64,000 nt of DNA from a virus: positions 1-64,000 of the IMG/VR virus record IMGVR_UViG_3300017717_002521; one strand, written 5' to 3'. The first letter of the stretch is position 1; each line of letters starts with the position of its first letter. This document shows, one piece after another, positions 1-64,000 of this stretch. Position numbers and translations under genes: made by a program. The notes under the pieces were generated by a model, which worked only from the letters and a program-made list of their open reading frames with translations, searched no databases and was not told where the DNA came from.

Positions 1-1599
1 GATAAAACGTTGGGTATTGGGGGTGCTGGAAGTAAAAAATCTGGAGTACCTGGAGTTACGTTGAGCAATAAAGATGTCGAAGTATTTACTACCAGAAATC
101 TTCAAGTATTTGCAATGAATAAAGAAGATTTGGAAAAAGGTGATTTTGATAAAGCAGTATTCGTATCAAATGAAGTACCAATAGAAGAAGATTCTGAACC
201 AGTAATAGTAAGATTCAGACCAAGACCACTTTTAGAAGATTATAAAAGAGGAACTATCGATAGATATTTTTTATTTGATATTAGAAATAGTGAAATAATA
301 GAAGTAAGCCAGGATGATTATGTAGAATTTAGATCTTTAAGATATAAAAGATCATTCGTTATTTCATGGTATATTTTCGGTAAAGCAGATGATTTTCAAA
401 TAAAAAAATATATCTACCCTGGAGTTAGAAATAACAACATAGATGTACTAGCTCAAGCTGAATCTACCATACCCGGTATAAGTGATTATTTAGAAGATAA
501 AATAGAATATCTTTTAGAAAGCTTAGACGATTACTCAGGAGATCCTGAGATAGTAAATTTACCTGAACCTGAAGAAGATTTAAATGATAAAGCTGAGGAA
601 ATAGAAGATTTAGGATTTGGTTCTAACACATTAGAATTACCTCAACTTCCTAAATTAGATTTAGATTTTGCAGATGATTTAGCTGGGGACTTTACAGCTG
701 CTGATGAAATACTGGGCAACGTATCAGCATCTATAGAAGATCTGCTTGCTGAACAAGATCAGGTAACTGCTGAACAAGAATCTTTAAAGAATGAAGAAGA
801 AGGTAGACTAAGGAAAATTGAAGAAGATCAGGAACAGCAAAAACGCAAAAATGCATTTAATGAGATACTTAATGATATGTCCGGTCAAGAAGGCAAATGG
901 GTTCAAAATATTGTAGAAATGAGCTCAGGTGCTAAAAATAAAAGGAAAAAAAGAAGATTAGATCAAAGAAGAGATGAAGAAAAAGCAGTTCTTTTATTTA
1001 GAAGTTTATTTCATCAATTTAAATGGAAAAACGATAAAGATGAACCATACAAATTTACTCCTAAAGAAATGGTAGGATGGGTTAATGATTCTAAGTTGAA
1101 TACTCGAATGAGATTAAGATTAACATCCAAAGCACTGTATGCTCAATGGACTAGAGATAATAAAACTTATTCAGGTAGAACGACTCTTAAAAGAATAACT
1201 CAAGCTAATATACAAAGAGAACTCGATATACCTGATCCTTCAAATAACTACGATGCTATAGAACTATCTGGTAGTGAACGTAGAGCTGCTTTAGCTTTAT
1301 TAAGAGGTAGAGATAACAGAAAACCTGAATTAAGATCAATTATTATAAAAATATGGAAAGAACAAAAACTCGTTTATAGAGATAATGTAGGAACTTATCC
1401 CGAGGAAACCTCGGATATTAGAAACGATGTTTTAGATAGATTTAATGCTTATCGAAGACTTAATTCTTCAAATCAAACTGGTAGGTATAGTCAAAGAGCA
1501 GGAGCTGCTACTGCAGGAAGTCGAAACAATAGAGTTATAGAAGCTCCTCAATACAGAGATAATAGAGGAAATCGAAACAGAAACCTTAGAGCTACATAA
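1..1599 (+). CDS. Large hypothetical protein, possible virion component (5' end outside window)
   Basis: The frame is open to base 1 (Asp-Lys-Thr precede a TTG at 10), so the gene probably starts before the window. At least 529 residues are visible. The N-terminal 170 residues look folded and rich in beta-type sequence. Then come an acidic segment, a Gln/Glu-rich probable coiled coil (about residues 245-290), a strongly basic patch near 305-325, and an Arg/Asn-rich low-complexity tail. I do not recognise the family. It is the only gene here that might be structural, since the next gene starts the replication block with its own promoter. Function unknown. Confidence 0.6.
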   Translation, partial: DKTLGIGGAGSKKSGVPGVTLSNKDVEVFTTRNLQVFAMNKEDLEKGDFDKAVFVSNEVPIEEDSEPVIVRFRPRPLLEDYKRGTIDRYFLFDIRNSEIIEVSQDDYVEFRSLRYKRSFVISWYIFGKADDFQIKKYIYPGVRNNNIDVLAQAESTIPGISDYLEDKIEYLLESLDDYSGDPEIVNLPEPEEDLNDKAEEIEDLGFGSNTLELPQLPKLDLDFADDLAGDFTAADEILGNVSASIEDLLAEQDQVTAEQESLKNEEEGRLRKIEEDQEQQKRKNAFNEILNDMSGQEGKWVQNIVEMSSGAKNKRKKRRLDQRRDEEKAVLLFRSLFHQFKWKNDKDEPYKFTPKEMVGWVNDSKLNTRMRLRLTSKALYAQWTRDNKTYSGRTTLKRITQANIQRELDIPDPSNNYDAIELSGSERRAALALLRGRDNRKPELRSIIIKIWKEQKLVYRDNVGTYPEETSDIRNDVLDRFNAYRRLNSSNQTGRYSQRAGAATAGSRNNRVIEAPQYRDNRGNRNRNLRAT

Positions 1600-1602
1600 A
1601 AG

Positions 1603-1633
1603 TTTGATAGCTATATAATTTTTCTTATATTAT
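1603..1633 (+). promoter_or_regulatory. Promoter, Bacteroidetes type (TTTG-N19-TATATTAT)
   Basis: TTTG at 1603-1606 and TATATTAT at 1626-1633 are separated by exactly 19 nt, ahead of the small polymerase gene. The layout matches the -33 TTTG / -7 TAnnTTTG promoter known from Bacteroidetes and recurs at many gene starts in this window. Confidence 0.7.
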
Positions 1634-1647
1634 AAAAAAGGTTATAA

Positions 1648-2973
1648 GTGTTTTATATAGTAGAGCAAGAAGAAAAATTAATTAGTCTAGAGAAACTAGC
1701 TAGATTAGGAGTTTATGTAGATATTATACCTACTAATAACTACTTTCACCCTAAACTTAGCTCTACTGTTGCAATCTACCTTAGACTTTTAGGTTCTGAC
1801 CATGGGTATATTATTCCTATTAATCATAGCGAAGGTTTAAACGTATCAAAAGATCGTGTCTATGCTATTTTAAAAAAAGCAAGTAAGCTATATACTTTAA
1901 ATAAAAAAGAACTACTCTACCACTTTAACTTACAGGATGCTATAGATATATCACTACTTTACTCTATGGTAAAATTTGATAGATTAGAATTTACCTCGGA
2001 AAGTAATGCTTTAAATTACTTTTATAGTAAATTTAAAAGTTTTGATAAAGTAAATCAGTTAATTCCAATTTCAAAACTTTATGAAATAAGTTCAAAAAAA
2101 TATGATCAAGTTAAAGAAGTTATAGGATACAGTATTCCAGAAGGATTTAATTTCTACAATAAAACCGCTACTAATGTATTTTACTTATTAGAGCAATCAG
2201 GTTTGGGAGTTTTCTACGATAACTATATTGAAATGTTCAATCCTAATAACCCTTTATACAACACTATAGATAATTCAGTATTAACTTTATACAATTTATA
2301 TAATGCTACCTCCAGACCAACTAATGCTTTTAATAGCGTTAATTTCGCTGCTATTCCTAAGTCTCAACAACATAGAAAAAGCTTCAGACCTCAAAACGAC
2401 TACTTTATTGAGTTTGATTTTGACGGTTATCACTTGCGTTTACTTTGTGATCAGATTGATTATGCGCTAACTAATGAGTCTGCTCATAAACAGTTAGCTA
2501 AACAGTACTTTAACAAAGAAGAAATTACAGAAGAAGAATATGATAAAGCAAAACAGATTAACTTTCATGCAATTTACGGAAAAATCCCGGAGAAATACGC
2601 TTTTCTCGAAGTGTTTACAAAAATCGATGAATTTATCAAAGGTCTATGGACCGAATACGAAACTAACGGAAGAGTCTTGGCGCCAATTAGTAATAAACCG
2701 TTCACTAAAGCGTTAAAAGACATGAATCCTCAAAAGTTAATGAACTATATCATGCAATCGTTAGAGACTTCAAGAAATATTCTTATATTAAAAGAAGTAC
2801 TAAGGTATCTACAGAATAAAAAGACTAATATAGTTTTATATACTTACGATGCGTTATTATTTGATTTTGATAAAGAAGACGGTAAAGAAACCTTGGAACA
2901 AATTAAAGAGATCTTAGAAGAAGATGGAAAATACCCAGTTAAATTTAAATACTCAAAAGATCTGTGTTTATAA
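1648..2973 (+). CDS. Compact family A DNA polymerase-like protein
   Basis: This 441-residue protein carries the palm and fingers motifs of family A polymerases in order. A TSRPTNAF segment near 221 matches the TGRLSS region. Motif A is DFDGYHLR at 257-264 (usual form DYSQIELR), motif B is KQINFHAIYG at 302-311, and motif C is TYDAL around D401 (usual form VHDEL). The motif A Glu is His and the motif C His-Asp-Glu is Tyr-Asp-Ala, so it is divergent, but the two metal-binding Asp remain. The first 200 residues show no clear exonuclease motifs. Start is GTG at 1648, just after a good promoter. A second, full-length family A polymerase lies at 41.6 kb, so this one probably has a special role (primase-associated, translesion or repair). 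Polymerase family fairly sure; role unknown. Confidence 0.75.
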   Translation: MFYIVEQEEKLISLEKLARLGVYVDIIPTNNYFHPKLSSTVAIYLRLLGSDHGYIIPINHSEGLNVSKDRVYAILKKASKLYTLNKKELLYHFNLQDAIDISLLYSMVKFDRLEFTSESNALNYFYSKFKSFDKVNQLIPISKLYEISSKKYDQVKEVIGYSIPEGFNFYNKTATNVFYLLEQSGLGVFYDNYIEMFNPNNPLYNTIDNSVLTLYNLYNATSRPTNAFNSVNFAAIPKSQQHRKSFRPQNDYFIEFDFDGYHLRLLCDQIDYALTNESAHKQLAKQYFNKEEITEEEYDKAKQINFHAIYGKIPEKYAFLEVFTKIDEFIKGLWTEYETNGRVLAPISNKPFTKALKDMNPQKLMNYIMQSLETSRNILILKEVLRYLQNKKTNIVLYTYDALLFDFDKEDGKETLEQIKEILEEDGKYPVKFKYSKDLCL

Positions 2974-2992
2974 ACAGTAAAGATATTTATAT

Positions 2993-3451
2993 ATGATACA
3001 AGAAGCTATCGTAAAAGGTTTCGATTATGATATCGATCCCATTTATTTAAATGAAGATATGAGCAATAAACTTTTCTGTACCTTTGCTACTCAAGATACT
3101 TTAGATTCAGTCCTTGAGCAAGTCAAAGAAAGGTATAAAATCATATATAACAAAATCTTTGTTCTTTATTCAAAAAGCCAAGATGAGTATATATGTACTT
3201 ATAATGTGGATTTCGGCAATGTAGGGTCTTTTTTAGAAAATACTATTTTAGTACACCGTAAAAAAGAATCAAATACTCTCTATACGATTAATGCACTTAA
3301 TACATTAATAAAAGAACTAAATGGAGGTGTTCTAGATACTTCTTATAGAATAAACTGGTTAGATTACCGCAACTGTATACTACTTACAAAAGGGCCAGAA
3401 CTTAAAAGAGTAAACACTAAACTTTACAAGATAATAGAGTTGGAGAACTAA
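2993..3451 (+). CDS. Hypothetical protein in replication operon
   Basis: A 152-residue soluble mixed alpha/beta protein with no motif I recognise. It sits between the compact polymerase and the SSB gene, and its 3' end overlaps the -33 element of the SSB promoter. Position suggests a replication or regulatory role, which is inference only. Confidence 0.6.
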   Translation: MIQEAIVKGFDYDIDPIYLNEDMSNKLFCTFATQDTLDSVLEQVKERYKIIYNKIFVLYSKSQDEYICTYNVDFGNVGSFLENTILVHRKKESNTLYTINALNTLIKELNGGVLDTSYRINWLDYRNCILLTKGPELKRVNTKLYKIIELEN

Positions 3452-3470
3452 AAAATAGTTCTTATATTAT
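3440..3470 (+). promoter_or_regulatory. Promoter (TTGG-N19-TATATTAT) of SSB-UvsX-nuclease operon
   Basis: TTGG at 3440-3443 and TATATTAT at 3463-3470, 19 nt apart. The start codon of the SSB gene follows 27 nt after the -7 element. Confidence 0.7.
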
Positions 3471-3497
3471 AATAAACGTTATAAATAAATTAGTTAT

Positions 3498-4295
3498 ATG
3501 GATTTAAATGCTATACGCGCAAAGCTGGATACGTTAAATAATAGCGGCCAGCAAAGAGAGAAAACAGATTATTCAAAAATATTTTGGAAACCTGAACTAG
3601 GTAAGCAAACCGTACGTATCGTACCTTCTGCTTATGATCCTACTTTTCCGTTTAAGGAATTAAAATTTCACTACGGAGTAGGAAAGTACCCGATGGTAGC
3701 CTTATCAAACTTTGGTAAGCAAGACCCAATCGAAGAGTTCGTTAAAGAACTAAGAAAAACTAACGATAAAGATAATTGGTCTCTATCAGGTAAACTTAAC
3801 CCTAAAACCAGAGTTTTTGCTCCTGTTGTTGTAAGAGGAGAAGAAGATAAAGGTGTAAGACTATGGGGCTTTGGTATTACTATCTATAAAGCATTACTTG
3901 CTTTAGCAGAAGATGAAGATATCGGAGACTTCACAGACGTTATTAACGGATGGGATATGGTGGTAGAACAAGTACAAGGTAATCCTTACCCTGAGACTAC
4001 TGTTCGTATTAAACCTAAACAAACTCCTTTATCTGATAATAATGATTTAGTCGATACATGGATTAAGACTCAACCTAATCCTACTGAAGTTCATACTGAG
4101 TATGATTACGACTTTATTAAAAAACAACTACAAAGTTATTTAAACCCTGGAGCTGAGGAGACTAGTACTCCTACTGCAGGTGCTGAAACTAAGCCAGAAA
4201 GCACAAGTCCTCAAAAAACAGACTTTACTTTGGAAACAGCTACGGCTGGCAACCAAGACACAGTTAGTAAATTTGATGACTTATTTAATGAATAA
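3498..4295 (+). CDS. Single-stranded DNA-binding protein, T4 gp32-like
   Basis: Coats single-stranded DNA during replication and recombination. The 265-residue protein has the T4 gp32-type plan: a short N-terminal arm, a core with the segment FWKPELGKQTVRIVP (about residues 30-44) typical of phage gp32-like SSBs, then a flexible Thr/Pro/Ala-rich linker from about 215 and an acidic tail ending FDDLFNE for contacting partner proteins. It heads an operon with UvsX, whose start overlaps its stop (TAATG), as expected for partners in strand exchange. Clear zinc-binding cysteines are absent, unlike T4 gp32. Confidence 0.85.
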   Translation: MDLNAIRAKLDTLNNSGQQREKTDYSKIFWKPELGKQTVRIVPSAYDPTFPFKELKFHYGVGKYPMVALSNFGKQDPIEEFVKELRKTNDKDNWSLSGKLNPKTRVFAPVVVRGEEDKGVRLWGFGITIYKALLALAEDEDIGDFTDVINGWDMVVEQVQGNPYPETTVRIKPKQTPLSDNNDLVDTWIKTQPNPTEVHTEYDYDFIKKQLQSYLNPGAEETSTPTAGAETKPESTSPQKTDFTLETATAGNQDTVSKFDDLFNE

Positions 4296-5365
4296 TGGCG
4301 AAAAATAAAGAAGTACAACAAAAAGCGACCGCTGCTGTACGCAAGTCGTTTAATTTAGGTAATTTTAAGAAAAAGAAAGGTTTTGCTAATGCTTCTGTAA
4401 AGTTTAAGGAGCAAGGGTGGATACCACTCTCTAAAGCTTTTCAAGATATTACTTCCCTACCCGGTATTCCTACCGGTCATATCACTCTCTTGCGTGGACA
4501 TAGTGATACGGGCAAAACAACTGCCCTGATAGAAGCTGCGGTGAATGCTCAAAAACAGGGCATTCTCCCAGTCTTTATTGTTACTGAGATGAAATGGTCT
4601 TGGGAACATGCTAAAGAGATGGGTCTAGAGTTTAAGGAAGTAACTGATGCTAATGGTACTGTTATTGACTACGAAGGTCATTTCTTATACGCAGACAGAG
4701 GTCAACTTAATACTATTGAAGAGGTAGCGGTTTATATTGCCGATCTTATGGACGAACAAGCTAAAGGTAACTTACCTTACGATATGTGTTTCTTCTGGGA
4801 TAGTATCGGTTCAGTACCTTGTGATTTATCAGTACGTTCTAATAAGAATAACAACGAATGGAATGCAGGTGCTATGTCTACTCAGTTCGGTAATAATCTT
4901 AATCAGAAGATTCTATTATCTAGAAAAGAGAACTCACCCTATACTAATACGTTAGTAGCTATTAATAAAGTATGGACTATGAAACCTGAATCGCCTATGG
5001 GTCAACCTAAGCTTCAGAACAAAGGTGGAATGTCTATGTGGTATGATGCTACTTTAGTAGTTACTTTCGGTAACATAACTAATCCAGGTACATCTAAGAT
5101 TAAAGCTATTAAAGCTGGTATGCAGGTAGAGTTTGCTAAACGTACTAACGTTCAAGTAGAGAAGAATCATATCGGCGGAGTACAGTCAAGAGGTAGAATA
5201 GTAATGACACCTCATGGTTTTATAGCTGATGATAAGAGAGATATAGATAAATATAAAGATGCCCATAAAGATCACTGGTTAAAATTAGTTGGCTCAGTAG
5301 ACTTCGATTTAATTGAAGAAGGAGATTTAGAGGAAACCCCGATTACTCCTAATATTCTTGATTAA
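4295..5365 (+). CDS. uvsX: UvsX/RecA-like recombinase
   Basis: Strand-exchange ATPase for recombination-dependent replication and repair. The 356-residue protein has Walker A GHSDTGKT at 68-75, Walker B-like CFFWDSIG near 167-174, and the L2-region segment with INKVWTMKP. The N-terminal basic stretch (residues 5-30) is longer than usual. Its start overlaps the SSB stop and its stop overlaps the next nuclease start, so the three are one operon. Of the RecA superfamily it looks closest to phage UvsX. Confidence 0.88.
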   Translation: MAKNKEVQQKATAAVRKSFNLGNFKKKKGFANASVKFKEQGWIPLSKAFQDITSLPGIPTGHITLLRGHSDTGKTTALIEAAVNAQKQGILPVFIVTEMKWSWEHAKEMGLEFKEVTDANGTVIDYEGHFLYADRGQLNTIEEVAVYIADLMDEQAKGNLPYDMCFFWDSIGSVPCDLSVRSNKNNNEWNAGAMSTQFGNNLNQKILLSRKENSPYTNTLVAINKVWTMKPESPMGQPKLQNKGGMSMWYDATLVVTFGNITNPGTSKIKAIKAGMQVEFAKRTNVQVEKNHIGGVQSRGRIVMTPHGFIADDKRDIDKYKDAHKDHWLKLVGSVDFDLIEEGDLEETPITPNILD

Positions 5366-6378
5366 TGCCGTACGATAAAATTCTAAAGAATTTAAAGGAG
5401 ACCCCACCCCGAGCCCTTAATGATCATATTTTGATCGTTGATGCGATGAATACCTTAATAAGGTCTTTTTCACTGCTCAAAGCGATGAACCCATCAGGTG
5501 CCCATATAGGGGGCCTGGTAGGGTTTCTTCGTTCTTTAGGGTATATAACTCGGATATTTGATCCTACTAGGGTGGTTATAGTATGGGACGGTAAAGGAGG
5601 ATCTTCAAATAGAAAAAATATAGACCCTAACTATAAAGCACAGCGTGCTACTAGTAGAATTACCCATTGGGGGCTATATGATAATAAAGAAGAAGAAACC
5701 GAAGCTTTAATAGGACAATTATTTAGAACTCAAGACTACTTAGAATGCTTACCAGTACAACAATTGACTATGGAAAAGTTAGAAGCTGATGATATAATGG
5801 CTTATCTAGCTAAAAGAGCATCTAATGCGGGTAAAAAAGTTACTATAGTCTCTTCTGATAAAGATTTTTTACAGTTAGTAGATGACAATATAGAAATATA
5901 TGCTCCGGTCAAGAAAAAAACTTTTACAAAAAATAATATATTTGAAGAAATAAAAGTACTACCTACAAACTTCAACCTAGTAAAAGCATTACTAGGAGAT
6001 AATTCTGATAATTTACCAGGAGTCAAAGGATTAGGTATAAAAACTGTAGTAGCAGAGTTTCCTAAATTACTAACTGAAAAAACAGACTTAGATTATATAT
6101 TTAAAGTTGCAGAAGAAAAATTAGAAGGTAAAAAGATATTTGCAAAAATCATACACAGCTGGGATAGAGTAGAGACTAATTTTAAATTGATGGATCTACA
6201 TGATACTTCTTTAGATGATAAAGAAATAAAATATGTAGAAGATATTTTTAAAAGCAATATACCTAAATTACAGACAGGAGTATTTTTATCTCTATTAGAC
6301 CAAGATAAAATAGAAGGTATTACCAAAAATACAGAAGGTTGGTTAGAAAATTTTAGAGGGTTAACTACAGTAAAATGA
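5365..6378 (+). CDS. 5'-3' exonuclease / flap endonuclease (RNase H-type)
   Basis: Removes RNA primers and 5' flaps. The 337-residue protein shows the PIN/FEN order of acidic motifs: ILIVDAMN (about 23-30), VVIVWDGKGG (about 71-80), LEADDIMAY (about 138-146), VTIVSSDKDFLQL (about 158-170), then the helix-hairpin-helix segment GDNSDNLPGVKGLGIKT (about 211-227). It supplies the 5' nuclease domain that the main polymerase at 41.6 kb lacks, as in phages with a split PolA. Third gene of the SSB-UvsX operon. Confidence 0.88.
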   Translation: MPYDKILKNLKETPPRALNDHILIVDAMNTLIRSFSLLKAMNPSGAHIGGLVGFLRSLGYITRIFDPTRVVIVWDGKGGSSNRKNIDPNYKAQRATSRITHWGLYDNKEEETEALIGQLFRTQDYLECLPVQQLTMEKLEADDIMAYLAKRASNAGKKVTIVSSDKDFLQLVDDNIEIYAPVKKKTFTKNNIFEEIKVLPTNFNLVKALLGDNSDNLPGVKGLGIKTVVAEFPKLLTEKTDLDYIFKVAEEKLEGKKIFAKIIHSWDRVETNFKLMDLHDTSLDDKEIKYVEDIFKSNIPKLQTGVFLSLLDQDKIEGITKNTEGWLENFRGLTTVK

Positions 6379-6731
6379 ATTATAAGTCATTAATTTTAGG
6401 ATTGATATTATTTCTTGTGGCACAGTCACTTGCATGGTTTCAAACAAACGGTCAGTTTTTAAGTTCATGGGTAAAGGATCATCCTATACTTGTTTCAGGC
6501 CTTATGGGTATTCCCGTAGGAGCATCGTATATATTTGGTACTACTTATATTGTAGAATTTTTTAACGGACAACTATGGCCGTCTAGAATTATTGCTTTTG
6601 CTACCGGTATATTTAGTTTTTATATTCTGACTTTAATTTTTATGAAAGAAGGAATAAATATTAAAACTGGTACTATATTAGTTCTGGCATCAATGATTAT
6701 AATTTTACAGGTCTTTTGGAAGTATGAATAA
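6375..6731 (+). CDS. Small multi-pass membrane protein
   Basis: 118 residues with about four hydrophobic helices (near 5-22, 39-56, 70-88 and 98-115) and few charges. It overlaps the nuclease gene by 4 nt and the next gene by 8 nt, so it is translated with the replication operon. Proteins like this occur in many marine phages without known function. Not recognised further. Confidence 0.65.
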   Translation: MNYKSLILGLILFLVAQSLAWFQTNGQFLSSWVKDHPILVSGLMGIPVGASYIFGTTYIVEFFNGQLWPSRIIAFATGIFSFYILTLIFMKEGINIKTGTILVLASMIIILQVFWKYE

Positions 6732-7146
6732 AGCTATAATAGTTAGCGGATATTTTAACCCTCTGCATAAAGGTCATATTGAATTATTTGAAATATCTAA
6801 AGCTATAGGGGATATGCTTATAGTTATTGTAAACTCTGATTTACAGAGATTTTTAAAAGGAAGTAAGGAATTTCAGCTTGAACAAGAAAGGTTAGAAATA
6901 ATCAAAGCTATAAAATATGTAGACTGGGCTATGATTTCTATAGACAAAGACAAAACTCAGAATGAAAGCATTGAAGAGGTTTACGAAATTTATAAAGATA
7001 CTCATAAATTAGCATTTGCTAATGGAGGAGACCAAAATAATGATACTATCCCTGAGTCTAAAGTTTGTAGGAAATTAGGTATAGAATTAATAGAAGGTTT
7101 AGGAAATAAAATGCAATCAAGCAGTTGGTTATTAGATAAAAAATAA
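6724..7146 (+). CDS. Cytidylyltransferase-like nucleotidyltransferase
   Basis: Transfers a nucleotide from CTP or ATP to a phosphorylated sugar or alcohol. The 140-residue protein has the N-terminal signature GYFNPLHKGH (about 9-18, the HxGH motif), a FANGGDQ segment near 98-104, and a C-terminal SSSWLL, as in glycerol-3-phosphate cytidylyltransferase and the C-terminal domain of HldE. The substrate cannot be told from sequence. It may feed activated sugars to the glycosyltransferases further along, or serve nucleotide metabolism. Confidence 0.75.
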   Translation: MNKAIIVSGYFNPLHKGHIELFEISKAIGDMLIVIVNSDLQRFLKGSKEFQLEQERLEIIKAIKYVDWAMISIDKDKTQNESIEEVYEIYKDTHKLAFANGGDQNNDTIPESKVCRKLGIELIEGLGNKMQSSSWLLDKK

Positions 7147-7155
7147 TTATATTAT
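7125..7155 (+). promoter_or_regulatory. Promoter (TTGG-N19-TATATTAT) of helicase gene
   Basis: TTGG at 7125-7128 and TATATTAT at 7148-7155, 19 nt apart, inside and just after the end of the nucleotidyltransferase gene. The start codon follows 15 nt later. Confidence 0.7.
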
Positions 7156-7169
7156 AACAAAGGTTTTAA

Positions 7170-8507
7170 ATGACATTAAAGAGTTTACAGCAGTACGGCA
7201 AGGGGTTTCAATTAAAGGTTTTAGGATCGTTACTTACTGATAAAAAGTTTCTTCTAAACGTAAGAGACGTGTTACATGATCATTACTTCGACGCCGATTC
7301 TCATAAATGGATAATCAACCAGATTTGTGAATACTTTGACAAATACCACACTAACGTTACTATGGATGTTCTTAAAGTTGAACTTCAAAAGTTAGAAAAT
7401 GAAGTACTTCAAGTAGCTTTAAAAGAAGAGTTAAGAAACTCCTATCAAGCTACACAAGACGATTTAGAATATGTACAGGAAGAGTTTCAAACTTTCTGTA
7501 AGAATCAAGAAATGAAAAACGCTATACTTAACTCAGCCGATCTACTTAAAGAAGGAGACTTCGATGGTATTAGAAATCAGGTGGAAAAAGCTATGAAGGC
7601 AGGTATGGACAAAAATATGGGACATGAATATAATAAAGATATTGAAACTAGGTATAGAGTTAATTACCGTCCTACCATTCCTTCTCCTTGGCCTATTCTT
7701 AATGATGGTATTCAAGGTGGGTTCGGTCCTGGCGATCTGGGTATTGTTTTTGGTAACCCTGGTGGCGGTAAGTCATGGTGTATGGTTGCTATTGCTGCTC
7801 ATGCTGTCTCTCTTGGTTATAAAGTTAATTACTATACGCTCGAGCTCGGAGAGGACTATGTGGGTAAAAGATTTGACTGCTACTTTACAGGATACTCTAT
7901 TGATGAGGTTAATAAACACCGTAAGGAAGTCCAAACGTATGTAGATAATCTTAAAGGTAAATTAATAGTTAAAGAATACCCTCCTAAAGGAGCTACAGTT
8001 AATACTATTAAATCTCATATACAGAAATGTATGGATATGGAGCATAAACCTGATTTAGTAGTTATAGATTACGTAGATTATTTAAGGGCTCCTTCAAGAG
8101 GAAAAACTTTTGAAAGAAAAGACGAAATAGATGATGTGTTTATAGCTACTAAAGGATTAGCTAAAGAATTAAAAATACCAGTATTAACTCCTTCTCAGGT
8201 AAATAGAATGGGGGCTAGGGATAATGTTATTGAGGGGGATAAAGCAGCAGGTAGTTACGATAAAATGATGGTAGCAGATATTTGTTTATCTCTATCTCGT
8301 CAGAAGGAAGATAAAGTTCTTGGAACTGGAAGAGTACACGTTATGAAGAATCGTTACGGACAAGATGGAATGACTTATAACGTAAAAATGGATACTAATA
8401 ATGGACATATTGAATTCGATGGTAAGGCAGATCCTGCAGACTTATTAGAGGAAACTAATAAACCTAAGTTTAATTTGTCACGTGAAACTTTATCCAAATT
8501 AATATGA
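7170..8507 (+). CDS. Replicative DNA helicase, DnaB/T4 gp41-like
   Basis: Unwinds DNA ahead of the fork. The 445-residue protein has an N-terminal helical DnaB-type domain (about 1-120), then a RecA-like core with Walker A GNPGGGKS at 195-202, Walker B LVVIDYVDYL near 290-300, and SQVNRMGAR near 344-352 for the DnaB motif with Gln and Arg. Length is normal for gp41-like enzymes. No separate primase gene is recognisable in the window. Confidence 0.87.
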   Translation: MTLKSLQQYGKGFQLKVLGSLLTDKKFLLNVRDVLHDHYFDADSHKWIINQICEYFDKYHTNVTMDVLKVELQKLENEVLQVALKEELRNSYQATQDDLEYVQEEFQTFCKNQEMKNAILNSADLLKEGDFDGIRNQVEKAMKAGMDKNMGHEYNKDIETRYRVNYRPTIPSPWPILNDGIQGGFGPGDLGIVFGNPGGGKSWCMVAIAAHAVSLGYKVNYYTLELGEDYVGKRFDCYFTGYSIDEVNKHRKEVQTYVDNLKGKLIVKEYPPKGATVNTIKSHIQKCMDMEHKPDLVVIDYVDYLRAPSRGKTFERKDEIDDVFIATKGLAKELKIPVLTPSQVNRMGARDNVIEGDKAAGSYDKMMVADICLSLSRQKEDKVLGTGRVHVMKNRYGQDGMTYNVKMDTNNGHIEFDGKADPADLLEETNKPKFNLSRETLSKLI

Positions 8508-8513
8508 TTTTTT

Positions 8514-8544
8514 TCGGCTGAATGTTGAATATATATCATATTTA
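8514..8544 (+). promoter_or_regulatory. Possible weak promoter (TCGG-N19-CATATTTA) before nrdB
   Basis: A degenerate copy of the promoter with the same 19-nt spacing: TCGG at 8514-8517 and CATATTTA at 8537-8544. It would give an nrdB leader of about 60 nt holding the hairpin at 8551-8573. TTTG at 8579-8582 with a poor -7 box at 8602 is an alternative. Confidence 0.35.
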
Positions 8545-8550
8545 TTATCG

Positions 8551-8573
8551 GCCCGAAGGATACTATCCAACGG
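8551..8573 (+). promoter_or_regulatory. Leader hairpin upstream of nrdB
   Basis: CCCG and CGGG enclose GGAT-ACT-ATCC, giving a two-part hairpin with an A-A internal loop on each side, followed by TGTTTTTG. It could be a weak terminator after the helicase gene or a leader structure controlling nrdB. There is no direct evidence for either. Confidence 0.35.
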
Positions 8574-8613
8574 GTGTTTTTGTCTAAAATATTAAAATAT
8601 ATAAGTATATAAT

Positions 8614-9591
8614 ATGAGTTTATTAGAAGAAAGAGTTGTGTACAAACCCTTCGAGTACCCCAAAGCATACGATTACTGGTTAAAACAACAACAAGCACAC
8701 TGGTTGCATACAGAAGTTCCTATGGCACAAGACGTCACGGATTGGAAATCAAATATGAAACCTCACGAAAAAAATGTAGTAGGTCAAATTTTAAAAGGAT
8801 TTGCGCAAACTGAAACTATAGTTAATGACTACTGGTCAACTTTAGTTACTAAATGGTTTAGGAAGCCGGAAGTTATAATGATGGGGACTACATTAGGGTC
8901 AAGTGAAACTATACATGCTGAAGCTTATTCATTGTTAAATGAGCAGCTAGGATTAGATGATTTTAGTGAGTTTTTAGAAGACGAAGCTACTATGGCTAAA
9001 ATAGAAGCTTTGATGAACGTTAGAGATAATCACGATGGTACAGCTAACTGGCATGAAAGAGCTAAATCATTGGCTATATTCTCAGCATTTACAGAAGGAG
9101 TTAATTTATTTAGTTCTTTTGCAGTTTTATTATCTTATAAAATGAGAAACTTACTTAAAGGAGTAGGACAGATAGTAGAATGGTCTGTAAGAGATGAAAG
9201 TTTACATTCAGAAGCAGGATGTTGGTTATTTAGAACTCTTATGAAAGAACACCCAGAGTTCAAAACTAAAAAATTAATTAAGGAAATCGAGGAAGCAGCT
9301 CTTTTAGCTTCACAGTTAGAGTTTGATTTTATAGATAAAGTATTTGAAATGGGAGATCTTGAAAATTTAAGTAAAGAAGAATTAAAGAATTTTATTCGTC
9401 ATAGAGTTAATACAAAAATGGCTGATTTAGGATTAAGCCCTATCATACCAGCTGATGAGATAGATAAAGGAGCATTAAAAACTATGAAATGGTTTGACGC
9501 AGTTATAGCTGGTAAGCAACAAACCGATTTCTTTGCAAATAGAGTTACTAACTATAGTAAGGGGCACATTGATTGGTCCGCTGCTTTTTAA
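8614..9591 (+). CDS. nrdB: Ribonucleotide reductase class Ia, small (beta) subunit
   Basis: Holds the diiron-tyrosyl radical for dNTP synthesis by NrdA, in the cytoplasm. The 325-residue protein shows the carboxylate and His ligand blocks: AQTETIVNDYW (about 68-78), SSETIHAEAYS (about 97-107), FTEGVNLFSSF (about 161-171) and RDESLHSEA (about 193-201). It is followed by nrdA after 10 nt. The C-terminal tail ends in DWSAAF, short and acidic-aromatic as needed to dock on the large subunit. Confidence 0.9.
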   Translation: MSLLEERVVYKPFEYPKAYDYWLKQQQAHWLHTEVPMAQDVTDWKSNMKPHEKNVVGQILKGFAQTETIVNDYWSTLVTKWFRKPEVIMMGTTLGSSETIHAEAYSLLNEQLGLDDFSEFLEDEATMAKIEALMNVRDNHDGTANWHERAKSLAIFSAFTEGVNLFSSFAVLLSYKMRNLLKGVGQIVEWSVRDESLHSEAGCWLFRTLMKEHPEFKTKKLIKEIEEAALLASQLEFDFIDKVFEMGDLENLSKEELKNFIRHRVNTKMADLGLSPIIPADEIDKGALKTMKWFDAVIAGKQQTDFFANRVTNYSKGHIDWSAAF

Positions 9592-9601
9592 ATAGAAAGT
9601 T

Positions 9602-11317
9602 ATGTCAGTAGTAGTAGATACCAGCAACTGGGAAGCTGGTAAGGATTACCCAGAATGGATGAACGAAGTTTCGATAGCAACTATCTCTAAAGGATATCTG
9701 TTATCTGACGAAACTCCTAAAAAAGCATATAGAAGAGTTGCTGATAGAATAGCACATAGATTAGATCGACCCGATTTAGCGAATAAATTTTTTCGTTATA
9801 TGTGGAAAGGTTGGTTGAACTTAGCCTCGCCTGTACTTTCAAATACAGGAACCGATAGAGGATTGCCCATCTCTTGTTTTGGAATTGATACCCCTGATTC
9901 TATAAGAGGAATCGGCCTTACTAACGCAGAGTTAATGAGGCTGACTTCCCTCGGTGGTGGAGTAGGTGTAGGGTTATCTAAAGTTAGAGGTAGAGGTAAT
10001 AAAATAGGTAAAGATGATATGGGTCAATCTGAAGGTATAGTACCTTGGGCTAAGATATACGACTCAACTATAATTGCTACTAATCAAGGAGCAGTAAGAA
10101 GAGGAGCAGCATCTGTAAACCTAGACATTAATCACCCAGATATCCATGAATTCCTAGAAATAAGACGCCCTAAAGGAGATCCTAATAGACAGTGTCTTAA
10201 CCTTCATCAATGCGTTGTAGTGGATGATATCTTTATGCAAAAACTAGAGCATAGAGACGCTGAGGCAATGGAATTATGGGTAAAAATTTTAAAATCTAGA
10301 GTAGAAACAGGAGAACCTTACGTTATGTATAAGGATAATGTTAATAATGCTAATCCTCCTGCATATAAAAAGAACAATCTAGAAGTTTCGATGACGAATA
10401 TATGTTCGGAAATAACTCTTCATACAGATGAAGAGCATAGTTTTATTTGTTGTTTATCAAGTGTTAATTTAACTAAATGGGATGAATGGAAAAACACGGA
10501 TCTTGTCGAAACCGCCATATACTTTTTAGACGGTGTATTAGAAGAATTTTTATCAAAAACTTCTGGAAGGGATTCACTAATAAGAGCTCACAGATCCGCT
10601 AAAAAAGGTAGAGCTATTGGTTTAGGAGTACTTGGATGGCATACTTTTTTACAGAATGAAAGAATACCTTTTAATTCTATAAGAGCTACATCGTTAACTC
10701 ATCAAATTTTTTCTCAAATTCGTACTCAAGCAGAAAATGCTTCAAGACAGCTTGCTGATGAATATGGAGAACCAGTATGGTGTAAAGGAACCGGTATGAG
10801 AAATACACATTTACTTGCAATAGCTCCTACAGTTTCTAATTCTACGATATCAGGAGGAGTATCCGCAGGTATCGAACCAGTACCAGCTAATGTTTATACA
10901 TTTAATTCAGCAAAAGGTACTTTTATTAGAAAAAATCCTGCATTAGTTGATTATCTTGAAGAAAAAGGTGCTAATACTGAAGAAGTATGGGATGAAATAA
11001 TGAGAGATAGAGGTTCTATAGCTAATTTACCTGAAGATGTAATGCCTGCTGAAGATAAACCAATATTTTTAACGTTTGCAGAAATAAATCAATTACAATT
11101 AGTCGAACAAGCAGCAGCGAGACAAAAATACATAGATCAAACTCAATCTTTAAATTTAGCTTTTGACCCCACCGACAGTCCAAAGTTTATAAACGAAGTT
11201 CACCAAACTGCTTGGAGATTAGGAATAAAAACCTTATATTATTTAAGGACCGACTCTGTCATCAATGGAGATATAGGTAGTAGAACATCTACCGATTGTC
11301 TTTCTTGTGATGGATAA
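9602..11317 (+). CDS. nrdA: Ribonucleotide reductase class Ia, large (alpha) subunit
   Basis: Reduces ribonucleotides to deoxyribonucleotides for phage DNA synthesis. The 571-residue protein has SCFGIDTPDSIRGI (catalytic Cys, near 90), the radical-site segment SMTNICSEI (near 264-272), the PTVSNSTISGG loop, and C-terminal CLSCDG redox cysteines that can be recharged by thioredoxin (a phage thioredoxin lies at 18.4 kb). It is shorter than bacterial NrdA (about 750) because the N-terminal ATP-cone regulatory domain is missing, so dATP feedback inhibition is probably lost. Confidence 0.9.
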   Translation: MSVVVDTSNWEAGKDYPEWMNEVSIATISKGYLLSDETPKKAYRRVADRIAHRLDRPDLANKFFRYMWKGWLNLASPVLSNTGTDRGLPISCFGIDTPDSIRGIGLTNAELMRLTSLGGGVGVGLSKVRGRGNKIGKDDMGQSEGIVPWAKIYDSTIIATNQGAVRRGAASVNLDINHPDIHEFLEIRRPKGDPNRQCLNLHQCVVVDDIFMQKLEHRDAEAMELWVKILKSRVETGEPYVMYKDNVNNANPPAYKKNNLEVSMTNICSEITLHTDEEHSFICCLSSVNLTKWDEWKNTDLVETAIYFLDGVLEEFLSKTSGRDSLIRAHRSAKKGRAIGLGVLGWHTFLQNERIPFNSIRATSLTHQIFSQIRTQAENASRQLADEYGEPVWCKGTGMRNTHLLAIAPTVSNSTISGGVSAGIEPVPANVYTFNSAKGTFIRKNPALVDYLEEKGANTEEVWDEIMRDRGSIANLPEDVMPAEDKPIFLTFAEINQLQLVEQAAARQKYIDQTQSLNLAFDPTDSPKFINEVHQTAWRLGIKTLYYLRTDSVINGDIGSRTSTDCLSCDG

Positions 11318-11331
11318 AATTAATTTTAGTT

Positions 11332-12609
11332 ATGGCAAAAAGAGATACAATTTTTATCTCTATAGCAAGTTATAGAGACAAAGAACTACTACCAACTATT
11401 GAAGACTGTTTAGAGCAGGCTGAATACCCCGATAGATTAAGATTTGGAATATGCTGGCAGCATAGTAAAGAAGATCTGTGGGACAATTTAGATTTATATA
11501 AAAATGATAAAAGATTTCATATAGTTGATGTAGACTATAAAGACTCTAAAGGAGCATGCTGGGCTAGACATCAGATTCAAAAGTTTTATGATGACGAAAC
11601 TTACTCTTTACAGCTAGATTCTCATCATAGATTTATTGAGAAATGGGATGAGGAATGTATTAAGATGTACAAACTTGCAATTAAACAAGGATACCCTAAA
11701 CCTTTACTAACTACTTATTTAGGTTCTTATTTTCCAGATAAAGATCCAAAGGATAGAGAAAAAAATGTATGGTACTTATGTTTTGATAGAATAGCTCCAG
11801 AAGGACCTCTTCATACTAAACCACATACATTAAATGAATGGGAAACATTAGAAGGACCTATACCTCATAGATTTTTCTCAGGTCATTTTGCTTTTACTGA
11901 CGGTAAGTTTCAAGAAACCGTCTTATATGATCCAGCTCTTTATTTCCATGGTGAAGAAATTACTATGGCGGTAAGAGCTTATACTCATGGTTATGATTTA
12001 CTTTGCCCCCATAAACCTCTAGCCTATCATTATTATGAAAGAAATGACGGAGTTAAGCATTGGTCTGATCACGATTTTGATTTGCGAGATAAAGTCTCAT
12101 TTTCTAGAGTAAGAACTTTACTAGGAGTAGGAAAACCTAAATGTAGGCCGTGTGTATTGAAGCAATTAGAACCATATGCTTTAGGAAAAGAAAGAACTAT
12201 AGTGGACTATGAACAATATGCAGGAATAGATTTTACTACTAAAAGAATACAAAAGCATACTTTAGATCATTTTTATCCTCCTAACCCAACTAACTTTGAG
12301 ACAGTTGATGGATATGGCGATTCGTTTTTACATTACAATAAGTATATAGTGGACGTTCATTCGTCTCATTTTAATGAAGATGATTATGAATTTTGTGTAT
12401 TATCTTTCGAAGGTGAAGAACCTGAAGATGTTATTTTTAGAGAAGACATAAAAGGTAAAAACTTATTAGATTTAATAGAAAATGCAAAAGGAGGTTTTTT
12501 ACAAATTGAAAAAGACTTTTACGGTAGAGAACCATATAAACTAATTGTATGGCCTTACAGTAAAAAAAATGGTTATGTTGAAAGATTTGAACATATTTTT
12601 CCTCGGTAA
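11332..12609 (+). CDS. GlcNAc-transferase-like glycosyltransferase (copy 1)
   Basis: A 425-residue GT-A type protein. It opens with an FISIASYRDKELLPTI segment and has SLQLDSHHRF near residues 93-102, where the usual DxD is DSH, followed by HRFFSGHFAFT and FHGEEITMAVRAYTHGYDL. This pattern is that of the GlcNAc glycosyltransferase family (PF11397, Skp1 GnT-like). The last 120 residues are an extra domain seen also in the next gene. Its paralogue follows after 2 nt. It probably decorates a phage or host polymer; the acceptor is unknown. Confidence 0.78.
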   Translation: MAKRDTIFISIASYRDKELLPTIEDCLEQAEYPDRLRFGICWQHSKEDLWDNLDLYKNDKRFHIVDVDYKDSKGACWARHQIQKFYDDETYSLQLDSHHRFIEKWDEECIKMYKLAIKQGYPKPLLTTYLGSYFPDKDPKDREKNVWYLCFDRIAPEGPLHTKPHTLNEWETLEGPIPHRFFSGHFAFTDGKFQETVLYDPALYFHGEEITMAVRAYTHGYDLLCPHKPLAYHYYERNDGVKHWSDHDFDLRDKVSFSRVRTLLGVGKPKCRPCVLKQLEPYALGKERTIVDYEQYAGIDFTTKRIQKHTLDHFYPPNPTNFETVDGYGDSFLHYNKYIVDVHSSHFNEDDYEFCVLSFEGEEPEDVIFREDIKGKNLLDLIENAKGGFLQIEKDFYGREPYKLIVWPYSKKNGYVERFEHIFPR

Positions 12610-12611
12610 TA

Positions 12612-13886
12612 ATGAGCAAAAATTCTATCATATTTTTACATTTACCAGCATATAGAGAACCTGAGCTTTTACCTACTATAAAAGATGCTCTTTCTCAAGC
12701 TAAATATCCGCAAAGATTACATTTTGGTATCTGCAGGCAGTATGAACCTTCTGACGGATTTGACGATTTAACTGAATATAAAAAGAATCCTAACTTTCAT
12801 ATACATGAAATGCTCGCTAAAGACGCTCAAGGTTTACCTTATGCAAGAGCTATAATAAATGAAAAGTTATTAACTAATCAAGATTACGTACTACAATTAG
12901 ATTCACATCATAGGTTTGTGAAAGATTGGGATGAGACGTTAATTAATATGCATGAAGGGTTAGAAAAGAAAGGCTATAGACCTATACTTACCGGATACTT
13001 ACCAGAATACAAGCCCTTTGAAGAACCTGAAGGAAGAGCAGATTGCCCATGGTTGAGTATACCTAATTGTTTCTATCCTCACGGTACTATTTTTATTCAA
13101 CCTACTAAATTAGAAGGATGGGAAGATTTAACTGAACCTGTACCTTCTCGTTTTATTTGTGGTCATTTTGCTTTTGCTAGAAATAAATGGGCCAAAGAAA
13201 TTAAACATGACCCAGATTTATATTTTTCTGGAGAAGAGATTAATTTAACTGTTCGAAGTTTTACTCACGGATATGATCTATTTCATCCTCATAGATTAGT
13301 TATATGGCATGCTACTATGAGAGAAGAACGGGATGGTATTTTAGTATGGGATGACCAAGCAAAGGCTGGTAATGAAATGTACTGGAAAAAGCAAGATTCT
13401 GGTAGAGCAAAGATAAGACAATTATTTAGAGTAGAAGATAATGGATTTGATTTAACTGGGTATGATTTAGGTAAAGAACGTACATTTAGAGACTATGAGA
13501 TATATGCTGGTTTACATTTTAAAAACAGAGCAATGCAGCAACATACTTTGGATATGAAGTATCCTCCTAATCCTATTATAGGAGAAAATGAAGAAGAGTG
13601 GGAAGAATCTTTTTCGAAATCTCATTATCATTTAGTTAATATAGATCCTAATTTTTTCAGTAAAAAAGATTATGATTTTATATTAGTAGCTTTTGACGAT
13701 AAAAATGGAAAAAGTATCGAAAGTATATTTATAGATGATAGCAGGTTATCAAAGTTTTTAGAAAATGGAACTCCTATTCACTTCGAACAAACCTTTATGA
13801 GCGTAGAGCAACCAACTAGGGTAGTATACTGGGCACATAGCAAGAGTGAAGGATGGGCAGAAAGGCAAGAATTTGAGTATAAATAA
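12612..13886 (+). CDS. GlcNAc-transferase-like glycosyltransferase (copy 2)
   Basis: A 424-residue paralogue of the preceding gene with the same motif order: LHLPAYREPELLPTI, VLQLDSHHRF, RFICGHFAFA, FSGEEINLTVRSFTHGYDL, a GKERT-DYE-YAGL segment and the same C-terminal domain. The two copies have clearly diverged, so the duplication is old and they probably add different linkages or use different acceptors. The stop overlaps the next start by one base. Confidence 0.78.
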   Translation: MSKNSIIFLHLPAYREPELLPTIKDALSQAKYPQRLHFGICRQYEPSDGFDDLTEYKKNPNFHIHEMLAKDAQGLPYARAIINEKLLTNQDYVLQLDSHHRFVKDWDETLINMHEGLEKKGYRPILTGYLPEYKPFEEPEGRADCPWLSIPNCFYPHGTIFIQPTKLEGWEDLTEPVPSRFICGHFAFARNKWAKEIKHDPDLYFSGEEINLTVRSFTHGYDLFHPHRLVIWHATMREERDGILVWDDQAKAGNEMYWKKQDSGRAKIRQLFRVEDNGFDLTGYDLGKERTFRDYEIYAGLHFKNRAMQQHTLDMKYPPNPIIGENEEEWEESFSKSHYHLVNIDPNFFSKKDYDFILVAFDDKNGKSIESIFIDDSRLSKFLENGTPIHFEQTFMSVEQPTRVVYWAHSKSEGWAERQEFEYK

Positions 13887-14827
13887 TGAAGTATATACTC
13901 TACCATAATCATAATGCAACTATGTTTCAGTCTACTGTTTTGGATAGAGTGGCTAATACTATTATAGAGAAGTATCCGGAACATGAATTCGAGATTATTG
14001 ATCCTCATCCTAAATATGAGAAGTTATACCCAAATTGCGGACCAGGATGTAAATACAGCAATCATCATTATCTTTATATACTTAACCCAGATACAGGTAA
14101 ATACTTTCTATTTTCTTTTTGGGATAGGTTAGAAGATATAGTTAATATCGACCCTACTGTTACTGGTTGGGATACTGAGAATATAGTTGAAATATTTACC
14201 TCATGTGGAGTAACTGATTTATTTTGTCACCAATTAATTCCATCCTTAGACGAAGCATACACTCCCTGGTGTTATACTTATAATAATCCTCGATTACATG
14301 AAAGTTTAGATACATATAAAAGTATGGCTAAAAAATTTATTCCCAGTAAACCTTCTTTTAATGGTTCAGTCTATTCCTTTAGAGAATACCTTACTAAAGA
14401 CAGTAGATTTAATGTAAGTTCAGATATTCTCGAAGAAGAAAAATATTATACTTGGTTAGCTTCTAATAAAATAAATTTTAATATAAATGGCGCTGGAGAG
14501 GTATGTCATAGAGATATGGAAATACTAGCTGTAAAATCAGCTCTTTTTAGAGAAAAACTTAATAGTAAATTCCATAACAACTTGATACCTGATTACCATT
14601 ACATAAGCGTAGACTGTAGTGATTTAAAGCGTACTGAGCAATACGAGGGTTTATATAAAGCCAAAGCTGATAGAATTTTAGATAGATATAATGAAGTTAT
14701 AAAAGATCCTGAATATTTAGAGTTTGTTGCTGATAATGGACACCAATGGTGGTTGGATAACAGTAAGATAGATAGTATAGCTAATATTTCAAAAAAATTA
14801 ATTAATATAGATAAGTTAGATGAATGA
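13886..14827 (+). CDS. Probable glycosyltransferase
   Basis: A 313-residue protein in the middle of the sugar cluster. Its C-terminal third (NINGAGEVCHRDMEILAVKS near 190-210, then a YHYISVDCSD segment and a helical end with FVADNGHQWW) resembles the C-terminal region of GT-B or CAP10-like transferases. The N-terminal part with NHNATMF near 8-14 is unclear. Family assignment is tentative and leans on context. It overlaps the next carbamoyltransferase by 8 nt. Confidence 0.5.
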   Translation: MKYILYHNHNATMFQSTVLDRVANTIIEKYPEHEFEIIDPHPKYEKLYPNCGPGCKYSNHHYLYILNPDTGKYFLFSFWDRLEDIVNIDPTVTGWDTENIVEIFTSCGVTDLFCHQLIPSLDEAYTPWCYTYNNPRLHESLDTYKSMAKKFIPSKPSFNGSVYSFREYLTKDSRFNVSSDILEEEKYYTWLASNKINFNINGAGEVCHRDMEILAVKSALFREKLNSKFHNNLIPDYHYISVDCSDLKRTEQYEGLYKAKADRILDRYNEVIKDPEYLEFVADNGHQWWLDNSKIDSIANISKKLINIDKLDE

Positions 14828-16523
14828 TTTTTATATTCTCGGTATTAATGGTTCCCATAATGGCGGTATTACAGTTGCCAAAAACGATAAGGTAGTTTTA
14901 ACATTAGAGTTTGAACGTTTATTTAATGAAAAAAATGTAGGGTTAGCCCAATATAAAACAATCAAAGGCTCAGATATAGTCTTTATGATGAAGTATATTT
15001 CTAAATATATTTTAAATTATTTTGGAATTAAAAAATTTAATAAGATAGTAGCATTAAATACAGGAGTAAATTTTGGTCAAGGACAAGACCAAGAAACTTA
15101 TATAGCTGAGAATTATATACCAGCCGACGAGTATATTTACGGTCATCACCATGCTGCTCATGCATTTAATGTTCTTTATACTTCTCCTCATGATAAGGCG
15201 TTGATAGTCTCATTTGATGGAGGGGGAAACGATGGATTTTTTAATGTATATTTAGGAGATAAGAAAAATAAAATAAGTGATAAGTACGATCATATAGACT
15301 TATTAGAAACAGTTAAACATCCAAATGCCGGGAGTCCTCATGTATTTTTAGACTTAGGTTTACCTTATGCATCTTTCGGAGAAGTTTTACAAGATATAAG
15401 AAGAGAAGGAGACTTATCTAACGGTATACTTGTATACCCAGGTAAAATTATGGGATTAGCTTCGTATGGTGAAGTTAGAAAAGAATGGTTAGATAGATTT
15501 ATTCAGTACTATATTGGTAATGTACATCAAGGTAATAGTTATGTAGATCACATGAAAAATTTATTTGATGATTTAAAAATAGAACATAACGATACCCTTT
15601 TTCACAACCGATATGAAGAAGATAGACTTTCAGGCAAAGTAGCATACGATATTGCTGCTACTTCTCAAAAAGCATTTGAAGAAGCATTTTTAGTATTTGC
15701 TAAACCTTGGATGGAACGTTATAATGATATACCTATGTGTCTAGCGGGAGGATGTGGATTAAATATTATACTCAACACTAGACTTAAAGAAGAATTTGGT
15801 AGAGAAGTATTTGTAGGACCTGCTCCTAGTGATTGCGGAATTAGTACAGGACTATGCTTACAAGAGTTAAAACCTAAAATACCTGCTGATATTACTTATG
15901 CTGGATTACCTTTATTAGACCCTAATTCTGTTTTTGAACATATTAACGACCACTGGTGGTTTACAAGTCACGATGTAGATGAAGGTGATATAGTAGATAG
16001 TTTAGCAAAAGGAGAAATTATTGGACTTATAAAAGGCAACTCTGAACATGGACCTAGAGCTTTAGGAAATAGAAGTATATTATGTAATCCTTCTATTAAG
16101 AAAATGAAAGATATACTCAATGAAAAAGTTAAAAATAGAGAGTTTTATAGGCCTTTTGCCCCTGTTGTAAGATTAGAAGATGTTTCAGAGTATTTTGAAT
16201 TTGAAGGAGAGTCAAGATGGATGACTTTTTGTCCTAAGGTAAGAACAGAATGGAGAGAAAAATTAGCAGCTATTACCCACGTTGATGGTACTGCTAGAAT
16301 TCAAACTATTACTAGAGAGCAAAATACTTTCTTATACGATTTAATTTCTAAATTTAAAGATAAAACAGGCATTGGAGTTTTATTAAATACTTCATTTAAT
16401 ATAGCTGGTAAACCTATTACTAATACTGTTAAAGACGCAATGACTTTATTTAGAGATACAGAACTAGATAAACTGATAATTAACGACATATACTTTAAAA
16501 AATGCCAAAAAACGTTACTATAG
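14820..16523 (+). CDS. Carbamoyltransferase, NodU/CmcH family (copy 1)
   Basis: Transfers carbamoyl from carbamoyl phosphate through an adenylate to a hydroxyl group, usually on a sugar. The 567-residue protein has the Kae1-like N-terminal domain with GHHHAAHAF at 108-116 and SFDGGGNDGFF for nucleotide binding. The second domain has GNSEHGPRALGNRSIL and the NTSFNIAGKPI segment near the end. Full length for the family. Placed among glycosyltransferases, so the acceptor is probably a sugar; carbamoylation of a modified base is an alternative. A second member lies at 24 kb. Confidence 0.85.
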   Translation: MNDFYILGINGSHNGGITVAKNDKVVLTLEFERLFNEKNVGLAQYKTIKGSDIVFMMKYISKYILNYFGIKKFNKIVALNTGVNFGQGQDQETYIAENYIPADEYIYGHHHAAHAFNVLYTSPHDKALIVSFDGGGNDGFFNVYLGDKKNKISDKYDHIDLLETVKHPNAGSPHVFLDLGLPYASFGEVLQDIRREGDLSNGILVYPGKIMGLASYGEVRKEWLDRFIQYYIGNVHQGNSYVDHMKNLFDDLKIEHNDTLFHNRYEEDRLSGKVAYDIAATSQKAFEEAFLVFAKPWMERYNDIPMCLAGGCGLNIILNTRLKEEFGREVFVGPAPSDCGISTGLCLQELKPKIPADITYAGLPLLDPNSVFEHINDHWWFTSHDVDEGDIVDSLAKGEIIGLIKGNSEHGPRALGNRSILCNPSIKKMKDILNEKVKNREFYRPFAPVVRLEDVSEYFEFEGESRWMTFCPKVRTEWREKLAAITHVDGTARIQTITREQNTFLYDLISKFKDKTGIGVLLNTSFNIAGKPITNTVKDAMTLFRDTELDKLIINDIYFKKCQKTLL

Positions 16524-18211
16524 TATCAGGGTTATGGAATATAGGTAGAGACGAAAGAAATTTCGAAAGCCATTATTTATCTAAATTCGAAGAGTTTTTA
16601 CAGATAGATGCTAATATGATACTTTTCTTACCTAAAGAATTAGAAGAGTTTGTGTGGAAGCATAGAAAACCTGAAAATACTTTTATAAAAATTACTGAGT
16701 TAGAAGATTTAAAAACTAATTTATATGCTCCTCATTGGGATAAGACACAAGGTATAAGAACTAGCAAAGAATGGTTAAACATAACTGGAGAAGGAGGATG
16801 GTTAACTACAAGCCCACAAGCTACTTTAGAATACTATAACCCAGTAGTAATGTCTAAAATGTTTATGCTTCATGATGCTAGTCTTTACAATAATTTTAAT
16901 ACCGAGTATTTTTATTGGTTAGATGCAGGAATAACTAATACTGTTCCAAAAACTCATTTAGTCGAAAATAAAGTTTTAGATAAAGTAGCAGACTATACTG
17001 ATAATTTTTTATTTTTATCGTGGCCCTATCTTAATGGAGATGAAATTCACGGATTTAAATGGAATGATATCAACCGATTTGCAGGTGCAGAAGTAGACAT
17101 TGTATGTAGAGGAGGGTTTTTTGGAGGACATAAAGAAGCAATAAGTGAAGCAAATTCAACTTATTATTCTTACTTGAGTGATAGCTTGAGTGAAGGTCTA
17201 ATGGGTACTGAAGAAAGTATTTTTGCTATAATGGCCGTTTCTGAACCAGCAAGATATAGGAGATATCAACTAGATGATAATGGATTAATTTTAAAATTTA
17301 CTCAAGCAATTTTAGATGATAATGTAAAATTAGTTCCTATAGAAAGTAACGTTAAACCTGAAATAATAATTAGTCAAAAACAACTTGACAGCATAAAAAC
17401 TAATTTATATATACTTACTTTTAATTTTCCAGAACAACTCCTTCATACTATTGAATCAATGAAAAAAACTCCTGAATGGTTAGAAAAACCTTTCAAGGTA
17501 TTATTAGACAATTCTATTGATAAAAATGCTCAAGAAGAAAATAAAAAAATTGCTGATGAATATAATTTCGAGTATATCTGGTTAGAAGGTAATAAAGGAA
17601 TATGTGGAGGAAGACAAGCAGCAGCTGAACACTTCGATAAATCAGATGCCGATTATTATTTTTTCTTTGAAGATGATATGACTTCTAACCCTCCTGAATT
17701 AGAAGGAAAATTCTGTAGAAATGGTTTAAGAAAATATATTCCTAATTTGTATACTTTACTACATAAAATAATGCTTACTGATAATTTAGATTTTTTAAAA
17801 CTATCTTTTACAGAAGTATACTGGGATAATGATATTCAGACTAGTTGGTATAACGTACCTCAAGGTGTAAGAAATAAATTTTTTCCTGGTAATACTCAAT
17901 TACCAAAAGGAGGAAAATCTAATAACGCTCCTAGAACTATTTTTAACAATATAAAAAATATAGATGGGTTAACTTATATAGATGGTGAAGTAACTTATAC
18001 TAATTGGCCTATGATTATGTCAAAAGAAGGTAATAAAAAAGTTTTTTTAGAAATAAAATGGCAACATCCTTATGAACAGACTTGGATGTCTCATGTATTT
18101 CAGAAACAAAAAGAAGATTATATTAAAGCAGGAGTACTATTAGCTTCACCTATTTGGCATGATAGAATAAAGTACTATAAACCTGAAGAAAGAAGAGAAA
18201 ATGCAGGTTAA
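16502..18211 (+). CDS. Two-domain glycosyltransferase: HtrL/YibB-like plus GT2-like
   Basis: The 569-residue protein appears to be a fusion. Residues 1-270 begin VTIVSGLWNIGR and follow the HtrL/YibB/WlaTC pattern, with FLPKEL and YWLDAGI near 138-144. From about 296 a second domain starts NLYILTFNFPEQLLHTI and carries the EDDM acidic motif near 394-397, as in GT-A (GT2-type) enzymes. Two transferase domains in one chain suggest sequential additions to one glycan. Overlaps the carbamoyltransferase by 22 nt. Confidence 0.7.
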   Translation: MPKNVTIVSGLWNIGRDERNFESHYLSKFEEFLQIDANMILFLPKELEEFVWKHRKPENTFIKITELEDLKTNLYAPHWDKTQGIRTSKEWLNITGEGGWLTTSPQATLEYYNPVVMSKMFMLHDASLYNNFNTEYFYWLDAGITNTVPKTHLVENKVLDKVADYTDNFLFLSWPYLNGDEIHGFKWNDINRFAGAEVDIVCRGGFFGGHKEAISEANSTYYSYLSDSLSEGLMGTEESIFAIMAVSEPARYRRYQLDDNGLILKFTQAILDDNVKLVPIESNVKPEIIISQKQLDSIKTNLYILTFNFPEQLLHTIESMKKTPEWLEKPFKVLLDNSIDKNAQEENKKIADEYNFEYIWLEGNKGICGGRQAAAEHFDKSDADYYFFFEDDMTSNPPELEGKFCRNGLRKYIPNLYTLLHKIMLTDNLDFLKLSFTEVYWDNDIQTSWYNVPQGVRNKFFPGNTQLPKGGKSNNAPRTIFNNIKNIDGLTYIDGEVTYTNWPMIMSKEGNKKVFLEIKWQHPYEQTWMSHVFQKQKEDYIKAGVLLASPIWHDRIKYYKPEERRENAG

Positions 18212-18215
18212 AAAG

Positions 18216-18246
18216 TTGGGATTTAGCGGTACTTTTCTTATATTAT
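18216..18246 (+). promoter_or_regulatory. Promoter (TTGG-N19-TATATTAT)
   Basis: TTGG at 18216-18219 and TATATTAT at 18239-18246, 19 nt apart. It drives the small basic protein, thioredoxin and following genes. Confidence 0.7.
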
Positions 18247-18263
18247 AGTATAATAATAAACAT

Positions 18264-18422
18264 ATGTCAAAATCTTCTACTAAACAAAAAGTAATACAAT
18301 TAAAAGAGTGGTTAAAAGCTATGAAATTCGGAGGCAACGATTCTAAAAAACCACGCAAATTTTCAAAAGCGGATCATTATAAAAAAGCAAACAATAGATA
18401 TGGCGGCAAAAAAGATAATTAA
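18264..18422 (+). CDS. Small basic protein, 52 residues
   Basis: An ATG 17 nt after a good promoter opens a 52-residue frame rich in Lys (MSKSSTKQKVIQLKEWLKAM at the start, Lys/Asn-rich end). It overlaps the thioredoxin start by 23 nt in another frame, as other genes here do. It may bind nucleic acid or acidic protein. No family recognised. The promoter position is the main reason to believe it. Confidence 0.6.
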   Translation: MSKSSTKQKVIQLKEWLKAMKFGGNDSKKPRKFSKADHYKKANNRYGGKKDN

Positions 18423-18666
18423 ATTTTATGCTTCATGGTGTGGGCCATGCAAAGTTTATAGCAAAACGTGGGATAAAACTATCCCTAGCTATTCAGATCA
18501 AGTAGATTTTTTAGATATTGATATAGATAAAGATACTTCTGGATTAGCTAATAAATATAAAGTAGATACTGTACCAACTACTATTCTTATAAGAGAAGAC
18601 GGTTCTAGTAAAGCGCTAGAAGGAAGATTAAACCAAACAGAATTAACTGAACTAATACTATCATAA
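18400..18666 (+). CDS. Thioredoxin
   Basis: An 88-residue single-domain thioredoxin with the active site WCGPC at 13-17, DIDIDKD near 46-52 and cis-Pro in DTVPTTIL. It is shorter than host thioredoxins (about 105), which is common in phages. The likely partner is the phage ribonucleotide reductase at 8.6-11.3 kb, whose C-terminal cysteines need reduction. Confidence 0.87.
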   Translation: MAAKKIIKFYASWCGPCKVYSKTWDKTIPSYSDQVDFLDIDIDKDTSGLANKYKVDTVPTTILIREDGSSKALEGRLNQTELTELILS

Positions 18667-18962
18667 TGTTAAGAAATCCTAATTCAATACCTGCAACTGA
18701 TACTATAATAGAAGATCCTGTTATGGAACCTTTTTTTATTACCCGTTCTCCTAATAATGGATATACAGTATATGAAAGAGTAATCAAAGGAGAAAAAGAT
18801 ACTGAATATATTAAAAATATAAGCTACCCTTCAAACTTTGGTAACGCATTAAGAACTATAGCTAGAGAAAAACTAAACGTAGAAGGTAAAACTTACGATT
18901 TAAAAAGTTATGTTGATCGTTGGGAATCTGTAAAAGAATCCTTAACTTCAATATTAGAATAG
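18666..18962 (+). CDS. Conserved phage-type hypothetical protein
   Basis: A 98-residue soluble protein starting one base before the thioredoxin stop ends. The segment SYPSNFGNALRTIAREKLN followed by a helix with YVDRWESVKE recalls small proteins common in Bacteroidetes phages, but I know no function for them. Confidence 0.6.
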   Translation: MLRNPNSIPATDTIIEDPVMEPFFITRSPNNGYTVYERVIKGEKDTEYIKNISYPSNFGNALRTIAREKLNVEGKTYDLKSYVDRWESVKESLTSILE

Positions 18963-18978
18963 CGTTAGCCTATACGCT
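18961..18978 (+). promoter_or_regulatory. Hairpin in leader of queC
   Basis: AGCGT (18961-18965) and ACGCT (18974-18978) can pair around an 8-nt loop, between the preceding stop and queC. It lacks the UCGUAG loop of the preQ1-like elements at 26.58 and 35.73 kb, so I do not call it a riboswitch. No good promoter is visible here. Confidence 0.3.
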
Positions 18979-19013
18979 CAATAATACCTGGCAAAATTTA
19001 ATTATTATATAAA

Positions 19014-19805
19014 ATGGCGAAAAATGTCGTAGTTAGTCTTTCAGGAGGGATGGACTCCTCAACTCTATTACTTAGATGTTTATCTGAGTATGATAATGTA
19101 ACTGCTTTATCTTTTGATTATGGTCAGAAGCATAGAGTAGAGCTCGAAAGAGCTCAATCATTAGTAGATTATTTAAATGCTAATGGTCAGAATATTAAAT
19201 ATCAAGTTATTAAACTTGACGGATTAGTTAATCTTCTTAACTCAGCATTAGTAACTGGAGGAGATGATGTACCGGAAGGTCATTATGAAGAAGATAATAT
19301 GAAAGCTACTGTAGTACCCAATAGAAATAAAATATTTGCTTCTATAGTTCAAGCAGTTGCTTTGTCTGAAGCTAATGCAAATGGTTTAGAGACTGATATT
19401 GCTCTAGGTATACATGCAGGAGATCATGCAATATATCCAGACTGTAGACAGGAGTTTAGAGATGCTGATGATTATGCCTTTAGATTAGGTAACTGGGATG
19501 CAGATAAAGTAAATTATGCTACTCCTTACTTAGATACTGATAAACTTGGAATTTTAAAAGATGGACAAAGATTGGTTAACGAGCTCGGAATTGAGTTTGA
19601 TGAAGTTTACAAACGTACTAATACTTCTTACAAGCCCTATCCTAGCGGTAATAGCGACTATAAATCAGCATCATCTGTTGAAAGGATTGAAGCATTCATC
19701 AACTTGGGTGTGGATGACCCTGTACAATATGAGGATGAAACTGGAGAAGTTGAATATAGTGTTGCGAAAGCACATGTCGAAAAACTATTAGCACAATATG
19801 CGTAA
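19014..19805 (+). CDS. queC: QueC-like 7-cyano-7-deazaguanine synthase without zinc cysteines
   Basis: QueC turns 7-carboxy-7-deazaguanine into preQ0 using ATP and ammonia. The 263-residue protein has the PP-loop SGGMDSS at 10-16, FDYGQKH (34-40), VPNRN (101-105) and YPDCRQEF (141-148), all typical of QueC. In normal QueC the end carries a zinc knuckle of four Cys (TxSC..., CGxCxxC). Here the matching stretch, 202-227, reads TNTSYKPYPS then GNSDYKSASSVERIEAF, with no Cys at all. The zinc is structural in known QueC, so the enzyme may still work. A cysteine-poor QueC relative that decarboxylates CDG has, as I recall, been proposed for some phages; that alternative fits less well because this phage also has QueF, which needs preQ0. 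Confidence 0.85.
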   Translation: MAKNVVVSLSGGMDSSTLLLRCLSEYDNVTALSFDYGQKHRVELERAQSLVDYLNANGQNIKYQVIKLDGLVNLLNSALVTGGDDVPEGHYEEDNMKATVVPNRNKIFASIVQAVALSEANANGLETDIALGIHAGDHAIYPDCRQEFRDADDYAFRLGNWDADKVNYATPYLDTDKLGILKDGQRLVNELGIEFDEVYKRTNTSYKPYPSGNSDYKSASSVERIEAFINLGVDDPVQYEDETGEVEYSVAKAHVEKLLAQYA

Positions 19806-20127
19806 GTTTTTACTTTTTATATCATTAGTAGTATCTTCTCTTACCTTCGGGCAAGAGGAGGTACCCTATGATGCACTAGGTGCATGGTATAACTTAGATG
19901 GGGAAGTATTGGTAATTAGTAGAAAGGCTGAGAAAGTAGTATTTGTAAGAAAAAGTGCAACTAAAGTATTAGCCACTGGTGAAATTACAATGGATAACGG
20001 AGATATGCATATTAATAGATATGATACTGAAGATGCATATAGATTAGGTTTATTTATTGGTAACGAAACGATGGTTATTAATAAACCAAACTCAGTTAGA
20101 GCATGGCTTTGGACTAGAATACAGTGA
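19798..20127 (+). CDS. Small secreted protein
   Basis: 109 residues with a clear signal peptide (basic start, hydrophobic core LLFISLVVSSL, cleavage after FGQ as in flavobacteria). The mature 90 residues are beta-rich, with a repeated Val/Glu pattern and a DNGDMHI segment. It is probably periplasmic or exported. Overlaps queC by 8 nt. Family not recognised. Confidence 0.65.
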   Translation: MRKFLLFISLVVSSLTFGQEEVPYDALGAWYNLDGEVLVISRKAEKVVFVRKSATKVLATGEITMDNGDMHINRYDTEDAYRLGLFIGNETMVINKPNSVRAWLWTRIQ

Positions 20128-20870
20128 AGTTAGTATGGACTTATAGCGATAGATTTAAAAAAGGAAGTTGGAATAAAAATACTTTAGCTTCTCATAAATA
20201 TATACAGTTTTTATTTAAAAAATCTATTAAAGAAGCTCCGAGTTTATACGAAAAGGTAGTATTTACAGACGTATACAATTTTCCTCTTTTTCAAGACTTA
20301 AATGTAAAGCTGATACCAGCTCCTAAAAAAGAATTTATTTTTTTAGACGATTTAAAGTTTGACGCCGCTGAGACTATCGACGGTGAATTTATTATTACCG
20401 ATGGTGATCTTTTTATTAAAAAAGAATTAAAGGTACCCTCTGATTTTAAAATAGGTTTTGAATGTAAACTAGAATGCGAAAATACTTTTAAAATGAAACT
20501 CTTAATGCAAAAAGAGGGTATAGATAATGAATTAAACTATTGGAAAGGAAAAAGTAAATTTATTAATAATTTAGGTTTGATGTACTTTAATGACGATTCT
20601 TTAAAAAATAAACTCATCAAAGAATATAGAAATACTCAATTATTTTTTTCCTCATTTATAGATAAAAAATATAAAATAAATAAAAGGGAAGTTCTATTTG
20701 GCTCAGCCGGGTGTTGTATGTTTACTTATCAATTTTTAGATAGTATAGATATTACTCCTTTTTATTTTTTAGATAATAATTTTAATAACTTTGATCATTT
20801 AGGAGGACCTAGAAAGTTGGAATTATTAGATCAGTTTAGTAACTTAAAAGATACCCGTCCTTTTATATGA
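20124..20870 (+). CDS. Probable glycosyltransferase-like protein
   Basis: A 248-residue protein starting at GTG that overlaps the previous stop (GTGA). It has FIITDGDLFIKKEL near 93-106, an acidic motif placed as in GT-A fold enzymes, and begins like small sugar transferases (LVWTYSDRF). It sits next to a clear GT2 gene. Assignment is by motif placement and context, so moderate. Confidence 0.5.
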   Translation: MKLVWTYSDRFKKGSWNKNTLASHKYIQFLFKKSIKEAPSLYEKVVFTDVYNFPLFQDLNVKLIPAPKKEFIFLDDLKFDAAETIDGEFIITDGDLFIKKELKVPSDFKIGFECKLECENTFKMKLLMQKEGIDNELNYWKGKSKFINNLGLMYFNDDSLKNKLIKEYRNTQLFFSSFIDKKYKINKREVLFGSAGCCMFTYQFLDSIDITPFYFLDNNFNNFDHLGGPRKLELLDQFSNLKDTRPFI

Positions 20871-21592
20871 AAGAAGTTACCGTCGTATTAACAAGCTGTG
20901 GTAGATTAGACTTACTAACTAGAACTATAGAAAGTTTTAACAAATTTAATACTTACCCTATAACTAAGTTTTTATTAATAGATGATAGTGGAGATAAAAA
21001 ATTTAAAGAAGAAGCAAATAAAATTTTAAGTTCATTATTAAAAGAGTATGATTATAGTTTAATTTTTAATAAAAAAAGACAAGGTCAAATAAAAAGTATA
21101 GATTATGCTTATAATTTAGTTGAGACCCAGTATATTTTTCACTTGGAGGACGATTGGAAATTTTACCAGTCATATTTCATAGAACATTCATTTAAATTGA
21201 TGGATGTAGACTCTAAATTGATTACAGTCTGGTTAAGAGAACTAAATGATACTATGGATCACCCAGTAGGAAAAGACTATAAGTTTGTTACTTATTTAGA
21301 AGATAATCAACCGCTTTTTGTTAGCAAATTCTTTTATCTCGAAGATTTTAAAGGGTGGTCTGGTTTTACTTTTAATCCTGGACTGCGTAGATATAAAGAT
21401 TATAAAACTATAAGTCCTTTTACTAAACATATATCAGATAAATTAGTTAATATTCCGGAATCTCTTTTAGAAATAGAACTTGCAATAAGTAAAAAATATG
21501 GAGACTTAGGATTCAAAGCTGCTATTTTTGAGAATGGTTATGTAAGACATATAGGATGGGAAAATACTACTAAATTAAAATCAACAATATAA
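20867..21592 (+). CDS. Family 2-type glycosyltransferase
   Basis: A 241-residue GT-A transferase. The N-terminus VTVVLTSCGRLDLLTRTIES is the GT2 nucleotide-sugar motif, LLIDDSGD follows, and FHLEDDW near 93-99 holds the metal-binding acidic residues. No membrane segment. It overlaps the previous gene by 4 nt. Donor and acceptor unknown. Confidence 0.78.
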   Translation: MKEVTVVLTSCGRLDLLTRTIESFNKFNTYPITKFLLIDDSGDKKFKEEANKILSSLLKEYDYSLIFNKKRQGQIKSIDYAYNLVETQYIFHLEDDWKFYQSYFIEHSFKLMDVDSKLITVWLRELNDTMDHPVGKDYKFVTYLEDNQPLFVSKFFYLEDFKGWSGFTFNPGLRRYKDYKTISPFTKHISDKLVNIPESLLEIELAISKKYGDLGFKAAIFENGYVRHIGWENTTKLKSTI

Positions 21593-21600
21593 CATTAACA

Positions 21601-22164
21601 ATGTTACATCAGAAAGTTTTATTTAATTCATTAGAGATTGATAAAATACGAGGGTATGTTACTAACTTGCAAGATAGAGTAATCGGTACATACCATCCTG
21701 ATGTTAACGATGCAATTCACGATCCGCAAGGAGGACATAATTTAGCTGAGCATCTACCATGGACTTCAGATATTAAATACGATTGGATTAATAAAAGGAT
21801 AATGGATTGGGTTAATGAGTTAAATTTACCAATCGTAAGTTTAGGATGGGAATTTATTATTCAAAAATATACAAAAGGATTAGAATTTAAGCCGCATATA
21901 GATGATGTACTTTCTAAGGATAAAAAAACCATAAAGAGAGCAAGACATTATACAGTCCTAATACAATTTAGTTCAACAGATGAGTATAAAGGAGGAGAAT
22001 TATGGGTACACGATGAAAATGATATTAAAATAAGTCAAGAAATTGGAAATGTAACTATATTTAGTCAAGGTAAACTACATTGGGTAACTCCTATAACTTT
22101 AGGAGAGCGATGGAGTTGCACTATTTTTATAGAAGCTAATTCACTTAAGAAAAAAACTATATAA
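21601..22164 (+). CDS. Fe(II)/2-oxoglutarate oxygenase
   Basis: A 187-residue non-haem iron oxygenase of the prolyl-4-hydroxylase type. The iron ligands are PHID near 99-102 (HxD) and LHWV near 159-162, with an Arg in GERWS for 2-oxoglutarate. The segment YKGGELWVHDEN is typical. Targets could be protein, sugar or base. A second such enzyme lies at 23.3 kb and a third at 50.6 kb. Confidence 0.78.
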   Translation: MLHQKVLFNSLEIDKIRGYVTNLQDRVIGTYHPDVNDAIHDPQGGHNLAEHLPWTSDIKYDWINKRIMDWVNELNLPIVSLGWEFIIQKYTKGLEFKPHIDDVLSKDKKTIKRARHYTVLIQFSSTDEYKGGELWVHDENDIKISQEIGNVTIFSQGKLHWVTPITLGERWSCTIFIEANSLKKKTI

Positions 22165-22165
22165 T

Positions 22166-22606
22166 ATGATATACTGGTTTATAGGCCAACCTGGATCTGG
22201 CAAAACAGTTTTAGCTGATAAGTTAAAAGAAGAAGTTTTACCTCACGCTTATAGAATAGATGGCGATGAGATGAGACTGCTATTTGATAACAAAGATTAT
22301 TCTATGAAAGGCAGAATAGCTAATATAGATGCAGCTCAGAAAATAGCACTTTATTTACATAATCAAGGCAAAGACGTTATTGTATCATTAGTAACTCCTT
22401 ATTTAGACCAAAGAGAAGAGTTTAAAGACGGTAAATGGTTTATGTGGGAGTTTTACTGTTATTATGATAAAAGCTATAAAACTAGAGGAAGAGAACATTA
22501 TCACGTTTTAAATTTTCAAAAACCTATAATAGATTATTTAGAAGTAGATACTACTTTAGACAGCGAAGATGAATCATTAAAAAAAATAAAAAAATATATT
22601 GGATAA
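22166..22606 (+). CDS. Adenylylsulfate kinase-like P-loop kinase
   Basis: A 146-residue kinase with P-loop GQPGSGKT at 7-14, then RIDGDEMRLLF, KGRIANIDAAQKIA and VSLVTPYLDQRE, the order found in APS kinase (CysC). It would turn adenylylsulfate into PAPS, the donor for sulfotransferases; one is encoded at 35 kb. It is shorter than host CysC (about 190-200). The C-terminal KPIIDYLEVDTTLDS fits APS kinase as well. Another small-molecule kinase role is possible. Confidence 0.7.
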   Translation: MIYWFIGQPGSGKTVLADKLKEEVLPHAYRIDGDEMRLLFDNKDYSMKGRIANIDAAQKIALYLHNQGKDVIVSLVTPYLDQREEFKDGKWFMWEFYCYYDKSYKTRGREHYHVLNFQKPIIDYLEVDTTLDSEDESLKKIKKYIG

Positions 22607-22937
22607 GAAAAACACATACTTCGTTGATATTGACGGAACGATATTTATATATAGAAAGTTTGAAACCTATGAAACTTCTGAAGCCCAGGTTATTAAGAGT
22701 ACTAAACAGTACTTACAGCAGGTTAATGACGAAGGTCATATGATTATACTTACTACAGCTCGTCCGGAATATTTAAGAGAGCATACTGAACATGAATTAG
22801 CTAAAAATGGTGTACCTTACCACAAATTAATAATGCAAATTGAAAGAGGACCTAGATATCTTATAAATGATATGGACCCTAAAAAACCTGGCGATCGAGC
22901 AATTGCAATAAATGTAAAAAGAGATGAAGGCATATAG
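22599..22937 (+). CDS. HAD-like phosphatase
   Basis: 112 residues with FVDIDGTIF (HAD motif I, Asp nucleophile) near the start, ILTTARP as motif II, and a late LINDMDP segment as the acidic motif. It is small, with no cap domain, like phage polynucleotide or sugar phosphatases. Start is a TTG overlapping the kinase gene by 8 nt. Substrate unknown; kinase, phosphatase and nucleotidyltransferase are consecutive here. Confidence 0.72.
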   Translation: MDKKNTYFVDIDGTIFIYRKFETYETSEAQVIKSTKQYLQQVNDEGHMIILTTARPEYLREHTEHELAKNGVPYHKLIMQIERGPRYLINDMDPKKPGDRAIAINVKRDEGI

Positions 22938-23289
22938 TTTATTTATAGGAAGGTGGCAACCATGGCATGAAGGCCATAGATGGTTGATCGACCAAAGATT
23001 AAAAGAAGGTAAGAACGTATGGGTAGCTATTAGAGATGTAGAACCTAACGAAAAACAGCCTTGGACTCCTCATGAAGTTCTTATGAACCTATCTGAAGAG
23101 TTAAAAGACCTTTTAGAAGAAGGTAGAATAAAAATCACAATAGTACCAGATATCGAATCTATTAATTACGGTAGAGGTGTGGGTTATGAAGTTATAGAGC
23201 ATGTACCCCCTCAAGATATAAAAGAAATATCTGCTACTAAAATTAGAGAACAGATGAGAAAAAATGGCACAATTATTAACAGAGAATAA
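22924..23289 (+). CDS. Nucleotidyltransferase (HxGH family)
   Basis: A 121-residue protein with FIGRWQPWHEGHRWLI near the start (HEGH catalytic motif) and ISATKIREQM near the end (ISxTxxR motif). It belongs to the cytidylyltransferase/adenylyltransferase superfamily and could be NMN-adenylyltransferase-like, or act with the neighbouring APS-kinase-like protein. It overlaps the phosphatase by 14 nt. Confidence 0.75.
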   Translation: MKAYSLFIGRWQPWHEGHRWLIDQRLKEGKNVWVAIRDVEPNEKQPWTPHEVLMNLSEELKDLLEEGRIKITIVPDIESINYGRGVGYEVIEHVPPQDIKEISATKIREQMRKNGTIINRE

Positions 23290-23792
23290 TGATAGGTACT
23301 TTTGATAAATTTATTTTGTCTGAACCTGAATGTAGAAAAATTAAAAATCTTTATGAATCTAAAATTTTTTTACAGGAGAGTAATATTAGAAAGCAAAAAA
23401 ACTATCATGAAATAGATACTAATTCATGGCTATATAACTTAATAGATGATTTTATTAAAAAAAATATAGGTAAAAAGTATTCTCTATTAGAAAGAGTTAC
23501 TATATTGAAGTATGAACAAGGGGACTTTTTTTTAAAACATACGGACGGTATATGGAATAATACTCTATCCAAAGAACTTCCATTTCATTTTTACGGGGGT
23601 GTAGAATTAAGTGAGAAAAAAGAGTTTGAAGGTGGAGAATTTTTTATAAAAGACAAAAAAGTAGACTATCTTAAAGGTAGATTATATACTCACGGTTTTG
23701 ATGATTCTCATGGAGTAGAAGAAGTAAAAAAAGGTAAAAGATGGAGCTTACATTTTTTAATCACTGACTATAAAACTAAGCATTTAATTTAA
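23289..23792 (+). CDS. Fe(II)/2-oxoglutarate oxygenase
   Basis: A 167-residue oxygenase with HTDG near 83-86 (HxD iron ligands), FEGGEFFI near 113-120, a THGFDDSHGV segment with the distal His and RWSLHF supplying the Arg. Same superfamily as the gene at 21.6 kb but only distantly alike. Starts one base before the end of the previous stop. Confidence 0.75.
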   Translation: MIGTFDKFILSEPECRKIKNLYESKIFLQESNIRKQKNYHEIDTNSWLYNLIDDFIKKNIGKKYSLLERVTILKYEQGDFFLKHTDGIWNNTLSKELPFHFYGGVELSEKKEFEGGEFFIKDKKVDYLKGRLYTHGFDDSHGVEEVKKGKRWSLHFLITDYKTKHLI

Positions 23793-23796
23793 TAAT

Positions 23797-23988
23797 ATGA
23801 GTAGTATAAAAAAAACGTTAGTAAAAACTTTTATATGGAGAATTATAGCTACTTCAATTACTATATTTACAGGATGGGCAGTTTCAGGTGATTGGAAATT
23901 TGGATTAGCAGTAGGAAGTATAGACACGGTATTAAAAACCATAGGATACTTCAGTTACGAAAGAATCTGGATAAAATTTTACAAATGA
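23797..23988 (+). CDS. DUF2061 membrane protein
   Basis: 63 residues with the family pattern: KTLVKTFIWRIIATSITIF, a first helix, then GSIDTVLKTIGYFSYERIW. Two membrane helices. DUF2061 proteins often sit by sulfate-activation genes in bacteria, which fits the APS-kinase-like gene 1.2 kb upstream; this link is from memory and context. Its last codons overlap the next start (ATGA). Confidence 0.75.
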   Translation: MSSIKKTLVKTFIWRIIATSITIFTGWAVSGDWKFGLAVGSIDTVLKTIGYFSYERIWIKFYK

Positions 23989-25625
23989 TTAAATTAGGGA
24001 TATCAGCTTTTTACCACGACTCGGCTGCTGCACTAATTATAGATAATAAAGTAGTAGCTGCTGCAGAAGAAGAGAGATTTACAGGGATTAAACATGATAG
24101 TAGTTTTCCTAAAAATGCTATACGATATGTACTTTCAGAAGCTGGTAAAACTATTTATGATATAAATGAGGTATATTGGTATGAAAATCCAGAAAAAAAA
24201 GATAGCAGAGTCCGCACTACGTTTGCTAAAAAACCCTTCAAAACGTTTTTTCTTAACAGGAAGTATAAAAAATTCAAAAAGTCCCAAAATCCGAAAGATA
24301 TTCTCGAATCTATGGGCTACACCGGCAAAATCTATTTTAACGATCATCATGATAGTCACGCTGCTTACTCTTATTACACTAGTGATTATAGTAATTCAGC
24401 AATACTCACTGTCGACGGTGTTGGAGAGTGGGAAACAACTACTATCTCCCACGGTAGAGGTAATAAAATAGAGAAAAAAATATCTATAGATTTTCCTAAC
24501 TCTTTAGGAATGCTATATTCAACTATTACTGCATATTTAGGATTTAAACCTAATGAAGGTGAATATAAAGTAATGGGACTTGCTCCATACGGTGATAGTA
24601 GAGTATATTTTACTGAATTATTATCTGTGTTTGAAAATACTTCTAACAAATTTACTATAAATCAAAAATACTTTACCTGGGAATATTCAGATAAGATAAT
24701 GTTTAACAGACGTTTATGCAAATTACTTAATTTACCCCCTAGACTCCCTGAAGAAAAAGTTACTCAAGATCATAAAAATTTAGCTGCAGCTTTACAAAAA
24801 CTTTACGAATATCAATTTTTAAAGTTAGTAAAAACAGCTAAAAATATTACAGGTTCTGATAACTTATGCATATCAGGAGGTTGTGCTTATAATGGTAAAG
24901 CTAACAGTTTAGCATATAAGTTTTTTAAGTCAATTTATATACCTTTTGCTCCTTCAGATGCAGGGTCAGCAATAGGAGCTTGTTTAAATAGTAAAATAAA
25001 AATTGATCCATACTTAGGACCTGAATTTTCAGATAAAGTTGTTAAGAGTGTAGTTAATAAGTATAAACCAAATCTTTATATTTTTAAACTTAATGAAAAT
25101 GCTCTTATTAATAAGGTTGCTAAATTAATAAATGGTGGGAATATAATTGCATGGTTCCAAGGCAGGATGGAGGTCGGAGCAAGAGCTTTAGGCAATAGAA
25201 GTATACTAGCTAACCCTAGAGATCCATCAATGAGAGAAAAATTAAATTTAGTTATAAAGAAAAGAGAAGGATTTCGACCCTTTGCCCCTGCTATTACTGA
25301 AGAAAGATTTTATCAATTTTTTGATTCTGAAGAGATATCACCATATATGTCTAAAGTAATGAAAAGTAAAACTAAACTTATTCCTTCGGCTACCCATATA
25401 GATAATACATGTAGAGTTCAGACAGTTTCAAAAAAGCAAAACGAAAAATTTCATAAACTTATTACTCAAATTGGAAGTCAATCAGGAATACCTGTAGTTT
25501 TAAATACATCATTTAATCTTAAAGATCAGACTATAACATTAACTCCTGAACAAGCTATTAAGAGATATTTAAATTCAAATATAGACTTTTTAGTAATCAA
25601 TAACTTTTTAATACAAAAAAAATGA
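23985..25625 (+). CDS. Carbamoyltransferase, NodU/CmcH family (copy 2)
   Basis: A 546-residue O-carbamoyltransferase. I chose ATG 23985, which overlaps the DUF2061 stop, over an upstream TTG because the family begins directly at KLGISAFYHDSAAALI. HHDSHAAYSYY holds the metal-binding His; TVDGVGEW and EYKVMGLAPYG are family motifs; the second domain has GARALGNRSIL and VLNTSFNLKDQ. Distant from copy 1 at 14.8 kb, so they were probably acquired separately. The likely acceptor is a sugar made by the surrounding transferases. Confidence 0.85.
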   Translation: MIKLGISAFYHDSAAALIIDNKVVAAAEEERFTGIKHDSSFPKNAIRYVLSEAGKTIYDINEVYWYENPEKKDSRVRTTFAKKPFKTFFLNRKYKKFKKSQNPKDILESMGYTGKIYFNDHHDSHAAYSYYTSDYSNSAILTVDGVGEWETTTISHGRGNKIEKKISIDFPNSLGMLYSTITAYLGFKPNEGEYKVMGLAPYGDSRVYFTELLSVFENTSNKFTINQKYFTWEYSDKIMFNRRLCKLLNLPPRLPEEKVTQDHKNLAAALQKLYEYQFLKLVKTAKNITGSDNLCISGGCAYNGKANSLAYKFFKSIYIPFAPSDAGSAIGACLNSKIKIDPYLGPEFSDKVVKSVVNKYKPNLYIFKLNENALINKVAKLINGGNIIAWFQGRMEVGARALGNRSILANPRDPSMREKLNLVIKKREGFRPFAPAITEERFYQFFDSEEISPYMSKVMKSKTKLIPSATHIDNTCRVQTVSKKQNEKFHKLITQIGSQSGIPVVLNTSFNLKDQTITLTPEQAIKRYLNSNIDFLVINNFLIQKK

Positions 25626-25738
25626 AAATAATAAAATGGATAAAGTCTAAAATTGCTGAATATAAAAGAAATAAAATATATAAAAAAAAGCTAGCTGAAT
25701 TAAAAAAGAGAGATCCTTTTACTTATAAAAATTTTTAA
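25622..25738 (+). CDS. Small basic protein, 38 residues
   Basis: ATG 25622 overlaps the carbamoyltransferase stop (ATGA) and gives a 38-residue, Lys-rich frame (MKIIKWIKSKIAEYKRNK at the start) ending 2 nt before thyA. It fills the only gap between these genes. Probably translated; function unknown. Confidence 0.5.
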   Translation: MKIIKWIKSKIAEYKRNKIYKKKLAELKKRDPFTYKNF

Positions 25739-25740
25739 GT

Positions 25741-26535
25741 ATGAATAGCTTAGATAATGATTATCAGAAACTTCTTAGAAGAGTTCTTGCTGTGGGTGTA
25801 AATAAAACCGATAGAACAGGCACTGGTACTAAATCTATATTCGGATCATCAATCAGACATGATATGTCAGAAGGCTTTCCTATCTTAACCACTAAGAAGG
25901 TTGCTTTCAAGACTATGGTTACTGAGTTAAAATGGTTCCTTAGAGGAGATACTAATATAAAGTACCTTCAAGATAACAATTGCAAGATATGGGATGGTGA
26001 TTACGAAAAGTCTGGTAGAACAGATGGAGATTTAGGACCTATCTACGGTAAGCAATGGAGAGATATAAACGGTATTGATCAGCTAGAGAACCTTATTACA
26101 GGTATTATTAGTAATCCAGATGGTAGAAGACATTTAGTTGATAGTTGGAATGTAGAAGATTTAGATAAGATGACTCTTCCTCCTTGCCATTATTCATTCC
26201 AATGTTATGTAGCAGATGGTAAGCTCTCTCTTATGTGGAATCAAAGAAGTGCTGACCTATTCTTAGGAGTACCGTTTAATATTAGTAGTTACGGTCTGTT
26301 ACTGTTATTACTATGTAAAGAGACTAGATTAGAGCCTGGAGAGTTGATAGGAAACTTTGGTGATGTTCATCTATATTCTAATCATTTAGATCAAGCAGAG
26401 GAACAAATAGGTAGATATTCTTACGACCTTCCGGAAGCTAAGCTTAGTTGCTATGATATATATAGAGGAGATTTCGATGTAGAACTTATTAATTATGAAT
26501 CTCACCCTATAATCAAAGCATCTTTATCAAATTAA
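25741..26535 (+). CDS. thyA: Thymidylate synthase
   Basis: Methylates dUMP to dTMP with methylene-tetrahydrofolate. The 264-residue protein matches bacterial ThyA in length and motifs: DRTGTGTKSIFG near 21-32, the catalytic LPPCHYSFQ near 144-152, RSADLFLGVPFNI and GDVHLYSNH. It complements the phage ribonucleotide reductase. Full length and intact. Confidence 0.92.
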   Translation: MNSLDNDYQKLLRRVLAVGVNKTDRTGTGTKSIFGSSIRHDMSEGFPILTTKKVAFKTMVTELKWFLRGDTNIKYLQDNNCKIWDGDYEKSGRTDGDLGPIYGKQWRDINGIDQLENLITGIISNPDGRRHLVDSWNVEDLDKMTLPPCHYSFQCYVADGKLSLMWNQRSADLFLGVPFNISSYGLLLLLLCKETRLEPGELIGNFGDVHLYSNHLDQAEEQIGRYSYDLPEAKLSCYDIYRGDFDVELINYESHPIIKASLSN

Positions 26536-26538
26536 AAG

Positions 26539-26569
26539 TTGGCTATTAAAATATTTTTTATTATATTTA
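26539..26569 (+). promoter_or_regulatory. Promoter (TTGG-N19-TATATTTA) of the queDE operon
   Basis: TTGG at 26539-26542 and TATATTTA at 26562-26569, 19 nt apart. Transcription would begin just before the riboswitch-like hairpin at 26583. Confidence 0.75.
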
Positions 26570-26582
26570 TTAATATGACTAT

Positions 26583-26613
26583 AGTGTCGTAGCACCACTT
26601 TAAAAACACGAAA
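26583..26613 (+). promoter_or_regulatory. preQ1-I riboswitch-like element before the queDE operon
   Basis: A stem AGTG (26583-26586) and CACT (26596-26599) closes a 9-nt loop, TCGTAGCAC, followed by an A-rich tail TTAAAAACACGAAAA that runs into the start codon at 26615. The preQ1-I class has this plan: one short stem, a UCGYAG-type loop ending AAC/CAC with the ligand-reading C, and an A-rich tail that folds back as a pseudoknot. Loop TCGT can pair with tail ACGA. Folding would hide the ribosome-binding region, giving translational repression by preQ1. The twin element before folE has a different stem sequence but the same loop. Confidence 0.78.
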
Positions 26614-26614
26614 A

Positions 26615-26893
26615 ATGGTAAATTTAAATTTAAAAGAAATCGAGGATGACCTCTATGACGTTGATTCTCGCAAATTAAGGAACGAAGAGTATCTCTACAG
26701 TAGACGTTCTAAAGCTAAAAGTCCTTCACAACCTACAAATCACCCAGATGCTAAAAAGCATCAAATAGTATCTTTTATTAAGTCTGGAGTTAGAATAGCA
26801 GGGTACGTATTATTAGCTGCCGATATGTTGGTAGCCTGCGCAGTAGTTCTTATATTATCAGAAGTAGTAGGTATCTACGAAGAACTGGTATAA
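26615..26893 (+). CDS. Small membrane protein, first gene of riboswitch operon
   Basis: 92 residues: a charged N-terminal half (about 1-50) and a hydrophobic stretch near 55-90 that could form one long or two short helices. It lies between the preQ1-like riboswitch and queD, sharing one base with queD. A role in the pathway, such as precursor transport or membrane anchoring, is only a guess. Family not recognised. Confidence 0.6.
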   Translation: MVNLNLKEIEDDLYDVDSRKLRNEEYLYSRRSKAKSPSQPTNHPDAKKHQIVSFIKSGVRIAGYVLLAADMLVACAVVLILSEVVGIYEELV

Positions 26894-27360
26894 TGGGAAA
26901 ATTTACATCAACGAAAGTATTTGACGGTTTCTCGACTGTATTCCGTCAATGGAAAGCCGAAACTACTCACTGTAGGTATTTACATGGGTATGGTATATCA
27001 TTTAAATTATGGTTTGAAGGAGATTTGGATGAACGTAACTGGGTATGGGACTTCGGAGGTATGAAAAGAGCTAAAGGTACTATAGACGGTATGTCTCCTA
27101 AAGCATGGTTTGATTACATGTTTGATCATACTTTTGTAGTAGCCGAAGATGATCCTTTTAAAGAATCTTTTCTTAAAATGAATGAAGCAGGTGTAGCTCA
27201 AGTAAGAATAGTACCTGCTACAGGAGCTGAAAGATTTTCTCAATTTATTTACGATAAAGTAAATCCCTTTATAAAAGAAGAAACTCAAGGTAGAGTAAAA
27301 ATATCAAAAGTAGAATTTAGAGAACACGGTAAAAACTCAGCAATATATGAGCCTAGGTAG
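26893..27360 (+). CDS. queD: QueD: 6-carboxy-tetrahydropterin synthase
   Basis: Second step of 7-deazaguanine synthesis, from dihydroneopterin triphosphate. The 155-residue protein has FRQW-x5-HCRYLHGYGISFKL at about 17-39, where the Cys of HCRYLHG is the catalytic position, then WVWDFGGMK and FDHTFVV. The last His of the usual HGH is Tyr, and CRQW reads FRQW, as in a variant QueD group with a changed zinc site. Operon with queE, which it overlaps by 14 nt. Confidence 0.85.
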   Translation: MGKFTSTKVFDGFSTVFRQWKAETTHCRYLHGYGISFKLWFEGDLDERNWVWDFGGMKRAKGTIDGMSPKAWFDYMFDHTFVVAEDDPFKESFLKMNEAGVAQVRIVPATGAERFSQFIYDKVNPFIKEETQGRVKISKVEFREHGKNSAIYEPR

Positions 27361-28123
27361 AATAGAAGACTACAATAAAAATTTACCAATAGTAGAAGTA
27401 TATACTGCAGTACAATCGGAAGGTTCAAGACAAGGTTTTCCTACTATTGTTATTAGAACTACTGGTTGCACTCATAGGTGTTACTTCGGTGAAGGTGGCT
27501 GGTGTGATAGCTGGTATACAAGTATTCATCCAGAAAAAGGTAAGTTTAATTTTAATGACATTATTAAAGCATATGATGATAATCCTCATATATCAGAAAT
27601 GATGTTAACTGGTGGTTCTCCTACTATGCATGGTAAACTTGTAAATGAACTTACACATTTTGCTAATGAAAGAGATATCTTTATTACAATAGAGAATGAA
27701 GGTAGTCATTTTTTACCTACTGACTATCCTATAGATTTACTTTCTATTAGTCCTAAGTTTAGTAACTCTATTCCTCAACTAGGAGTAGAAACTCCTCAAG
27801 GTAAGATTGTAGATGAAAAAATGATTAAACAGCATAATAAGTTTAGACTTAATAAAGATGCTATAAAAAAGTCAATAGAGTATCATAAGGATTATCATAT
27901 TAAACCTGTATTAGATAAAGATTTAAGGATTTATGGTGAAGTTTATAAATTCTTAGAAGAGTTAGAGATACCTAATGAAAAAGTTTGGTGTATGCCTGCA
28001 GGTGATGATAGAGAATCTTTAATGGAAAGCTACCCAGTTGTTATGGACTTTGTTAGAGATAAAGGATATAGATTTACTGGTAGAGCACATATTATGGCGT
28101 TTAATACTGAAAGAGAAGTATAA
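27347..28123 (+). CDS. queE: QueE: 7-carboxy-7-deazaguanine synthase (radical SAM)
   Basis: Third step: ring contraction of carboxy-tetrahydropterin to CDG. The 258-residue protein starts PIVEVYTAVQSEGSRQGFP, which is the QueE N-terminal motif. The cluster-binding cysteines are C41, C45 and C53 (CX3CX7C), so the last spacing is wider than the radical-SAM norm CX3CX2C; QueE proteins are known to vary there. MMLTGGSPTMH is the SAM-binding GGxP motif. Intact. Confidence 0.88.
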   Translation: MSLGRIEDYNKNLPIVEVYTAVQSEGSRQGFPTIVIRTTGCTHRCYFGEGGWCDSWYTSIHPEKGKFNFNDIIKAYDDNPHISEMMLTGGSPTMHGKLVNELTHFANERDIFITIENEGSHFLPTDYPIDLLSISPKFSNSIPQLGVETPQGKIVDEKMIKQHNKFRLNKDAIKKSIEYHKDYHIKPVLDKDLRIYGEVYKFLEELEIPNEKVWCMPAGDDRESLMESYPVVMDFVRDKGYRFTGRAHIMAFNTEREV

Positions 28124-28294
28124 ATGGAAGATACGTGGAACGAAATAGAAGAGCATCTATCAGTTATACACGGTAATTTAGGTATATGCTGTCAGGAGTA
28201 TTGCGATGCCCCTAATGCAATATACAGTTTAGAAAAATTAACAGAATTATTAATAAAAATTAGAGAAAAAGATGGCACAATACACGGTGATTAA
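28124..28294 (+). CDS. Small hypothetical protein, 56 residues
   Basis: ATG 28124 directly follows the queE stop and gives a 56-residue acidic protein with three Cys (GICCQEYC near 20-27), overlapping the next start by 23 nt. Together with the next two small genes it fills the space to the ferredoxin. The Cys group could bind a metal. Family not recognised. Confidence 0.55.
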   Translation: MEDTWNEIEEHLSVIHGNLGICCQEYCDAPNAIYSLEKLTELLIKIREKDGTIHGD

Positions 28295-28484
28295 AATGCT
28301 TAAGAAGGAATTCGAAGCAAACAGAGAAAAAGCTTTACTCACACTAGAGTTACTAACTCAACATCCTGCTGGTATTGGTGATCACTCTACAGAGGATTTC
28401 TATAAAAATGCAACTGAAGCTATTGTAGCTTTGGCCGAGGCTGAAGACGTATTAGAGACCATAGAAAGACATTTTGCAGAATGA
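28272..28484 (+). CDS. Small helical protein
   Basis: 70 residues, acidic and mainly helical (FEANREKALLTLELLTQH, then ATEAIVALAEAEDVLETIE). Overlaps both neighbours by a few bases. No family recognised. Confidence 0.6.
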   Translation: MAQYTVIKMLKKEFEANREKALLTLELLTQHPAGIGDHSTEDFYKNATEAIVALAEAEDVLETIERHFAE

Positions 28485-28723
28485 AACTACCAGTAATAAG
28501 AAAATTAAGTGAGTTCTCGTTAACTGAAATCAATAACTCAATTAAGTTATTAGAATCTATAACAGATTCAAGAGGAATTACTGAAAATGAGCTTGATGCA
28601 TTAGGAGAAATTTTATCTAATCTTTATGGAGCTCAAAACGTAAGAGAGTCTGTAATGAGAGGTTTAAAAAGAACTGATGCATTAAATAATTTTATGAAAC
28701 GTGTAACATCAGTAGGTAAATGA
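28481..28723 (+). CDS. Small helical protein
   Basis: 80 residues, mainly helical, starting with ATGA overlap on the previous gene and ending with ATGA overlap on the ferredoxin. No motif recognised. The tight spacing suggests all these are translated from the queDE transcript. Confidence 0.6.
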   Translation: MKLPVIRKLSEFSLTEINNSIKLLESITDSRGITENELDALGEILSNLYGAQNVRESVMRGLKRTDALNNFMKRVTSVGK

Positions 28724-29028
28724 GTTATATTATAGGTAAACCATGTGAAGCAACTTGTGATACTGCCTGTGTAGCAGTTTGCCCAGTTAACTGTATACAT
28801 GGTCCTATAGATATTGATGGAGCAGGTCAAGAAGTATCAGGTATGGAAATAGGTCCTACCGATATGCTTTACATCAATCCAGACGAATGTATTGACTGTG
28901 GAGCTTGTTTGCCGGAATGTCCAGTTGAAGCTATTTATGATAGTGAAGAAGAGGCTATTGAAAAAGATGGTACTGACACATACGTAAAGAGAAATTATAA
29001 CTTTTTTGGCTTACAATATAATGTATAA
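28720..29028 (+). CDS. Ferredoxin (FdxA-like, two cluster sites)
   Basis: An electron carrier of 102 residues. The first site has C9, C13, C17 and C21-Pro-type spacing (PCEATCDTACVAVCPVNC), the second is the classic CIDCGACLPECPVEAIY. This is the plan of bacterial FdxA-type 7Fe or 8Fe ferredoxins. In the same operon as QueE, a radical-SAM enzyme that needs a low-potential electron donor, which makes a direct partnership likely (inference). Confidence 0.85.
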   Translation: MSYIIGKPCEATCDTACVAVCPVNCIHGPIDIDGAGQEVSGMEIGPTDMLYINPDECIDCGACLPECPVEAIYDSEEEAIEKDGTDTYVKRNYNFFGLQYNV

Positions 29029-29386
29029 GTATAAAGCAAAATTAGTAAGGGTTGTAGACGGCGACACTGCCGATGTTATGATAGACCTTGGGTTTAACGT
29101 TTGGACTAAACAAAGATTAAGGTTCAAAGGAGTTGATACTTGGGAAAAAAGAACTCGAGATAAAGAAGAAAAAATAAGAGGTCTAGCTGCTACTGCATTT
29201 ACTACAGAATATTTAGAAAAAAATAATGGACTGTTTACTATTCAATCATATGGAGTGGGTAAATATGGAAGAGTATTAGCAGAAATTTTTATAGAAGGAG
29301 AAAAGAAATCTCTAAATGAGTTATTATTAGAAAATGGCCACGCTTATGTCTACGATGGTGGCAAGAAAAAAGTATTTCAAGGATGA
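29021..29386 (+). CDS. Staphylococcal nuclease-like (SNase) protein
   Basis: 121 residues with VRVVDGDTADVMIDLGF, RLRFKGVDTWEKR and YGVGKYGRVLAEIF, the SNase fold motifs with catalytic Asp, Arg and Glu/Asp positions in place. No signal peptide, so it would act in the cytoplasm. I chose ATG 29021, overlapping the ferredoxin stop; a TTG at 29006 in the same frame is an alternative. Could help degrade host DNA. Confidence 0.8.
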   Translation: MYKYKAKLVRVVDGDTADVMIDLGFNVWTKQRLRFKGVDTWEKRTRDKEEKIRGLAATAFTTEYLEKNNGLFTIQSYGVGKYGRVLAEIFIEGEKKSLNELLLENGHAYVYDGGKKKVFQG

Positions 29387-29496
29387 CAAAACCAGAAATA
29401 GTTCAACTTATAGAAGAAAAGCTACAAAAAGTTGAATGTTCGAATTCATTTCCTTACATTATTGATGAAAGGATATGGACAACTACTGTAGCCTAA
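29383..29496 (+). CDS. Small hypothetical protein, 37 residues
   Basis: ATG 29383 overlaps the SNase stop (ATGA) and runs 37 codons. The frame is modestly acidic and ends 46 nt before the TonB receptor gene. It may be a real short gene or the remains of one. Confidence 0.4.
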   Translation: MTKPEIVQLIEEKLQKVECSNSFPYIIDERIWTTTVA

Positions 29497-29542
29497 AATG
29501 TTATGTTAATGTTTAACCTTAATTTAATCTAAATCAACGAAA

Positions 29543-32017
29543 ATGAGAAAACTCGTTACAGTGCTGTTAATGTTTTTAGCAGTTGGAGCTTACGCTCAAG
29601 AAACGAGTACTGATTCTAAGACCATCTTAGATGTAAACTTAGAAGAAGTTGTTGTATCGTCTAGAGTTATTGATGTCGCAAAAGAAAGAGAGACACCAAT
29701 TGCAGTTAGTACGATCTCAGCACAAGAAGTACTCCTTAAAGTAGGAAACCAAGAGTTTCCAGAAATTATGAACAAGACACCTGGAGTGTATGCTACTAAA
29801 CAAGGAGGAGGATACGGTGATAGTCGTATTTCTTTAAGAGGTTTCGATCAGCGTAATACTTCTTTCCTTATTAACGGTCAACCCGTTAATGATATGGAAA
29901 ATGGTTGGGTTTATTGGTCAAACTGGCAAGGATTGACAGACGTGACGTCTAGCATCCAAATCCAACGTGGTCTTGGTGCCACATCGTTAGCAGTTCCTTC
30001 AGTCGGTGGAACTGTTTCTATTTTCACTAAGAGTGCAGAGAAAGCTCAAGGTGGGTCTATTACTCAAATGGTAGGTAACGACGGTTACATTAAAACAACC
30101 GCTCTTTACAATACTGGAGTAAATGACAAAGGATGGTCTTCTTCTTATTTATTGACTAAATGGTCTGGTAACGGATATATTTACAATACTTCAGGAGCTG
30201 GTTGGACTTATTTTGCATCTGTTGGTTACACACCAGAAGGTTCAAAACATAGCCTAAACTTATCAGTTTTAGGTGCTGGACAATGGCATCATCAAAGAGA
30301 TGTTTGGGTATCTATTAGAGATTACCAGAACTTTGGTAAAGCCGGTATTGATCAGAGATGGAATACTAACGGTGGAACGTTAAATGGTAGTGAGTATAAC
30401 TTACGTAGAAACTTCTACAATAAACCTCTTGCTACTCTAAACTGGGATTGGGATATTTCAGAAAACGTTCAATTAAATACATCTGTATACGGTTCAGCCG
30501 GAAGAGGTGGAGGAACAGGTCCTAGAGGTAGAAACTATTATGAAGGATCTATCGATATGTTACCTTTCCGTAAGGATCTAACAGAACACTACCTAGAAGA
30601 TGGTAAAGGAACTAGAAATGCTGATGGTACTATTAACTATGACGCAGTAGTTGCTCATAACTCACAATACGAAGTAGGGTCTCATAATGATAAAGATTAC
30701 GCTAGAAACGTATTAGTACGAAGAGCATCTATGAACTCTCATAACTGGATTGGAGCTATCTCTAAGCTTAATATCCAGAAAGGTAGTATGAGATATTCAT
30801 TAGGATTAGATCTTAGGGATTACACAGGTTATCACTACAGAGCAATGAATGATCTATTAGGTCTTAATCAATATGCTTCTACTGGTAACCAAAACTTAAG
30901 TACTCAACTATATAATTCATCTGATTTAATATCAGCTAACCCATTTAGAGGTACTAATATTGGTGATAATGAAGCAAAGATTGCTTATTATAATATTGGA
31001 TTTGTAAAATGGGCTGGATTTAACGGATTAGTAGAATATGCTGGTGATAAGATTACTGCAGTACTACAAGCCGGAGCATCTAACCAACAGTTCCAAAGAG
31101 AAGATAGATTTGCAAACGTAGATAATCCTATTTCTGATAAAGCTAACTTAGGTGGTGGATATCTTAAAGGAGGATTAAACTATAACTTTACTGAAAAATC
31201 TAACGTATTTGTAAACGCTGGATTTATTGACCGTCAGCCTTTATTTGACGCAGTATTCCCTAACTTTGGAAATGACGTTAATCCAGACCTACAAAATGAA
31301 CGTATCGAATCATTTGAGATTGGGTATGGTTATATAGGTAAGAGATTAAGACTAAATGTTAATGCATATAACACTAACTGGGGTAATAGATTTGTTTCTA
31401 GAAGTTTATCTAACCAACAAGGTGTAGATGGTACAGCTCAGTTTAGAAATATTGATGTAACACATAAAGGTTTCGAAGCTGAAGGTACTTACACAGTAGG
31501 AGGTACTAAGCTTAGAGGTATGCTATCTATTGGGGATTGGACTTATACTAAAGACTTTGAAGCAGAGTTATTTGATGAGAATCAACAATCTATCGGTACT
31601 GGTAAACTTTACTTAAAAGGAGCTAAAGTAGGAGATGCTGCACAAACTACAGCATTATTAGGTATTGATCAGAAGATTGGGTCGAACATTAGAGTTGATC
31701 TAGATTACAGATTTGTAGATAACCTATACGCTGACTATAGTATTACTGATTCAGCTTTTACTTCTCCTGATAATGATGGAGCGTTAAAACTACCTTCATT
31801 CGGTTTATTAGATTTAGGAGCTACATTTTATGCTAATAATGGATGGTCGTTAAGAGCGAATATTAATAACTTATTAGATGAAACTTATATTGCAGAGTCT
31901 AATAGTAATATTCATACAGATGCTGATTCCACTACTTGGAACGGTGTTGATGTTAGAAATAGTGTTTGGTTCGGCTTCGGTAGAACTTGGAACGTTTCTC
32001 TCAAATATAAATTTTAA
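29543..32017 (+). CDS. TonB-dependent outer-membrane receptor
   Basis: A full 824-residue receptor. Signal peptide ending AYAQ, then a TonB-box-like LEEVVVSSRVI, a plug domain (about 45-165; FPEIMNKTPGVYATKQ, RISLRGFDQRNTSFLING, SIQIQRGLGATSL) and a 22-strand barrel to the end, closing with WNVSLKYKF and a terminal Phe for BAM insertion. It resembles flavobacterial receptors and no frame break is seen. Codon use at the 5' end looks somewhat richer in CGT/GTC than neighbours, which hints at later capture. It is followed by its own terminator. Possible roles: nutrient uptake during infection or blocking rival phages. Confidence 0.88.
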   Translation: MRKLVTVLLMFLAVGAYAQETSTDSKTILDVNLEEVVVSSRVIDVAKERETPIAVSTISAQEVLLKVGNQEFPEIMNKTPGVYATKQGGGYGDSRISLRGFDQRNTSFLINGQPVNDMENGWVYWSNWQGLTDVTSSIQIQRGLGATSLAVPSVGGTVSIFTKSAEKAQGGSITQMVGNDGYIKTTALYNTGVNDKGWSSSYLLTKWSGNGYIYNTSGAGWTYFASVGYTPEGSKHSLNLSVLGAGQWHHQRDVWVSIRDYQNFGKAGIDQRWNTNGGTLNGSEYNLRRNFYNKPLATLNWDWDISENVQLNTSVYGSAGRGGGTGPRGRNYYEGSIDMLPFRKDLTEHYLEDGKGTRNADGTINYDAVVAHNSQYEVGSHNDKDYARNVLVRRASMNSHNWIGAISKLNIQKGSMRYSLGLDLRDYTGYHYRAMNDLLGLNQYASTGNQNLSTQLYNSSDLISANPFRGTNIGDNEAKIAYYNIGFVKWAGFNGLVEYAGDKITAVLQAGASNQQFQREDRFANVDNPISDKANLGGGYLKGGLNYNFTEKSNVFVNAGFIDRQPLFDAVFPNFGNDVNPDLQNERIESFEIGYGYIGKRLRLNVNAYNTNWGNRFVSRSLSNQQGVDGTAQFRNIDVTHKGFEAEGTYTVGGTKLRGMLSIGDWTYTKDFEAELFDENQQSIGTGKLYLKGAKVGDAAQTTALLGIDQKIGSNIRVDLDYRFVDNLYADYSITDSAFTSPDNDGALKLPSFGLLDLGATFYANNGWSLRANINNLLDETYIAESNSNIHTDADSTTWNGVDVRNSVWFGFGRTWNVSLKYKF

Positions 32018-32019
32018 TT

Positions 32020-32046
32020 AAAGGGGGCTTCGGCCCCTTTTTTTTT
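32020..32046 (+). terminator. Rho-independent terminator after the TonB receptor
   Basis: AAAGGGGGC, TTCG loop, GCCCCTTT, then a run of T. A strong UUCG-loop terminator separating the receptor from the following genes. Confidence 0.88.
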
Positions 32047-32051
32047 CTTAT

Positions 32052-32297
32052 ATGGATTGGGATATAGTATTTACGTTTATAATAGTAGGAACGGTTTTAT
32101 TCTTCTATCAATTTGGACAAGATATTTTTGAGAAAAGTAAAATGTTCAAACGTCATAAAGCTAAAGGAGAAGATAGATGGAAATGGGCAACTACCCCGCC
32201 TTATTTTACTTTTAAAAAAATTTTATATTGGGTATTTCTAGCTATAGTTTTAACAGTTACCCTATACTTAGGGTTTAAAATAGAAACAGAATTTTAA
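32052..32297 (+). CDS. Small two-helix membrane protein
   Basis: 81 residues with hydrophobic helices near 4-20 and 58-75 and a basic middle (KMFKRHKAKGEDRWKW). It begins right after the terminator and ends directly before the nuclease gene. Family not recognised. Confidence 0.6.
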   Translation: MDWDIVFTFIIVGTVLFFYQFGQDIFEKSKMFKRHKAKGEDRWKWATTPPYFTFKKILYWVFLAIVLTVTLYLGFKIETEF

Positions 32298-33089
32298 ATG
32301 AAAAAATTAAATTTTGCAGATTGGGTAGGAATGGGTTTTATTATTATAATGATAATAGTATTTCTTCTTATACCTTCTCCCGCCAAAGCAGATTGGGGTA
32401 AAACAGGACATAGGGTTATAGGACAAATAGCACAAGATAACTTAACTCCCAAAGCCCAAAAAGAAATATCAGATTTACTATACGGCGAAACATTAGCTAC
32501 AGTTAGTACATGGGCAGACGAGATTAGATCTGACTCTTCTTATGACAGTTACAAAGTATGGCATTACGTTAATATGCCTTTAGATAAAAAATATGAAGAA
32601 GTAGAACATACTCAAGACAATGTAGTTATAGGTATTCAAAAATGTATAGCAGTTTTAAAAGATAATTCAGCAAGTAAAGAAGAAAAAATTTTTCATTTAC
32701 GATTTTTAGTACATTTAGTTGGTGATATTCATCAACCTTTACACGTAGGTAGAGCAGAAGACTACGGCGGAAATAAAATATATGTAGAGTTTTTTAAAGA
32801 CGGAACTAATATACATAGAGTATGGGATACCGATATGATTGAAAACTTTAATATGAGTTATACTGAAATATCCGAATATCTACAGTCATATAAAAAACAA
32901 GATTTTGCTCAAGGAGACGCAATATGCTGGGCGAACGAATCTCAACAAATAGTTAAGAAAGTTTATGAAATAGAAGTTGGAGAACAGCTTTCATATTCTT
33001 ATATTTACAGTAACTTCTATATAGTAAAAGATAGGTTATATAGAGCAGGTATCAGATTAGCTAATTTATTAAACTCAATATATGTCTAA
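32298..33089 (+). CDS. Secreted S1/P1-type nuclease
   Basis: A trizinc endonuclease for single-stranded DNA and RNA. The 263-residue protein has a signal peptide ending AKA, so Trp33 lies at the mature N-terminus as the family needs. Other zinc ligands are H38 (GHRV), D74 (WADEIR), H89 (WHYVNMP), H139, D143 and H145-H149 (LVHLVGDIHQPLH), H173 and D177 (NIHRVWD). All are present, so it should be active, outside the cytoplasm. It could protect against competing DNA or scavenge phosphate and nucleotides. Next to the TonB receptor. Confidence 0.87.
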   Translation: MKKLNFADWVGMGFIIIMIIVFLLIPSPAKADWGKTGHRVIGQIAQDNLTPKAQKEISDLLYGETLATVSTWADEIRSDSSYDSYKVWHYVNMPLDKKYEEVEHTQDNVVIGIQKCIAVLKDNSASKEEKIFHLRFLVHLVGDIHQPLHVGRAEDYGGNKIYVEFFKDGTNIHRVWDTDMIENFNMSYTEISEYLQSYKKQDFAQGDAICWANESQQIVKKVYEIEVGEQLSYSYIYSNFYIVKDRLYRAGIRLANLLNSIYV

Positions 33090-33300
33090 AGAACTACTTT
33101 ACAAGATTTTCGTTGTCTTCATCGGTACAGGTTGCATGATGGTCGGACCATTTTTCGTTAACTTCCTACTAGGTAAAATATTATCTGTTATTGGGTTAGC
33201 ATTACTAACAGTTCAAACTCAAAGAACTAAATCTTATAATCTATCTCTACTTAATGTAGTAGGTATATGCGGTTACCTATATAGCATCTTTACTCAATGA
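33082..33300 (+). CDS. Small membrane protein
   Basis: 72 residues with two or three hydrophobic helices (about 8-28, 32-45, 55-70). Overlaps the nuclease gene by 8 nt and the next kinase by 4 nt. Not recognised. Confidence 0.6.
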   Translation: MSKELLYKIFVVFIGTGCMMVGPFFVNFLLGKILSVIGLALLTVQTQRTKSYNLSLLNVVGICGYLYSIFTQ

Positions 33301-33830
33301 GCAAGTTAATTAATTTATTTGGAGGCCCCGGAATAGGAAAAAGTGGAATTGCAGCAGGTTTAACATATGAATTAAAAAGGAAGCATATAAGTTGTAACAA
33401 CCCTTATGAGTTCCCTAAAAAACTGGCATGGGATAAAAACTATCCAGCTATACAAGATCAGTTATATGTATTTGCTAATCAACATAGAGGTATAGCAGAG
33501 TGTTACAATAAAGTAGACTATATTATCATTGACTCTCCCGTAATGTTTTCTACTATCTATCATAGCTACTATACAAAAGGATACCCAGCAGAAAACTATG
33601 GACAATCGTTTCATAATATGGTAGTTGATCTTCATAATACTTACGATAATCTTAACATACTACTAAAGAGATCGAATACAGAGATTAATGAAGCAGAAAG
33701 ATTTCAAGATCTTAAACAATCTATAGAGATTGATGAATTATGTAAAGCTAAGTTAGAGGAACATAATTTACCGTACGTTGAAATAGAGGTAAATGATGAT
33801 ACAGTAAATGAAATATTAAAATTGTTATAA
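33297..33830 (+). CDS. P-loop kinase-like ATPase
   Basis: 177 residues with P-loop GGPGIGKS near 9-16 and VDYIIIDSP as the Walker B-like segment. LLKRSNTEINEAERFQD looks like a lid region with the Arg residues of small-molecule kinases. Similar proteins occur in T4-like phages near nucleotide genes. Its partner may be the phosphoribosyltransferase that starts at its stop codon. Substrate unknown. Confidence 0.7.
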   Translation: MSKLINLFGGPGIGKSGIAAGLTYELKRKHISCNNPYEFPKKLAWDKNYPAIQDQLYVFANQHRGIAECYNKVDYIIIDSPVMFSTIYHSYYTKGYPAENYGQSFHNMVVDLHNTYDNLNILLKRSNTEINEAERFQDLKQSIEIDELCKAKLEEHNLPYVEIEVNDDTVNEILKLL

Positions 33831-34249
33831 TGGAAAAAAATAAGTTATATTTAAGTTGGAAATGGGTAGACGATCAAATTAATAAAATAGGAGATAAACT
33901 TGAAAGTATAGATTTAGAATTTGTATCTGGTATACCCAGAGGAGGATTAATACCTGCAGTTATGATGTCACATGCATACGGTATTAAGTATATTAGCTAC
34001 TCTTCAGCTAAAATGCTACCATTAGAATTAAGAAAGAAAACCATAGTAATAGATGATATATCAGATACTGGGTTGACTATGTCTGAAGCTGATAAATTAA
34101 AATTTATTACATCTAGTCTCACCACAAGAGTAGGTACTAAAACGTTGCCTAGGCTTACGGGTGAATTGATAAGTGACGATCGCTGGTTAGTATTTCCTTG
34201 GGAAACTTTAGATAGTATTCCTGTTCAAGATTATTTGATGAATTCATAA
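33830..34249 (+). CDS. Phosphoribosyltransferase
   Basis: 139 residues with the type I PRTase signature: FVSGIPRGGLIPAVMM (PP-binding loop) and TIVIDDISDTGLTM (PRPP-binding motif). Closest in look to the small Gpt/xanthine-type or phage PRTases. Could salvage a purine base or handle a 7-deazapurine; the sequence does not decide. Confidence 0.8.
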   Translation: MEKNKLYLSWKWVDDQINKIGDKLESIDLEFVSGIPRGGLIPAVMMSHAYGIKYISYSSAKMLPLELRKKTIVIDDISDTGLTMSEADKLKFITSSLTTRVGTKTLPRLTGELISDDRWLVFPWETLDSIPVQDYLMNS

Positions 34250-34255
34250 TGAATA

Positions 34256-34975
34256 ATGAAAAATGCTGTAGTAGTTGTTGATATTAAACAGAAAGGCATA
34301 CATTCTCTTTTACAGTATAACATAAATGCACTTAAACAATATAGTCAACGAACCAGATCTGAATTAATTATTATCAGTTCTAAAATACTTGACCAGAAGT
34401 ATAATCTTCATAAACAAGCTCCATATCCGTATCTTAGGTTTGAAAAAAATCAAATTTACCGTCTTTTCAAAGAATATGATCGAATATTAAGATTGGACAG
34501 TGATACTATGATAATGCAGAACTGCCCTAATTATTTTGATTTAGATCCTAAGAATATGTATGTCACAAGAGAAGATGTTGGAAGTAGAAAAGAACCTAGG
34601 TTAAGACAAATAAAAACTATACAATCACAACTGGGTACTGTAGAAGGCTGGAATAGTTTCTACTTTAATAGCGGTGTCATATTAGCTTCTAGCATACATA
34701 AAGAAGCATTTAATTTAGATAATGTTGACCTGTCAAAAGTAAAAGGTGGACTTCAAGAACAAACGGTTCTTAACTGGCTTACTTTTAAATTAAAATTAAG
34801 TATCGTAGATTTAGGTCCTTATTTTAATTTTATTGAATTTTTTGAAACTGAAAATTTCGGTTTAAGAAAAAACTCCAATATAATACATTATGCTGGTAAA
34901 ACAAACGATAAAAAAGTAAAAGATTTAAAAAGAGATATAACCAACTTTAACAGTAAAAATAAAGAATTAATTTAA
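34256..34975 (+). CDS. Glycosyltransferase (GT8-like, GT-A fold)
   Basis: 239 residues with YDRILRLDSDTMIMQNC near 76-92, giving the metal-binding DSD motif, and FYFNSGVILASS and GGLQEQTVLNWL, which are typical later blocks of family 8-type transferases. The HYAGKTND end supplies the last His. Follows the PRTase after 6 nt. Confidence 0.72.
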   Translation: MKNAVVVVDIKQKGIHSLLQYNINALKQYSQRTRSELIIISSKILDQKYNLHKQAPYPYLRFEKNQIYRLFKEYDRILRLDSDTMIMQNCPNYFDLDPKNMYVTREDVGSRKEPRLRQIKTIQSQLGTVEGWNSFYFNSGVILASSIHKEAFNLDNVDLSKVKGGLQEQTVLNWLTFKLKLSIVDLGPYFNFIEFFETENFGLRKNSNIIHYAGKTNDKKVKDLKRDITNFNSKNKELI

Positions 34976-34976
34976 A

Positions 34977-35669
34977 GTGGATAAAAAATCAATTCTTATT
35001 GTTGGCGTTCATAGATCCGGTACAACCTTTTTAGGTGGCAAACTTGGGAAACAAATAGGAAAGTTTATATCGGAACCTTGGAACTCTTGGGTTCATATTG
35101 ATTCCTACAAAGCTAGTACCTATCCTATCGATAGTTATATCAGTAAATCTGATACTGTTATTAAAACTTTTCCTGATCAATTACCTATTAATTATACAGG
35201 GAGTAAGTTAGATTGGTTATTAGAGGTAGTAGAGTATATAGGGGTAAGTAGGACTATATTAATTAGTAGAAAAAACTTCAAGGAGCATCTAACAAGTTAC
35301 ACAAACCTAATGTACAGAGTATATAAGCATAGACAGTTTTATAAACATACTGGAATATTCGACTCCAGCCTAAAACTACCCGTTCATTCTGAATGGAGAG
35401 AAGAAGATATTCCAGAATGGTATTTAAATCTTAAGGACGAGGAGAAAAAAAATAAGAATGACCTTACTAAAAATAGAGATTTGCTATTTAATCTTTCTAC
35501 TACAATTGATAAGAAAATAACTTGGTATGAGGATTTATTTGGTGGGGATCGAGAAAAATCTCTAGAGATTATCAAGTCGTGGAATTTTAATATTAACGAA
35601 AATAAACTTAATACTGACCTAAATCCTAAGTACAAAAAAAAGAAATCTAATCGAACTGAAATAATATGA
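34977..35669 (+). CDS. Sulfotransferase
   Basis: 230 residues, GTG start. ILIVGVHRSGTTFLGGKLG at the N-terminus is the 5'-phosphosulfate loop of PAPS-dependent sulfotransferases, and RTILISRKNFKEHLTSYTN (about 83-101) matches the 3'-phosphate loop with Arg and Ser. The phage also encodes an APS-kinase-like protein, which could supply the PAPS. Likely acceptor: a sugar made by nearby transferases. Confidence 0.75.
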   Translation: MDKKSILIVGVHRSGTTFLGGKLGKQIGKFISEPWNSWVHIDSYKASTYPIDSYISKSDTVIKTFPDQLPINYTGSKLDWLLEVVEYIGVSRTILISRKNFKEHLTSYTNLMYRVYKHRQFYKHTGIFDSSLKLPVHSEWREEDIPEWYLNLKDEEKKNKNDLTKNRDLLFNLSTTIDKKITWYEDLFGGDREKSLEIIKSWNFNINENKLNTDLNPKYKKKKSNRTEII

Positions 35670-35696
35670 ATCAAAATATAAAAAAAATATTTTTAG

Positions 35697-35727
35697 TTTG
35701 TAGTTTTAAATTTTATTCTTATATTAA
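35697..35727 (+). promoter_or_regulatory. Promoter (TTTG-N19-TATATTAA) of folE
   Basis: TTTG at 35697-35700 and TATATTAA at 35720-35727, 19 nt apart, placed just before the riboswitch-like hairpin at 35734, the same layout as at the queDE operon. Confidence 0.75.
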
Positions 35728-35733
35728 TAATAA

Positions 35734-35764
35734 TGAGTCGTAGAACCTCAATAAAAACAAAAGT
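35734..35764 (+). promoter_or_regulatory. preQ1-I riboswitch-like element before folE
   Basis: Stem TGAG (35734-35737) with CTCA (35747-35750) around loop TCGTAGAAC, then the A-rich tail ATAAAAACAAAAG running to the ATG at 35767. The loop differs by one base from the queDE element while all four stem pairs are kept with different bases: three positions on each arm changed together, the mark of selected RNA structure. Tail AC-A-A-A can pair with G and U of the loop in the pseudoknot way of preQ1-I RNAs. FolE is the first enzyme of the preQ1 pathway, so feedback control makes sense. Confidence 0.8.
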
Positions 35765-35766
35765 AA

Positions 35767-36480
35767 ATGCCTAAAAAATTTATAGAAGGAACTGAATTAG
35801 TTCGTGCCGGTTTTGCTAACGGTATATCAAGTCAACTAGCAAAGAAACAACAAACTGAAGGACCTGAAGCAAGGTTAGATTCAGAAGAAAAACAAGTTAT
35901 AATAGAAAATGCTGCTAAAGCATATGGAGACTTCTTAACTGCTCTAGGATGTAATTATAAAGAAGATCCTAACTCTTCAGATACTCCAATGAGAGTAGCA
36001 AAAGCATACGTTAACGATTTATGGGCTGGAAGATATAGTCCACTAGACCGTATTACAGCATTTCCATCAGACGGTTATGACGGTATAGTTCAAGAGAGTA
36101 ACATACCTGTAACGTCTATGTGTTCTCACCACCATCAAGCTATTAGAGGTACAGTAAGTATTGCTTATATAGCATCTCAAGATGGTAAAGTAGTAGGTTT
36201 ATCTAAACTAAATAGAATAGTAGAGCAGTTCGGTAGAAGAGGTGCTATACAAGAACAGCTGACTGTAGCTATACATAATGCTGTAGATAAGATATGTGAA
36301 GGTAACTTAGGAGTAGCAGTACAAGTGAATGCAACTCATGCATGTGTATCATGTAGAGGAGTAAAGCATCATAGTGCTTCAATGCAAACAGCTAAACTTA
36401 CAGGTGCTTTCTTAGATGAAGATTCTGCTAAAGCAGAGTTCTACAAGAATATAGAATTAGCAAGTATATGCAAACATTAA
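35767..36480 (+). CDS. folE: GTP cyclohydrolase I
   Basis: First step from GTP to dihydroneopterin triphosphate, feeding QueD. The 237-residue protein has SDTPMRVAKAY, VTSMCSHHHQAI (zinc Cys and His), GLSKLNRIVEQFGRR, and ATHACVSCRGVKH (second zinc Cys), all complete. Length normal for FolE. Preceded by a promoter and preQ1-I-like element. Confidence 0.92.
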   Translation: MPKKFIEGTELVRAGFANGISSQLAKKQQTEGPEARLDSEEKQVIIENAAKAYGDFLTALGCNYKEDPNSSDTPMRVAKAYVNDLWAGRYSPLDRITAFPSDGYDGIVQESNIPVTSMCSHHHQAIRGTVSIAYIASQDGKVVGLSKLNRIVEQFGRRGAIQEQLTVAIHNAVDKICEGNLGVAVQVNATHACVSCRGVKHHSASMQTAKLTGAFLDEDSAKAEFYKNIELASICKH

Positions 36481-36484
36481 TATT

Positions 36485-37057
36485 ATGAAAGGTAAACAAT
36501 TATCACTATTTCCAGAAGAAGCAGATAACGTATGGGTTAACGATTACGTACCGTTTGTATCTGAAGTAGAAACATTTAACGAAACATTTAACAAACCGAA
36601 CAACTATGAACCAACCATCCCATCTGAAAAAGAGTGGAAATTCGTTTATAACTTTATCCTCGAAGAACTCGAAGAATATAGAGAAGCTTGCGAACGAGGC
36701 GACATTGTGGAAGTTCTGGACGCTTTGTGCGACATTGCTTATGTTTCCATTGGGAACGGGACTATGTTACATGGCCTTAAAAATAAGATATGGCCGGCAT
36801 ATCAAGAGGTACAAGCTTCAAATATGTCGAAAGCTTGTTCGACTGAAGAAGAGGCCATACAGAGTGTCAGCAAAAGAAGTAAGGAACAAGGTGAGGCCTG
36901 TCATTTTGAGAAGGTTGCGGAGGGACGGTACATTGTCTATCGTACAAGAGACAGAAAAGTAATGAAGAGTAATAATTACTTTAGACCAGACTTACAGCAG
37001 TTCTTTAGCGGTGATGATATTGTAAGAACAAGACCCCAACAACATTCAGGAATATGA
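36485..37057 (+). CDS. MazG/PRA-PH-like nucleotide pyrophosphohydrolase
   Basis: 190 residues. An all-alpha NTP-pyrophosphohydrolase core lies near 55-115, with NFILEELEEYREAC (ExxEE) and EVLDALCDIAYVSIG (ExxD) as metal-binding helices. The C-terminal 70 residues are basic and of unclear role. Such enzymes trim nucleoside triphosphates and may clear dGTP or host alarmones. The substrate cannot be read from sequence. Confidence 0.72.
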   Translation: MKGKQLSLFPEEADNVWVNDYVPFVSEVETFNETFNKPNNYEPTIPSEKEWKFVYNFILEELEEYREACERGDIVEVLDALCDIAYVSIGNGTMLHGLKNKIWPAYQEVQASNMSKACSTEEEAIQSVSKRSKEQGEACHFEKVAEGRYIVYRTRDRKVMKSNNYFRPDLQQFFSGDDIVRTRPQQHSGI

Positions 37058-37263
37058 TTAAAATAGAAGATTTTAAAAAAGAATTTAACGGAGAATTTTA
37101 CGTACCCCTCTCTATCGCTAACCAAGCAGTTAAAGAAGCTTACCAAAGCAATAAAGAGTATAATCAAATGAACAATAAGTTAGAAGATCTTAATAAACAA
37201 TTAAATGATGCTATGAAAGAAATAGGAGAAGGGTTTAAAGATATGAAAAATTTAAAGTTATAA
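37054..37263 (+). CDS. Small coiled-coil protein
   Basis: 69 residues. After a short start the sequence is a Lys/Glu/Asn-rich helix (about 30-65) likely to form a coiled coil. Overlaps the MazG-like gene by 4 nt. Unknown function. Confidence 0.55.
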   Translation: MIKIEDFKKEFNGEFYVPLSIANQAVKEAYQSNKEYNQMNNKLEDLNKQLNDAMKEIGEGFKDMKNLKL

Positions 37264-37266
37264 TGT

Positions 37267-38061
37267 ATGATTAAAATAGCTCATGAAGCTCCTATAGATA
37301 TTTTTGACGAAGTTCAAAGGTTAACTGATTACGATTACGCTTTAGTTCATTTATTAGAGCAAAATGGTAGATATAGAGATACGTTTGAAAGAGCAGTTAA
37401 AAGAGGTAGAGAAGTTATTTTAGATAACTCTATTTTTGAGTTAGAAGAAGCATTTGAAGCTGATAGATTTGCATTATGGGTTGAAAGATTAAAACCTACT
37501 TGGTATATAGTTCCAGATGCATTGGAGAATGCTGAAAAGACTATGGAACAAGCACTTGATTGGGTTAAAAGTTATAAAAGTATACCTGGGAAAAAAATAG
37601 GTGTTGTTCAAGGTAAAAACTATCACGAGATTGTAGCTTGTTATAAGTTTATGGACACTAGAGATATTGATATGATAGCTATTTCATTCGATTATTCGTA
37701 TTATAGTGATTCTATTCCTCATCCTAACAAGTATGTTAGCTGGATGCTAGGACGTGTTAAGCTACTAGGAGATTTAGAGAGAGACGGTATAATTAATAAA
37801 GATAAACCTCATCACTTACTAGGTTGTGGATTACCTCAAGAATTTAGTTTTTATAAAAATGCTAACTATAAATGGCTCTACTCTTTAGATACTTCTAACC
37901 CAGTAGTCCACGGTCTAAAAGGTATAGAGTATGACAGAGAAGGACTTTGGTCTAAAGAATCTCAAAAGTTACATGAATTAATTAATGTACCTATAGAAGA
38001 GATTGATATTGAGAAAGTAACTAGTAATATAGAGAAGTTTAGATGGCTAACAAATGGATAA
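37267..38061 (+). CDS. dpdA: DpdA-like DNA guanine transglycosylase (phage type)
   Basis: Would exchange guanine in DNA for a 7-deazaguanine. The 264-residue protein has blocks placed like those of tRNA-guanine transglycosylase relatives: VILDNSIFELEEAF at 50-63 (first catalytic Asp, D53), WYIVPDALENAEKT, KKIGVVQGKNYHEI, DMIAISFDYS, HHLLGCGLPQEF (182-193) and SLDTSNPVVHGL with D208 as likely nucleophile. It is shorter than Tgt and bacterial DpdA, as phage DpdA forms are. The tRNA-type zinc site is not visible. It overlaps the formyltransferase by 19 nt and lies in a window with the whole preQ1 pathway. Confidence 0.75.
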   Translation: MIKIAHEAPIDIFDEVQRLTDYDYALVHLLEQNGRYRDTFERAVKRGREVILDNSIFELEEAFEADRFALWVERLKPTWYIVPDALENAEKTMEQALDWVKSYKSIPGKKIGVVQGKNYHEIVACYKFMDTRDIDMIAISFDYSYYSDSIPHPNKYVSWMLGRVKLLGDLERDGIINKDKPHHLLGCGLPQEFSFYKNANYKWLYSLDTSNPVVHGLKGIEYDREGLWSKESQKLHELINVPIEEIDIEKVTSNIEKFRWLTNG

Positions 38062-38570
38062 CATTCTTCAGTCAAACTGGAGCTGAGATAGCTGATTTAT
38101 CTGAAAATATTGGAAGATGGCCTGATATTATTATTACTAATAGTAGACCAGACCACTTAAGAACTATAGATCCTAGAATAGTAGAATACGGTTATACTGA
38201 AGTACCTAATAAACCTACAGTAAGTGATTTAGATGCTGTATTACAAGATAATGCTGTTATAACATTACATGGTTGGTTGAGGATAATGCCTGAAGTAATA
38301 TGTAATAAGTATTTGATTTATAATGGTCATCCTGGACTTATTACTAAATATCCTGAACTTAAGGGTAAAGATCCTCAAGTAAAAGCTCATAAACTTGGAC
38401 ATGAAGTAGCAGGTGCAGTTATACATAAAGTAACAGCAGGAGTAGATGAAGGTAGGATTATTATGGAGGAATATTTCAATGCTACTCAGTTGGATCTTGA
38501 TAGTTTATTTCGTATATTAAGAGATAGATCATTGTATATGTGGTCTAATCTACTTAAACAGGTTTTATGA
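38043..38570 (+). CDS. dpdN: PurN-like formyltransferase, candidate dPreQ1 formyltransferase
   Basis: Formyl-tetrahydrofolate-dependent transferase fold. The 175-residue protein keeps the catalytic Asn-His-Asp of the GART family: N94 and H96 in YNGHPGLITKYPELKGKD, and D135 in TAGVDEGRII. A role in purine synthesis is unlikely without other pur genes. It overlaps the DpdA-like gene, and a dPreQ1 formyltransferase (DpdN) has been described as a predicted enzyme for phages with formylated preQ1 in DNA. So it probably formylates the aminomethyl group of preQ1 before or after insertion. The symbol is by inference. Confidence 0.62.
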   Translation: MANKWITFFSQTGAEIADLSENIGRWPDIIITNSRPDHLRTIDPRIVEYGYTEVPNKPTVSDLDAVLQDNAVITLHGWLRIMPEVICNKYLIYNGHPGLITKYPELKGKDPQVKAHKLGHEVAGAVIHKVTAGVDEGRIIMEEYFNATQLDLDSLFRILRDRSLYMWSNLLKQVL

Positions 38571-39082
38571 TAAAAAGAATAGCTTTAGTTGGAGCAAGTA
38601 GTACTGGTAAGACTACTGTTTTTGAATTACTTAAGAATAAATTACCTAAGTATGAGTTCGTAAACGAATCTACTCGTAATGTAGCTAAGTACGGATTTCC
38701 TATTAATGAGTTTGGTACTGATGCTACTCAACTTGCTATTAGTAGCTTTCATTTAGAAGCTTTACTTAAACCTTATAATCTTATTCTAGATAGATGTTAT
38801 ATGGATCTTATAGTCTATACTAATCATATGGATGTTGATGATTCTACTAAAGATTATATAGAAGAGACTTGGCATAGAGTAAAAGGAGAGTATACTCATT
38901 ATATTTATTTTCCTATTGAATTTTAATCTGTAGATGATGGAGTAAGAAGTGTTAATGAGGATTGGAGAAAAGATATAGATAATGAATTTAAAAAGTATCT
39001 TGAGACTGTAAGAAAGCCTTACTTAACTATAACTGGTTCTCCTATGCAAAGGGTTAACCAAATATTAGAGTTTATAAAATGA
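38567..39082 (+). pseudogene. P-loop (NadR/AAA_28-like) kinase interrupted by in-frame TAA
   Basis: P-loop GASSTGKTT near residues 9-17 and LILDRCYMDLIVYTNH follow the AAA_28/NadR-like kinase pattern. The reading frame stops at TAA 38924-38926 (119 codons), but the same frame then stays open to TGA 39080-39082. The downstream part encodes SVDDGVRSVNEDWR and TITGSPMQRVNQ, the usual C-terminal lid and end of this family. The next gene begins with an ATGA overlap at the second stop, not the first, so the intact gene was 171 codons. Other genes end in TAA, so the code is standard. A recent nonsense mutation, a minority variant or a sequence error would explain it. Confidence 0.7.
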
Positions 39083-39432
39083 GAGTATGTAATGTCTGTC
39101 ATGAAGAAAAGAGAGATGTTAAATATAAACATGAAAGTAAAAAAACATGTATTAAATGCGAAACCAGATGGTGGAGAGTATTCCTCAGAGCTTTAGTTAA
39201 GGAACGTAGACTTACACCTATAGAGAGAATAGCTAATAGAGCAGGGTATATGGGATCAGCTTTTATTATGATGTCTCCTTACTTATTAAAATACGATAAT
39301 ATAGGAGCATACACATATGTTCTAGGAGCCTTACTTACCATACCTCAAGTATGGATTGCAAAGCAATGGAATATAGTAGCATTGAATATTAACCTTTTAG
39401 TCGGGTATGGACTATACATAATTAATTCTTAA
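39079..39432 (+). CDS. Zinc-ribbon membrane protein
   Basis: 117 residues: an N-terminal CNVCHEEK ... CIKCETRWW double CxxC zinc ribbon (about 3-31), then two or three membrane helices (near 57-72, 78-92 and 100-115). Overlaps the stop of the kinase frame. Unknown function; the finger would face the cytoplasm or sense a partner. Confidence 0.65.
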   Translation: MRVCNVCHEEKRDVKYKHESKKTCIKCETRWWRVFLRALVKERRLTPIERIANRAGYMGSAFIMMSPYLLKYDNIGAYTYVLGALLTIPQVWIAKQWNIVALNINLLVGYGLYIINS

Positions 39433-39434
39433 AT

Positions 39435-40340
39435 ATGAGTGAAGTTAAAAATTATGAAGCAGTAAAAGAAATTGCTTCTAAACATTTAGGTAAAGTAGGC
39501 GGTGATGGTTATAGTGATCAATACAACGCTGAATTATTAGTTAAAATACCTCGAGTATTAAATCGAGAGGGGTATGGATTAACCGGTAAAGAATTTAAAG
39601 GTGTTGATACCTGGAACGCCTATGAAGTATCAGCTATAACTACTAAAGGTCAACCCGTTGCTGGGATGTTAAAAATAGTTTGTCCTTCTGATAGTGAATA
39701 TCATGTAGAGTCAAAATCTATTAAACTATACCTTAATTCATTTAATATGACTGAGATTGGAGATACAGCAGCTGATTGTATTACCGGCATAGAAGCTAGA
39801 GTAAAAAGAGATTTAGATGAGTTATTGGAAACTATTACTACCATAAGCTTTTATGCTTCAGAATTTGAAACTGAACCTCTTTCTTTTGCTAATGATTATA
39901 AAGATCTAGGTGAGGAAGTTAACTTAGATTTGATAGACTTTACTGCATTTAAGTCAGATGCTACTCAATTAGAGGTAAAAGAAGAAGAAGGTGAAATAAA
40001 ATTTAGATCTAATCTATTAAGGTCTAACTGTAGAGTAACTAATCAGCCGGATTGGGGAGATGTATTTATTTATATGAAAGGAAGTAAATTACCTGTAGCT
40101 GATTCGTTAGCTAAATATATAGTAAGTCATAGGACAGTTAGTCATTTTCATGAGGAGATATGCGAAATGATATTTGCTCATCTAAGTGAAAGATTTGAAC
40201 CTGAGCAATTAATGGTGTCGTGTTTGTATACTCGTAGAGGAGGAATAGATATTAATCCTATTAGAGCTACTCATAGTTATTTAATACCAGAGTTTTTTAC
40301 TAACCCCGATTTTACTATTAGAAAAACTTTAAGACAGTAA
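39435..40340 (+). CDS. queF: QueF: NADPH-dependent 7-cyano-7-deazaguanine reductase
   Basis: Reduces preQ0 to preQ1. The 301-residue protein is of the long E. coli-like form, with two T-fold halves. ESKSIKLYLNSFN at 92-104 is the QueF motif that binds NADPH and substrate. Catalytic Cys199 sits in RSNCRVTNQPDWGD, HEEICEMIF (239-247) supplies the substrate Glu, and YTRRGGIDINPIRA closes the family pattern. With QueC, QueD, QueE and FolE this completes preQ1 synthesis in the phage. The last six codons are echoed 270 nt later (see repeats). Confidence 0.9.
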   Translation: MSEVKNYEAVKEIASKHLGKVGGDGYSDQYNAELLVKIPRVLNREGYGLTGKEFKGVDTWNAYEVSAITTKGQPVAGMLKIVCPSDSEYHVESKSIKLYLNSFNMTEIGDTAADCITGIEARVKRDLDELLETITTISFYASEFETEPLSFANDYKDLGEEVNLDLIDFTAFKSDATQLEVKEEEGEIKFRSNLLRSNCRVTNQPDWGDVFIYMKGSKLPVADSLAKYIVSHRTVSHFHEEICEMIFAHLSERFEPEQLMVSCLYTRRGGIDINPIRATHSYLIPEFFTNPDFTIRKTLRQ

Positions 40341-40343
40341 TGA
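40321..40343 (+). repeat. 23-bp direct repeat, left copy (flanks small membrane gene)
   Basis: This segment spans the end of queF and the start of the next gene and recurs at 40590-40612 with one change (T to A at the eighth base). Both copies encode KTLRQ, a TAA stop and an overlapping ATG. Confidence 0.8.
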
Positions 40344-40609
40344 ATAAGTTTACATCAACCTACATAGTTTCATTATTAGCTATAATTTTAATATGGAATA
40401 TAAGCCCAGATATCGATAACGAACCTATGTTGATGGAACAAATCTCAGAAAACGAAAGAGTTGCAGAATCTATAGTACAGTACATTCAAGCTCCAAAAGG
40501 ATTTTTTGGATACATTAATGAGATACTTACAACTGTAATAGGTGTAGTGAACATAATAACATTTGGTTATCAAATGAAAGATAGAAAAAGAAAAACATTA
40601 AGACAGTAA
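40340..40609 (+). CDS. Small membrane protein between direct repeats
   Basis: 89 residues with an N-terminal helix (about 6-22) and a second near 58-74, and a basic end RKRKTLRQ. It lies exactly between the two 23-bp direct repeats, so it looks inserted next to queF by recombination, or arose when the queF end was duplicated. Two-helix layout recalls holins or small accessory membrane proteins. Not recognised. Confidence 0.6.
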   Translation: MNKFTSTYIVSLLAIILIWNISPDIDNEPMLMEQISENERVAESIVQYIQAPKGFFGYINEILTTVIGVVNIITFGYQMKDRKRKTLRQ

Positions 40610-40612
40610 TGA
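40590..40612 (+). repeat. 23-bp direct repeat, right copy
   Basis: Matches 40321-40343 at 22 of 23 bases, and again covers a KTLRQ end, TAA stop and overlapping ATG of the following gene. Confidence 0.8.
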
Positions 40613-40758
40613 TAGAAAAAGTAGAAGCATACATAATACAGCATTATAAAAGAATGTATGGTGATAAACCTCTAATTATTGAAGAATTCGATTCTCATTT
40701 TACAGTTAAGTCAAATAAGGATGAATCTCCTCTTATATTAGGCAAAAGTATAGTATAA
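40609..40758 (+). CDS. Small hypothetical protein, 49 residues
   Basis: ATG 40609 shares a base with the preceding TAA and the stop shares a base with the next ATG, so it is tightly coupled on both sides. The 49-residue sequence (MIEKVEAYIIQHYKRMYGDK at the start) is mixed charged and ends GKSIV. Possibly the gene that originally followed queF. Confidence 0.55.
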   Translation: MIEKVEAYIIQHYKRMYGDKPLIIEEFDSHFTVKSNKDESPLILGKSIV

Positions 40759-41018
40759 TGGCTGAAAAAGAAATATTAGAACAAAACGAACTTATAGCAG
40801 AAAGAGTTCCTCCAGGAGACAATTGGAAGTTAGTTATAGACCAAACTAATACTATCGAAGGGTTAGTAATGGCATTAACGATGTATATGCGTAAAACTAA
40901 ATTTAAAGGTCACTATAGATTAGAACCTTTAAATGGTAAGTTATATGCTATTATAACTGAAGAAATTGAAATCGAAGAACCTGAACCAATGAAATTCGAT
41001 TTATATGGAGAGTACTAA
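40758..41018 (+). CDS. Hypothetical protein
   Basis: 86 residues, acidic (Glu-rich both ends), with a central TNTIEGLVMALTMYMRKTKFKGHYRLE segment. Soluble. Coupled to both neighbours by one-base overlaps. Not recognised. Confidence 0.55.
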   Translation: MAEKEILEQNELIAERVPPGDNWKLVIDQTNTIEGLVMALTMYMRKTKFKGHYRLEPLNGKLYAIITEEIEIEEPEPMKFDLYGEY

Positions 41019-41590
41019 TGCAAATATCGCTCAAAAAATATGCGCATAAATACGAATATCTTAAATTAGAGTTGGAAGAAACTCAACAAAAGGTTACTGA
41101 TTATACTAAGTTATGGAATACTGAAATAGGTAAGTTTTATTTAGATCAAAAAATCACAGCCTGGGAAAATACAGATACTGGAGAAATAAGATTTAATAAC
41201 CCTAAAAATAAGAGCAAAAAAATTAAACCTGAAAAGTTAAAAAAACTCTATAGAACTCTTTCATCTATTACTCACCCAGATAAAGGAGGTTCAGAAGAAG
41301 AATTTTATTTAGTAAAAACTGATTACGAATCAGGAGATTTTATAGGATTACTTAAACATGCTGATAGTAAGAATATTAATGTAGATTTAGACGAACAAGA
41401 TATTTTTCTTTTTGAGGAAACCTGTAATGATATTGAAAGTGAAATTGAAGAAAATAAAAAATCTACTGTATGGAAATATTTTAACGGAGATCTACTTCAA
41501 AAAAAAGCTATTTTAAAAGGAATAGAAAAAGAATTTAAATTTACTTTTGAACAAAAAGATTATGATAAAATACTTAATTTAGTAGGTTAA
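41018..41590 (+). CDS. J-domain protein (DnaJ-like)
   Basis: 190 residues. HPD at 86-88 in SSITHPDKGGSEEEF is the J-domain signature that stimulates Hsp70, with helix II before it (KLKKLYRTL). The J-domain is partial, flanked by an N-terminal coiled coil (about 10-45) and an acidic C-terminal region. No DnaK is encoded in the window, so it would recruit host Hsp70, for example to the replisome gene that follows, as polyomavirus-like J-proteins do by analogy only. Confidence 0.75.
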   Translation: MQISLKKYAHKYEYLKLELEETQQKVTDYTKLWNTEIGKFYLDQKITAWENTDTGEIRFNNPKNKSKKIKPEKLKKLYRTLSSITHPDKGGSEEEFYLVKTDYESGDFIGLLKHADSKNINVDLDEQDIFLFEETCNDIESEIEENKKSTVWKYFNGDLLQKKAILKGIEKEFKFTFEQKDYDKILNLVG

Positions 41591-41613
41591 CAGAGAAAAT
41601 ATTCTTATATTTA
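41583..41613 (+). promoter_or_regulatory. Promoter (TAGG-N19-TATATTTA) of main polymerase
   Basis: TAGG at 41583-41586 (one base from TTGG) and a perfect TATATTTA at 41606-41613, 19 nt apart. Confidence 0.6.
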
Positions 41614-41632
41614 TTTTTATAAAAGGTTATAT

Positions 41633-44005
41633 ATGCAGTTAGAAAAAAAGTACTATACCGTCCAAGACTCAGAGACGTTAAAGTTAATGTTCCAACACAT
41701 TGAAGAGTCAGATACTCTAGCAGTCGATACTGAAACGACTGGTCTTAACCCTCGTAAGGATAAAATTATTGGATGGTCTATATCAGGAGATGAAGGTATT
41801 GGCTTTTATCTACCTACTCTAGTATGGAACTTCGAGCAAGGTACTTTAGACTTACAGACTATTGATGGTACTTCAACTGAAGTATTATCTAAAAACTTAC
41901 TTAAGATGTTATTAGGTAAGAAGCTAGTATTTCACAACGCTTCGTTTGATGTTCAGTTTATAAAAAACTATTTCGGAGTTAATCTACTACCTGATGTTTG
42001 GGTCGATACTGGACTACTTGTTCATACAGTTTATGAAGAAGGAGCATTTGGATTTGGTAATCCATTTGGTTTGAAATCTATTGCTATAATGAATCAAGAA
42101 GCATTAGGTTTAGATGTTGAGAAAGCTGCTAACGAAGAACAAGTTGAACTAAAAGAAAGTATTAAACGAAATGGTGGAAGCGTTACTAAAGAGAGTTTTG
42201 AAATATATAAAGCAGATTTGGATATCCTTTCTAAATATGCTAGTGCTGATACTGACCTCACACTTCGCATTTGTAATCTATATCTGGCTAAACTTAAGGA
42301 AGAAGGATTAGAAGATTTCTTTTTCAAAGATGAAGTTATGCCTATCTATCGTGAGGTTACCGTTCCTATGGAAGCTCATGGTGTAGACTTAGATACTGAA
42401 TTAATAGAGAAGATACATGGAGAGATTGTAGAAGATCAGAAAAAGAATAAAGAGATAGTAATGAAGTCTCTCTTAGCTATACCTGAAGTTAAAGAATGGG
42501 TAGTAGCTACGTCTATTGAAGCATACCCTTTTTCCCATAAAGGTAATTGGGCTCAGAGATTAGTACAAAGGTATTCTTTACCTTTACCTAAATCTGAAAA
42601 AACTGGTAAGTATTCTCTTACTGCAAAGTATATTAATGAACTAGAAGAATCAAACGTCAAGCAATTCCTACTAACCGGGGACCATACCCTTATTGAAGAC
42701 GTTGAAAAATATAGAATCTCTATGTCTCTTTGGAAAGAATCTAATGATGGAGATTATATCAATATACAATCTAAAAAGCACTTGGGTGAAATAGTCTTCG
42801 GTTACATGGGAATTCAACCTAAAGTATCAGGTGCTAATACTAAGTCCGGTAGAGATAAGTTCGATATGAAAATGGTTGAAGAGTTAGCGAAAACGTATCC
42901 CTGGGCAGAGAATCTTAGAGTCTATAATAAGTTACTTAAGATTAAATCTACTTACGTAGACAGGTTTAGAGACCGTCAGGAAGATGGTAGATATTACTTC
43001 TACTTTAAACAAAATGGTACTGTATCTGGTAGATATGGTTCTGACGCTCAACAGCTACCTAAACCTCTTGAAGAAGGAGAAGATGCTCCTGTGATTATGA
43101 AGTACGTTAATATTGTTAGACGTTTCTTGGTTGCCGGAAATGGTAGGAAGGTTATTGATGCAGATTACGAATCGTTAGAGCCTCACTGCTTTGCTTCAGT
43201 AACAGGAGATAAAAAACTACAAGAGATCTTTAATAATGGATGGGACTTTTATTCTACTGTTGCTATACAGACTGAAAAGCTAGAAGGAGTATCAGCAGAT
43301 AAAAAAGCTGATAACTATCTAAAGAAACTTGATCCTGTTAAACGTAATAAAGCTAAGGCATACTCATTAGGTATTGCTTATGGAATGGAAGCTTATGCTC
43401 TTAAAATGTCTCTTAACGTAGATCAAAAGACTGCTGAAGGATTAGTAAAAGGTTACTTAGATGGGTTTCCTCAACTCAAGGAATGGAGAGAAAGATCAAG
43501 AGAACAAGTCAAAGCTAATGGTAGAATACAGAACTATGTAGGACGTATTCGTCACTTACCTAAAGTTCAAAGACTCTATGATAAGTTTGAAGATCGTATG
43601 ATGGATTGGAGATTTAGAAAAGAGTTAGAGACTAGGATACCTCCTAAATATATTAAGAAAGACGGTGAGATAGTTAAGACTGTATCTCCTAGGGATCAAG
43701 TAACTCAAGCATATAGAGATTACCGTAACGGACTTAATAACTGTCTTAACTTTCAGTTACAGTCATTAGCAGCAGCGGTAGTTAACAGGGCTGCATTAAA
43801 GATAAACTTGAAAGCTAAAGAGTTAGGTATAGATGCTCTATGTCAAGCACAAGTACATGACCAGTTGATTATAAACGTAGATGAGAAAGATGCAGAAATG
43901 TTTGCTCCTTACGTACAAGAGATAATGGAGAATACTACTAAGTTACCTGGAGTAACTTTGAAAGCACCTCCTGAGATAGCTAATAACTGGGCAGAAGGAC
44001 ATTAA
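41633..44005 (+). CDS. Family A DNA polymerase with 3'-5' exonuclease (replicative)
   Basis: The 790-residue protein is PolA without its 5' nuclease domain. Exonuclease motifs are VDTETTGL (D32, E34), HNASFDVQF (D106) and YASADTDLT (202-210). Polymerase motif A is DADYESLEPH with D511, motif B is KAKAYSLGIAYG (573-584), and motif C is AQVHDQLIINV near 740. All catalytic residues are present, so it should copy and proofread. The separate 5' nuclease at 5.4 kb completes the set. A promoter lies directly upstream. Confidence 0.92.
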   Translation: MQLEKKYYTVQDSETLKLMFQHIEESDTLAVDTETTGLNPRKDKIIGWSISGDEGIGFYLPTLVWNFEQGTLDLQTIDGTSTEVLSKNLLKMLLGKKLVFHNASFDVQFIKNYFGVNLLPDVWVDTGLLVHTVYEEGAFGFGNPFGLKSIAIMNQEALGLDVEKAANEEQVELKESIKRNGGSVTKESFEIYKADLDILSKYASADTDLTLRICNLYLAKLKEEGLEDFFFKDEVMPIYREVTVPMEAHGVDLDTELIEKIHGEIVEDQKKNKEIVMKSLLAIPEVKEWVVATSIEAYPFSHKGNWAQRLVQRYSLPLPKSEKTGKYSLTAKYINELEESNVKQFLLTGDHTLIEDVEKYRISMSLWKESNDGDYINIQSKKHLGEIVFGYMGIQPKVSGANTKSGRDKFDMKMVEELAKTYPWAENLRVYNKLLKIKSTYVDRFRDRQEDGRYYFYFKQNGTVSGRYGSDAQQLPKPLEEGEDAPVIMKYVNIVRRFLVAGNGRKVIDADYESLEPHCFASVTGDKKLQEIFNNGWDFYSTVAIQTEKLEGVSADKKADNYLKKLDPVKRNKAKAYSLGIAYGMEAYALKMSLNVDQKTAEGLVKGYLDGFPQLKEWRERSREQVKANGRIQNYVGRIRHLPKVQRLYDKFEDRMMDWRFRKELETRIPPKYIKKDGEIVKTVSPRDQVTQAYRDYRNGLNNCLNFQLQSLAAAVVNRAALKINLKAKELGIDALCQAQVHDQLIINVDEKDAEMFAPYVQEIMENTTKLPGVTLKAPPEIANNWAEGH

Positions 44006-44013
44006 CTTTAAAA

Positions 44014-44712
44014 ATGAATATAAAATTAATTTGTTGCATAGGGCTAGATTATGACTTAAATTTAGTTCCTCATTTTAGTAAACATTATTCTCAATATAAT
44101 ATAGATTCGTTTCATTTTATATTAAATAAAAAAGATGAATTTAATACTACTGATTATAAAAAGTACTTCACCAACTTAATTTCAAATGGAGTAACGTTTC
44201 ATAGCTGGGTAGGAGAATTTAATACTGTAGATAAGATTAATAAATTTAATAAAGTAATAGAAAGCTCCTCTGAATCTCATATTCTATTAGCAGATGTTGA
44301 CGAATTTCAAATACATAAAGGAGGAATTTATAAGGACTATGTATGGGGAAATTTAATTGATAGAGTACCTAATAATAACTTAACAAAAAAAGTAACTAAT
44401 AGAGATTTAAATAAACAGTTTCCTTTAAAAAGTAATTTAACTAATTGGGATAATACTATTAAACCTTGTGTATTTCCTTCTTCGGAAAGATTGCAAACAT
44501 CCCATTATATTACCACCCCGTATAATAATGAAGATACTATAGAAGTTAACCATTACCGATGGACTAACACAAGATTACAAAAATCTAAAGATAGATATCG
44601 TATTTATTCTAGACTTAATAAAGAAGGTAAACGATGGCCATCTGGTCATAAATTTGACTCACAAGACAGTTTACATGTTATTAGTAAACTACAACCTAAG
44701 TCTATTATATGA
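44014..44712 (+). CDS. Glycosyltransferase-like protein
   Basis: 232 residues with the GT-A-type motif ILLADVDEFQIHKGG near 90-104 (DVDE as in family 2 and 92 transferases) and a late VNHYRWTNTRL segment typical of these enzymes. Next to another transferase, with 4 nt overlap. Confidence 0.68.
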   Translation: MNIKLICCIGLDYDLNLVPHFSKHYSQYNIDSFHFILNKKDEFNTTDYKKYFTNLISNGVTFHSWVGEFNTVDKINKFNKVIESSSESHILLADVDEFQIHKGGIYKDYVWGNLIDRVPNNNLTKKVTNRDLNKQFPLKSNLTNWDNTIKPCVFPSSERLQTSHYITTPYNNEDTIEVNHYRWTNTRLQKSKDRYRIYSRLNKEGKRWPSGHKFDSQDSLHVISKLQPKSII

Positions 44713-45437
44713 ATCAAATAACCTCTGTACTTACCGTAGTTGAAAGACCCGAATACTTAAATACTCAAATAGACTGTATAAAAAATCAAAGTATAAACTC
44801 AGATATATTCATAGTTTGGAGGAATAAACAGCAATATGATCTTAAATACCCAGCTATACTATATTTTAATGAATCTAGTCATTTTAATTCATTATATGGT
44901 AGATTTTATAATTCTTTACATATTAAAACTCCTTATGTGTTTATTTGCGACGACGATTTATTACCCGGCAAAAAATATTTAGAAAGATGTATAGAATTTA
45001 GTAAATCTAAAAACGATAAAGTAGTTATATCTTCATATGGTATGAAATTTAAAGAAGGAGAAAAAAAATATAATGTTAATAAAAGAATAAATCATAATAC
45101 CTTTCCAAAAGTTCCTGTTAAAGTTGATATGGGAGGTCAAGGATGGTTTATGAAAACCGAATTACTTAAACTCTTTACTTCTTACCCTTATCTTTTAGAT
45201 GATTCAGGAGAAGATATACATTTTTCATTTTGTTTGTTTAAAAATAGTATAGATATTTTTGTATTGGATAAAGATATTGATAATAAAGATACATGGCAAG
45301 ATACTTGCAGAGGATCAAGAGGTAATGATGAAAAAGCTCAATGGAAAAATACTACTCATAAAATAGTAAGAGATAAACTTATAGATAAGTATACGTCTTT
45401 AGGTTGGAAATTTAACATAAATAAGTCTTTTTTGTAG
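44709..45437 (+). CDS. Glycosyltransferase (GT2-like)
   Basis: 242 residues. TSVLTVVERPEYLNTQID at the start and VFICDDDLLPGKKYL near 78-92 (DDD acidic motif) mark a GT-A enzyme, with GGQGWFMKTELL and DDSGEDIHFSF as the later blocks for acceptor and catalysis. The next gene has its own promoter, which overlaps the end of this one. Confidence 0.75.
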   Translation: MNQITSVLTVVERPEYLNTQIDCIKNQSINSDIFIVWRNKQQYDLKYPAILYFNESSHFNSLYGRFYNSLHIKTPYVFICDDDLLPGKKYLERCIEFSKSKNDKVVISSYGMKFKEGEKKYNVNKRINHNTFPKVPVKVDMGGQGWFMKTELLKLFTSYPYLLDDSGEDIHFSFCLFKNSIDIFVLDKDIDNKDTWQDTCRGSRGNDEKAQWKNTTHKIVRDKLIDKYTSLGWKFNINKSFL

Positions 45438-45468
45438 TTGTCTATTAATTATTTTTTTCGTATATTTA
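45438..45468 (+). promoter_or_regulatory. Promoter (TTGT-N19-TATATTTA) of hsp20
   Basis: TTGT at 45438-45441 and TATATTTA at 45461-45468, 19 nt apart. The leader to the hsp20 start is about 65 nt, longer than at most genes here. Confidence 0.65.
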
Positions 45469-45483
45469 TAATAAAGAAGATCG

Positions 45484-45493
45484 ACCTCAGAGC
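45484..45493 (+). repeat. Inverted repeat arm before hsp20
   Basis: ACCTCAGAGC is the exact inverse complement of GCTCTGAGGT at 45966-45975 on the far side of hsp20. The pair brackets the gene at a distance of about 470 nt. Confidence 0.6.
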
Positions 45494-45546
45494 GAACTTA
45501 ATTTTTTTTAACCCGAGTAGCTTAGGCACTCACAAATATAAATGAT

Positions 45547-45957
45547 ATGAATACATTTTTAACAGAACGTAATCCGTTCGACATTTTAGTAAGGAATTTC
45601 TTCCAAGACGCAGGAGCATACAGACCTCTTGCAGAATCCAAATTACCCCACCCAGTAGATATTTACGAAAGAGACAACGGTCTAGGACTAGACATAGCTT
45701 GTACCGGAATCTCAAAAGAAGATATTGAAATTCTTATTGAGGGTAATATAATCAGAGTTAATTACGATAAACCTAAAGAGGATGATTTAGGCGAATATAT
45801 CCATAGAGGTATCGCTAAAAGATCATTTAACCTAGGTTGGAAAATTGATAGTAGATTTAATCTATCTAAAGCAACAGCCGAATTTAAAAACGGACTGTTA
45901 CAAATAGTTATACCTTTTGCTAAAGGGTTAGAACCAAAAACTTTAACAATTAGCTAA
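45547..45957 (+). CDS. Small heat-shock protein, Hsp20 family
   Basis: A 136-residue holdase chaperone. The alpha-crystallin domain runs from about 35 to 130, with PHPVDIYERDNG, LDIACTGISKEDIEILIEGN, IHRGIAKRSFNL and ATAEFKNGLLQIVIP. Hsp20 genes are frequent in marine T4-like phages. It is followed by GroES and GroEL, making a chaperone block. Confidence 0.88.
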   Translation: MNTFLTERNPFDILVRNFFQDAGAYRPLAESKLPHPVDIYERDNGLGLDIACTGISKEDIEILIEGNIIRVNYDKPKEDDLGEYIHRGIAKRSFNLGWKIDSRFNLSKATAEFKNGLLQIVIPFAKGLEPKTLTIS

Positions 45958-45965
45958 ATAAACCA

Positions 45966-45975
45966 GCTCTGAGGT
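45966..45975 (+). repeat. Inverted repeat arm after hsp20
   Basis: GCTCTGAGGT pairs with the arm at 45484-45493. Its last base is the first T of the -33 element of the groES promoter (45975-45978). Confidence 0.6.
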
Positions 45976-46005
45976 TTGCTCTTCTATTAATTTATCTTAT
46001 ATTAA
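45975..46005 (+). promoter_or_regulatory. Promoter (TTTG-N19-TATATTAA) of groES-groEL
   Basis: TTTG at 45975-45978 and TATATTAA at 45998-46005, 19 nt apart: a perfect match to the window's consensus. Confidence 0.75.
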
Positions 46006-46022
46006 TTAAAAACGTTATATAA

Positions 46023-48067
<2,045 letters not shown>

Positions 48068-48075
<8 letters not shown>

Positions 48076-48238
48076 ACAAGAATTATTTGAAGCAATCGCA
48101 ACACAGTTTGCAATCTTAGAAGAAAACAATGAAGGAGCTACTAAAGCTTCACAAGCAAGAGCTCGTAAAGCAGCAGGAGAGATTAAGAAATTAATTACTC
48201 CCTACAAGAAAGCGAACATGGACGCTGTGAAGGGGTAG
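48068..48238 (+). CDS. Histone H1-like DNA-binding protein (Bacteroidetes type)
   Basis: 56 residues: MDKQELFEAIATQFAILEE, then KASQARARKAAGEIKKLI and a final PYKKANMDAVKG. The core KASxxRARKAxxEIxKL is what I know from the small H1-like (Hc1-type) proteins of Bacteroidetes, which bind and compact DNA. Length also fits (about 56-60). Directly followed by a terminator. In the phage it could organise host or phage DNA. The gene is too short for most gene finders. Confidence 0.7.
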
Positions 48239-48283
48239 GGCGTTTCCTCCTCTCACGAAGTGCCACGCGCATTTTCAACTAAG

Positions 48284-48310
48284 CCCTGCCGGAAACGGTG
48301 GGGTTTTTTT
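48284..48310 (+). terminator. Rho-independent terminator after the chaperone operon
   Basis: CCCTGCCG, GAAA tetraloop, CGGTGGGG form an 8-bp stem with two wobble pairs, followed by seven T. An upstream CGTTTCC (48241-48247) could pair instead with GGAAACG (48291-48297), covering the loop and one side of the stem, so an alternative fold exists. The 45 bases before it are much richer in GC than the surroundings. Confidence 0.85.
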
Positions 48311-48347
48311 ATATATTTATATTTACATTACAGATATAAGAGAAAAA

Positions 48348-49160
48348 ATGAAGATAACTCATAGATTTAACCACTATACAGCTCATGAAGCTAATAAGAC
48401 TCTTAAATGGGTACCTAACGATTTAGAAGAACTTTTTAAAGAAAGGCTAAAAAATGAACCTACAAATCCTAGTCTTAATTATTATTTAAAAAATCCTATA
48501 ATTTATAAACTAAATAATTATGGATTTAGAAGTCCTGTTGATTATGTTGAAGGAATAGAAGGTAATGTATTTTTAGGGTGCAGCCATACTTTTGGTATAG
48601 GGCATCATCTGGAGAATACTTGGTCTTGGAAGCTTAATGAGTATGTTGGGGGTAATTTTATAAATTTATCAGTCGGTGGTACCGGTATCGGAACTGGGTT
48701 TCGCTTATTATATGGGATGAAGGATATAGTAAAGCCAAAAAATGTTTTTCTATTCTACCCTCATGTATATAGATATGAATATTTTGATCAGCGTTATCAA
48801 ACTTGGGCTAATGTGTGTATCACTCAACTTTATAAAATAGAAACGAGAAATAAAAAATTTCTTTTAGAACAGAACAATGCTGAGATGTTTTATTATTTAC
48901 ATTATACTGCTATTAAAAATTTATGTTATGAATTAGACATTCCTCTCTATAATGTTACCGAGTTTAATAAGTTCTGGGAAGATCCAGATGAAAATTCTCC
49001 TTTACCGCTTTGTGCAAGAGATGATCACCCTAATCCCAAGTTTCATGTTAATGTTTTTGAAAAATTTAAACAAATTTATGATAATAAAATAAACATTTAT
49101 AAAAGACCTGAAGAATTATGTGATTTAAAATATAACAAAGGACTAAAGCCAATTTTGTAA
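48348..49160 (+). CDS. SGNH/GDSL-like hydrolase
   Basis: 270 residues with VFLGCSHTFGIG near 70-81 (nucleophile Ser in GCSHT), an NLSVGGTGIG block with the Gly, and ARDDHPNPKFH near 223-233 with catalytic Asp and His. A likely esterase or deacetylase on sugars. A shorter relative lies at 51.4 kb. No signal peptide. No clear promoter with the standard spacing is seen upstream. Confidence 0.72.
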   Translation: MKITHRFNHYTAHEANKTLKWVPNDLEELFKERLKNEPTNPSLNYYLKNPIIYKLNNYGFRSPVDYVEGIEGNVFLGCSHTFGIGHHLENTWSWKLNEYVGGNFINLSVGGTGIGTGFRLLYGMKDIVKPKNVFLFYPHVYRYEYFDQRYQTWANVCITQLYKIETRNKKFLLEQNNAEMFYYLHYTAIKNLCYELDIPLYNVTEFNKFWEDPDENSPLPLCARDDHPNPKFHVNVFEKFKQIYDNKINIYKRPEELCDLKYNKGLKPIL

Positions 49161-49184
49161 TTCATTTAAAAGTTCGTATATTAA
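49154..49184 (+). promoter_or_regulatory. Promoter (TTTG-N19-TATATTAA)
   Basis: TTTG at 49154-49157 and TATATTAA at 49177-49184, 19 nt apart; the leader to the small secreted protein is about 60 nt. Confidence 0.72.
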
Positions 49185-49251
49185 TAGAACATTAAGGCAA
49201 GTTCAAGAGAACATTAAGAACTACCTATTTATTAATATAAAAACATCCAAT

Positions 49252-49461
49252 ATGAAGAGAGCGCTAATACTAGGCTTGCTGTTATTCGGGATGAATGCAC
49301 AAGCCCATATCGGTAAAAGCGATAACAAACTGGAGCTACAAAAGAAAGCAGTTTATTTCGAGATTAAAGCTCAACTCGCGGCCGGTGTGATTACATTAGA
49401 AGAGGCACAACGCCTCTGGAAGATTAAAGTTAAACATTTAAGGAAAGAAGAGGCTATTTAA
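49252..49461 (+). CDS. Small secreted protein
   Basis: 69 residues: signal peptide MKRALILGLLLFGMNAQA, then a helical basic mature part of about 50 residues with ELQKKAVYFEIKAQLAAG. Own promoter and own terminator, so it is a single-gene unit, which suggests high or separately timed expression. Family not recognised. Confidence 0.65.
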   Translation: MKRALILGLLLFGMNAQAHIGKSDNKLELQKKAVYFEIKAQLAAGVITLEEAQRLWKIKVKHLRKEEAI

Positions 49462-49476
49462 GCCTCTTTTTTTTTC
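49448..49476 (+). terminator. Rho-independent terminator of the small secreted gene
   Basis: AAGAGGCT, ATTTA loop, AGCCTCTT and a T run. The stem includes the last codons and the stop codon of the gene. Confidence 0.88.
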
Positions 49477-49497
49477 TCATATTTATTATAAAGAGTT

Positions 49498-50565
49498 ATG
49501 GGTATTCTAGAGGACTTAAGGTGGATAGATATACCACCTAGTAATCTGTTTATTATTTCCGGTATAATTGACTTTTCTCGTCCATCAGATCATTGGTATA
49601 AAGAGTTTCAAAAGAATAAGTCTTCAATAAGAAGTAGTAAATATATAAATAATTTAAAGCAACTTATATTACAAGGTACAAAAATTATTCTAGATTGTAC
49701 AATGGAGGGTTCTTTAATCAAAGATGATATAAGAGAGTATATAGGAATACTCACCAAACACAGAGTTGACTTTAATAGTATTTTTTTAGCATTTAATAAT
49801 TCATATTTATCTTCTAGTAATATTATTTCATACAGTGGATACAATATTAAATGTGTTTACTTTCCTCATTTTTTTATTTCTACTTTATTTGAATTTCAAA
49901 AACATATTAAACCTATGTCTTCAGATAATCCTTCATATGACTTTTTATGTCTTAATCGTAGAATGAGAATAGGAAAGTATTTACTACTTAAAGAACTTAA
50001 AGAAAGAAATTTGTTGGAAAAAACACTTTATACTTATGTAAAGACTCTTGTAGAATCTGATGTTGATGGTTCAGTTTCTAAAAATCAATTGGAAGGAGAT
50101 AAAGAATATGGAGAGCATATTTCTGAAGACGATGAAAATTTTTTATATTGGCTTAATACAGACTGGTATTCTGATACAAAAGTAGATATAGTTAACGAAA
50201 CATATTATTTAGAAGATGACCAATGTCATTTAACTGAAAAGATATTCAAACCTATGATGTTAGAAAAACCTTTTGTAGTTAATGGTACTAAAGGGTATTT
50301 GAAAGAACTTAAAAGATTAGGGTTTAAAACTTTTTCTGACGTTATCGATGAATCATATGATGATGCTAGTAATGAAATAAGATATAAATTAGTAGTAGAC
50401 GCTGCAATTGAACTTGCTGGTAAATATAATACTGATAAAGTTAAACAGATATGTAAATACAATAAAAAACTTTTTTTCAATATTTCTCATAAAAAAGATA
50501 TAGTAAAAAAATTATTTATTTCTCAATTAAAAACTGATGGACTACTTCAACCTAAACAGATATAA
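49498..50565 (+). CDS. Probable glycosyltransferase, fucosyltransferase-like end
   Basis: 355 residues. The C-terminal half has HLTEKIFKPMMLEKPFVV (about 243-260), then GYLKELKRLGFKTF and DVIDESYDD, the pattern of the nucleotide-sugar-binding half of GT-B enzymes such as alpha-1,3-fucosyltransferases (EK, P-F, FIDxxD). The N-terminal half is unclear. A CATATTTA box lies just upstream but without a good -33 element. Confidence 0.6.
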   Translation: MGILEDLRWIDIPPSNLFIISGIIDFSRPSDHWYKEFQKNKSSIRSSKYINNLKQLILQGTKIILDCTMEGSLIKDDIREYIGILTKHRVDFNSIFLAFNNSYLSSSNIISYSGYNIKCVYFPHFFISTLFEFQKHIKPMSSDNPSYDFLCLNRRMRIGKYLLLKELKERNLLEKTLYTYVKTLVESDVDGSVSKNQLEGDKEYGEHISEDDENFLYWLNTDWYSDTKVDIVNETYYLEDDQCHLTEKIFKPMMLEKPFVVNGTKGYLKELKRLGFKTFSDVIDESYDDASNEIRYKLVVDAAIELAGKYNTDKVKQICKYNKKLFFNISHKKDIVKKLFISQLKTDGLLQPKQI

Positions 50566-50566
50566 G

Positions 50567-50597
50567 TTTGTATATTGATTTTTTTTTCCTATATTAA
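50567..50597 (+). promoter_or_regulatory. Promoter (TTTG-N19-TATATTAA), near-leaderless
   Basis: TTTG at 50567-50570 and TATATTAA at 50590-50597, 19 nt apart. The next start codon is at 50601, so the transcript should be leaderless or almost so. Confidence 0.68.
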
Positions 50598-50600
50598 GAT

Positions 50601-51170
50601 ATGGACGTTATAGAATATGGTGGGCTGTTAAATAAAGCATTTTGTGATTTACTTATAGAAAAAGCTAAACCTAAAATGTTCCAAGCCGATGTAATCGGTG
50701 AAACAAAAGATAATAGAATAGCTTCTAACTGTTGGTTTGATAATAATGAATTCCCAGAACTGCATCACCTTAAAGAATGGATTGCTGGTACAACTTCAAC
50801 ACCAATTGAAAATCAAGAAAACGGGACAGTTGTAAGGTATGATGTAGGAGGTAAATATGAAGCTCATTTTGATTACTTTGATAGTAGTGTTCCTGCTCAA
50901 GCTGAAGAATTTAAAAACGGCGGCAATAGAGTGTGGTCCTTTTTAGTATATTTAAATGATGACTATGAAGGGGGTAGTACTTTTTTTCCTGAACATGATT
51001 TAAATGTACAACCTGATATGGGGAAAGGAGTATTATGGAGAAATACTTTAGACGGAGCTTTATTAGAAGAATCAATACATGCAGGTAATCCTGTAACTAA
51101 AGGAACTAAATGGATTTTTATCACTTGGATACGAGAAAGTAAATTTTATAATGAAACCGAAAATCCCTAA
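50601..51170 (+). CDS. Prolyl-4-hydroxylase-like Fe(II)/2OG oxygenase
   Basis: 189 residues. EAHFDYFD near 88-95 gives the HxD ligands, GGNRVWSFLVYLNDDYEGGSTFFP is the family core, SIHAGNPVTKGTKWIFITWIR gives the distal His and the Lys that binds 2-oxoglutarate. All ligands present. Phage P4H-like enzymes of this type are common in marine myoviruses; the substrate is unknown. Confidence 0.85.
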   Translation: MDVIEYGGLLNKAFCDLLIEKAKPKMFQADVIGETKDNRIASNCWFDNNEFPELHHLKEWIAGTTSTPIENQENGTVVRYDVGGKYEAHFDYFDSSVPAQAEEFKNGGNRVWSFLVYLNDDYEGGSTFFPEHDLNVQPDMGKGVLWRNTLDGALLEESIHAGNPVTKGTKWIFITWIRESKFYNETENP

Positions 51171-51276
51171 ATTATCGAATGAAGTATTACGTTCCATATG
51201 GGAAGCATCTAGGCATACAGTAGAAAAAAATAAGAAGAAATATACACGCAAAAATAAACATAAAAAAAATGAGTGA
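51151..51276 (+). CDS. Small very basic protein, 41 residues
   Basis: ATG 51151 overlaps the oxygenase end by 20 nt in another frame. 41 residues with about fifteen Lys/Arg, ending in a Lys-rich run; could bind nucleic acid. The next small gene overlaps its stop by 8 nt. Confidence 0.5.
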   Translation: MKPKIPKLSNEVLRSIWEASRHTVEKNKKKYTRKNKHKKNE

Positions 51277-51421
51277 TTCAATTAAAAAGTGGCATGAAAT
51301 GCAAGAGGATAAACACTTAAGAGAGAAAGCAGAAATTAAAAAGAAAGCATATAGATTGCTAACTGAGTATGATGCTGAAACTATTCGAGTAGCTTCTAGA
51401 ATTTTAAATGAAAAAGAATAA
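51269..51421 (+). CDS. Small charged helical protein, 50 residues
   Basis: ATG 51269 to TAA 51419-51421, a 50-residue Lys/Glu-rich helix (IKKWHEMQEDKHLREKAEIK) overlapping both neighbours. Not recognised. Confidence 0.55.
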   Translation: MSDSIKKWHEMQEDKHLREKAEIKKKAYRLLTEYDAETIRVASRILNEKE

Positions 51422-52079
51422 ATATTGGCCTTTATCATCTAGAGTTAATAAATCGTTTAAAACATCCGGCTCAGACGATACAGGAATAAATACATATACT
51501 TATAATGAGTTAGGGTATCGAGGGGATTCTATATCTAAAAATATAGATATCTTATCTGTAGGTTGTTCTCATACTGAAGGCATAGGAGTTAATGATAATG
51601 AGACTTGGCCGCATTATGTAGCTGAAGCATTAAACATGACTCATATTAATATGGGCTTTACTGGTCGTTCTAATGACTATATTTCAAGAACAGTAACCTC
51701 TTATGTAAGACAGTTTAATCCTAAATATGTATTCGTTATGTACACATACCCCAGCCGTAGAGAGTACTGGACTGACGAAGGTCCTCAACCCTATGCTAGT
51801 CAACAGTGGGGATACTTTGAAGATAATCCCGATAAGTGGGATGCTTTTACAAAATTAAGTTCTGTTGAAAGTGACAAACATAACTTTATTAAGAATCATT
51901 TGATGGTTATGATGGCTTGTGAGTTAGCTAGTACTACTCTTATATGGAATGGTTCTTTTACTGGGTATGAATATAAAGATAGTAAAAGGTTTGACGGAGA
52001 GTATAATGTAGAATACGGTAAACATGCAACTGCAGAACAAAATAAAAAATACGCTACTAATCTAGTTGGATACCTGTAA
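51408..52079 (+). CDS. SGNH-like hydrolase, shorter copy
   Basis: 223 residues. LSVGCSHTEGIGVNDNETWPHYVAE (about 49-73, split by GIG) has the nucleophile Ser and closely matches the start of the protein at 48.3 kb. The C-terminal catalytic block reads YGKHATAEQNKKYA: His is kept but the usual Asp before it is Tyr, so activity is doubtful or the acid is elsewhere. The end overlaps the next promoter. Confidence 0.65.
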   Translation: MKKNKYWPLSSRVNKSFKTSGSDDTGINTYTYNELGYRGDSISKNIDILSVGCSHTEGIGVNDNETWPHYVAEALNMTHINMGFTGRSNDYISRTVTSYVRQFNPKYVFVMYTYPSRREYWTDEGPQPYASQQWGYFEDNPDKWDAFTKLSSVESDKHNFIKNHLMVMMACELASTTLIWNGSFTGYEYKDSKRFDGEYNVEYGKHATAEQNKKYATNLVGYL

Positions 52080-52096
52080 GATTTTTCTTATATTTA
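52066..52096 (+). promoter_or_regulatory. Promoter (TTGG-N19-TATATTTA), near-leaderless
   Basis: TTGG at 52066-52069 and TATATTTA at 52089-52096, 19 nt apart, with the start codon at 52102. This makes the ATG, not the in-frame TTG at 52066, the likely start. Confidence 0.72.
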
Positions 52097-52101
52097 ATTA
52101 T

Positions 52102-52626
52102 ATGAATAAACTTCCTTACATTCCTAAAGAATCTCGTAAGTCGATAGAAAAAGAACTTAAGAAGAGGTATTTTAAAAAACCTTATGATAGGTTTATGTGG
52201 TGGAGAAGCTATACTCTTAAGAATAAACCTTTAAATAAAAAATCACCTTTCAGAGATAAAATACTAAATGGTGATTTCGATCATGGTCCTTACTTATGGG
52301 AAATAGAATTAGCTAAACATACTATCAACGAAAAATATTTAAATAGTATTACAAGTAATGGAGAACCTGATCATGGAGTCTTTACTGCTGAAACCTCAGT
52401 AGATAGAGCCAGAATAAAAAGGCTTAACGAGGATTATGAAAAAGATGAAAGAGGCAAATTAGAAGAGATAAAGAAAGGTTTTTTGTTAAATATAAAAATT
52501 AATTCTAAACAGTATGAAAAAGAAGTTACCAATACTGGAGCAAAAGATTTGATCACTTTCTACGATAGAATGTGCGATAGGTACGGTACATACTGGAAAC
52601 CTTTATCTACTGTTAGTAAAACATAG
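52102..52626 (+). CDS. Hypothetical protein
   Basis: 174 residues, charged and mainly helical, with a basic N-terminal third (ESRKSIEKELKKRYFKKP), a central NGDFDHGPYLWEIELAKH segment and an end with FYDRMCDRYGTYWKP. No motif I can name. Start chosen by the promoter just upstream. Confidence 0.65.
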   Translation: MNKLPYIPKESRKSIEKELKKRYFKKPYDRFMWWRSYTLKNKPLNKKSPFRDKILNGDFDHGPYLWEIELAKHTINEKYLNSITSNGEPDHGVFTAETSVDRARIKRLNEDYEKDERGKLEEIKKGFLLNIKINSKQYEKEVTNTGAKDLITFYDRMCDRYGTYWKPLSTVSKT

Positions 52627-52643
52627 ATATTTATATATATTAA
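52613..52643 (+). promoter_or_regulatory. Possible promoter (TTAG-N19-TATATTAA)
   Basis: A degenerate TTAG at 52613-52616 and perfect TATATTAA at 52636-52643, with the standard 19-nt gap. Confidence 0.5.
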
Positions 52644-52666
52644 CGTTAATTAAAAACAAATTTTAA

Positions 52667-52957
52667 ATGAAGACAATTCTAATTATTGTACTGGTTTTAG
52701 CAGCGATTGCTGGAGCAGTATGGGTAGGTACGAAGTTTTTCGGACTTGCTAAAGATGACGACAAAGATGGTATTCCTGACGAGGTTGAGGATACTGTTAA
52801 AGAAGTCAAAAGAAGAGCTAAAAGAGTAAAAGAAGAGCTCGGAGATATTGCTGATGCAGCTAAAGATGTTATAGATCAAGCAGGCGATATAGGTGAAGCC
52901 GTAAAAGGTAAACCAAGAAAAGGACGTAAACCAAGAGCTAAAAAAGCTTCTAAGTAA
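52667..52957 (+). CDS. Small membrane-anchored protein with basic tail
   Basis: 96 residues: an N-terminal hydrophobic helix (about 3-22), an acidic DDDKDGIPDEVEDTV stretch that resembles a calcium-binding loop, an amphipathic helix, and a Lys/Arg-rich end (GKPRKGRKPRAKKASK). Could be a membrane anchor reaching into the periplasm or a membrane-DNA linker. Shares one base with the next start. Confidence 0.62.
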   Translation: MKTILIIVLVLAAIAGAVWVGTKFFGLAKDDDKDGIPDEVEDTVKEVKRRAKRVKEELGDIADAAKDVIDQAGDIGEAVKGKPRKGRKPRAKKASK

Positions 52958-53178
52958 TGCAGGGTAATCCAAATGTCGATATATCACAAACTACTGCGGT
53001 TTTATGCGAAGAGTGCAACGGAACCTTCTTTGAACAAGCACTTGTTCTTAGGAGAGTCTCAGCCATTCTTACCGGAACAAGTAAGCCGGGATTTATTCCA
53101 ATCCCAGTCTTTAAATGTTCTGAATGCGGACACGTCAACGGAGAATTTATCCCAAAGGAAGTTCAATCCCTTGACTGA
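52957..53178 (+). CDS. Zinc-ribbon protein of marine phage type
   Basis: 73 residues with two Cys pairs, CEECNGTFFEQA near 17-28 and CSECGHVNGEF near 54-64, and between them LRRVSAILTGTSKPGFIPIPVF. Small zinc ribbons with this RKxSxLxTG...PIPVFxCxxCGH pattern are widespread in marine T4-like phages; the function is unknown to me. Confidence 0.75.
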   Translation: MQGNPNVDISQTTAVLCEECNGTFFEQALVLRRVSAILTGTSKPGFIPIPVFKCSECGHVNGEFIPKEVQSLD

Positions 53179-53208
53179 TACTCATTCAGGTTTACATGAT
53201 TATGAATA

Positions 53209-53236
53209 ACGGGGTCCAAGTGACCCTGTTTTTTTT
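53209..53236 (+). terminator. Rho-independent terminator
   Basis: ACGGGGTC, CAAGT loop, GACCCTGT with one wobble, then eight T. Ends the 52.1-53.2 kb operon. Confidence 0.88.
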
Positions 53237-53304
53237 GCCTATTTATTAAATGCAATTGCCAAAGTTCGGACAGTTTTCTTATGTCTAATTAAACTTTAAA
53301 TCAC

Positions 53305-53544
53305 ATGAACATTTTGGAAACCGTTAGCTCTTGGGCTAACAAATTAACAGAAGTAGGAGTAAGTGTCATTGCTCTCGGTATAGTACTTGAAGTACTTTTC
53401 AAAGGAGCAGTAATTCCATTCTGGCCTGAAGTTTCAGTAATTGACAATGTAATGGGAATCATAGGTTCCCTAAGTAATGAAGGACTACTAGGTTTAGTAG
53501 GTGCTTTTGTACTTTATCATATTTTAAAGAAAAAAGCAGTTTAA
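53305..53544 (+). CDS. Small two-helix membrane protein
   Basis: 79 residues with hydrophobic helices near 16-36 and 60-74, short loop, basic end KKKAV. Holin-like in shape. It stands alone between two strong terminators, so it has its own transcript. A better holin candidate sits beside the endolysin at 59.9 kb, so I only call this a membrane protein. Confidence 0.6.
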   Translation: MNILETVSSWANKLTEVGVSVIALGIVLEVLFKGAVIPFWPEVSVIDNVMGIIGSLSNEGLLGLVGAFVLYHILKKKAV

Positions 53545-53550
53545 TAAATT

Positions 53551-53576
53551 AAGGGGCCTTCGGGCCCTTTTTTTTT
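53551..53576 (+). terminator. Rho-independent terminator
   Basis: GGGGCC, TTCG loop, GGCCC and nine T. The same UUCG style as the terminator at 32.0 kb. The next 117 nt up to 53693 hold no gene I can support. Confidence 0.88.
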
Positions 53577-53693
53577 GTTTCTTACTGTATTTTTTTACTT
53601 TTAATACCATATTTATTTACGAAGGTTTTATATAACTGTTTTACAATCGTCTTGTAAATGTTAACATAACGGTTGCGCAATAAATCGCAGTAT

Positions 53694-54164
53694 ATGAAAC
53701 TTTTACTCTTTTTGTATAGTCTCCTATTAAGCTTAACTCTAGTAGCACAAGAAGTTAAGATAGGAAATGTAGAAAATAAGATCTTACTTGGCAACTTAGC
53801 CGGTAACAGAGATCTTGCGTTTGGAGTACAGAATGTACTTGAAGAAGTAATTCAAGACGCAGGATATGATCTTAATCCAAAGAGTTCTACTGAAATTACT
53901 GTCGATCTATTATTTTTTGACGTTAAAAAAAGTAACGTTCAACTAGCTGTATATAGTAAAAATACTGACGTATATACTATTATAGCAAGAGCTACTTTAT
54001 TAAAAAAAGGTAAAAAGAAAAAACAGGTTACTGCTAAAGGCCAAGCTAAGTCTGTTTCGACTGCAACCTTAGTAGTAGATAAAGGAGGAAAATTTTCTCA
54101 AGCAAATGTTTCAACAGCAATAAAGAAATTATGTGAGCAATTGGTCACAAAATTAAAAATATGA
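53694..54164 (+). CDS. Periplasmic protein, first gene of envelope module
   Basis: 156 residues from ATG 53694, which begins a good signal peptide (KLLLFLYSLLLSLTLVAQ). An in-frame TTG at 53673 would add seven residues and weaken it. The mature part is alpha/beta with ITVDLLFFDVKKSNVQLAVYS and a basic KKGKKKKQV loop. The fold recalls periplasmic assembly proteins of lipoprotein type, but no family is certain. Overlaps the next gene by 4 nt. Confidence 0.62.
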   Translation: MKLLLFLYSLLLSLTLVAQEVKIGNVENKILLGNLAGNRDLAFGVQNVLEEVIQDAGYDLNPKSSTEITVDLLFFDVKKSNVQLAVYSKNTDVYTIIARATLLKKGKKKKQVTAKGQAKSVSTATLVVDKGGKFSQANVSTAIKKLCEQLVTKLKI

Positions 54165-55891
54165 ATAGAATAAAACAATTTTTTCAAAAGATAGAAGACT
54201 TCTTAATGGAGCTCTACGGTATGGATAAGCATATGAAAAAAATCATATTGATTATTCTAATACCTTTCATTTCTTTTGGCCAAGATCTAGTATCATCTGA
54301 GGATGGTATTGATATTGATCTTGACTTTATAGGTACTACAGCAGGAAATGATAATTTATCTAAAGTACAAGTAAACGATACTATAATGGTAGGTATAGAT
54401 TTGAATAACCTATCAGATTATGAAATAACTTATATACATGTAGATATAGAATACAATACAGCAGCATTTTCATTAGTAGATCAAGAATGGGATATACCAG
54501 ATGGTGCTCAAGAATCATTATTTTCATGGACTAATACTAAATGGACCCCAGACCCAGACCACCCTGAAAGTAATTTATGGGCTCAGTGGAGCAATGGGGG
54601 AGGAAGTTATGGTCAGACAGATGGATGGAATGTAGATCACTGGCAGGCAGTATCTACCTCAGGGTTTGATGGTACTTATGTTACTATGTACTTTAAAGTT
54701 AAAGATGCAGACGTAGCAAATTTTGAAGAAGCCATAAATATAACAATGGCAAGAGCAGCTGATAATACTGGAGACCAAGAATACGTTTACCCTGTTGGAT
54801 CAGTTTTAGCATATCCTAATCAATATATAGAATTTGAACCTCTAGAAGATTTAGATAGTAATATTTACGTTAGAGTTGATTTTAATGAAAATATAGATCC
54901 TACTAAAGTAAAATTAGTAGTAAAAGAAATAGTAGAAGAAGACGAAACTATAGTAGGTACTATGGTATTAGATCAAAACGGTGATGCTAATATTACAGAG
55001 TTCATTACAAAAAGCGATGTAGATTATGCATACGAGTTTGTATGGAATGGTACTGAGGAAGAATTACAAGACCTAAAAGATCAAATAGTAACTATATCAG
55101 ATGTAGTAATAACATTAGAGGAAGCAGGAGAATTTGAGCATGGAGGAGTAGGAGAAGTATTTGGACCTATTCAATATATAACTGCTGATGTAGATCAGAA
55201 TCAAGAAATAACTGGTCAAGATGCCTTTATGTTATTAGCTCATGTATTAGAAGAAAGTAATTTATATTCTGAATATGATACCTTCGACGAATTTGCAGCA
55301 GTAATACCTGCTAAATTTTATGATAGTGTTAGTGTAGAGACTTTATTTGATGATAACTTTGGAGAAGACGAAGAGGAACCTGATATCGATTTTAGTGAAT
55401 CAACAATTGAATTAGAATTTAGATCAGCTATGTTCGGGGATGCTAACTTATCTCATTCAGTAGAACAAGATGATCAAGAAAATTTATCTTTATCTGCTAA
55501 AGGATATCAATACGGATTATCAGCTAGAGGTGAATCATTTATAGATGCTAACTATTCAGTTGCATTAGAGAGTGGTAATGTTGTTGCTACGTTGGAAGTA
55601 CTATCTGACGATACATCAGCACTACAATTAAAATTAGATTATGATAATACTAGAATATTATTTAAAGAAGTAGTATTCGATACTGGCAATACAACTACTA
55701 ATTTTGGTTCTGCTAAAAATGGTAGAGTAAATTTAGGTAGTATAAATTCAAATAGAGAAGCTATTCCTCGAAACTCTACTATAAAAGTAGTATTTGAAGG
55801 TAACGTTAGCTCTACAGTTGGATTAGTAAACATTTTTAACACTGACGCAGCAAGCATATCAGGATTACAACAAATATTAAGACTAAAATAA
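54161..55891 (+). CDS. Secreted protein with cohesin-like and dockerin-like segments
   Basis: 576 residues. ATG 54161 overlaps the previous stop; an ATG at 54233 starts exactly at a signal peptide (KKIILIILIPFISFGQ), so the first 24 residues may be a long n-region or not translated. Two cohesin-like beta domains are suggested (about 45-195 and 450-570). Between them DVDQNQEITGQDAFMLLAHV has the calcium-loop plus helix form of a dockerin repeat, with a weaker second, FGDANLSHSVEQDD. Such segments mediate surface complexes. Role in infection unknown; possibly altering the host surface. Confidence 0.6.
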   Translation: MNRIKQFFQKIEDFLMELYGMDKHMKKIILIILIPFISFGQDLVSSEDGIDIDLDFIGTTAGNDNLSKVQVNDTIMVGIDLNNLSDYEITYIHVDIEYNTAAFSLVDQEWDIPDGAQESLFSWTNTKWTPDPDHPESNLWAQWSNGGGSYGQTDGWNVDHWQAVSTSGFDGTYVTMYFKVKDADVANFEEAINITMARAADNTGDQEYVYPVGSVLAYPNQYIEFEPLEDLDSNIYVRVDFNENIDPTKVKLVVKEIVEEDETIVGTMVLDQNGDANITEFITKSDVDYAYEFVWNGTEEELQDLKDQIVTISDVVITLEEAGEFEHGGVGEVFGPIQYITADVDQNQEITGQDAFMLLAHVLEESNLYSEYDTFDEFAAVIPAKFYDSVSVETLFDDNFGEDEEEPDIDFSESTIELEFRSAMFGDANLSHSVEQDDQENLSLSAKGYQYGLSARGESFIDANYSVALESGNVVATLEVLSDDTSALQLKLDYDNTRILFKEVVFDTGNTTTNFGSAKNGRVNLGSINSNREAIPRNSTIKVVFEGNVSSTVGLVNIFNTDAASISGLQQILRLK

Positions 55892-56268
55892 TGAGCTATA
55901 ATTTTCAGAAATGGTATTACTTTTGGTTGTTCGTTCTATTTTTAGCATGTGCTCGAGATGACGAATATATTACTTATAGTACTAATTACGATACAAGACT
56001 TGAGATAGCTGATCTCGAAGGATTACAATTTAAAAATAGTAACATTACTGATGGTACTAAATTTAATTTTAAGACTCAAACAGCTGGAGACTATACTTTA
56101 GAAATAAGAGATCATTTTAAAACTCTCATATCTAAAAGTATTATTACCGCACAAGTAGGAGATAACGTATTAAATTTTTATACGAAGGCGCTTCAAGACG
56201 GAGATTATTATATATCGATTCACAGTAAATTCAAAAAAGTCCAAGAGACTAAAATGACAATCCAATGA
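55891..56268 (+). CDS. Predicted lipoprotein
   Basis: 125 residues: hydrophobic N-terminus with lipobox FLACA (Cys near 20), then a beta-rich domain with regular strands, like Ig-type or secretion-sorting domains. Shares a base with the previous stop; next start overlaps by 4 nt. Family not recognised. Confidence 0.6.
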   Translation: MSYNFQKWYYFWLFVLFLACARDDEYITYSTNYDTRLEIADLEGLQFKNSNITDGTKFNFKTQTAGDYTLEIRDHFKTLISKSIITAQVGDNVLNFYTKALQDGDYYISIHSKFKKVQETKMTIQ

Positions 56269-56744
56269 AAAAACTTATATTCGCAGTATTAAGTTTTATT
56301 TTAGTTGCGTGTTCTAATCAATCTATTGAAGACGGATTAGATGATTTAAATGCTAGACTAGTAGAACTAGAGCAAGAAATAGTCGCTTTTGATGCACAAT
56401 CTTTACTAAGTGACATTAGTGAAATTGCTGATCAAGTAGCAGCTTTTGAAGCTCAAAATGAAGAAAACCAAGCTACTATTGCTGAAGTAATGGCTACGTT
56501 AGATTCGTTAAACTTACAGTTAGCTGAGATAAATGAAGCAATCGAGGCAGCTGGTACCATGGAGCAAATTCAAGCTATCAAAGTAAAATTGCAGGAAGTA
56601 AACGAAGGAATCGCTTTACTAGTATTTGCTTCAGATTATGATCTAGATGGGATTATAAATGGGTTAGATCAATGCCCTAATACTCCTATAACTGAAATAA
56701 GTCTGATAGATACTAACGGATGTGGTCCATCTGAAATAGACTAA
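56265..56744 (+). CDS. Lipoprotein with coiled coil and thrombospondin-3-like repeat
   Basis: 159 residues: lipobox LVACS (Cys16), a long acidic coiled coil (about 22-115), then DYDLDGIINGLDQCPNTP, a thrombospondin type 3-like calcium repeat as found before OmpA domains in Bacteroidetes. It could span from the outer membrane into the periplasm. Confidence 0.72.
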   Translation: MKKLIFAVLSFILVACSNQSIEDGLDDLNARLVELEQEIVAFDAQSLLSDISEIADQVAAFEAQNEENQATIAEVMATLDSLNLQLAEINEAIEAAGTMEQIQAIKVKLQEVNEGIALLVFASDYDLDGIINGLDQCPNTPITEISLIDTNGCGPSEID

Positions 56745-56746
56745 TT

Positions 56747-57004
56747 ATGAATGACATTAAAAAAGCAATTATTGGAGTTATCACTCTAGCTATCACAACA
56801 GGAGGGGGATTATTGATTAAGAGCCTTTTTGAAGGAGATAAAGAAGAAGTAGTGAAAGAAGTAACTACCCCAGCTCCAACTAATGTCATTATTAATATAC
56901 CTCAGCAAGAAGTAAAAAAAGATACCATAGTAAAGAAGGTATATGTTAAACCTAAACCCAAACTATCTGAAACTGAAAAAAGAAAGAAGAAGATAGATTG
57001 GTAG
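56747..57004 (+). CDS. Membrane-anchored proline/lysine-rich protein
   Basis: 85 residues: one N-terminal helix (about 6-26), then a Pro/Val/Lys-rich extended region (PAPTNVIINIPQQ, VKKVYVKPKPKL), TonB-like in look though much smaller. It may cross the periplasm. Not recognised. Confidence 0.55.
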   Translation: MNDIKKAIIGVITLAITTGGGLLIKSLFEGDKEEVVKEVTTPAPTNVIINIPQQEVKKDTIVKKVYVKPKPKLSETEKRKKKIDW

Positions 57005-57017
57005 TTATATCGCAGTA

Positions 57018-57056
57018 AAAAAAAGAGACCGAAGGCGGCAACCCTCGATCTCCGGT
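57018..57056 (-). terminator. Hairpin with T run on the minus strand
   Basis: The + strand has a run of A, then GAGACCGAAGG, a CGGCAA loop and CCCTCGATCTC. Read on the minus strand this is a stem (GAGATCGAGGG ... CCTTCGGTCTC, two mismatches) followed by a T run, the form of a terminator for leftward transcription, although no minus-strand gene is seen. On the + strand it is a leader hairpin. Confidence 0.45.
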
Positions 57057-57063
57057 AAATAAA

Positions 57064-57309
57064 ATGAATTTAGTAACTTTTAAAACAAAAACAATGAACA
57101 ATTACATTAACCCATTTCTTATAATTAAAGAAGAATTATCCGAAGCGACAACTATTTCGCAAAAAAGTTTAGTAATTTTTGTATCTTTATGGGCAGCAAT
57201 GCTTTCTACATTAGTAGTTAGCGGTGTTACCTTTATAATTTATGAATTAATTACTAGTCCTTCAACATTTTCTAACGCAACTTGGGGTATTTTCGATACC
57301 CTTGGGTAA
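57064..57309 (+). CDS. Small membrane protein
   Basis: 81 residues from ATG 57064, or 71 from ATG 57094, which has the A-rich leader usual for Bacteroidetes starts. One strong helix (about 38-62), the rest charged or Ser/Thr-rich. Overlaps the next gene by 8 nt. Confidence 0.52.
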   Translation: MNLVTFKTKTMNNYINPFLIIKEELSEATTISQKSLVIFVSLWAAMLSTLVVSGVTFIIYELITSPSTFSNATWGIFDTLG

Positions 57310-58018
57310 AAAAGTATTAGCTCTACTATTATTAGTAAGTAGCTATACCTCAGCTCAAGTTATTGGTAAGACAACCACAGAGGATTATCAAGCGGATTTC
57401 GAGAAAAGAACCTCAATTCTTTCGATCCCTGAATACAATGGTGATCCTGTACCAGTTGCATTACTCAATATAGGTGTTACAGAAGATGTATTAACTCAAT
57501 ACCCAGAACTCAGAGATAATAGAGTAGGCTTAGGTCTAACTAATATAACTGTAGCTTTCTTAGACGAAACATGGAGATTTGAGTTTGTAGAGACTAGAGA
57601 TGCTATTAAAGACCGTATGGTAAAACAATACGAAGCATCTCAAAAAGGTTTTACAGCTAATCAGACAGATATCATGGGCAAGATTACTCTTGCTAAATAC
57701 TTCATTTATGTAGAAGTGTATGACTATTCTGTATCTGAAGATGAAACGGTAAACTTAAAAGATGGAGTAAAAAATACTTTAGTAACTCGATTAGGTTTAC
57801 AAATTAGAGCAGTAGATGCCGAATCAGGACTTTATATGACAGGTTCTGGATTAGGTAAAGCTGTTACTACTAGAGAACTTACCTTATCAAACTCAGACAA
57901 CTTAGACGAAGTAAAGTTTAACGGATCTTCAATTGGTGTAACTACTAGAAAGGCTTTAGAGACTGCTGTAGCTAAGATTGTCAAAAGAATGATACGAAAG
58001 GGTATATTTGATCATTAA
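57302..58018 (+). CDS. CsgG-like outer-membrane secretion protein
   Basis: 238 residues, TTG start overlapping the previous stop. Signal peptide ending SYTSAQ (no lipobox), then VPVALLNIGVTEDV, WRFEFVETRDAIKDRMV and the DIMGKITLAKYFIYVEVYDY block, and a C-terminal ALETAVAKIVKRMI helix; the order is that of CsgG, the curli export pore. Other marine phages have been reported with csgG genes. No curlin subunit is seen, so it may export another protein of this module or lyse/alter the envelope. Confidence 0.68.
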   Translation: MGKKVLALLLLVSSYTSAQVIGKTTTEDYQADFEKRTSILSIPEYNGDPVPVALLNIGVTEDVLTQYPELRDNRVGLGLTNITVAFLDETWRFEFVETRDAIKDRMVKQYEASQKGFTANQTDIMGKITLAKYFIYVEVYDYSVSEDETVNLKDGVKNTLVTRLGLQIRAVDAESGLYMTGSGLGKAVTTRELTLSNSDNLDEVKFNGSSIGVTTRKALETAVAKIVKRMIRKGIFDH

Positions 58019-58025
58019 GTAGGTT

Positions 58026-59855
58026 ATGAAAAAGTTACTACTAGTTTTATTTTTTACTGCGATGGGGATGTTCGAGGGTCATTCACAGGCCCTCGTTCAA
58101 ACCTATGTTGATAGATGCACTGGGCAAGTAAGTGTCTTTAGTGTGCCTATGAACGGCAGTACTGTAGTAGCTTTTTACAATAGGTCTAGAGTATTTACTT
58201 CTCAAGATTTCCAAAATGGAACTCTTCAGGCTTGGTTGGAAGAGACCTATTTATGGTGGATAAGTCTTAGTCCTTGCTCCTCAACAACAACTGGAGCTCA
58301 AGCTACTCAACAGACTACTCAACAAACCACGCAACAGGCAACTCAGGCAGCTACTAATGCTGCCTCAACTGCTGCTGCTAATACGACAACTAATGTTCCA
58401 TCTACCCCTGTTAGTCCTCCCCCAACTACTCAAACACCTCAACCTACTACTACAGCTCCAGATACTTCGAGTACGAATACTGCTGCTCAAAATACGACTG
58501 CTACCGGAGGAAATACTACTAGCCAAGGAAACAATACGTCAACATCCGCAGGATCTACAAACAGCCAAGGTAGTAACGAACCGAATACGAGCTCAAATAA
58601 CTCTTCGTCTGGAACAGAAAATACAAGTACAGAAGCAACTACTGAAGCTTCTTCAACCGAAACATCAAACACTGAATCAGGATCTTCAGGAAGTGAGGGA
58701 TCTACAACTGAAGAATCAACAACAGAATCAACTCAAGAAAGCTCATCAGAGTCAACATCAGAAGAATCCTCTACTGAAGAAGTAAGTACTGAGGAAAGTT
58801 CTACTGAAGAGACTACTACCGAAGAATCAACTGAAGAAACTTCTACCGAAGAATCTACAGAAGAATCTAGTTCAGAAGAAAGTACTGAAGAAAGTACTGA
58901 AGAAAGCTCTGAAGAAACTACTGAAGAAACTACCGAAGAAGAGTCTACAGAAGAATCAACTGAGGAGGAGTCTACAGAAGAAGAAACTGAAACAGAAGAA
59001 GCAGATGAAGAATCAAGTGAAGAAGAATCTGACGAGAGCTCAGAGGAGGAATCAGAAGAAGAGGATACTGAAGAAGAATCAGAATCCGATGAAGAGGAAG
59101 AAACTGAAGAAGAAGAGTCAGAAGAGGAAAGCAGCAACGAGGATGAAGAGGAAGACGATAAGAAGAAAAAGAAAAAGCGAAACCTTGCTCCTCCTATCGT
59201 TACAGCCAATGTACTATCTCAAGAAATGCCTACAGGAGGATTCTCTCAGGCAGCAATGTTTGGTGTAAGTCAATCTTCCTTAATGGGGACTGAAACTTAT
59301 GGACTTAATGTTATGGTATATGATAACTTAAAGCAGTTTATGTTAAATGCTAACTACTCAAAAGTTCATATAAACAAAGAAGGAAGAGTGAGTAGAGTAT
59401 ATTCAGCATCATTAGGAGCTATGAAAATGTTTACTACCTATATGGGTATGATGAATCATAGCTGGACTTTCTTAGGACAAAAAGGATCAGTAGCAGGTAT
59501 AGCAGTAGGTTCTAGTGTTACTATGTTAGATATTGATTCAATTAAAGGACAGTTGTATTTAGATACTATTCTATTAGGTTTTTCTTTAACTAGTTTTTAT
59601 ACTAAACCTTTACAGTATAGTCCTAAGCTTACTATAAGTCCTATGGTAGCAGTATCTTCTCCTTTTGTTCAATATGAAATGTTTACCAAAGAATCTATAT
59701 GGAATAAGGACTTAATGGTAATAGCAGGAGCATCTTTTAGTTACAAACTTACTCAAAGGTTTGGTATTAACGTTGGAGCTAATATAATAGAATCTACAGC
59801 TCCTAATTTTCCTACTATGAAAACATTTACGATTGGCGGTAGATTAAGTTTCTGA
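58026..59855 (+). CDS. Outer-membrane protein with long Ser/Thr/Glu stalk
   Basis: 609 residues: signal peptide ending HSQA, a small Cys-containing N-terminal domain (about 25-82), then about 300 residues of low complexity running from Gln/Thr to Ser/Thr to Glu/Ser (about 83-382), a short basic KKKKKK patch, and a C-terminal region of about 210 residues with alternating strands ending GGRLSF, as in outer-membrane barrels with terminal Phe. The stalk could carry glycans from the phage's own transferases. A surface adhesin or decoy is possible. Confidence 0.68.
   Translation: MKKLLLVLFFTAMGMFEGHSQALVQTYVDRCTGQVSVFSVPMNGSTVVAFYNRSRVFTSQDFQNGTLQAWLEETYLWWISLSPCSSTTTGAQATQQTTQQTTQQATQAATNAASTAAANTTTNVPSTPVSPPPTTQTPQPTTTAPDTSSTNTAAQNTTATGGNTTSQGNNTSTSAGSTNSQGSNEPNTSSNNSSSGTENTSTEATTEASSTETSNTESGSSGSEGSTTEESTTESTQESSSESTSEESSTEEVSTEESSTEETTTEESTEETSTEESTEESSSEESTEESTEESSEETTEETTEEESTEESTEEESTEEETETEEADEESSEEESDESSEEESEEEDTEEESESDEEEETEEEESEEESSNEDEEEDDKKKKKKRNLAPPIVTANVLSQEMPTGGFSQAAMFGVSQSSLMGTETYGLNVMVYDNLKQFMLNANYSKVHINKEGRVSRVYSASLGAMKMFTTYMGMMNHSWTFLGQKGSVAGIAVGSSVTMLDIDSIKGQLYLDTILLGFSLTSFYTKPLQYSPKLTISPMVAVSSPFVQYEMFTKESIWNKDLMVIAGASFSYKLTQRFGINVGANIIESTAPNFPTMKTFTIGGRLSF
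58270..59175 (+). repeat. Low-complexity GAA/ACT-rich coding repeat
   Basis: Degenerate short repeats encoding Thr/Gln, Ser/Thr and Glu/Ser runs within the gene above. Units such as GAAGAATCTAC vary and are not evenly spaced. A long antisense Ser-rich frame here is only a shadow of this composition. Confidence 0.75.
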
Positions 59856-59882
59856 CTATTTATATGAATATAACTACTTATT

Positions 59883-60209
59883 ATGGCAATAGAAGATCGT
59901 AAACTACAAAAACAAAAAAATACTAGCAGAAATAGATTTGTAATCACTTCTGTAGTATTATTAACTTTTCTACTAATAATGTTAGGCATAGGTTCAGCTA
60001 TCTTAAAAGGAGGTGAACAACCAAACATTAATCAAGAGTGGAAAGAAATATTATTATTAGTACTAGGAGCATTTTTAGGTTCTTATTCTCGTATTATTGA
60101 TTTCTGGTTTAACGGAAACGATATGAATATGGATGGAGTACCAGATGCAGCACCAGCTGAACCGTGTGACTGTGACGAACCAGATGACGAACTAGATAAC
60201 TTATACTAA
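59883..60209 (+). CDS. Holin-like membrane protein
   Basis: 108 residues: basic N-terminus (RKLQKQKNTSRNR), two helices (about 20-41 and 55-70) and an acidic end with CDCDEPDDELD. It ends one base before the endolysin, the usual place for a holin. The NMDGVPDA segment looks like a calcium loop. Family not named; call is by context. Confidence 0.62.
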   Translation: MAIEDRKLQKQKNTSRNRFVITSVVLLTFLLIMLGIGSAILKGGEQPNINQEWKEILLLVLGAFLGSYSRIIDFWFNGNDMNMDGVPDAAPAEPCDCDEPDDELDNLY

Positions 60210-60210
60210 T

Positions 60211-60702
60211 ATGCCTATCAGACCAAAAGGAATAATAGTACACTCTATGAGTGAGTACTTAATGTGGAAAGGTAAGAAGCTATATGCTAAAGACTTTCTT
60301 AAAGAGTTAGGATTGAGTGTACATGGGTTTATTAAACCTGACGGTACATACGATAAAATGATCTCATCTCCAGGAAAAGCATTTCATGCAGGAAAATCTC
60401 TTCATGAAGGTGTATCTGGATTAAATTCTCACTATCTTGGTATAGAGTTATTAGTACCAGGAGTAAATGACTACGGATCTTTTAGTAAGAAAATCAATCA
60501 AAAAGGAACTTACTCTAAAGCTCAGTTTGATACAACAGTAGAGGTATTTAAGTATTGGATGAAACAGTATAACATACCTGTATCTAAAGTAGTTAGACAT
60601 TCTGATTGCTCTGGTGATCATGTTAGGGGTAAAGGCAAAGGTAAAACTGATCCTGGCAGTGCTTTTAACTGGAAAGCTTTTCAACTAGCTTTAGTTGCGT
60701 AA
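60211..60702 (+). CDS. Endolysin: N-acetylmuramoyl-L-alanine amidase
   Basis: Cuts the peptide from glycan in peptidoglycan at lysis. 163 residues, amidase_2/T7-lysozyme fold: IIVHSM (first zinc His), KAFHAGKS, LGIELLVPG (catalytic Glu), VVRHSDCSGDHVRGKGKTDPG (His and Cys zinc ligands and Lys). No signal peptide, so a holin is needed for release. All ligands present. Confidence 0.88.
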   Translation: MPIRPKGIIVHSMSEYLMWKGKKLYAKDFLKELGLSVHGFIKPDGTYDKMISSPGKAFHAGKSLHEGVSGLNSHYLGIELLVPGVNDYGSFSKKINQKGTYSKAQFDTTVEVFKYWMKQYNIPVSKVVRHSDCSGDHVRGKGKGKTDPGSAFNWKAFQLALVA

Positions 60703-60725
60703 TAAATATTAAATTACTATATTAG
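60695..60725 (+). promoter_or_regulatory. Possible promoter (TTGC-N19-TATATTAG)
   Basis: TTGC at 60695-60698 and TATATTAG at 60718-60725 with the standard 19-nt gap, inside and after the end of the endolysin gene. Confidence 0.5.
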
Positions 60726-60729
60726 TTAG

Positions 60730-61083
60730 ATGAAACAATTTATCCCATATATAATAATAATAATACTTATATCAGTAATATATTGGGTATTTATAACACC
60801 TTCTATTAAGACTGATGTAGGAAAATACGAAGATCTTATAGATCAATTAGAAAAGAAAGTAGATTCGTTACATACTAAAAATAACTTTTTAATTGACGAA
60901 GCTGACTCCTTACAGACGAGAATAGAAGAATATGACCAAAAAATAGTAAAATTAAATTCTAGAATATATGTTATTAAAAAGCAGACTCAAAAACAGCTTG
61001 ATGCTGTTGACCTTTTCGGTGATGATGAGTTGGAACAGTTTTTCGCAGACCGCTACAGACAGTACGCAGATTCAATTAATTAA
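60730..61083 (+). CDS. Membrane-anchored coiled-coil protein, spanin-like (inner)
   Basis: 117 residues: N-terminal helix (about 5-24) and a long coiled coil facing the periplasm (about 35-85), the form of an inner-membrane spanin (Rz). It follows the endolysin. Its last 116 nt overlap the next gene in another frame. Confidence 0.62.
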   Translation: MKQFIPYIIIIILISVIYWVFITPSIKTDVGKYEDLIDQLEKKVDSLHTKNNFLIDEADSLQTRIEEYDQKIVKLNSRIYVIKKQTQKQLDAVDLFGDDELEQFFADRYRQYADSIN

Positions 61084-61396
61084 ACCTATAGCTAGGTTAG
61101 TTATAAAAGATCTAATACAGTTTGATGGTTTATCTAAAGAGATGCAAACCATGCAGACAATCTTAACTGAGACTAATAACAAACTTCTCACTCAAGGTAC
61201 GTTAGTTACAAACTTAAAAACTCAGGTAGAAAACTACCAGAAAATTATTGATAAACAGGAAACTCAATTAGATACATCTGAAGAACTATCAGATCAGTTG
61301 CAGAAAGAGCTTAAAAGACAAGCTAGGACTCAAAAACTTTATAAAGTAGGTTCTATTGTTGGTGCAGCAGCACTAGGTTTATTAATTGTAAAATGA
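60968..61396 (+). CDS. Secreted coiled-coil protein overlapping the spanin-like gene
   Basis: 142 residues. The signal peptide (MLLKSRLKNSLMLLTFSVMM, cleavage after SFS or SFSQ) is coded wholly inside the previous gene in the +2 frame, like Rz1 in Rz. Then a coiled coil (about 45-120) and a C-terminal hydrophobic stretch VGSIVGAAALGLLIVK. No lipobox Cys, so it is not a classic outer spanin; the C-terminal helix could anchor it instead. Role in lysis inferred from position. Confidence 0.6.
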   Translation: MLLKSRLKNSLMLLTFSVMMSWNSFSQTATDSTQIQLIKPIARLVIKDLIQFDGLSKEMQTMQTILTETNNKLLTQGTLVTNLKTQVENYQKIIDKQETQLDTSEELSDQLQKELKRQARTQKLYKVGSIVGAAALGLLIVK

Positions 61397-62496
61397 TCAA
61401 TAGAATAAAAAGAAATCTATTTCCGTTTATTATTGCACTCTCTGCATTATCAGTTAGTGCATCAGCTGCTTTCTATTCAGTAAGCGGGCTATCCAAACTG
61501 TTTGCTGGAGCTAGCTTTGAAGTTATAATAATGGCTGGTTCATTAGAGGTAGCTAAATTAGTTATAGCTTCTCTTCTTTATCAATACTGGGATACTATTA
61601 ATAAGCTTCTCAGAGCGTATCTCTCTATTGCTGCCGTAGTATTAGTATTGATTACTAGTATGGGTATATACGGATTTTTAAGTGCAGCATATCAAGATAC
61701 TTATAGACAGTTAACAGTAAAGAATAATCAAGTAGCATTTCTAGAACAAAAGACAGATTTTTATGGAAAGGATGTGGCAAGGTATGATGAGGAACTTGAA
61801 AGAATCTCTAATAACATTTCTACTCTATCTGGTGCGAAAGCGACCTCGATTCAAGTACGAGACACGACATCATCTACAGGCTTTAGATCAACAGTTAGTA
61901 CTGCCGAACTTAGATTATCCCAAAGTCGTATTAATGTTGAAGAAGAAAATAGAGCATCTATTCAAGCAAAAAGAGAGCAAGTAGCTGATAGCCTTCAGAA
62001 ATATCAGTTAGCTATATTAGATTTAGAAAACAATACAGATGTGGCAGGAGAGTTAGGGCCATTAGAGTATCTATCAGGCTTAACTGGAACTCCAATGGAT
62101 AAGATAATAAATATTCTTTTATTAGTAATCATATTTGTATTTGATCCTTTAGCTATTTCATTAGTAGTCGCTGCAAACTTTGCTTTTGATCAGGCTAATA
62201 AGAAAAACTTGTACGGTGAAGTAGTATCTAAAAAAGATATTTTCGATGAACTTGATGAAGAAGATTATCCTCCTATATTTACTCCTCCTGTTACAGGCTC
62301 AGTTCCTGATGGAAAGGAATTCAACGTTGAGTATGATATAGTAGAACCAGAAGAAGACTGGAAGGTTGTAGATAGTGAAATTGATCCCAAACCAGTTAAG
62401 ATAATTCAAAAAGGTCCATCAAGACATAGAGTCTTATTTGATGATGGACAGCAAAGAAGAGTAGATAAAGACGACAATATTATAAAATATTTGTAG
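61393..62496 (+). CDS. Large membrane protein of marine phage type
   Basis: 367 residues with three N-terminal helices (about 10-30, 42-62, 75-97), a long periplasmic or cytoplasmic coiled-coil segment (about 100-215), a fourth strong helix (about 236-262) and an acidic cytoplasmic end with a short basic motif RHRVLFDDGQQRRVDK. Similar membrane proteins occur in marine myoviruses; function unknown. ATGA overlap with the previous gene. Confidence 0.62.
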   Translation: MINRIKRNLFPFIIALSALSVSASAAFYSVSGLSKLFAGASFEVIIMAGSLEVAKLVIASLLYQYWDTINKLLRAYLSIAAVVLVLITSMGIYGFLSAAYQDTYRQLTVKNNQVAFLEQKTDFYGKDVARYDEELERISNNISTLSGAKATSIQVRDTTSSTGFRSTVSTAELRLSQSRINVEEENRASIQAKREQVADSLQKYQLAILDLENNTDVAGELGPLEYLSGLTGTPMDKIINILLLVIIFVFDPLAISLVVAANFAFDQANKKNLYGEVVSKKDIFDELDEEDYPPIFTPPVTGSVPDGKEFNVEYDIVEPEEDWKVVDSEIDPKPVKIIQKGPSRHRVLFDDGQQRRVDKDDNIIKYL

Positions 62497-62524
62497 GTAA
62501 TCTCAGATATTTTTCGTATCTTTA
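62494..62524 (+). promoter_or_regulatory. Promoter (TAGG-N19-TATCTTTA)
   Basis: TAGG at 62494-62497 and TATCTTTA at 62517-62524, 19 nt apart; the -7 box fits the Bacteroidetes TAnnTTTG consensus. Confidence 0.55.
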
Positions 62525-62541
62525 TTTAAATAAGTTATGCT

Positions 62542-62877
62542 ATGAGTGCTAAAGAAATACTTAAAAAAGAATACCCTACAATATATAACGCCTACAAAGA
62601 GATAGTAGATGAACAGTTAGAACTGTTTGCAAAGAAGCATCTTGACTACGGTATGGGTAATGTAGCAGCTGGTACACAATTAGTAAATGAGGAAGAGAAA
62701 GAATTTGCTATGACAGGGTTATGGTATAGGTTATCAGATAAGATTAATAGGTGGAAAAATATTATACTTACTGGCCGAAAAACTCAAAACGAAACTCTCA
62801 TTGATACTTTTCAAGATATTACTAATTATGGTATTATTAGTCAAATAGTATATAAAGATAAATGGAAAGACAATTGA
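62542..62877 (+). CDS. DUF1599 / nucleotide modification-associated protein
   Basis: 111 residues, helical. KKHLDYGMGNV, GLWYRLSDKINRWKNI and ETLIDTFQDITNYGIIS are the three conserved blocks of DUF1599, also named nucleotide modification associated domain 1. The name comes from its frequent place beside base-modification genes; it may bind or trim nucleotides like MazG relatives. That fits the 7-deazaguanine genes of this phage. Confidence 0.72.
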   Translation: MSAKEILKKEYPTIYNAYKEIVDEQLELFAKKHLDYGMGNVAAGTQLVNEEEKEFAMTGLWYRLSDKINRWKNIILTGRKTQNETLIDTFQDITNYGIISQIVYKDKWKDN

Positions 62878-62878
62878 T

Positions 62879-63076
62879 GTGGGCAGAAAAATCATCATGT
62901 GCAGCCAATGCAATGAGGAGTTTGAAAACGGTTATGATTACCGCATGCACTGGGAGAAAAAACACTTTTATCCTTATATAGGACCAGCATCATTTGATTA
63001 CGAAAGAGCAAAAAAAGACTTAAAAAGAGATTATGCCAAAGAAGATTTACCCAGAAGGTCAGAAGAAAAAAACTAA
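62879..63076 (+). CDS. C2H2 zinc-finger protein
   Basis: 65 residues, GTG start (an ATG at 62897 is possible). CSQC then 12 residues then HWEKKH is a textbook C2H2 finger (C-x2-C-x12-H-x4-H) with the central Phe, followed by a basic tail. Single C2H2 fingers are rare but known in phages. It would bind DNA, RNA or a protein. Overlaps the nuclease gene by 44 nt. Confidence 0.68.
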   Translation: MGRKIIMCSQCNEEFENGYDYRMHWEKKHFYPYIGPASFDYERAKKDLKRDYAKEDLPRRSEEKN

Positions 63077-63968
63077 TCCTTTAGTAAAGAATGTCTGGGA
63101 GAGTAAGATCAAACAATCTCCTAAGAATAATAAACATATTTCATATAGCTCTATCAGTACATTTAATAAATGTCCTAAGTTATGGGAGATGCAATACTTA
63201 AGAGGTCTAGTTCCTTTTAAGCAGAATATCTATACTTGCTTTGGTACTGCTATGCATGAGACTATGCAAACTTGGTTGGAAGTTATGTATCATGATAAAG
63301 TTAAAAATGCTAATGAACTTGATAAGCACAAATTATTATATGTAAATATGATTAAAGCTTATAAGCAAGGTAAAGCTCAAAATGGTCATAAGCATTTTTC
63401 TACTCAAGATGAACTTACTAAGTTTTGGATCGAAGGTAAACATATTTTAGACTTTTTGGAAAAGAAAAGAGGAGGTTACTTTAGTACTAAGTCTATGCAA
63501 TTGGCTGGTATAGAGACGCTCTTATACCAAGAGATACGACCTGGCGTTATGTTTAAAGGACTTGTTGATTTAGTATTTTATCATCCTAATACTGATAGAT
63601 GGACTATAATGGACATAAAGACTTCCACTTCAGGTTGGAGAGATAATCAAAAAAAGAATCCTAACTTAACTGCTCAGGTTATACTGTATAGAGAGTTTTT
63701 TGCAAAGCAATTTAATATTGATAAAGATAAAATAGATGTAGAGTTTTTTATTGTTAAGAGAAGAGTACCAGCTGATGCTGAATTTGCTTCTATGCAAAAA
63801 AGAGTTCAGCAGTTTAGCCCATCATCAGGACCTAGAAAAACTAAACAAGTTATGGAGTCTATGAACAGTATGATATCTGAGGTTTTAGATGAAGATGGAA
63901 ACTATTTAGATAAAGATTATAAATGCTCTAATCCTTTTGGAAAATGTCAATACTGTTCTAGTTTTTAA
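63033..63968 (+). CDS. PD-(D/E)XK exonuclease, RecB/Cas4-like
   Basis: 311 residues. SYSSISTFNKCPKLWEMQY (about 38-56) and FGTAMHETMQTWLE (catalytic His) open the domain, then GLVDLVFYHP (Asp) and WTIMDIKTSTS (D-x-K) hold the nuclease core, and QVILYREFF is the Q-Y motif. One Cys in NKCPKLW plus three at the end (CSNPFGKCQYC) could hold a 4Fe-4S cluster as in Cas4/AddB. No CRISPR genes nearby. Probably processes DNA ends in recombination. Confidence 0.82.
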   Translation: MPKKIYPEGQKKKTNPLVKNVWESKIKQSPKNNKHISYSSISTFNKCPKLWEMQYLRGLVPFKQNIYTCFGTAMHETMQTWLEVMYHDKVKNANELDKHKLLYVNMIKAYKQGKAQNGHKHFSTQDELTKFWIEGKHILDFLEKKRGGYFSTKSMQLAGIETLLYQEIRPGVMFKGLVDLVFYHPNTDRWTIMDIKTSTSGWRDNQKKNPNLTAQVILYREFFAKQFNIDKDKIDVEFFIVKRRVPADAEFASMQKRVQQFSPSSGPRKTKQVMESMNSMISEVLDEDGNYLDKDYKCSNPFGKCQYCSSF

Positions 63969-64000
63969 ATTAAAGCCTATTTATATATAAATATATAAGT

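Follow-up and report, generated by a model that had tools for sequence, protein, structure and literature searches.

The stretch of DNA analysed here, referred to as the window, comprises 64,000 nucleotides of a virus record from IMG/VR. The whole route to preQ1 is phage-encoded (FolE, QueD, QueE, QueC and QueF), and the host is inferred to be a flavobacterium from its nearest cultured relatives, which infect flavobacteria. Two copies of a short element resembling the preQ1-I riboswitch lie ahead of genes of this pathway, and the features concerned are the following:

19014 to 19805, + strand: queC (PF06508, 6.2e-40)
26538 to 26542, + strand: GTTGG, possible -33 element of the queDE-operon promoter, read from the sequence
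26562 to 26567, + strand: TATATT, putative -7 box of the same promoter, read from the sequence and inferred without start-site data
26583 to 26610, + strand: preQ1-I-like element, an RNA hairpin plus tail ending 4 nt 5' of the ATG
26583 to 26586, + strand: P1 5' strand AGUG, whose partner strand is 26596 to 26599
26587 to 26595, + strand: aptamer loop UCGUAGCAC (DNA TCGTAGCAC), comprising U6 C7 G8 U9 A10 G11, CA and C26595
26596 to 26599, + strand: P1 3' strand CACU, the first C of which pairs with G26586 and closes P1
26600 to 26610, + strand: L3 UUAAAAA, C26607 and ACG, the A-run spanning -13 to -9 relative to the start codon
26600 to 26614, + strand: tail TTAAAAACACGAAAA, followed by the ATG (26615) of the operon's first gene
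26615 to 26893, + strand: 92-aa putative membrane protein, first gene of the queDE operon
26893 to 27360, + strand: queD (PF01242, 1.3e-13; PHROG QueD, 6e-42)
27347 to 28123, + strand: queE (PHROG QueE-like, 1.6e-47)
35734 to 35758, + strand: second element preceding folE, with P1 UGAG/CUCA, loop UCGUAGAAC, L3 AUAAAAA and C35758
35767 to 36480, + strand: folE, GTP cyclohydrolase I (PF01227, 6.6e-42)
37267 to 38061, + strand: DpdA-like DNA guanine transglycosylase (68% identity to a protein of phage immuto annotated as DpdA; no Pfam match)
39435 to 40340, + strand: queF, preQ0 to preQ1 (PF14819, 4.8e-27; PF14489, 2.3e-17)

At 26583 to 26610 the plus strand reads AGTG-TCGTAGCAC-CACT-TTAAAAACACG, and the RNA segment between P1 and the start codon is UUAAAAAC; the stem, loop and A-rich tail directly before the operon are as given in a preliminary description of this locus. 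The last loop base, C26595, is the putative specificity base, and C26607 in the tail is taken here to be the equivalent of C30 in the Tte aptamer. The operon had been described as queDE and does contain both genes, but it begins with the 92-aa putative membrane protein, which has no match in Pfam or PHROGs and whose C-terminal part is conserved in phages both with and without the element (L102-L121). The gene upstream of the element is thyA. A -7 box had been placed about 13 nt before the element, whereas the distance from the end of the nearest TATATT to P1 is 15 nt; in 70 of 76 distinct copies, a TANNTT-like hexamer is found 6-20 nt 5' of P1. Single-strand folding energies of the two window copies are unremarkable (z of -0.2 and -0.9), as expected for a 4-bp stem and for a pseudoknot that lies beyond the scoring of the program.

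The preliminary description was right about this element and overlooked the second copy, where the sequence at 35734 to 35763 ahead of folE reads TGAG-TCGTAGAAC-CTCA-ATAAAAACAAAAG. Between the two window copies the stem is altered on both sides with full compensation, while loop and tail are almost identical. Only these two sites in the window fit a structure-aware pattern, for which shuffled sequences give an expectation of 0.3. The covariance model R1, derived from 60 distinct copies in phages, gives the queDE copy 49.3 bits and the folE copy 44.7 bits, the next-best site in the window reaching 15.2. Over the whole 91-kb virus record, R1 retrieves exactly these two copies. The folE copy heads a run of genes comprising folE, mazG, the DpdA-like gene and, further downstream, queF, and no copy was found in the window directly before queC, dpdA or queF by the pattern, by R1 or by reading the upstream sequence. 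The two-copy regulon is a matter of observation.

Copies were collected from IMG/VR contigs retrieved via QueD, the 92-aa protein, FolE and DNA patterns. Over 60 distinct copies, P1 is 98.8% paired, and two of its four pairs show two-sided changes, one in 16 copies and the other in 21 (37 cells), giving stems of the types AGUG/CACU, UGAG/CUCA, GGAG/CUCC, UGUG/CACA and GGUG/CACC; the closing pair is G-C in all 60. The P1 covariation score is 0.444, compared with 0.096 after shuffling and at most 0.163 when the pairing is slid; the pairing of P1 is an observed feature. In contrast to the exchangeable stem, the loop and the A-rich tail barely vary across IMG/VR phages. The loop consensus is TC(G/A)NAG(C/A/T)(A/C)C, with TT replacing TC in two copies; U6, A10, G11 and the final loop C are invariant, C7 exceeds 90% and the A before the final C is nearly invariant (alignment A1). 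The A-run is invariant as well, and a C follows it in 113 of 113 matched copies. The conservation does not reflect recent shared descent of the whole region, since the upstream sequence diverges widely between phages.

Pairing of the tail with L1 (P2), a feature of type II, is less clear-cut. The preliminary description had noted that the loop TCGT can pair with ACGA in the tail, which holds for the window copy but for just 52% of aligned cells, and this helix was rejected as a conserved pairing. The tail contact that appears conserved joins G11 of the loop to the C that follows the A-run, and this G11-C30 pair can form in 51 of 60 copies. Positions 9 (loop) and 33 (tail) can pair in 44 of 60 copies and covary in part (C-G in 7, G-C in 4, U-A in 26 and U-G in 6; n = 60), resembling the C9-G33 pair of the Tte aptamer; this is no more than suggestive. 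In one phage group (L139, L140 and L185), the element heads a lipoprotein-like gene (MKKLLLFLPLIWACE...) and has the loop TCGGAG and the tail CACC, and positions 9 and 33 remain pairable in this variant.

The genomic context of the element is equally a matter of record. A que or folE gene lies no more than 4.5 kb downstream in 109 of 118 pattern hits; several of the remaining 9 run into the end of their contig and the others are likely false. The first gene after the element is the 92-aa protein in 36 cases, FolE in 30, QueD in 3, QueE in 2 and unassigned in 4, and element-bearing phage records (85-191 kb) contain one or two hits each, never more. Such downstream genes and low copy numbers mark the element as a sign of que and folE genes and not as a general phage promoter. 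It could still be imagined that the conserved unit is a DNA element, either a promoter part or a repressor operator with inverted-repeat arms, given that both window copies sit just 3' of a -7-like box. However, its arms co-vary around an asymmetric loop that hardly changes, and the tail is fixed as well, which is the reverse of what a palindromic operator would show; it is also restricted to que and folE operons and absent from other phage promoters, so that this explanation is hardly tenable.

Class I preQ1-I riboswitches are situated in the 5' leaders of genes of the queuosine pathway, and the phage element shares this placement. Class I aptamers read preQ1 by a cytosine just 5' of the P1 3' strand, and their pocket also involves the loop U6, an L3 adenine and a floor G-C pair, with a C7-G11-C30 triple in Tte; the defining feature of type II is an AC at the specificity site (PMC11625349). 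The phage element is like type II (Tte, B. subtilis; RF00522) in its H-type layout, closing G-C pair, U6, C7, A10 and G11, in the AC before the P1 3' strand, the A-rich L3 and the tail C (C30), and in its occurrence in que-gene leaders. Judged from the positions alone, the C7-G11-C30 triple may also form in the phage element. The element differs from type II in its 4-bp P1, in having only two loop residues from G11 to the specificity C and in its 7-nt L3, and it is phage-borne, below the Rfam cut-off and without a Shine-Dalgarno sequence. In the Tte aptamer, P1 has 5 bp, L2 has 3 nt and L3 has 9 nt. The invariant positions are those of type II, but P1, L2 and L3 look shorter. Binding of preQ1 is not guaranteed, as characterised aptamers have a longer P1 and longer spacing between their conserved positions.

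Conserved features of this kind are not peculiar to metabolite sensors. A short conserved loop, exchangeable stem pairs and a location near the start codon are also typical of protein-bound operators, and the element might be an RNA operator through which a que-pathway protein or the small membrane protein of the phage regulates its own synthesis, with no metabolite involved. This is considered quite improbable, as the preQ1 pocket is reported to use these very positions, the A-rich tail and the C beyond the hairpin included, and as the 92-aa family is present also in phages without the element.

Formal membership of the known family is a separate matter. The search against the Rfam preQ1-I model that the preliminary description had proposed as a check was negative: RF00522 lists neither window copy, not even when a 51-nt stretch is searched at E<=10, and the whole window compared with Rfam at the gathering cut-off and at E<=10 gave nothing relevant. 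When a sibling folE copy (L303) was compared with 4,227 Rfam families, RF00522 ranked first at 17.9 bits (E 0.066); the alignment is in register but has deletions in loop and tail, and the score stays below the gathering cut-off of 39 bits. Over 12 phage records, RF00522 gave no match above the cut-off (0/12), and two weak sub-cut-off matches (in G007 and G005) coincide with element copies. As the window copies are missed and the sibling copy is best matched by RF00522 but below its cut-off, the element is classed as a phage-specific miniature variant of preQ1-I that is nearest to type II and not a formal Rfam member; its ligand binding is untested.

Type III offers a second comparison, also being of class I, with AC at the specificity site and a very small aptamer. 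The type III aptamer of E. coli was studied as a 30-mer construct and described as the smallest natural one (PMC10622847). The core of the phage element from P1 to C30 is 25 nt, or 28 nt to position 33. Type III has a UU motif and buries an AAGG Shine-Dalgarno sequence, whereas the phage element has a single U in all but two copies and no Shine-Dalgarno-like sequence (75 of 75), and the type III criteria are not met. An ordinary type I preQ1-I riboswitch does occur in a Bacteroidia genome (L364 in G353; 50.7 bits, above the Rfam cut-off), where it precedes a gene read by eye as a predicted queuosine-precursor transporter. It shares class and host phylum with the phage element and differs by two Us, a UC motif and a 5-bp P1. 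This was the single preQ1-I match among 395 genomes of a Bacteroidia class. R1 had no match in the same 395 genomes, a weak null result since just ~18 candidates per genome were scored, and the exact motif pattern had 0 matches in 84,980 prokaryote species.

The ligand is inferred, whereas the co-occurrence of the element with QueF is observed. In the first 27 phage records, QueF is present in 21 of 21 with the element and in 0 of 6 without it (Fisher 3e-6), the latter including the cultured que phages phiST and MA9V-3. A second set was limited to contigs >20 kb, excluding contigs <=18 kb and one 22.8-kb contig with an ambiguous QueF match, and here QueF occurs in 7 of 7 element-bearing contigs compared with 4 of 18 without the element. 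Those with QueF but no element (L278, L293, L029 and L310) have no Rfam riboswitch in the stretch searched. The association is confounded by shared ancestry, the test being made without phylogeny correction, but the element is also present in one record whose QueF is only 38% identical. dPreQ1 has been found in the QueF-encoding phage Dp-1 by Hutinet et al. (PMC6884629). Because the element tracks QueF and dPreQ1 is known in Dp-1, preQ1 is favoured over preQ0 as the ligand. The stretches searched in the QueF-encoding phages Dp-1, KVP40, D484 and 1.081.O contain no known preQ1 family and no R1 match.

A riboswitch of the same fold might nevertheless sense another guanine-like compound such as preQ0, guanine or a 7-deaza-dG nucleotide: the specificity C reads just the guanine face, known aptamer variants can switch ligand (PMC11625349), and the shorter L2 could change the pocket. 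Set against this are the tracking of the enzyme that converts preQ0 to preQ1 and the lack of the element in QueF-less que phages (phiST, MA9V-3 and others), and another ligand is regarded as unlikely.

Taking preQ1 as the ligand, the position of the element suggests how control might operate. Flavobacterial ribosomes initiate without reliance on Shine-Dalgarno pairing, and none of the 75 copies has a Shine-Dalgarno-like sequence before the start codon. In 73 of 75 copies, the L3 A-run overlaps the stretch from -14 to -11 relative to the start codon. Translation in F. johnsoniae is boosted by adenines at -12 and -13 and falls when these are mutated (PMC6847099). It is proposed that the 4-bp P1 hairpin would fold near the mRNA 5' end, and that loop and A-rich tail would wrap preQ1 in an H-type pseudoknot, with the last loop C contacting the Watson-Crick face of preQ1, the loop U6 and an L3 adenine contacting its edge, and the loop G11 pairing with the tail C. 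As preQ1 accumulates from phage FolE-QueD-QueE-QueC-QueF, the pseudoknot would lock the A-run at about -13 to -9, and translation of queDE and of the folE operon, which extends over mazG, the DpdA-like gene and queF, would be reduced. Both operons would be turned down because flavobacterial ribosomes start translation using such adenines, which preQ1 would lock. The pseudoknot geometry, the direction of control and the translational mechanism are all inferred.

A preQ1-I-like element at phage que genes, as first suggested, remains the best-supported reading, resting on P1 compensation, fixed pocket positions, confinement to que and folE, the second copy and QueF. In the absence of expression or binding data, it is considered probable that the window contains a two-copy miniature class-I preQ1 riboswitch exerting feedback control on the phage preQ1 pathway. 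A broader proposal, for which the chances appear about even, is that it represents a phage-specific fourth type of class-I preQ1 riboswitch, with an aptamer of 25-28 nt among the smallest natural ones, which, in mRNAs that have no Shine-Dalgarno sequence, controls translation by masking the Bacteroidota adenine enhancer and sets the preQ1 supply for phage DNA modification.

Riboswitches have been described as rare in phages, and those already reported include the glutamine riboswitch of methylophage Melnitz and a psbA candidate in cyanophages (PMC9004378). These are also phage-carried but concern another ligand and other genes, and no phage riboswitch for preQ1 or for DNA-modification genes was found in the open-licence literature searched. 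A 2024 preQ1 review predicts translation-controlling riboswitches in organisms that do not use Shine-Dalgarno sequences, and the phage element, which is common to many related viruses, is a compact and testable candidate for such control. If the proposal is true, it shows how a phage restrains a DNA-modifying base and provides a very small aptamer. A copy ahead of folE is also present in the cultured Flavobacterium phage immuto (MW353175), making direct testing feasible.

Further genes of the window were noted in passing. Two carbamoyltransferases (14820 to 16523 and 23892 to 25625) have glycosyltransferase-like and 2OG-oxygenase genes nearby, and these neighbourhoods suggest further DNA or glycan modification. 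Slightly downstream of the queDE operon, the phage genome encodes a TonB-dependent receptor (29543 to 32017; plug and barrel by Pfam) and a protein of the S1/P1 nuclease family lies at 32298 to 33089. Hsp20, a GroES-like protein and a GroEL-type chaperonin are encoded by adjacent genes at 45547 to 47971 (Hsp20 and GroEL by Pfam).
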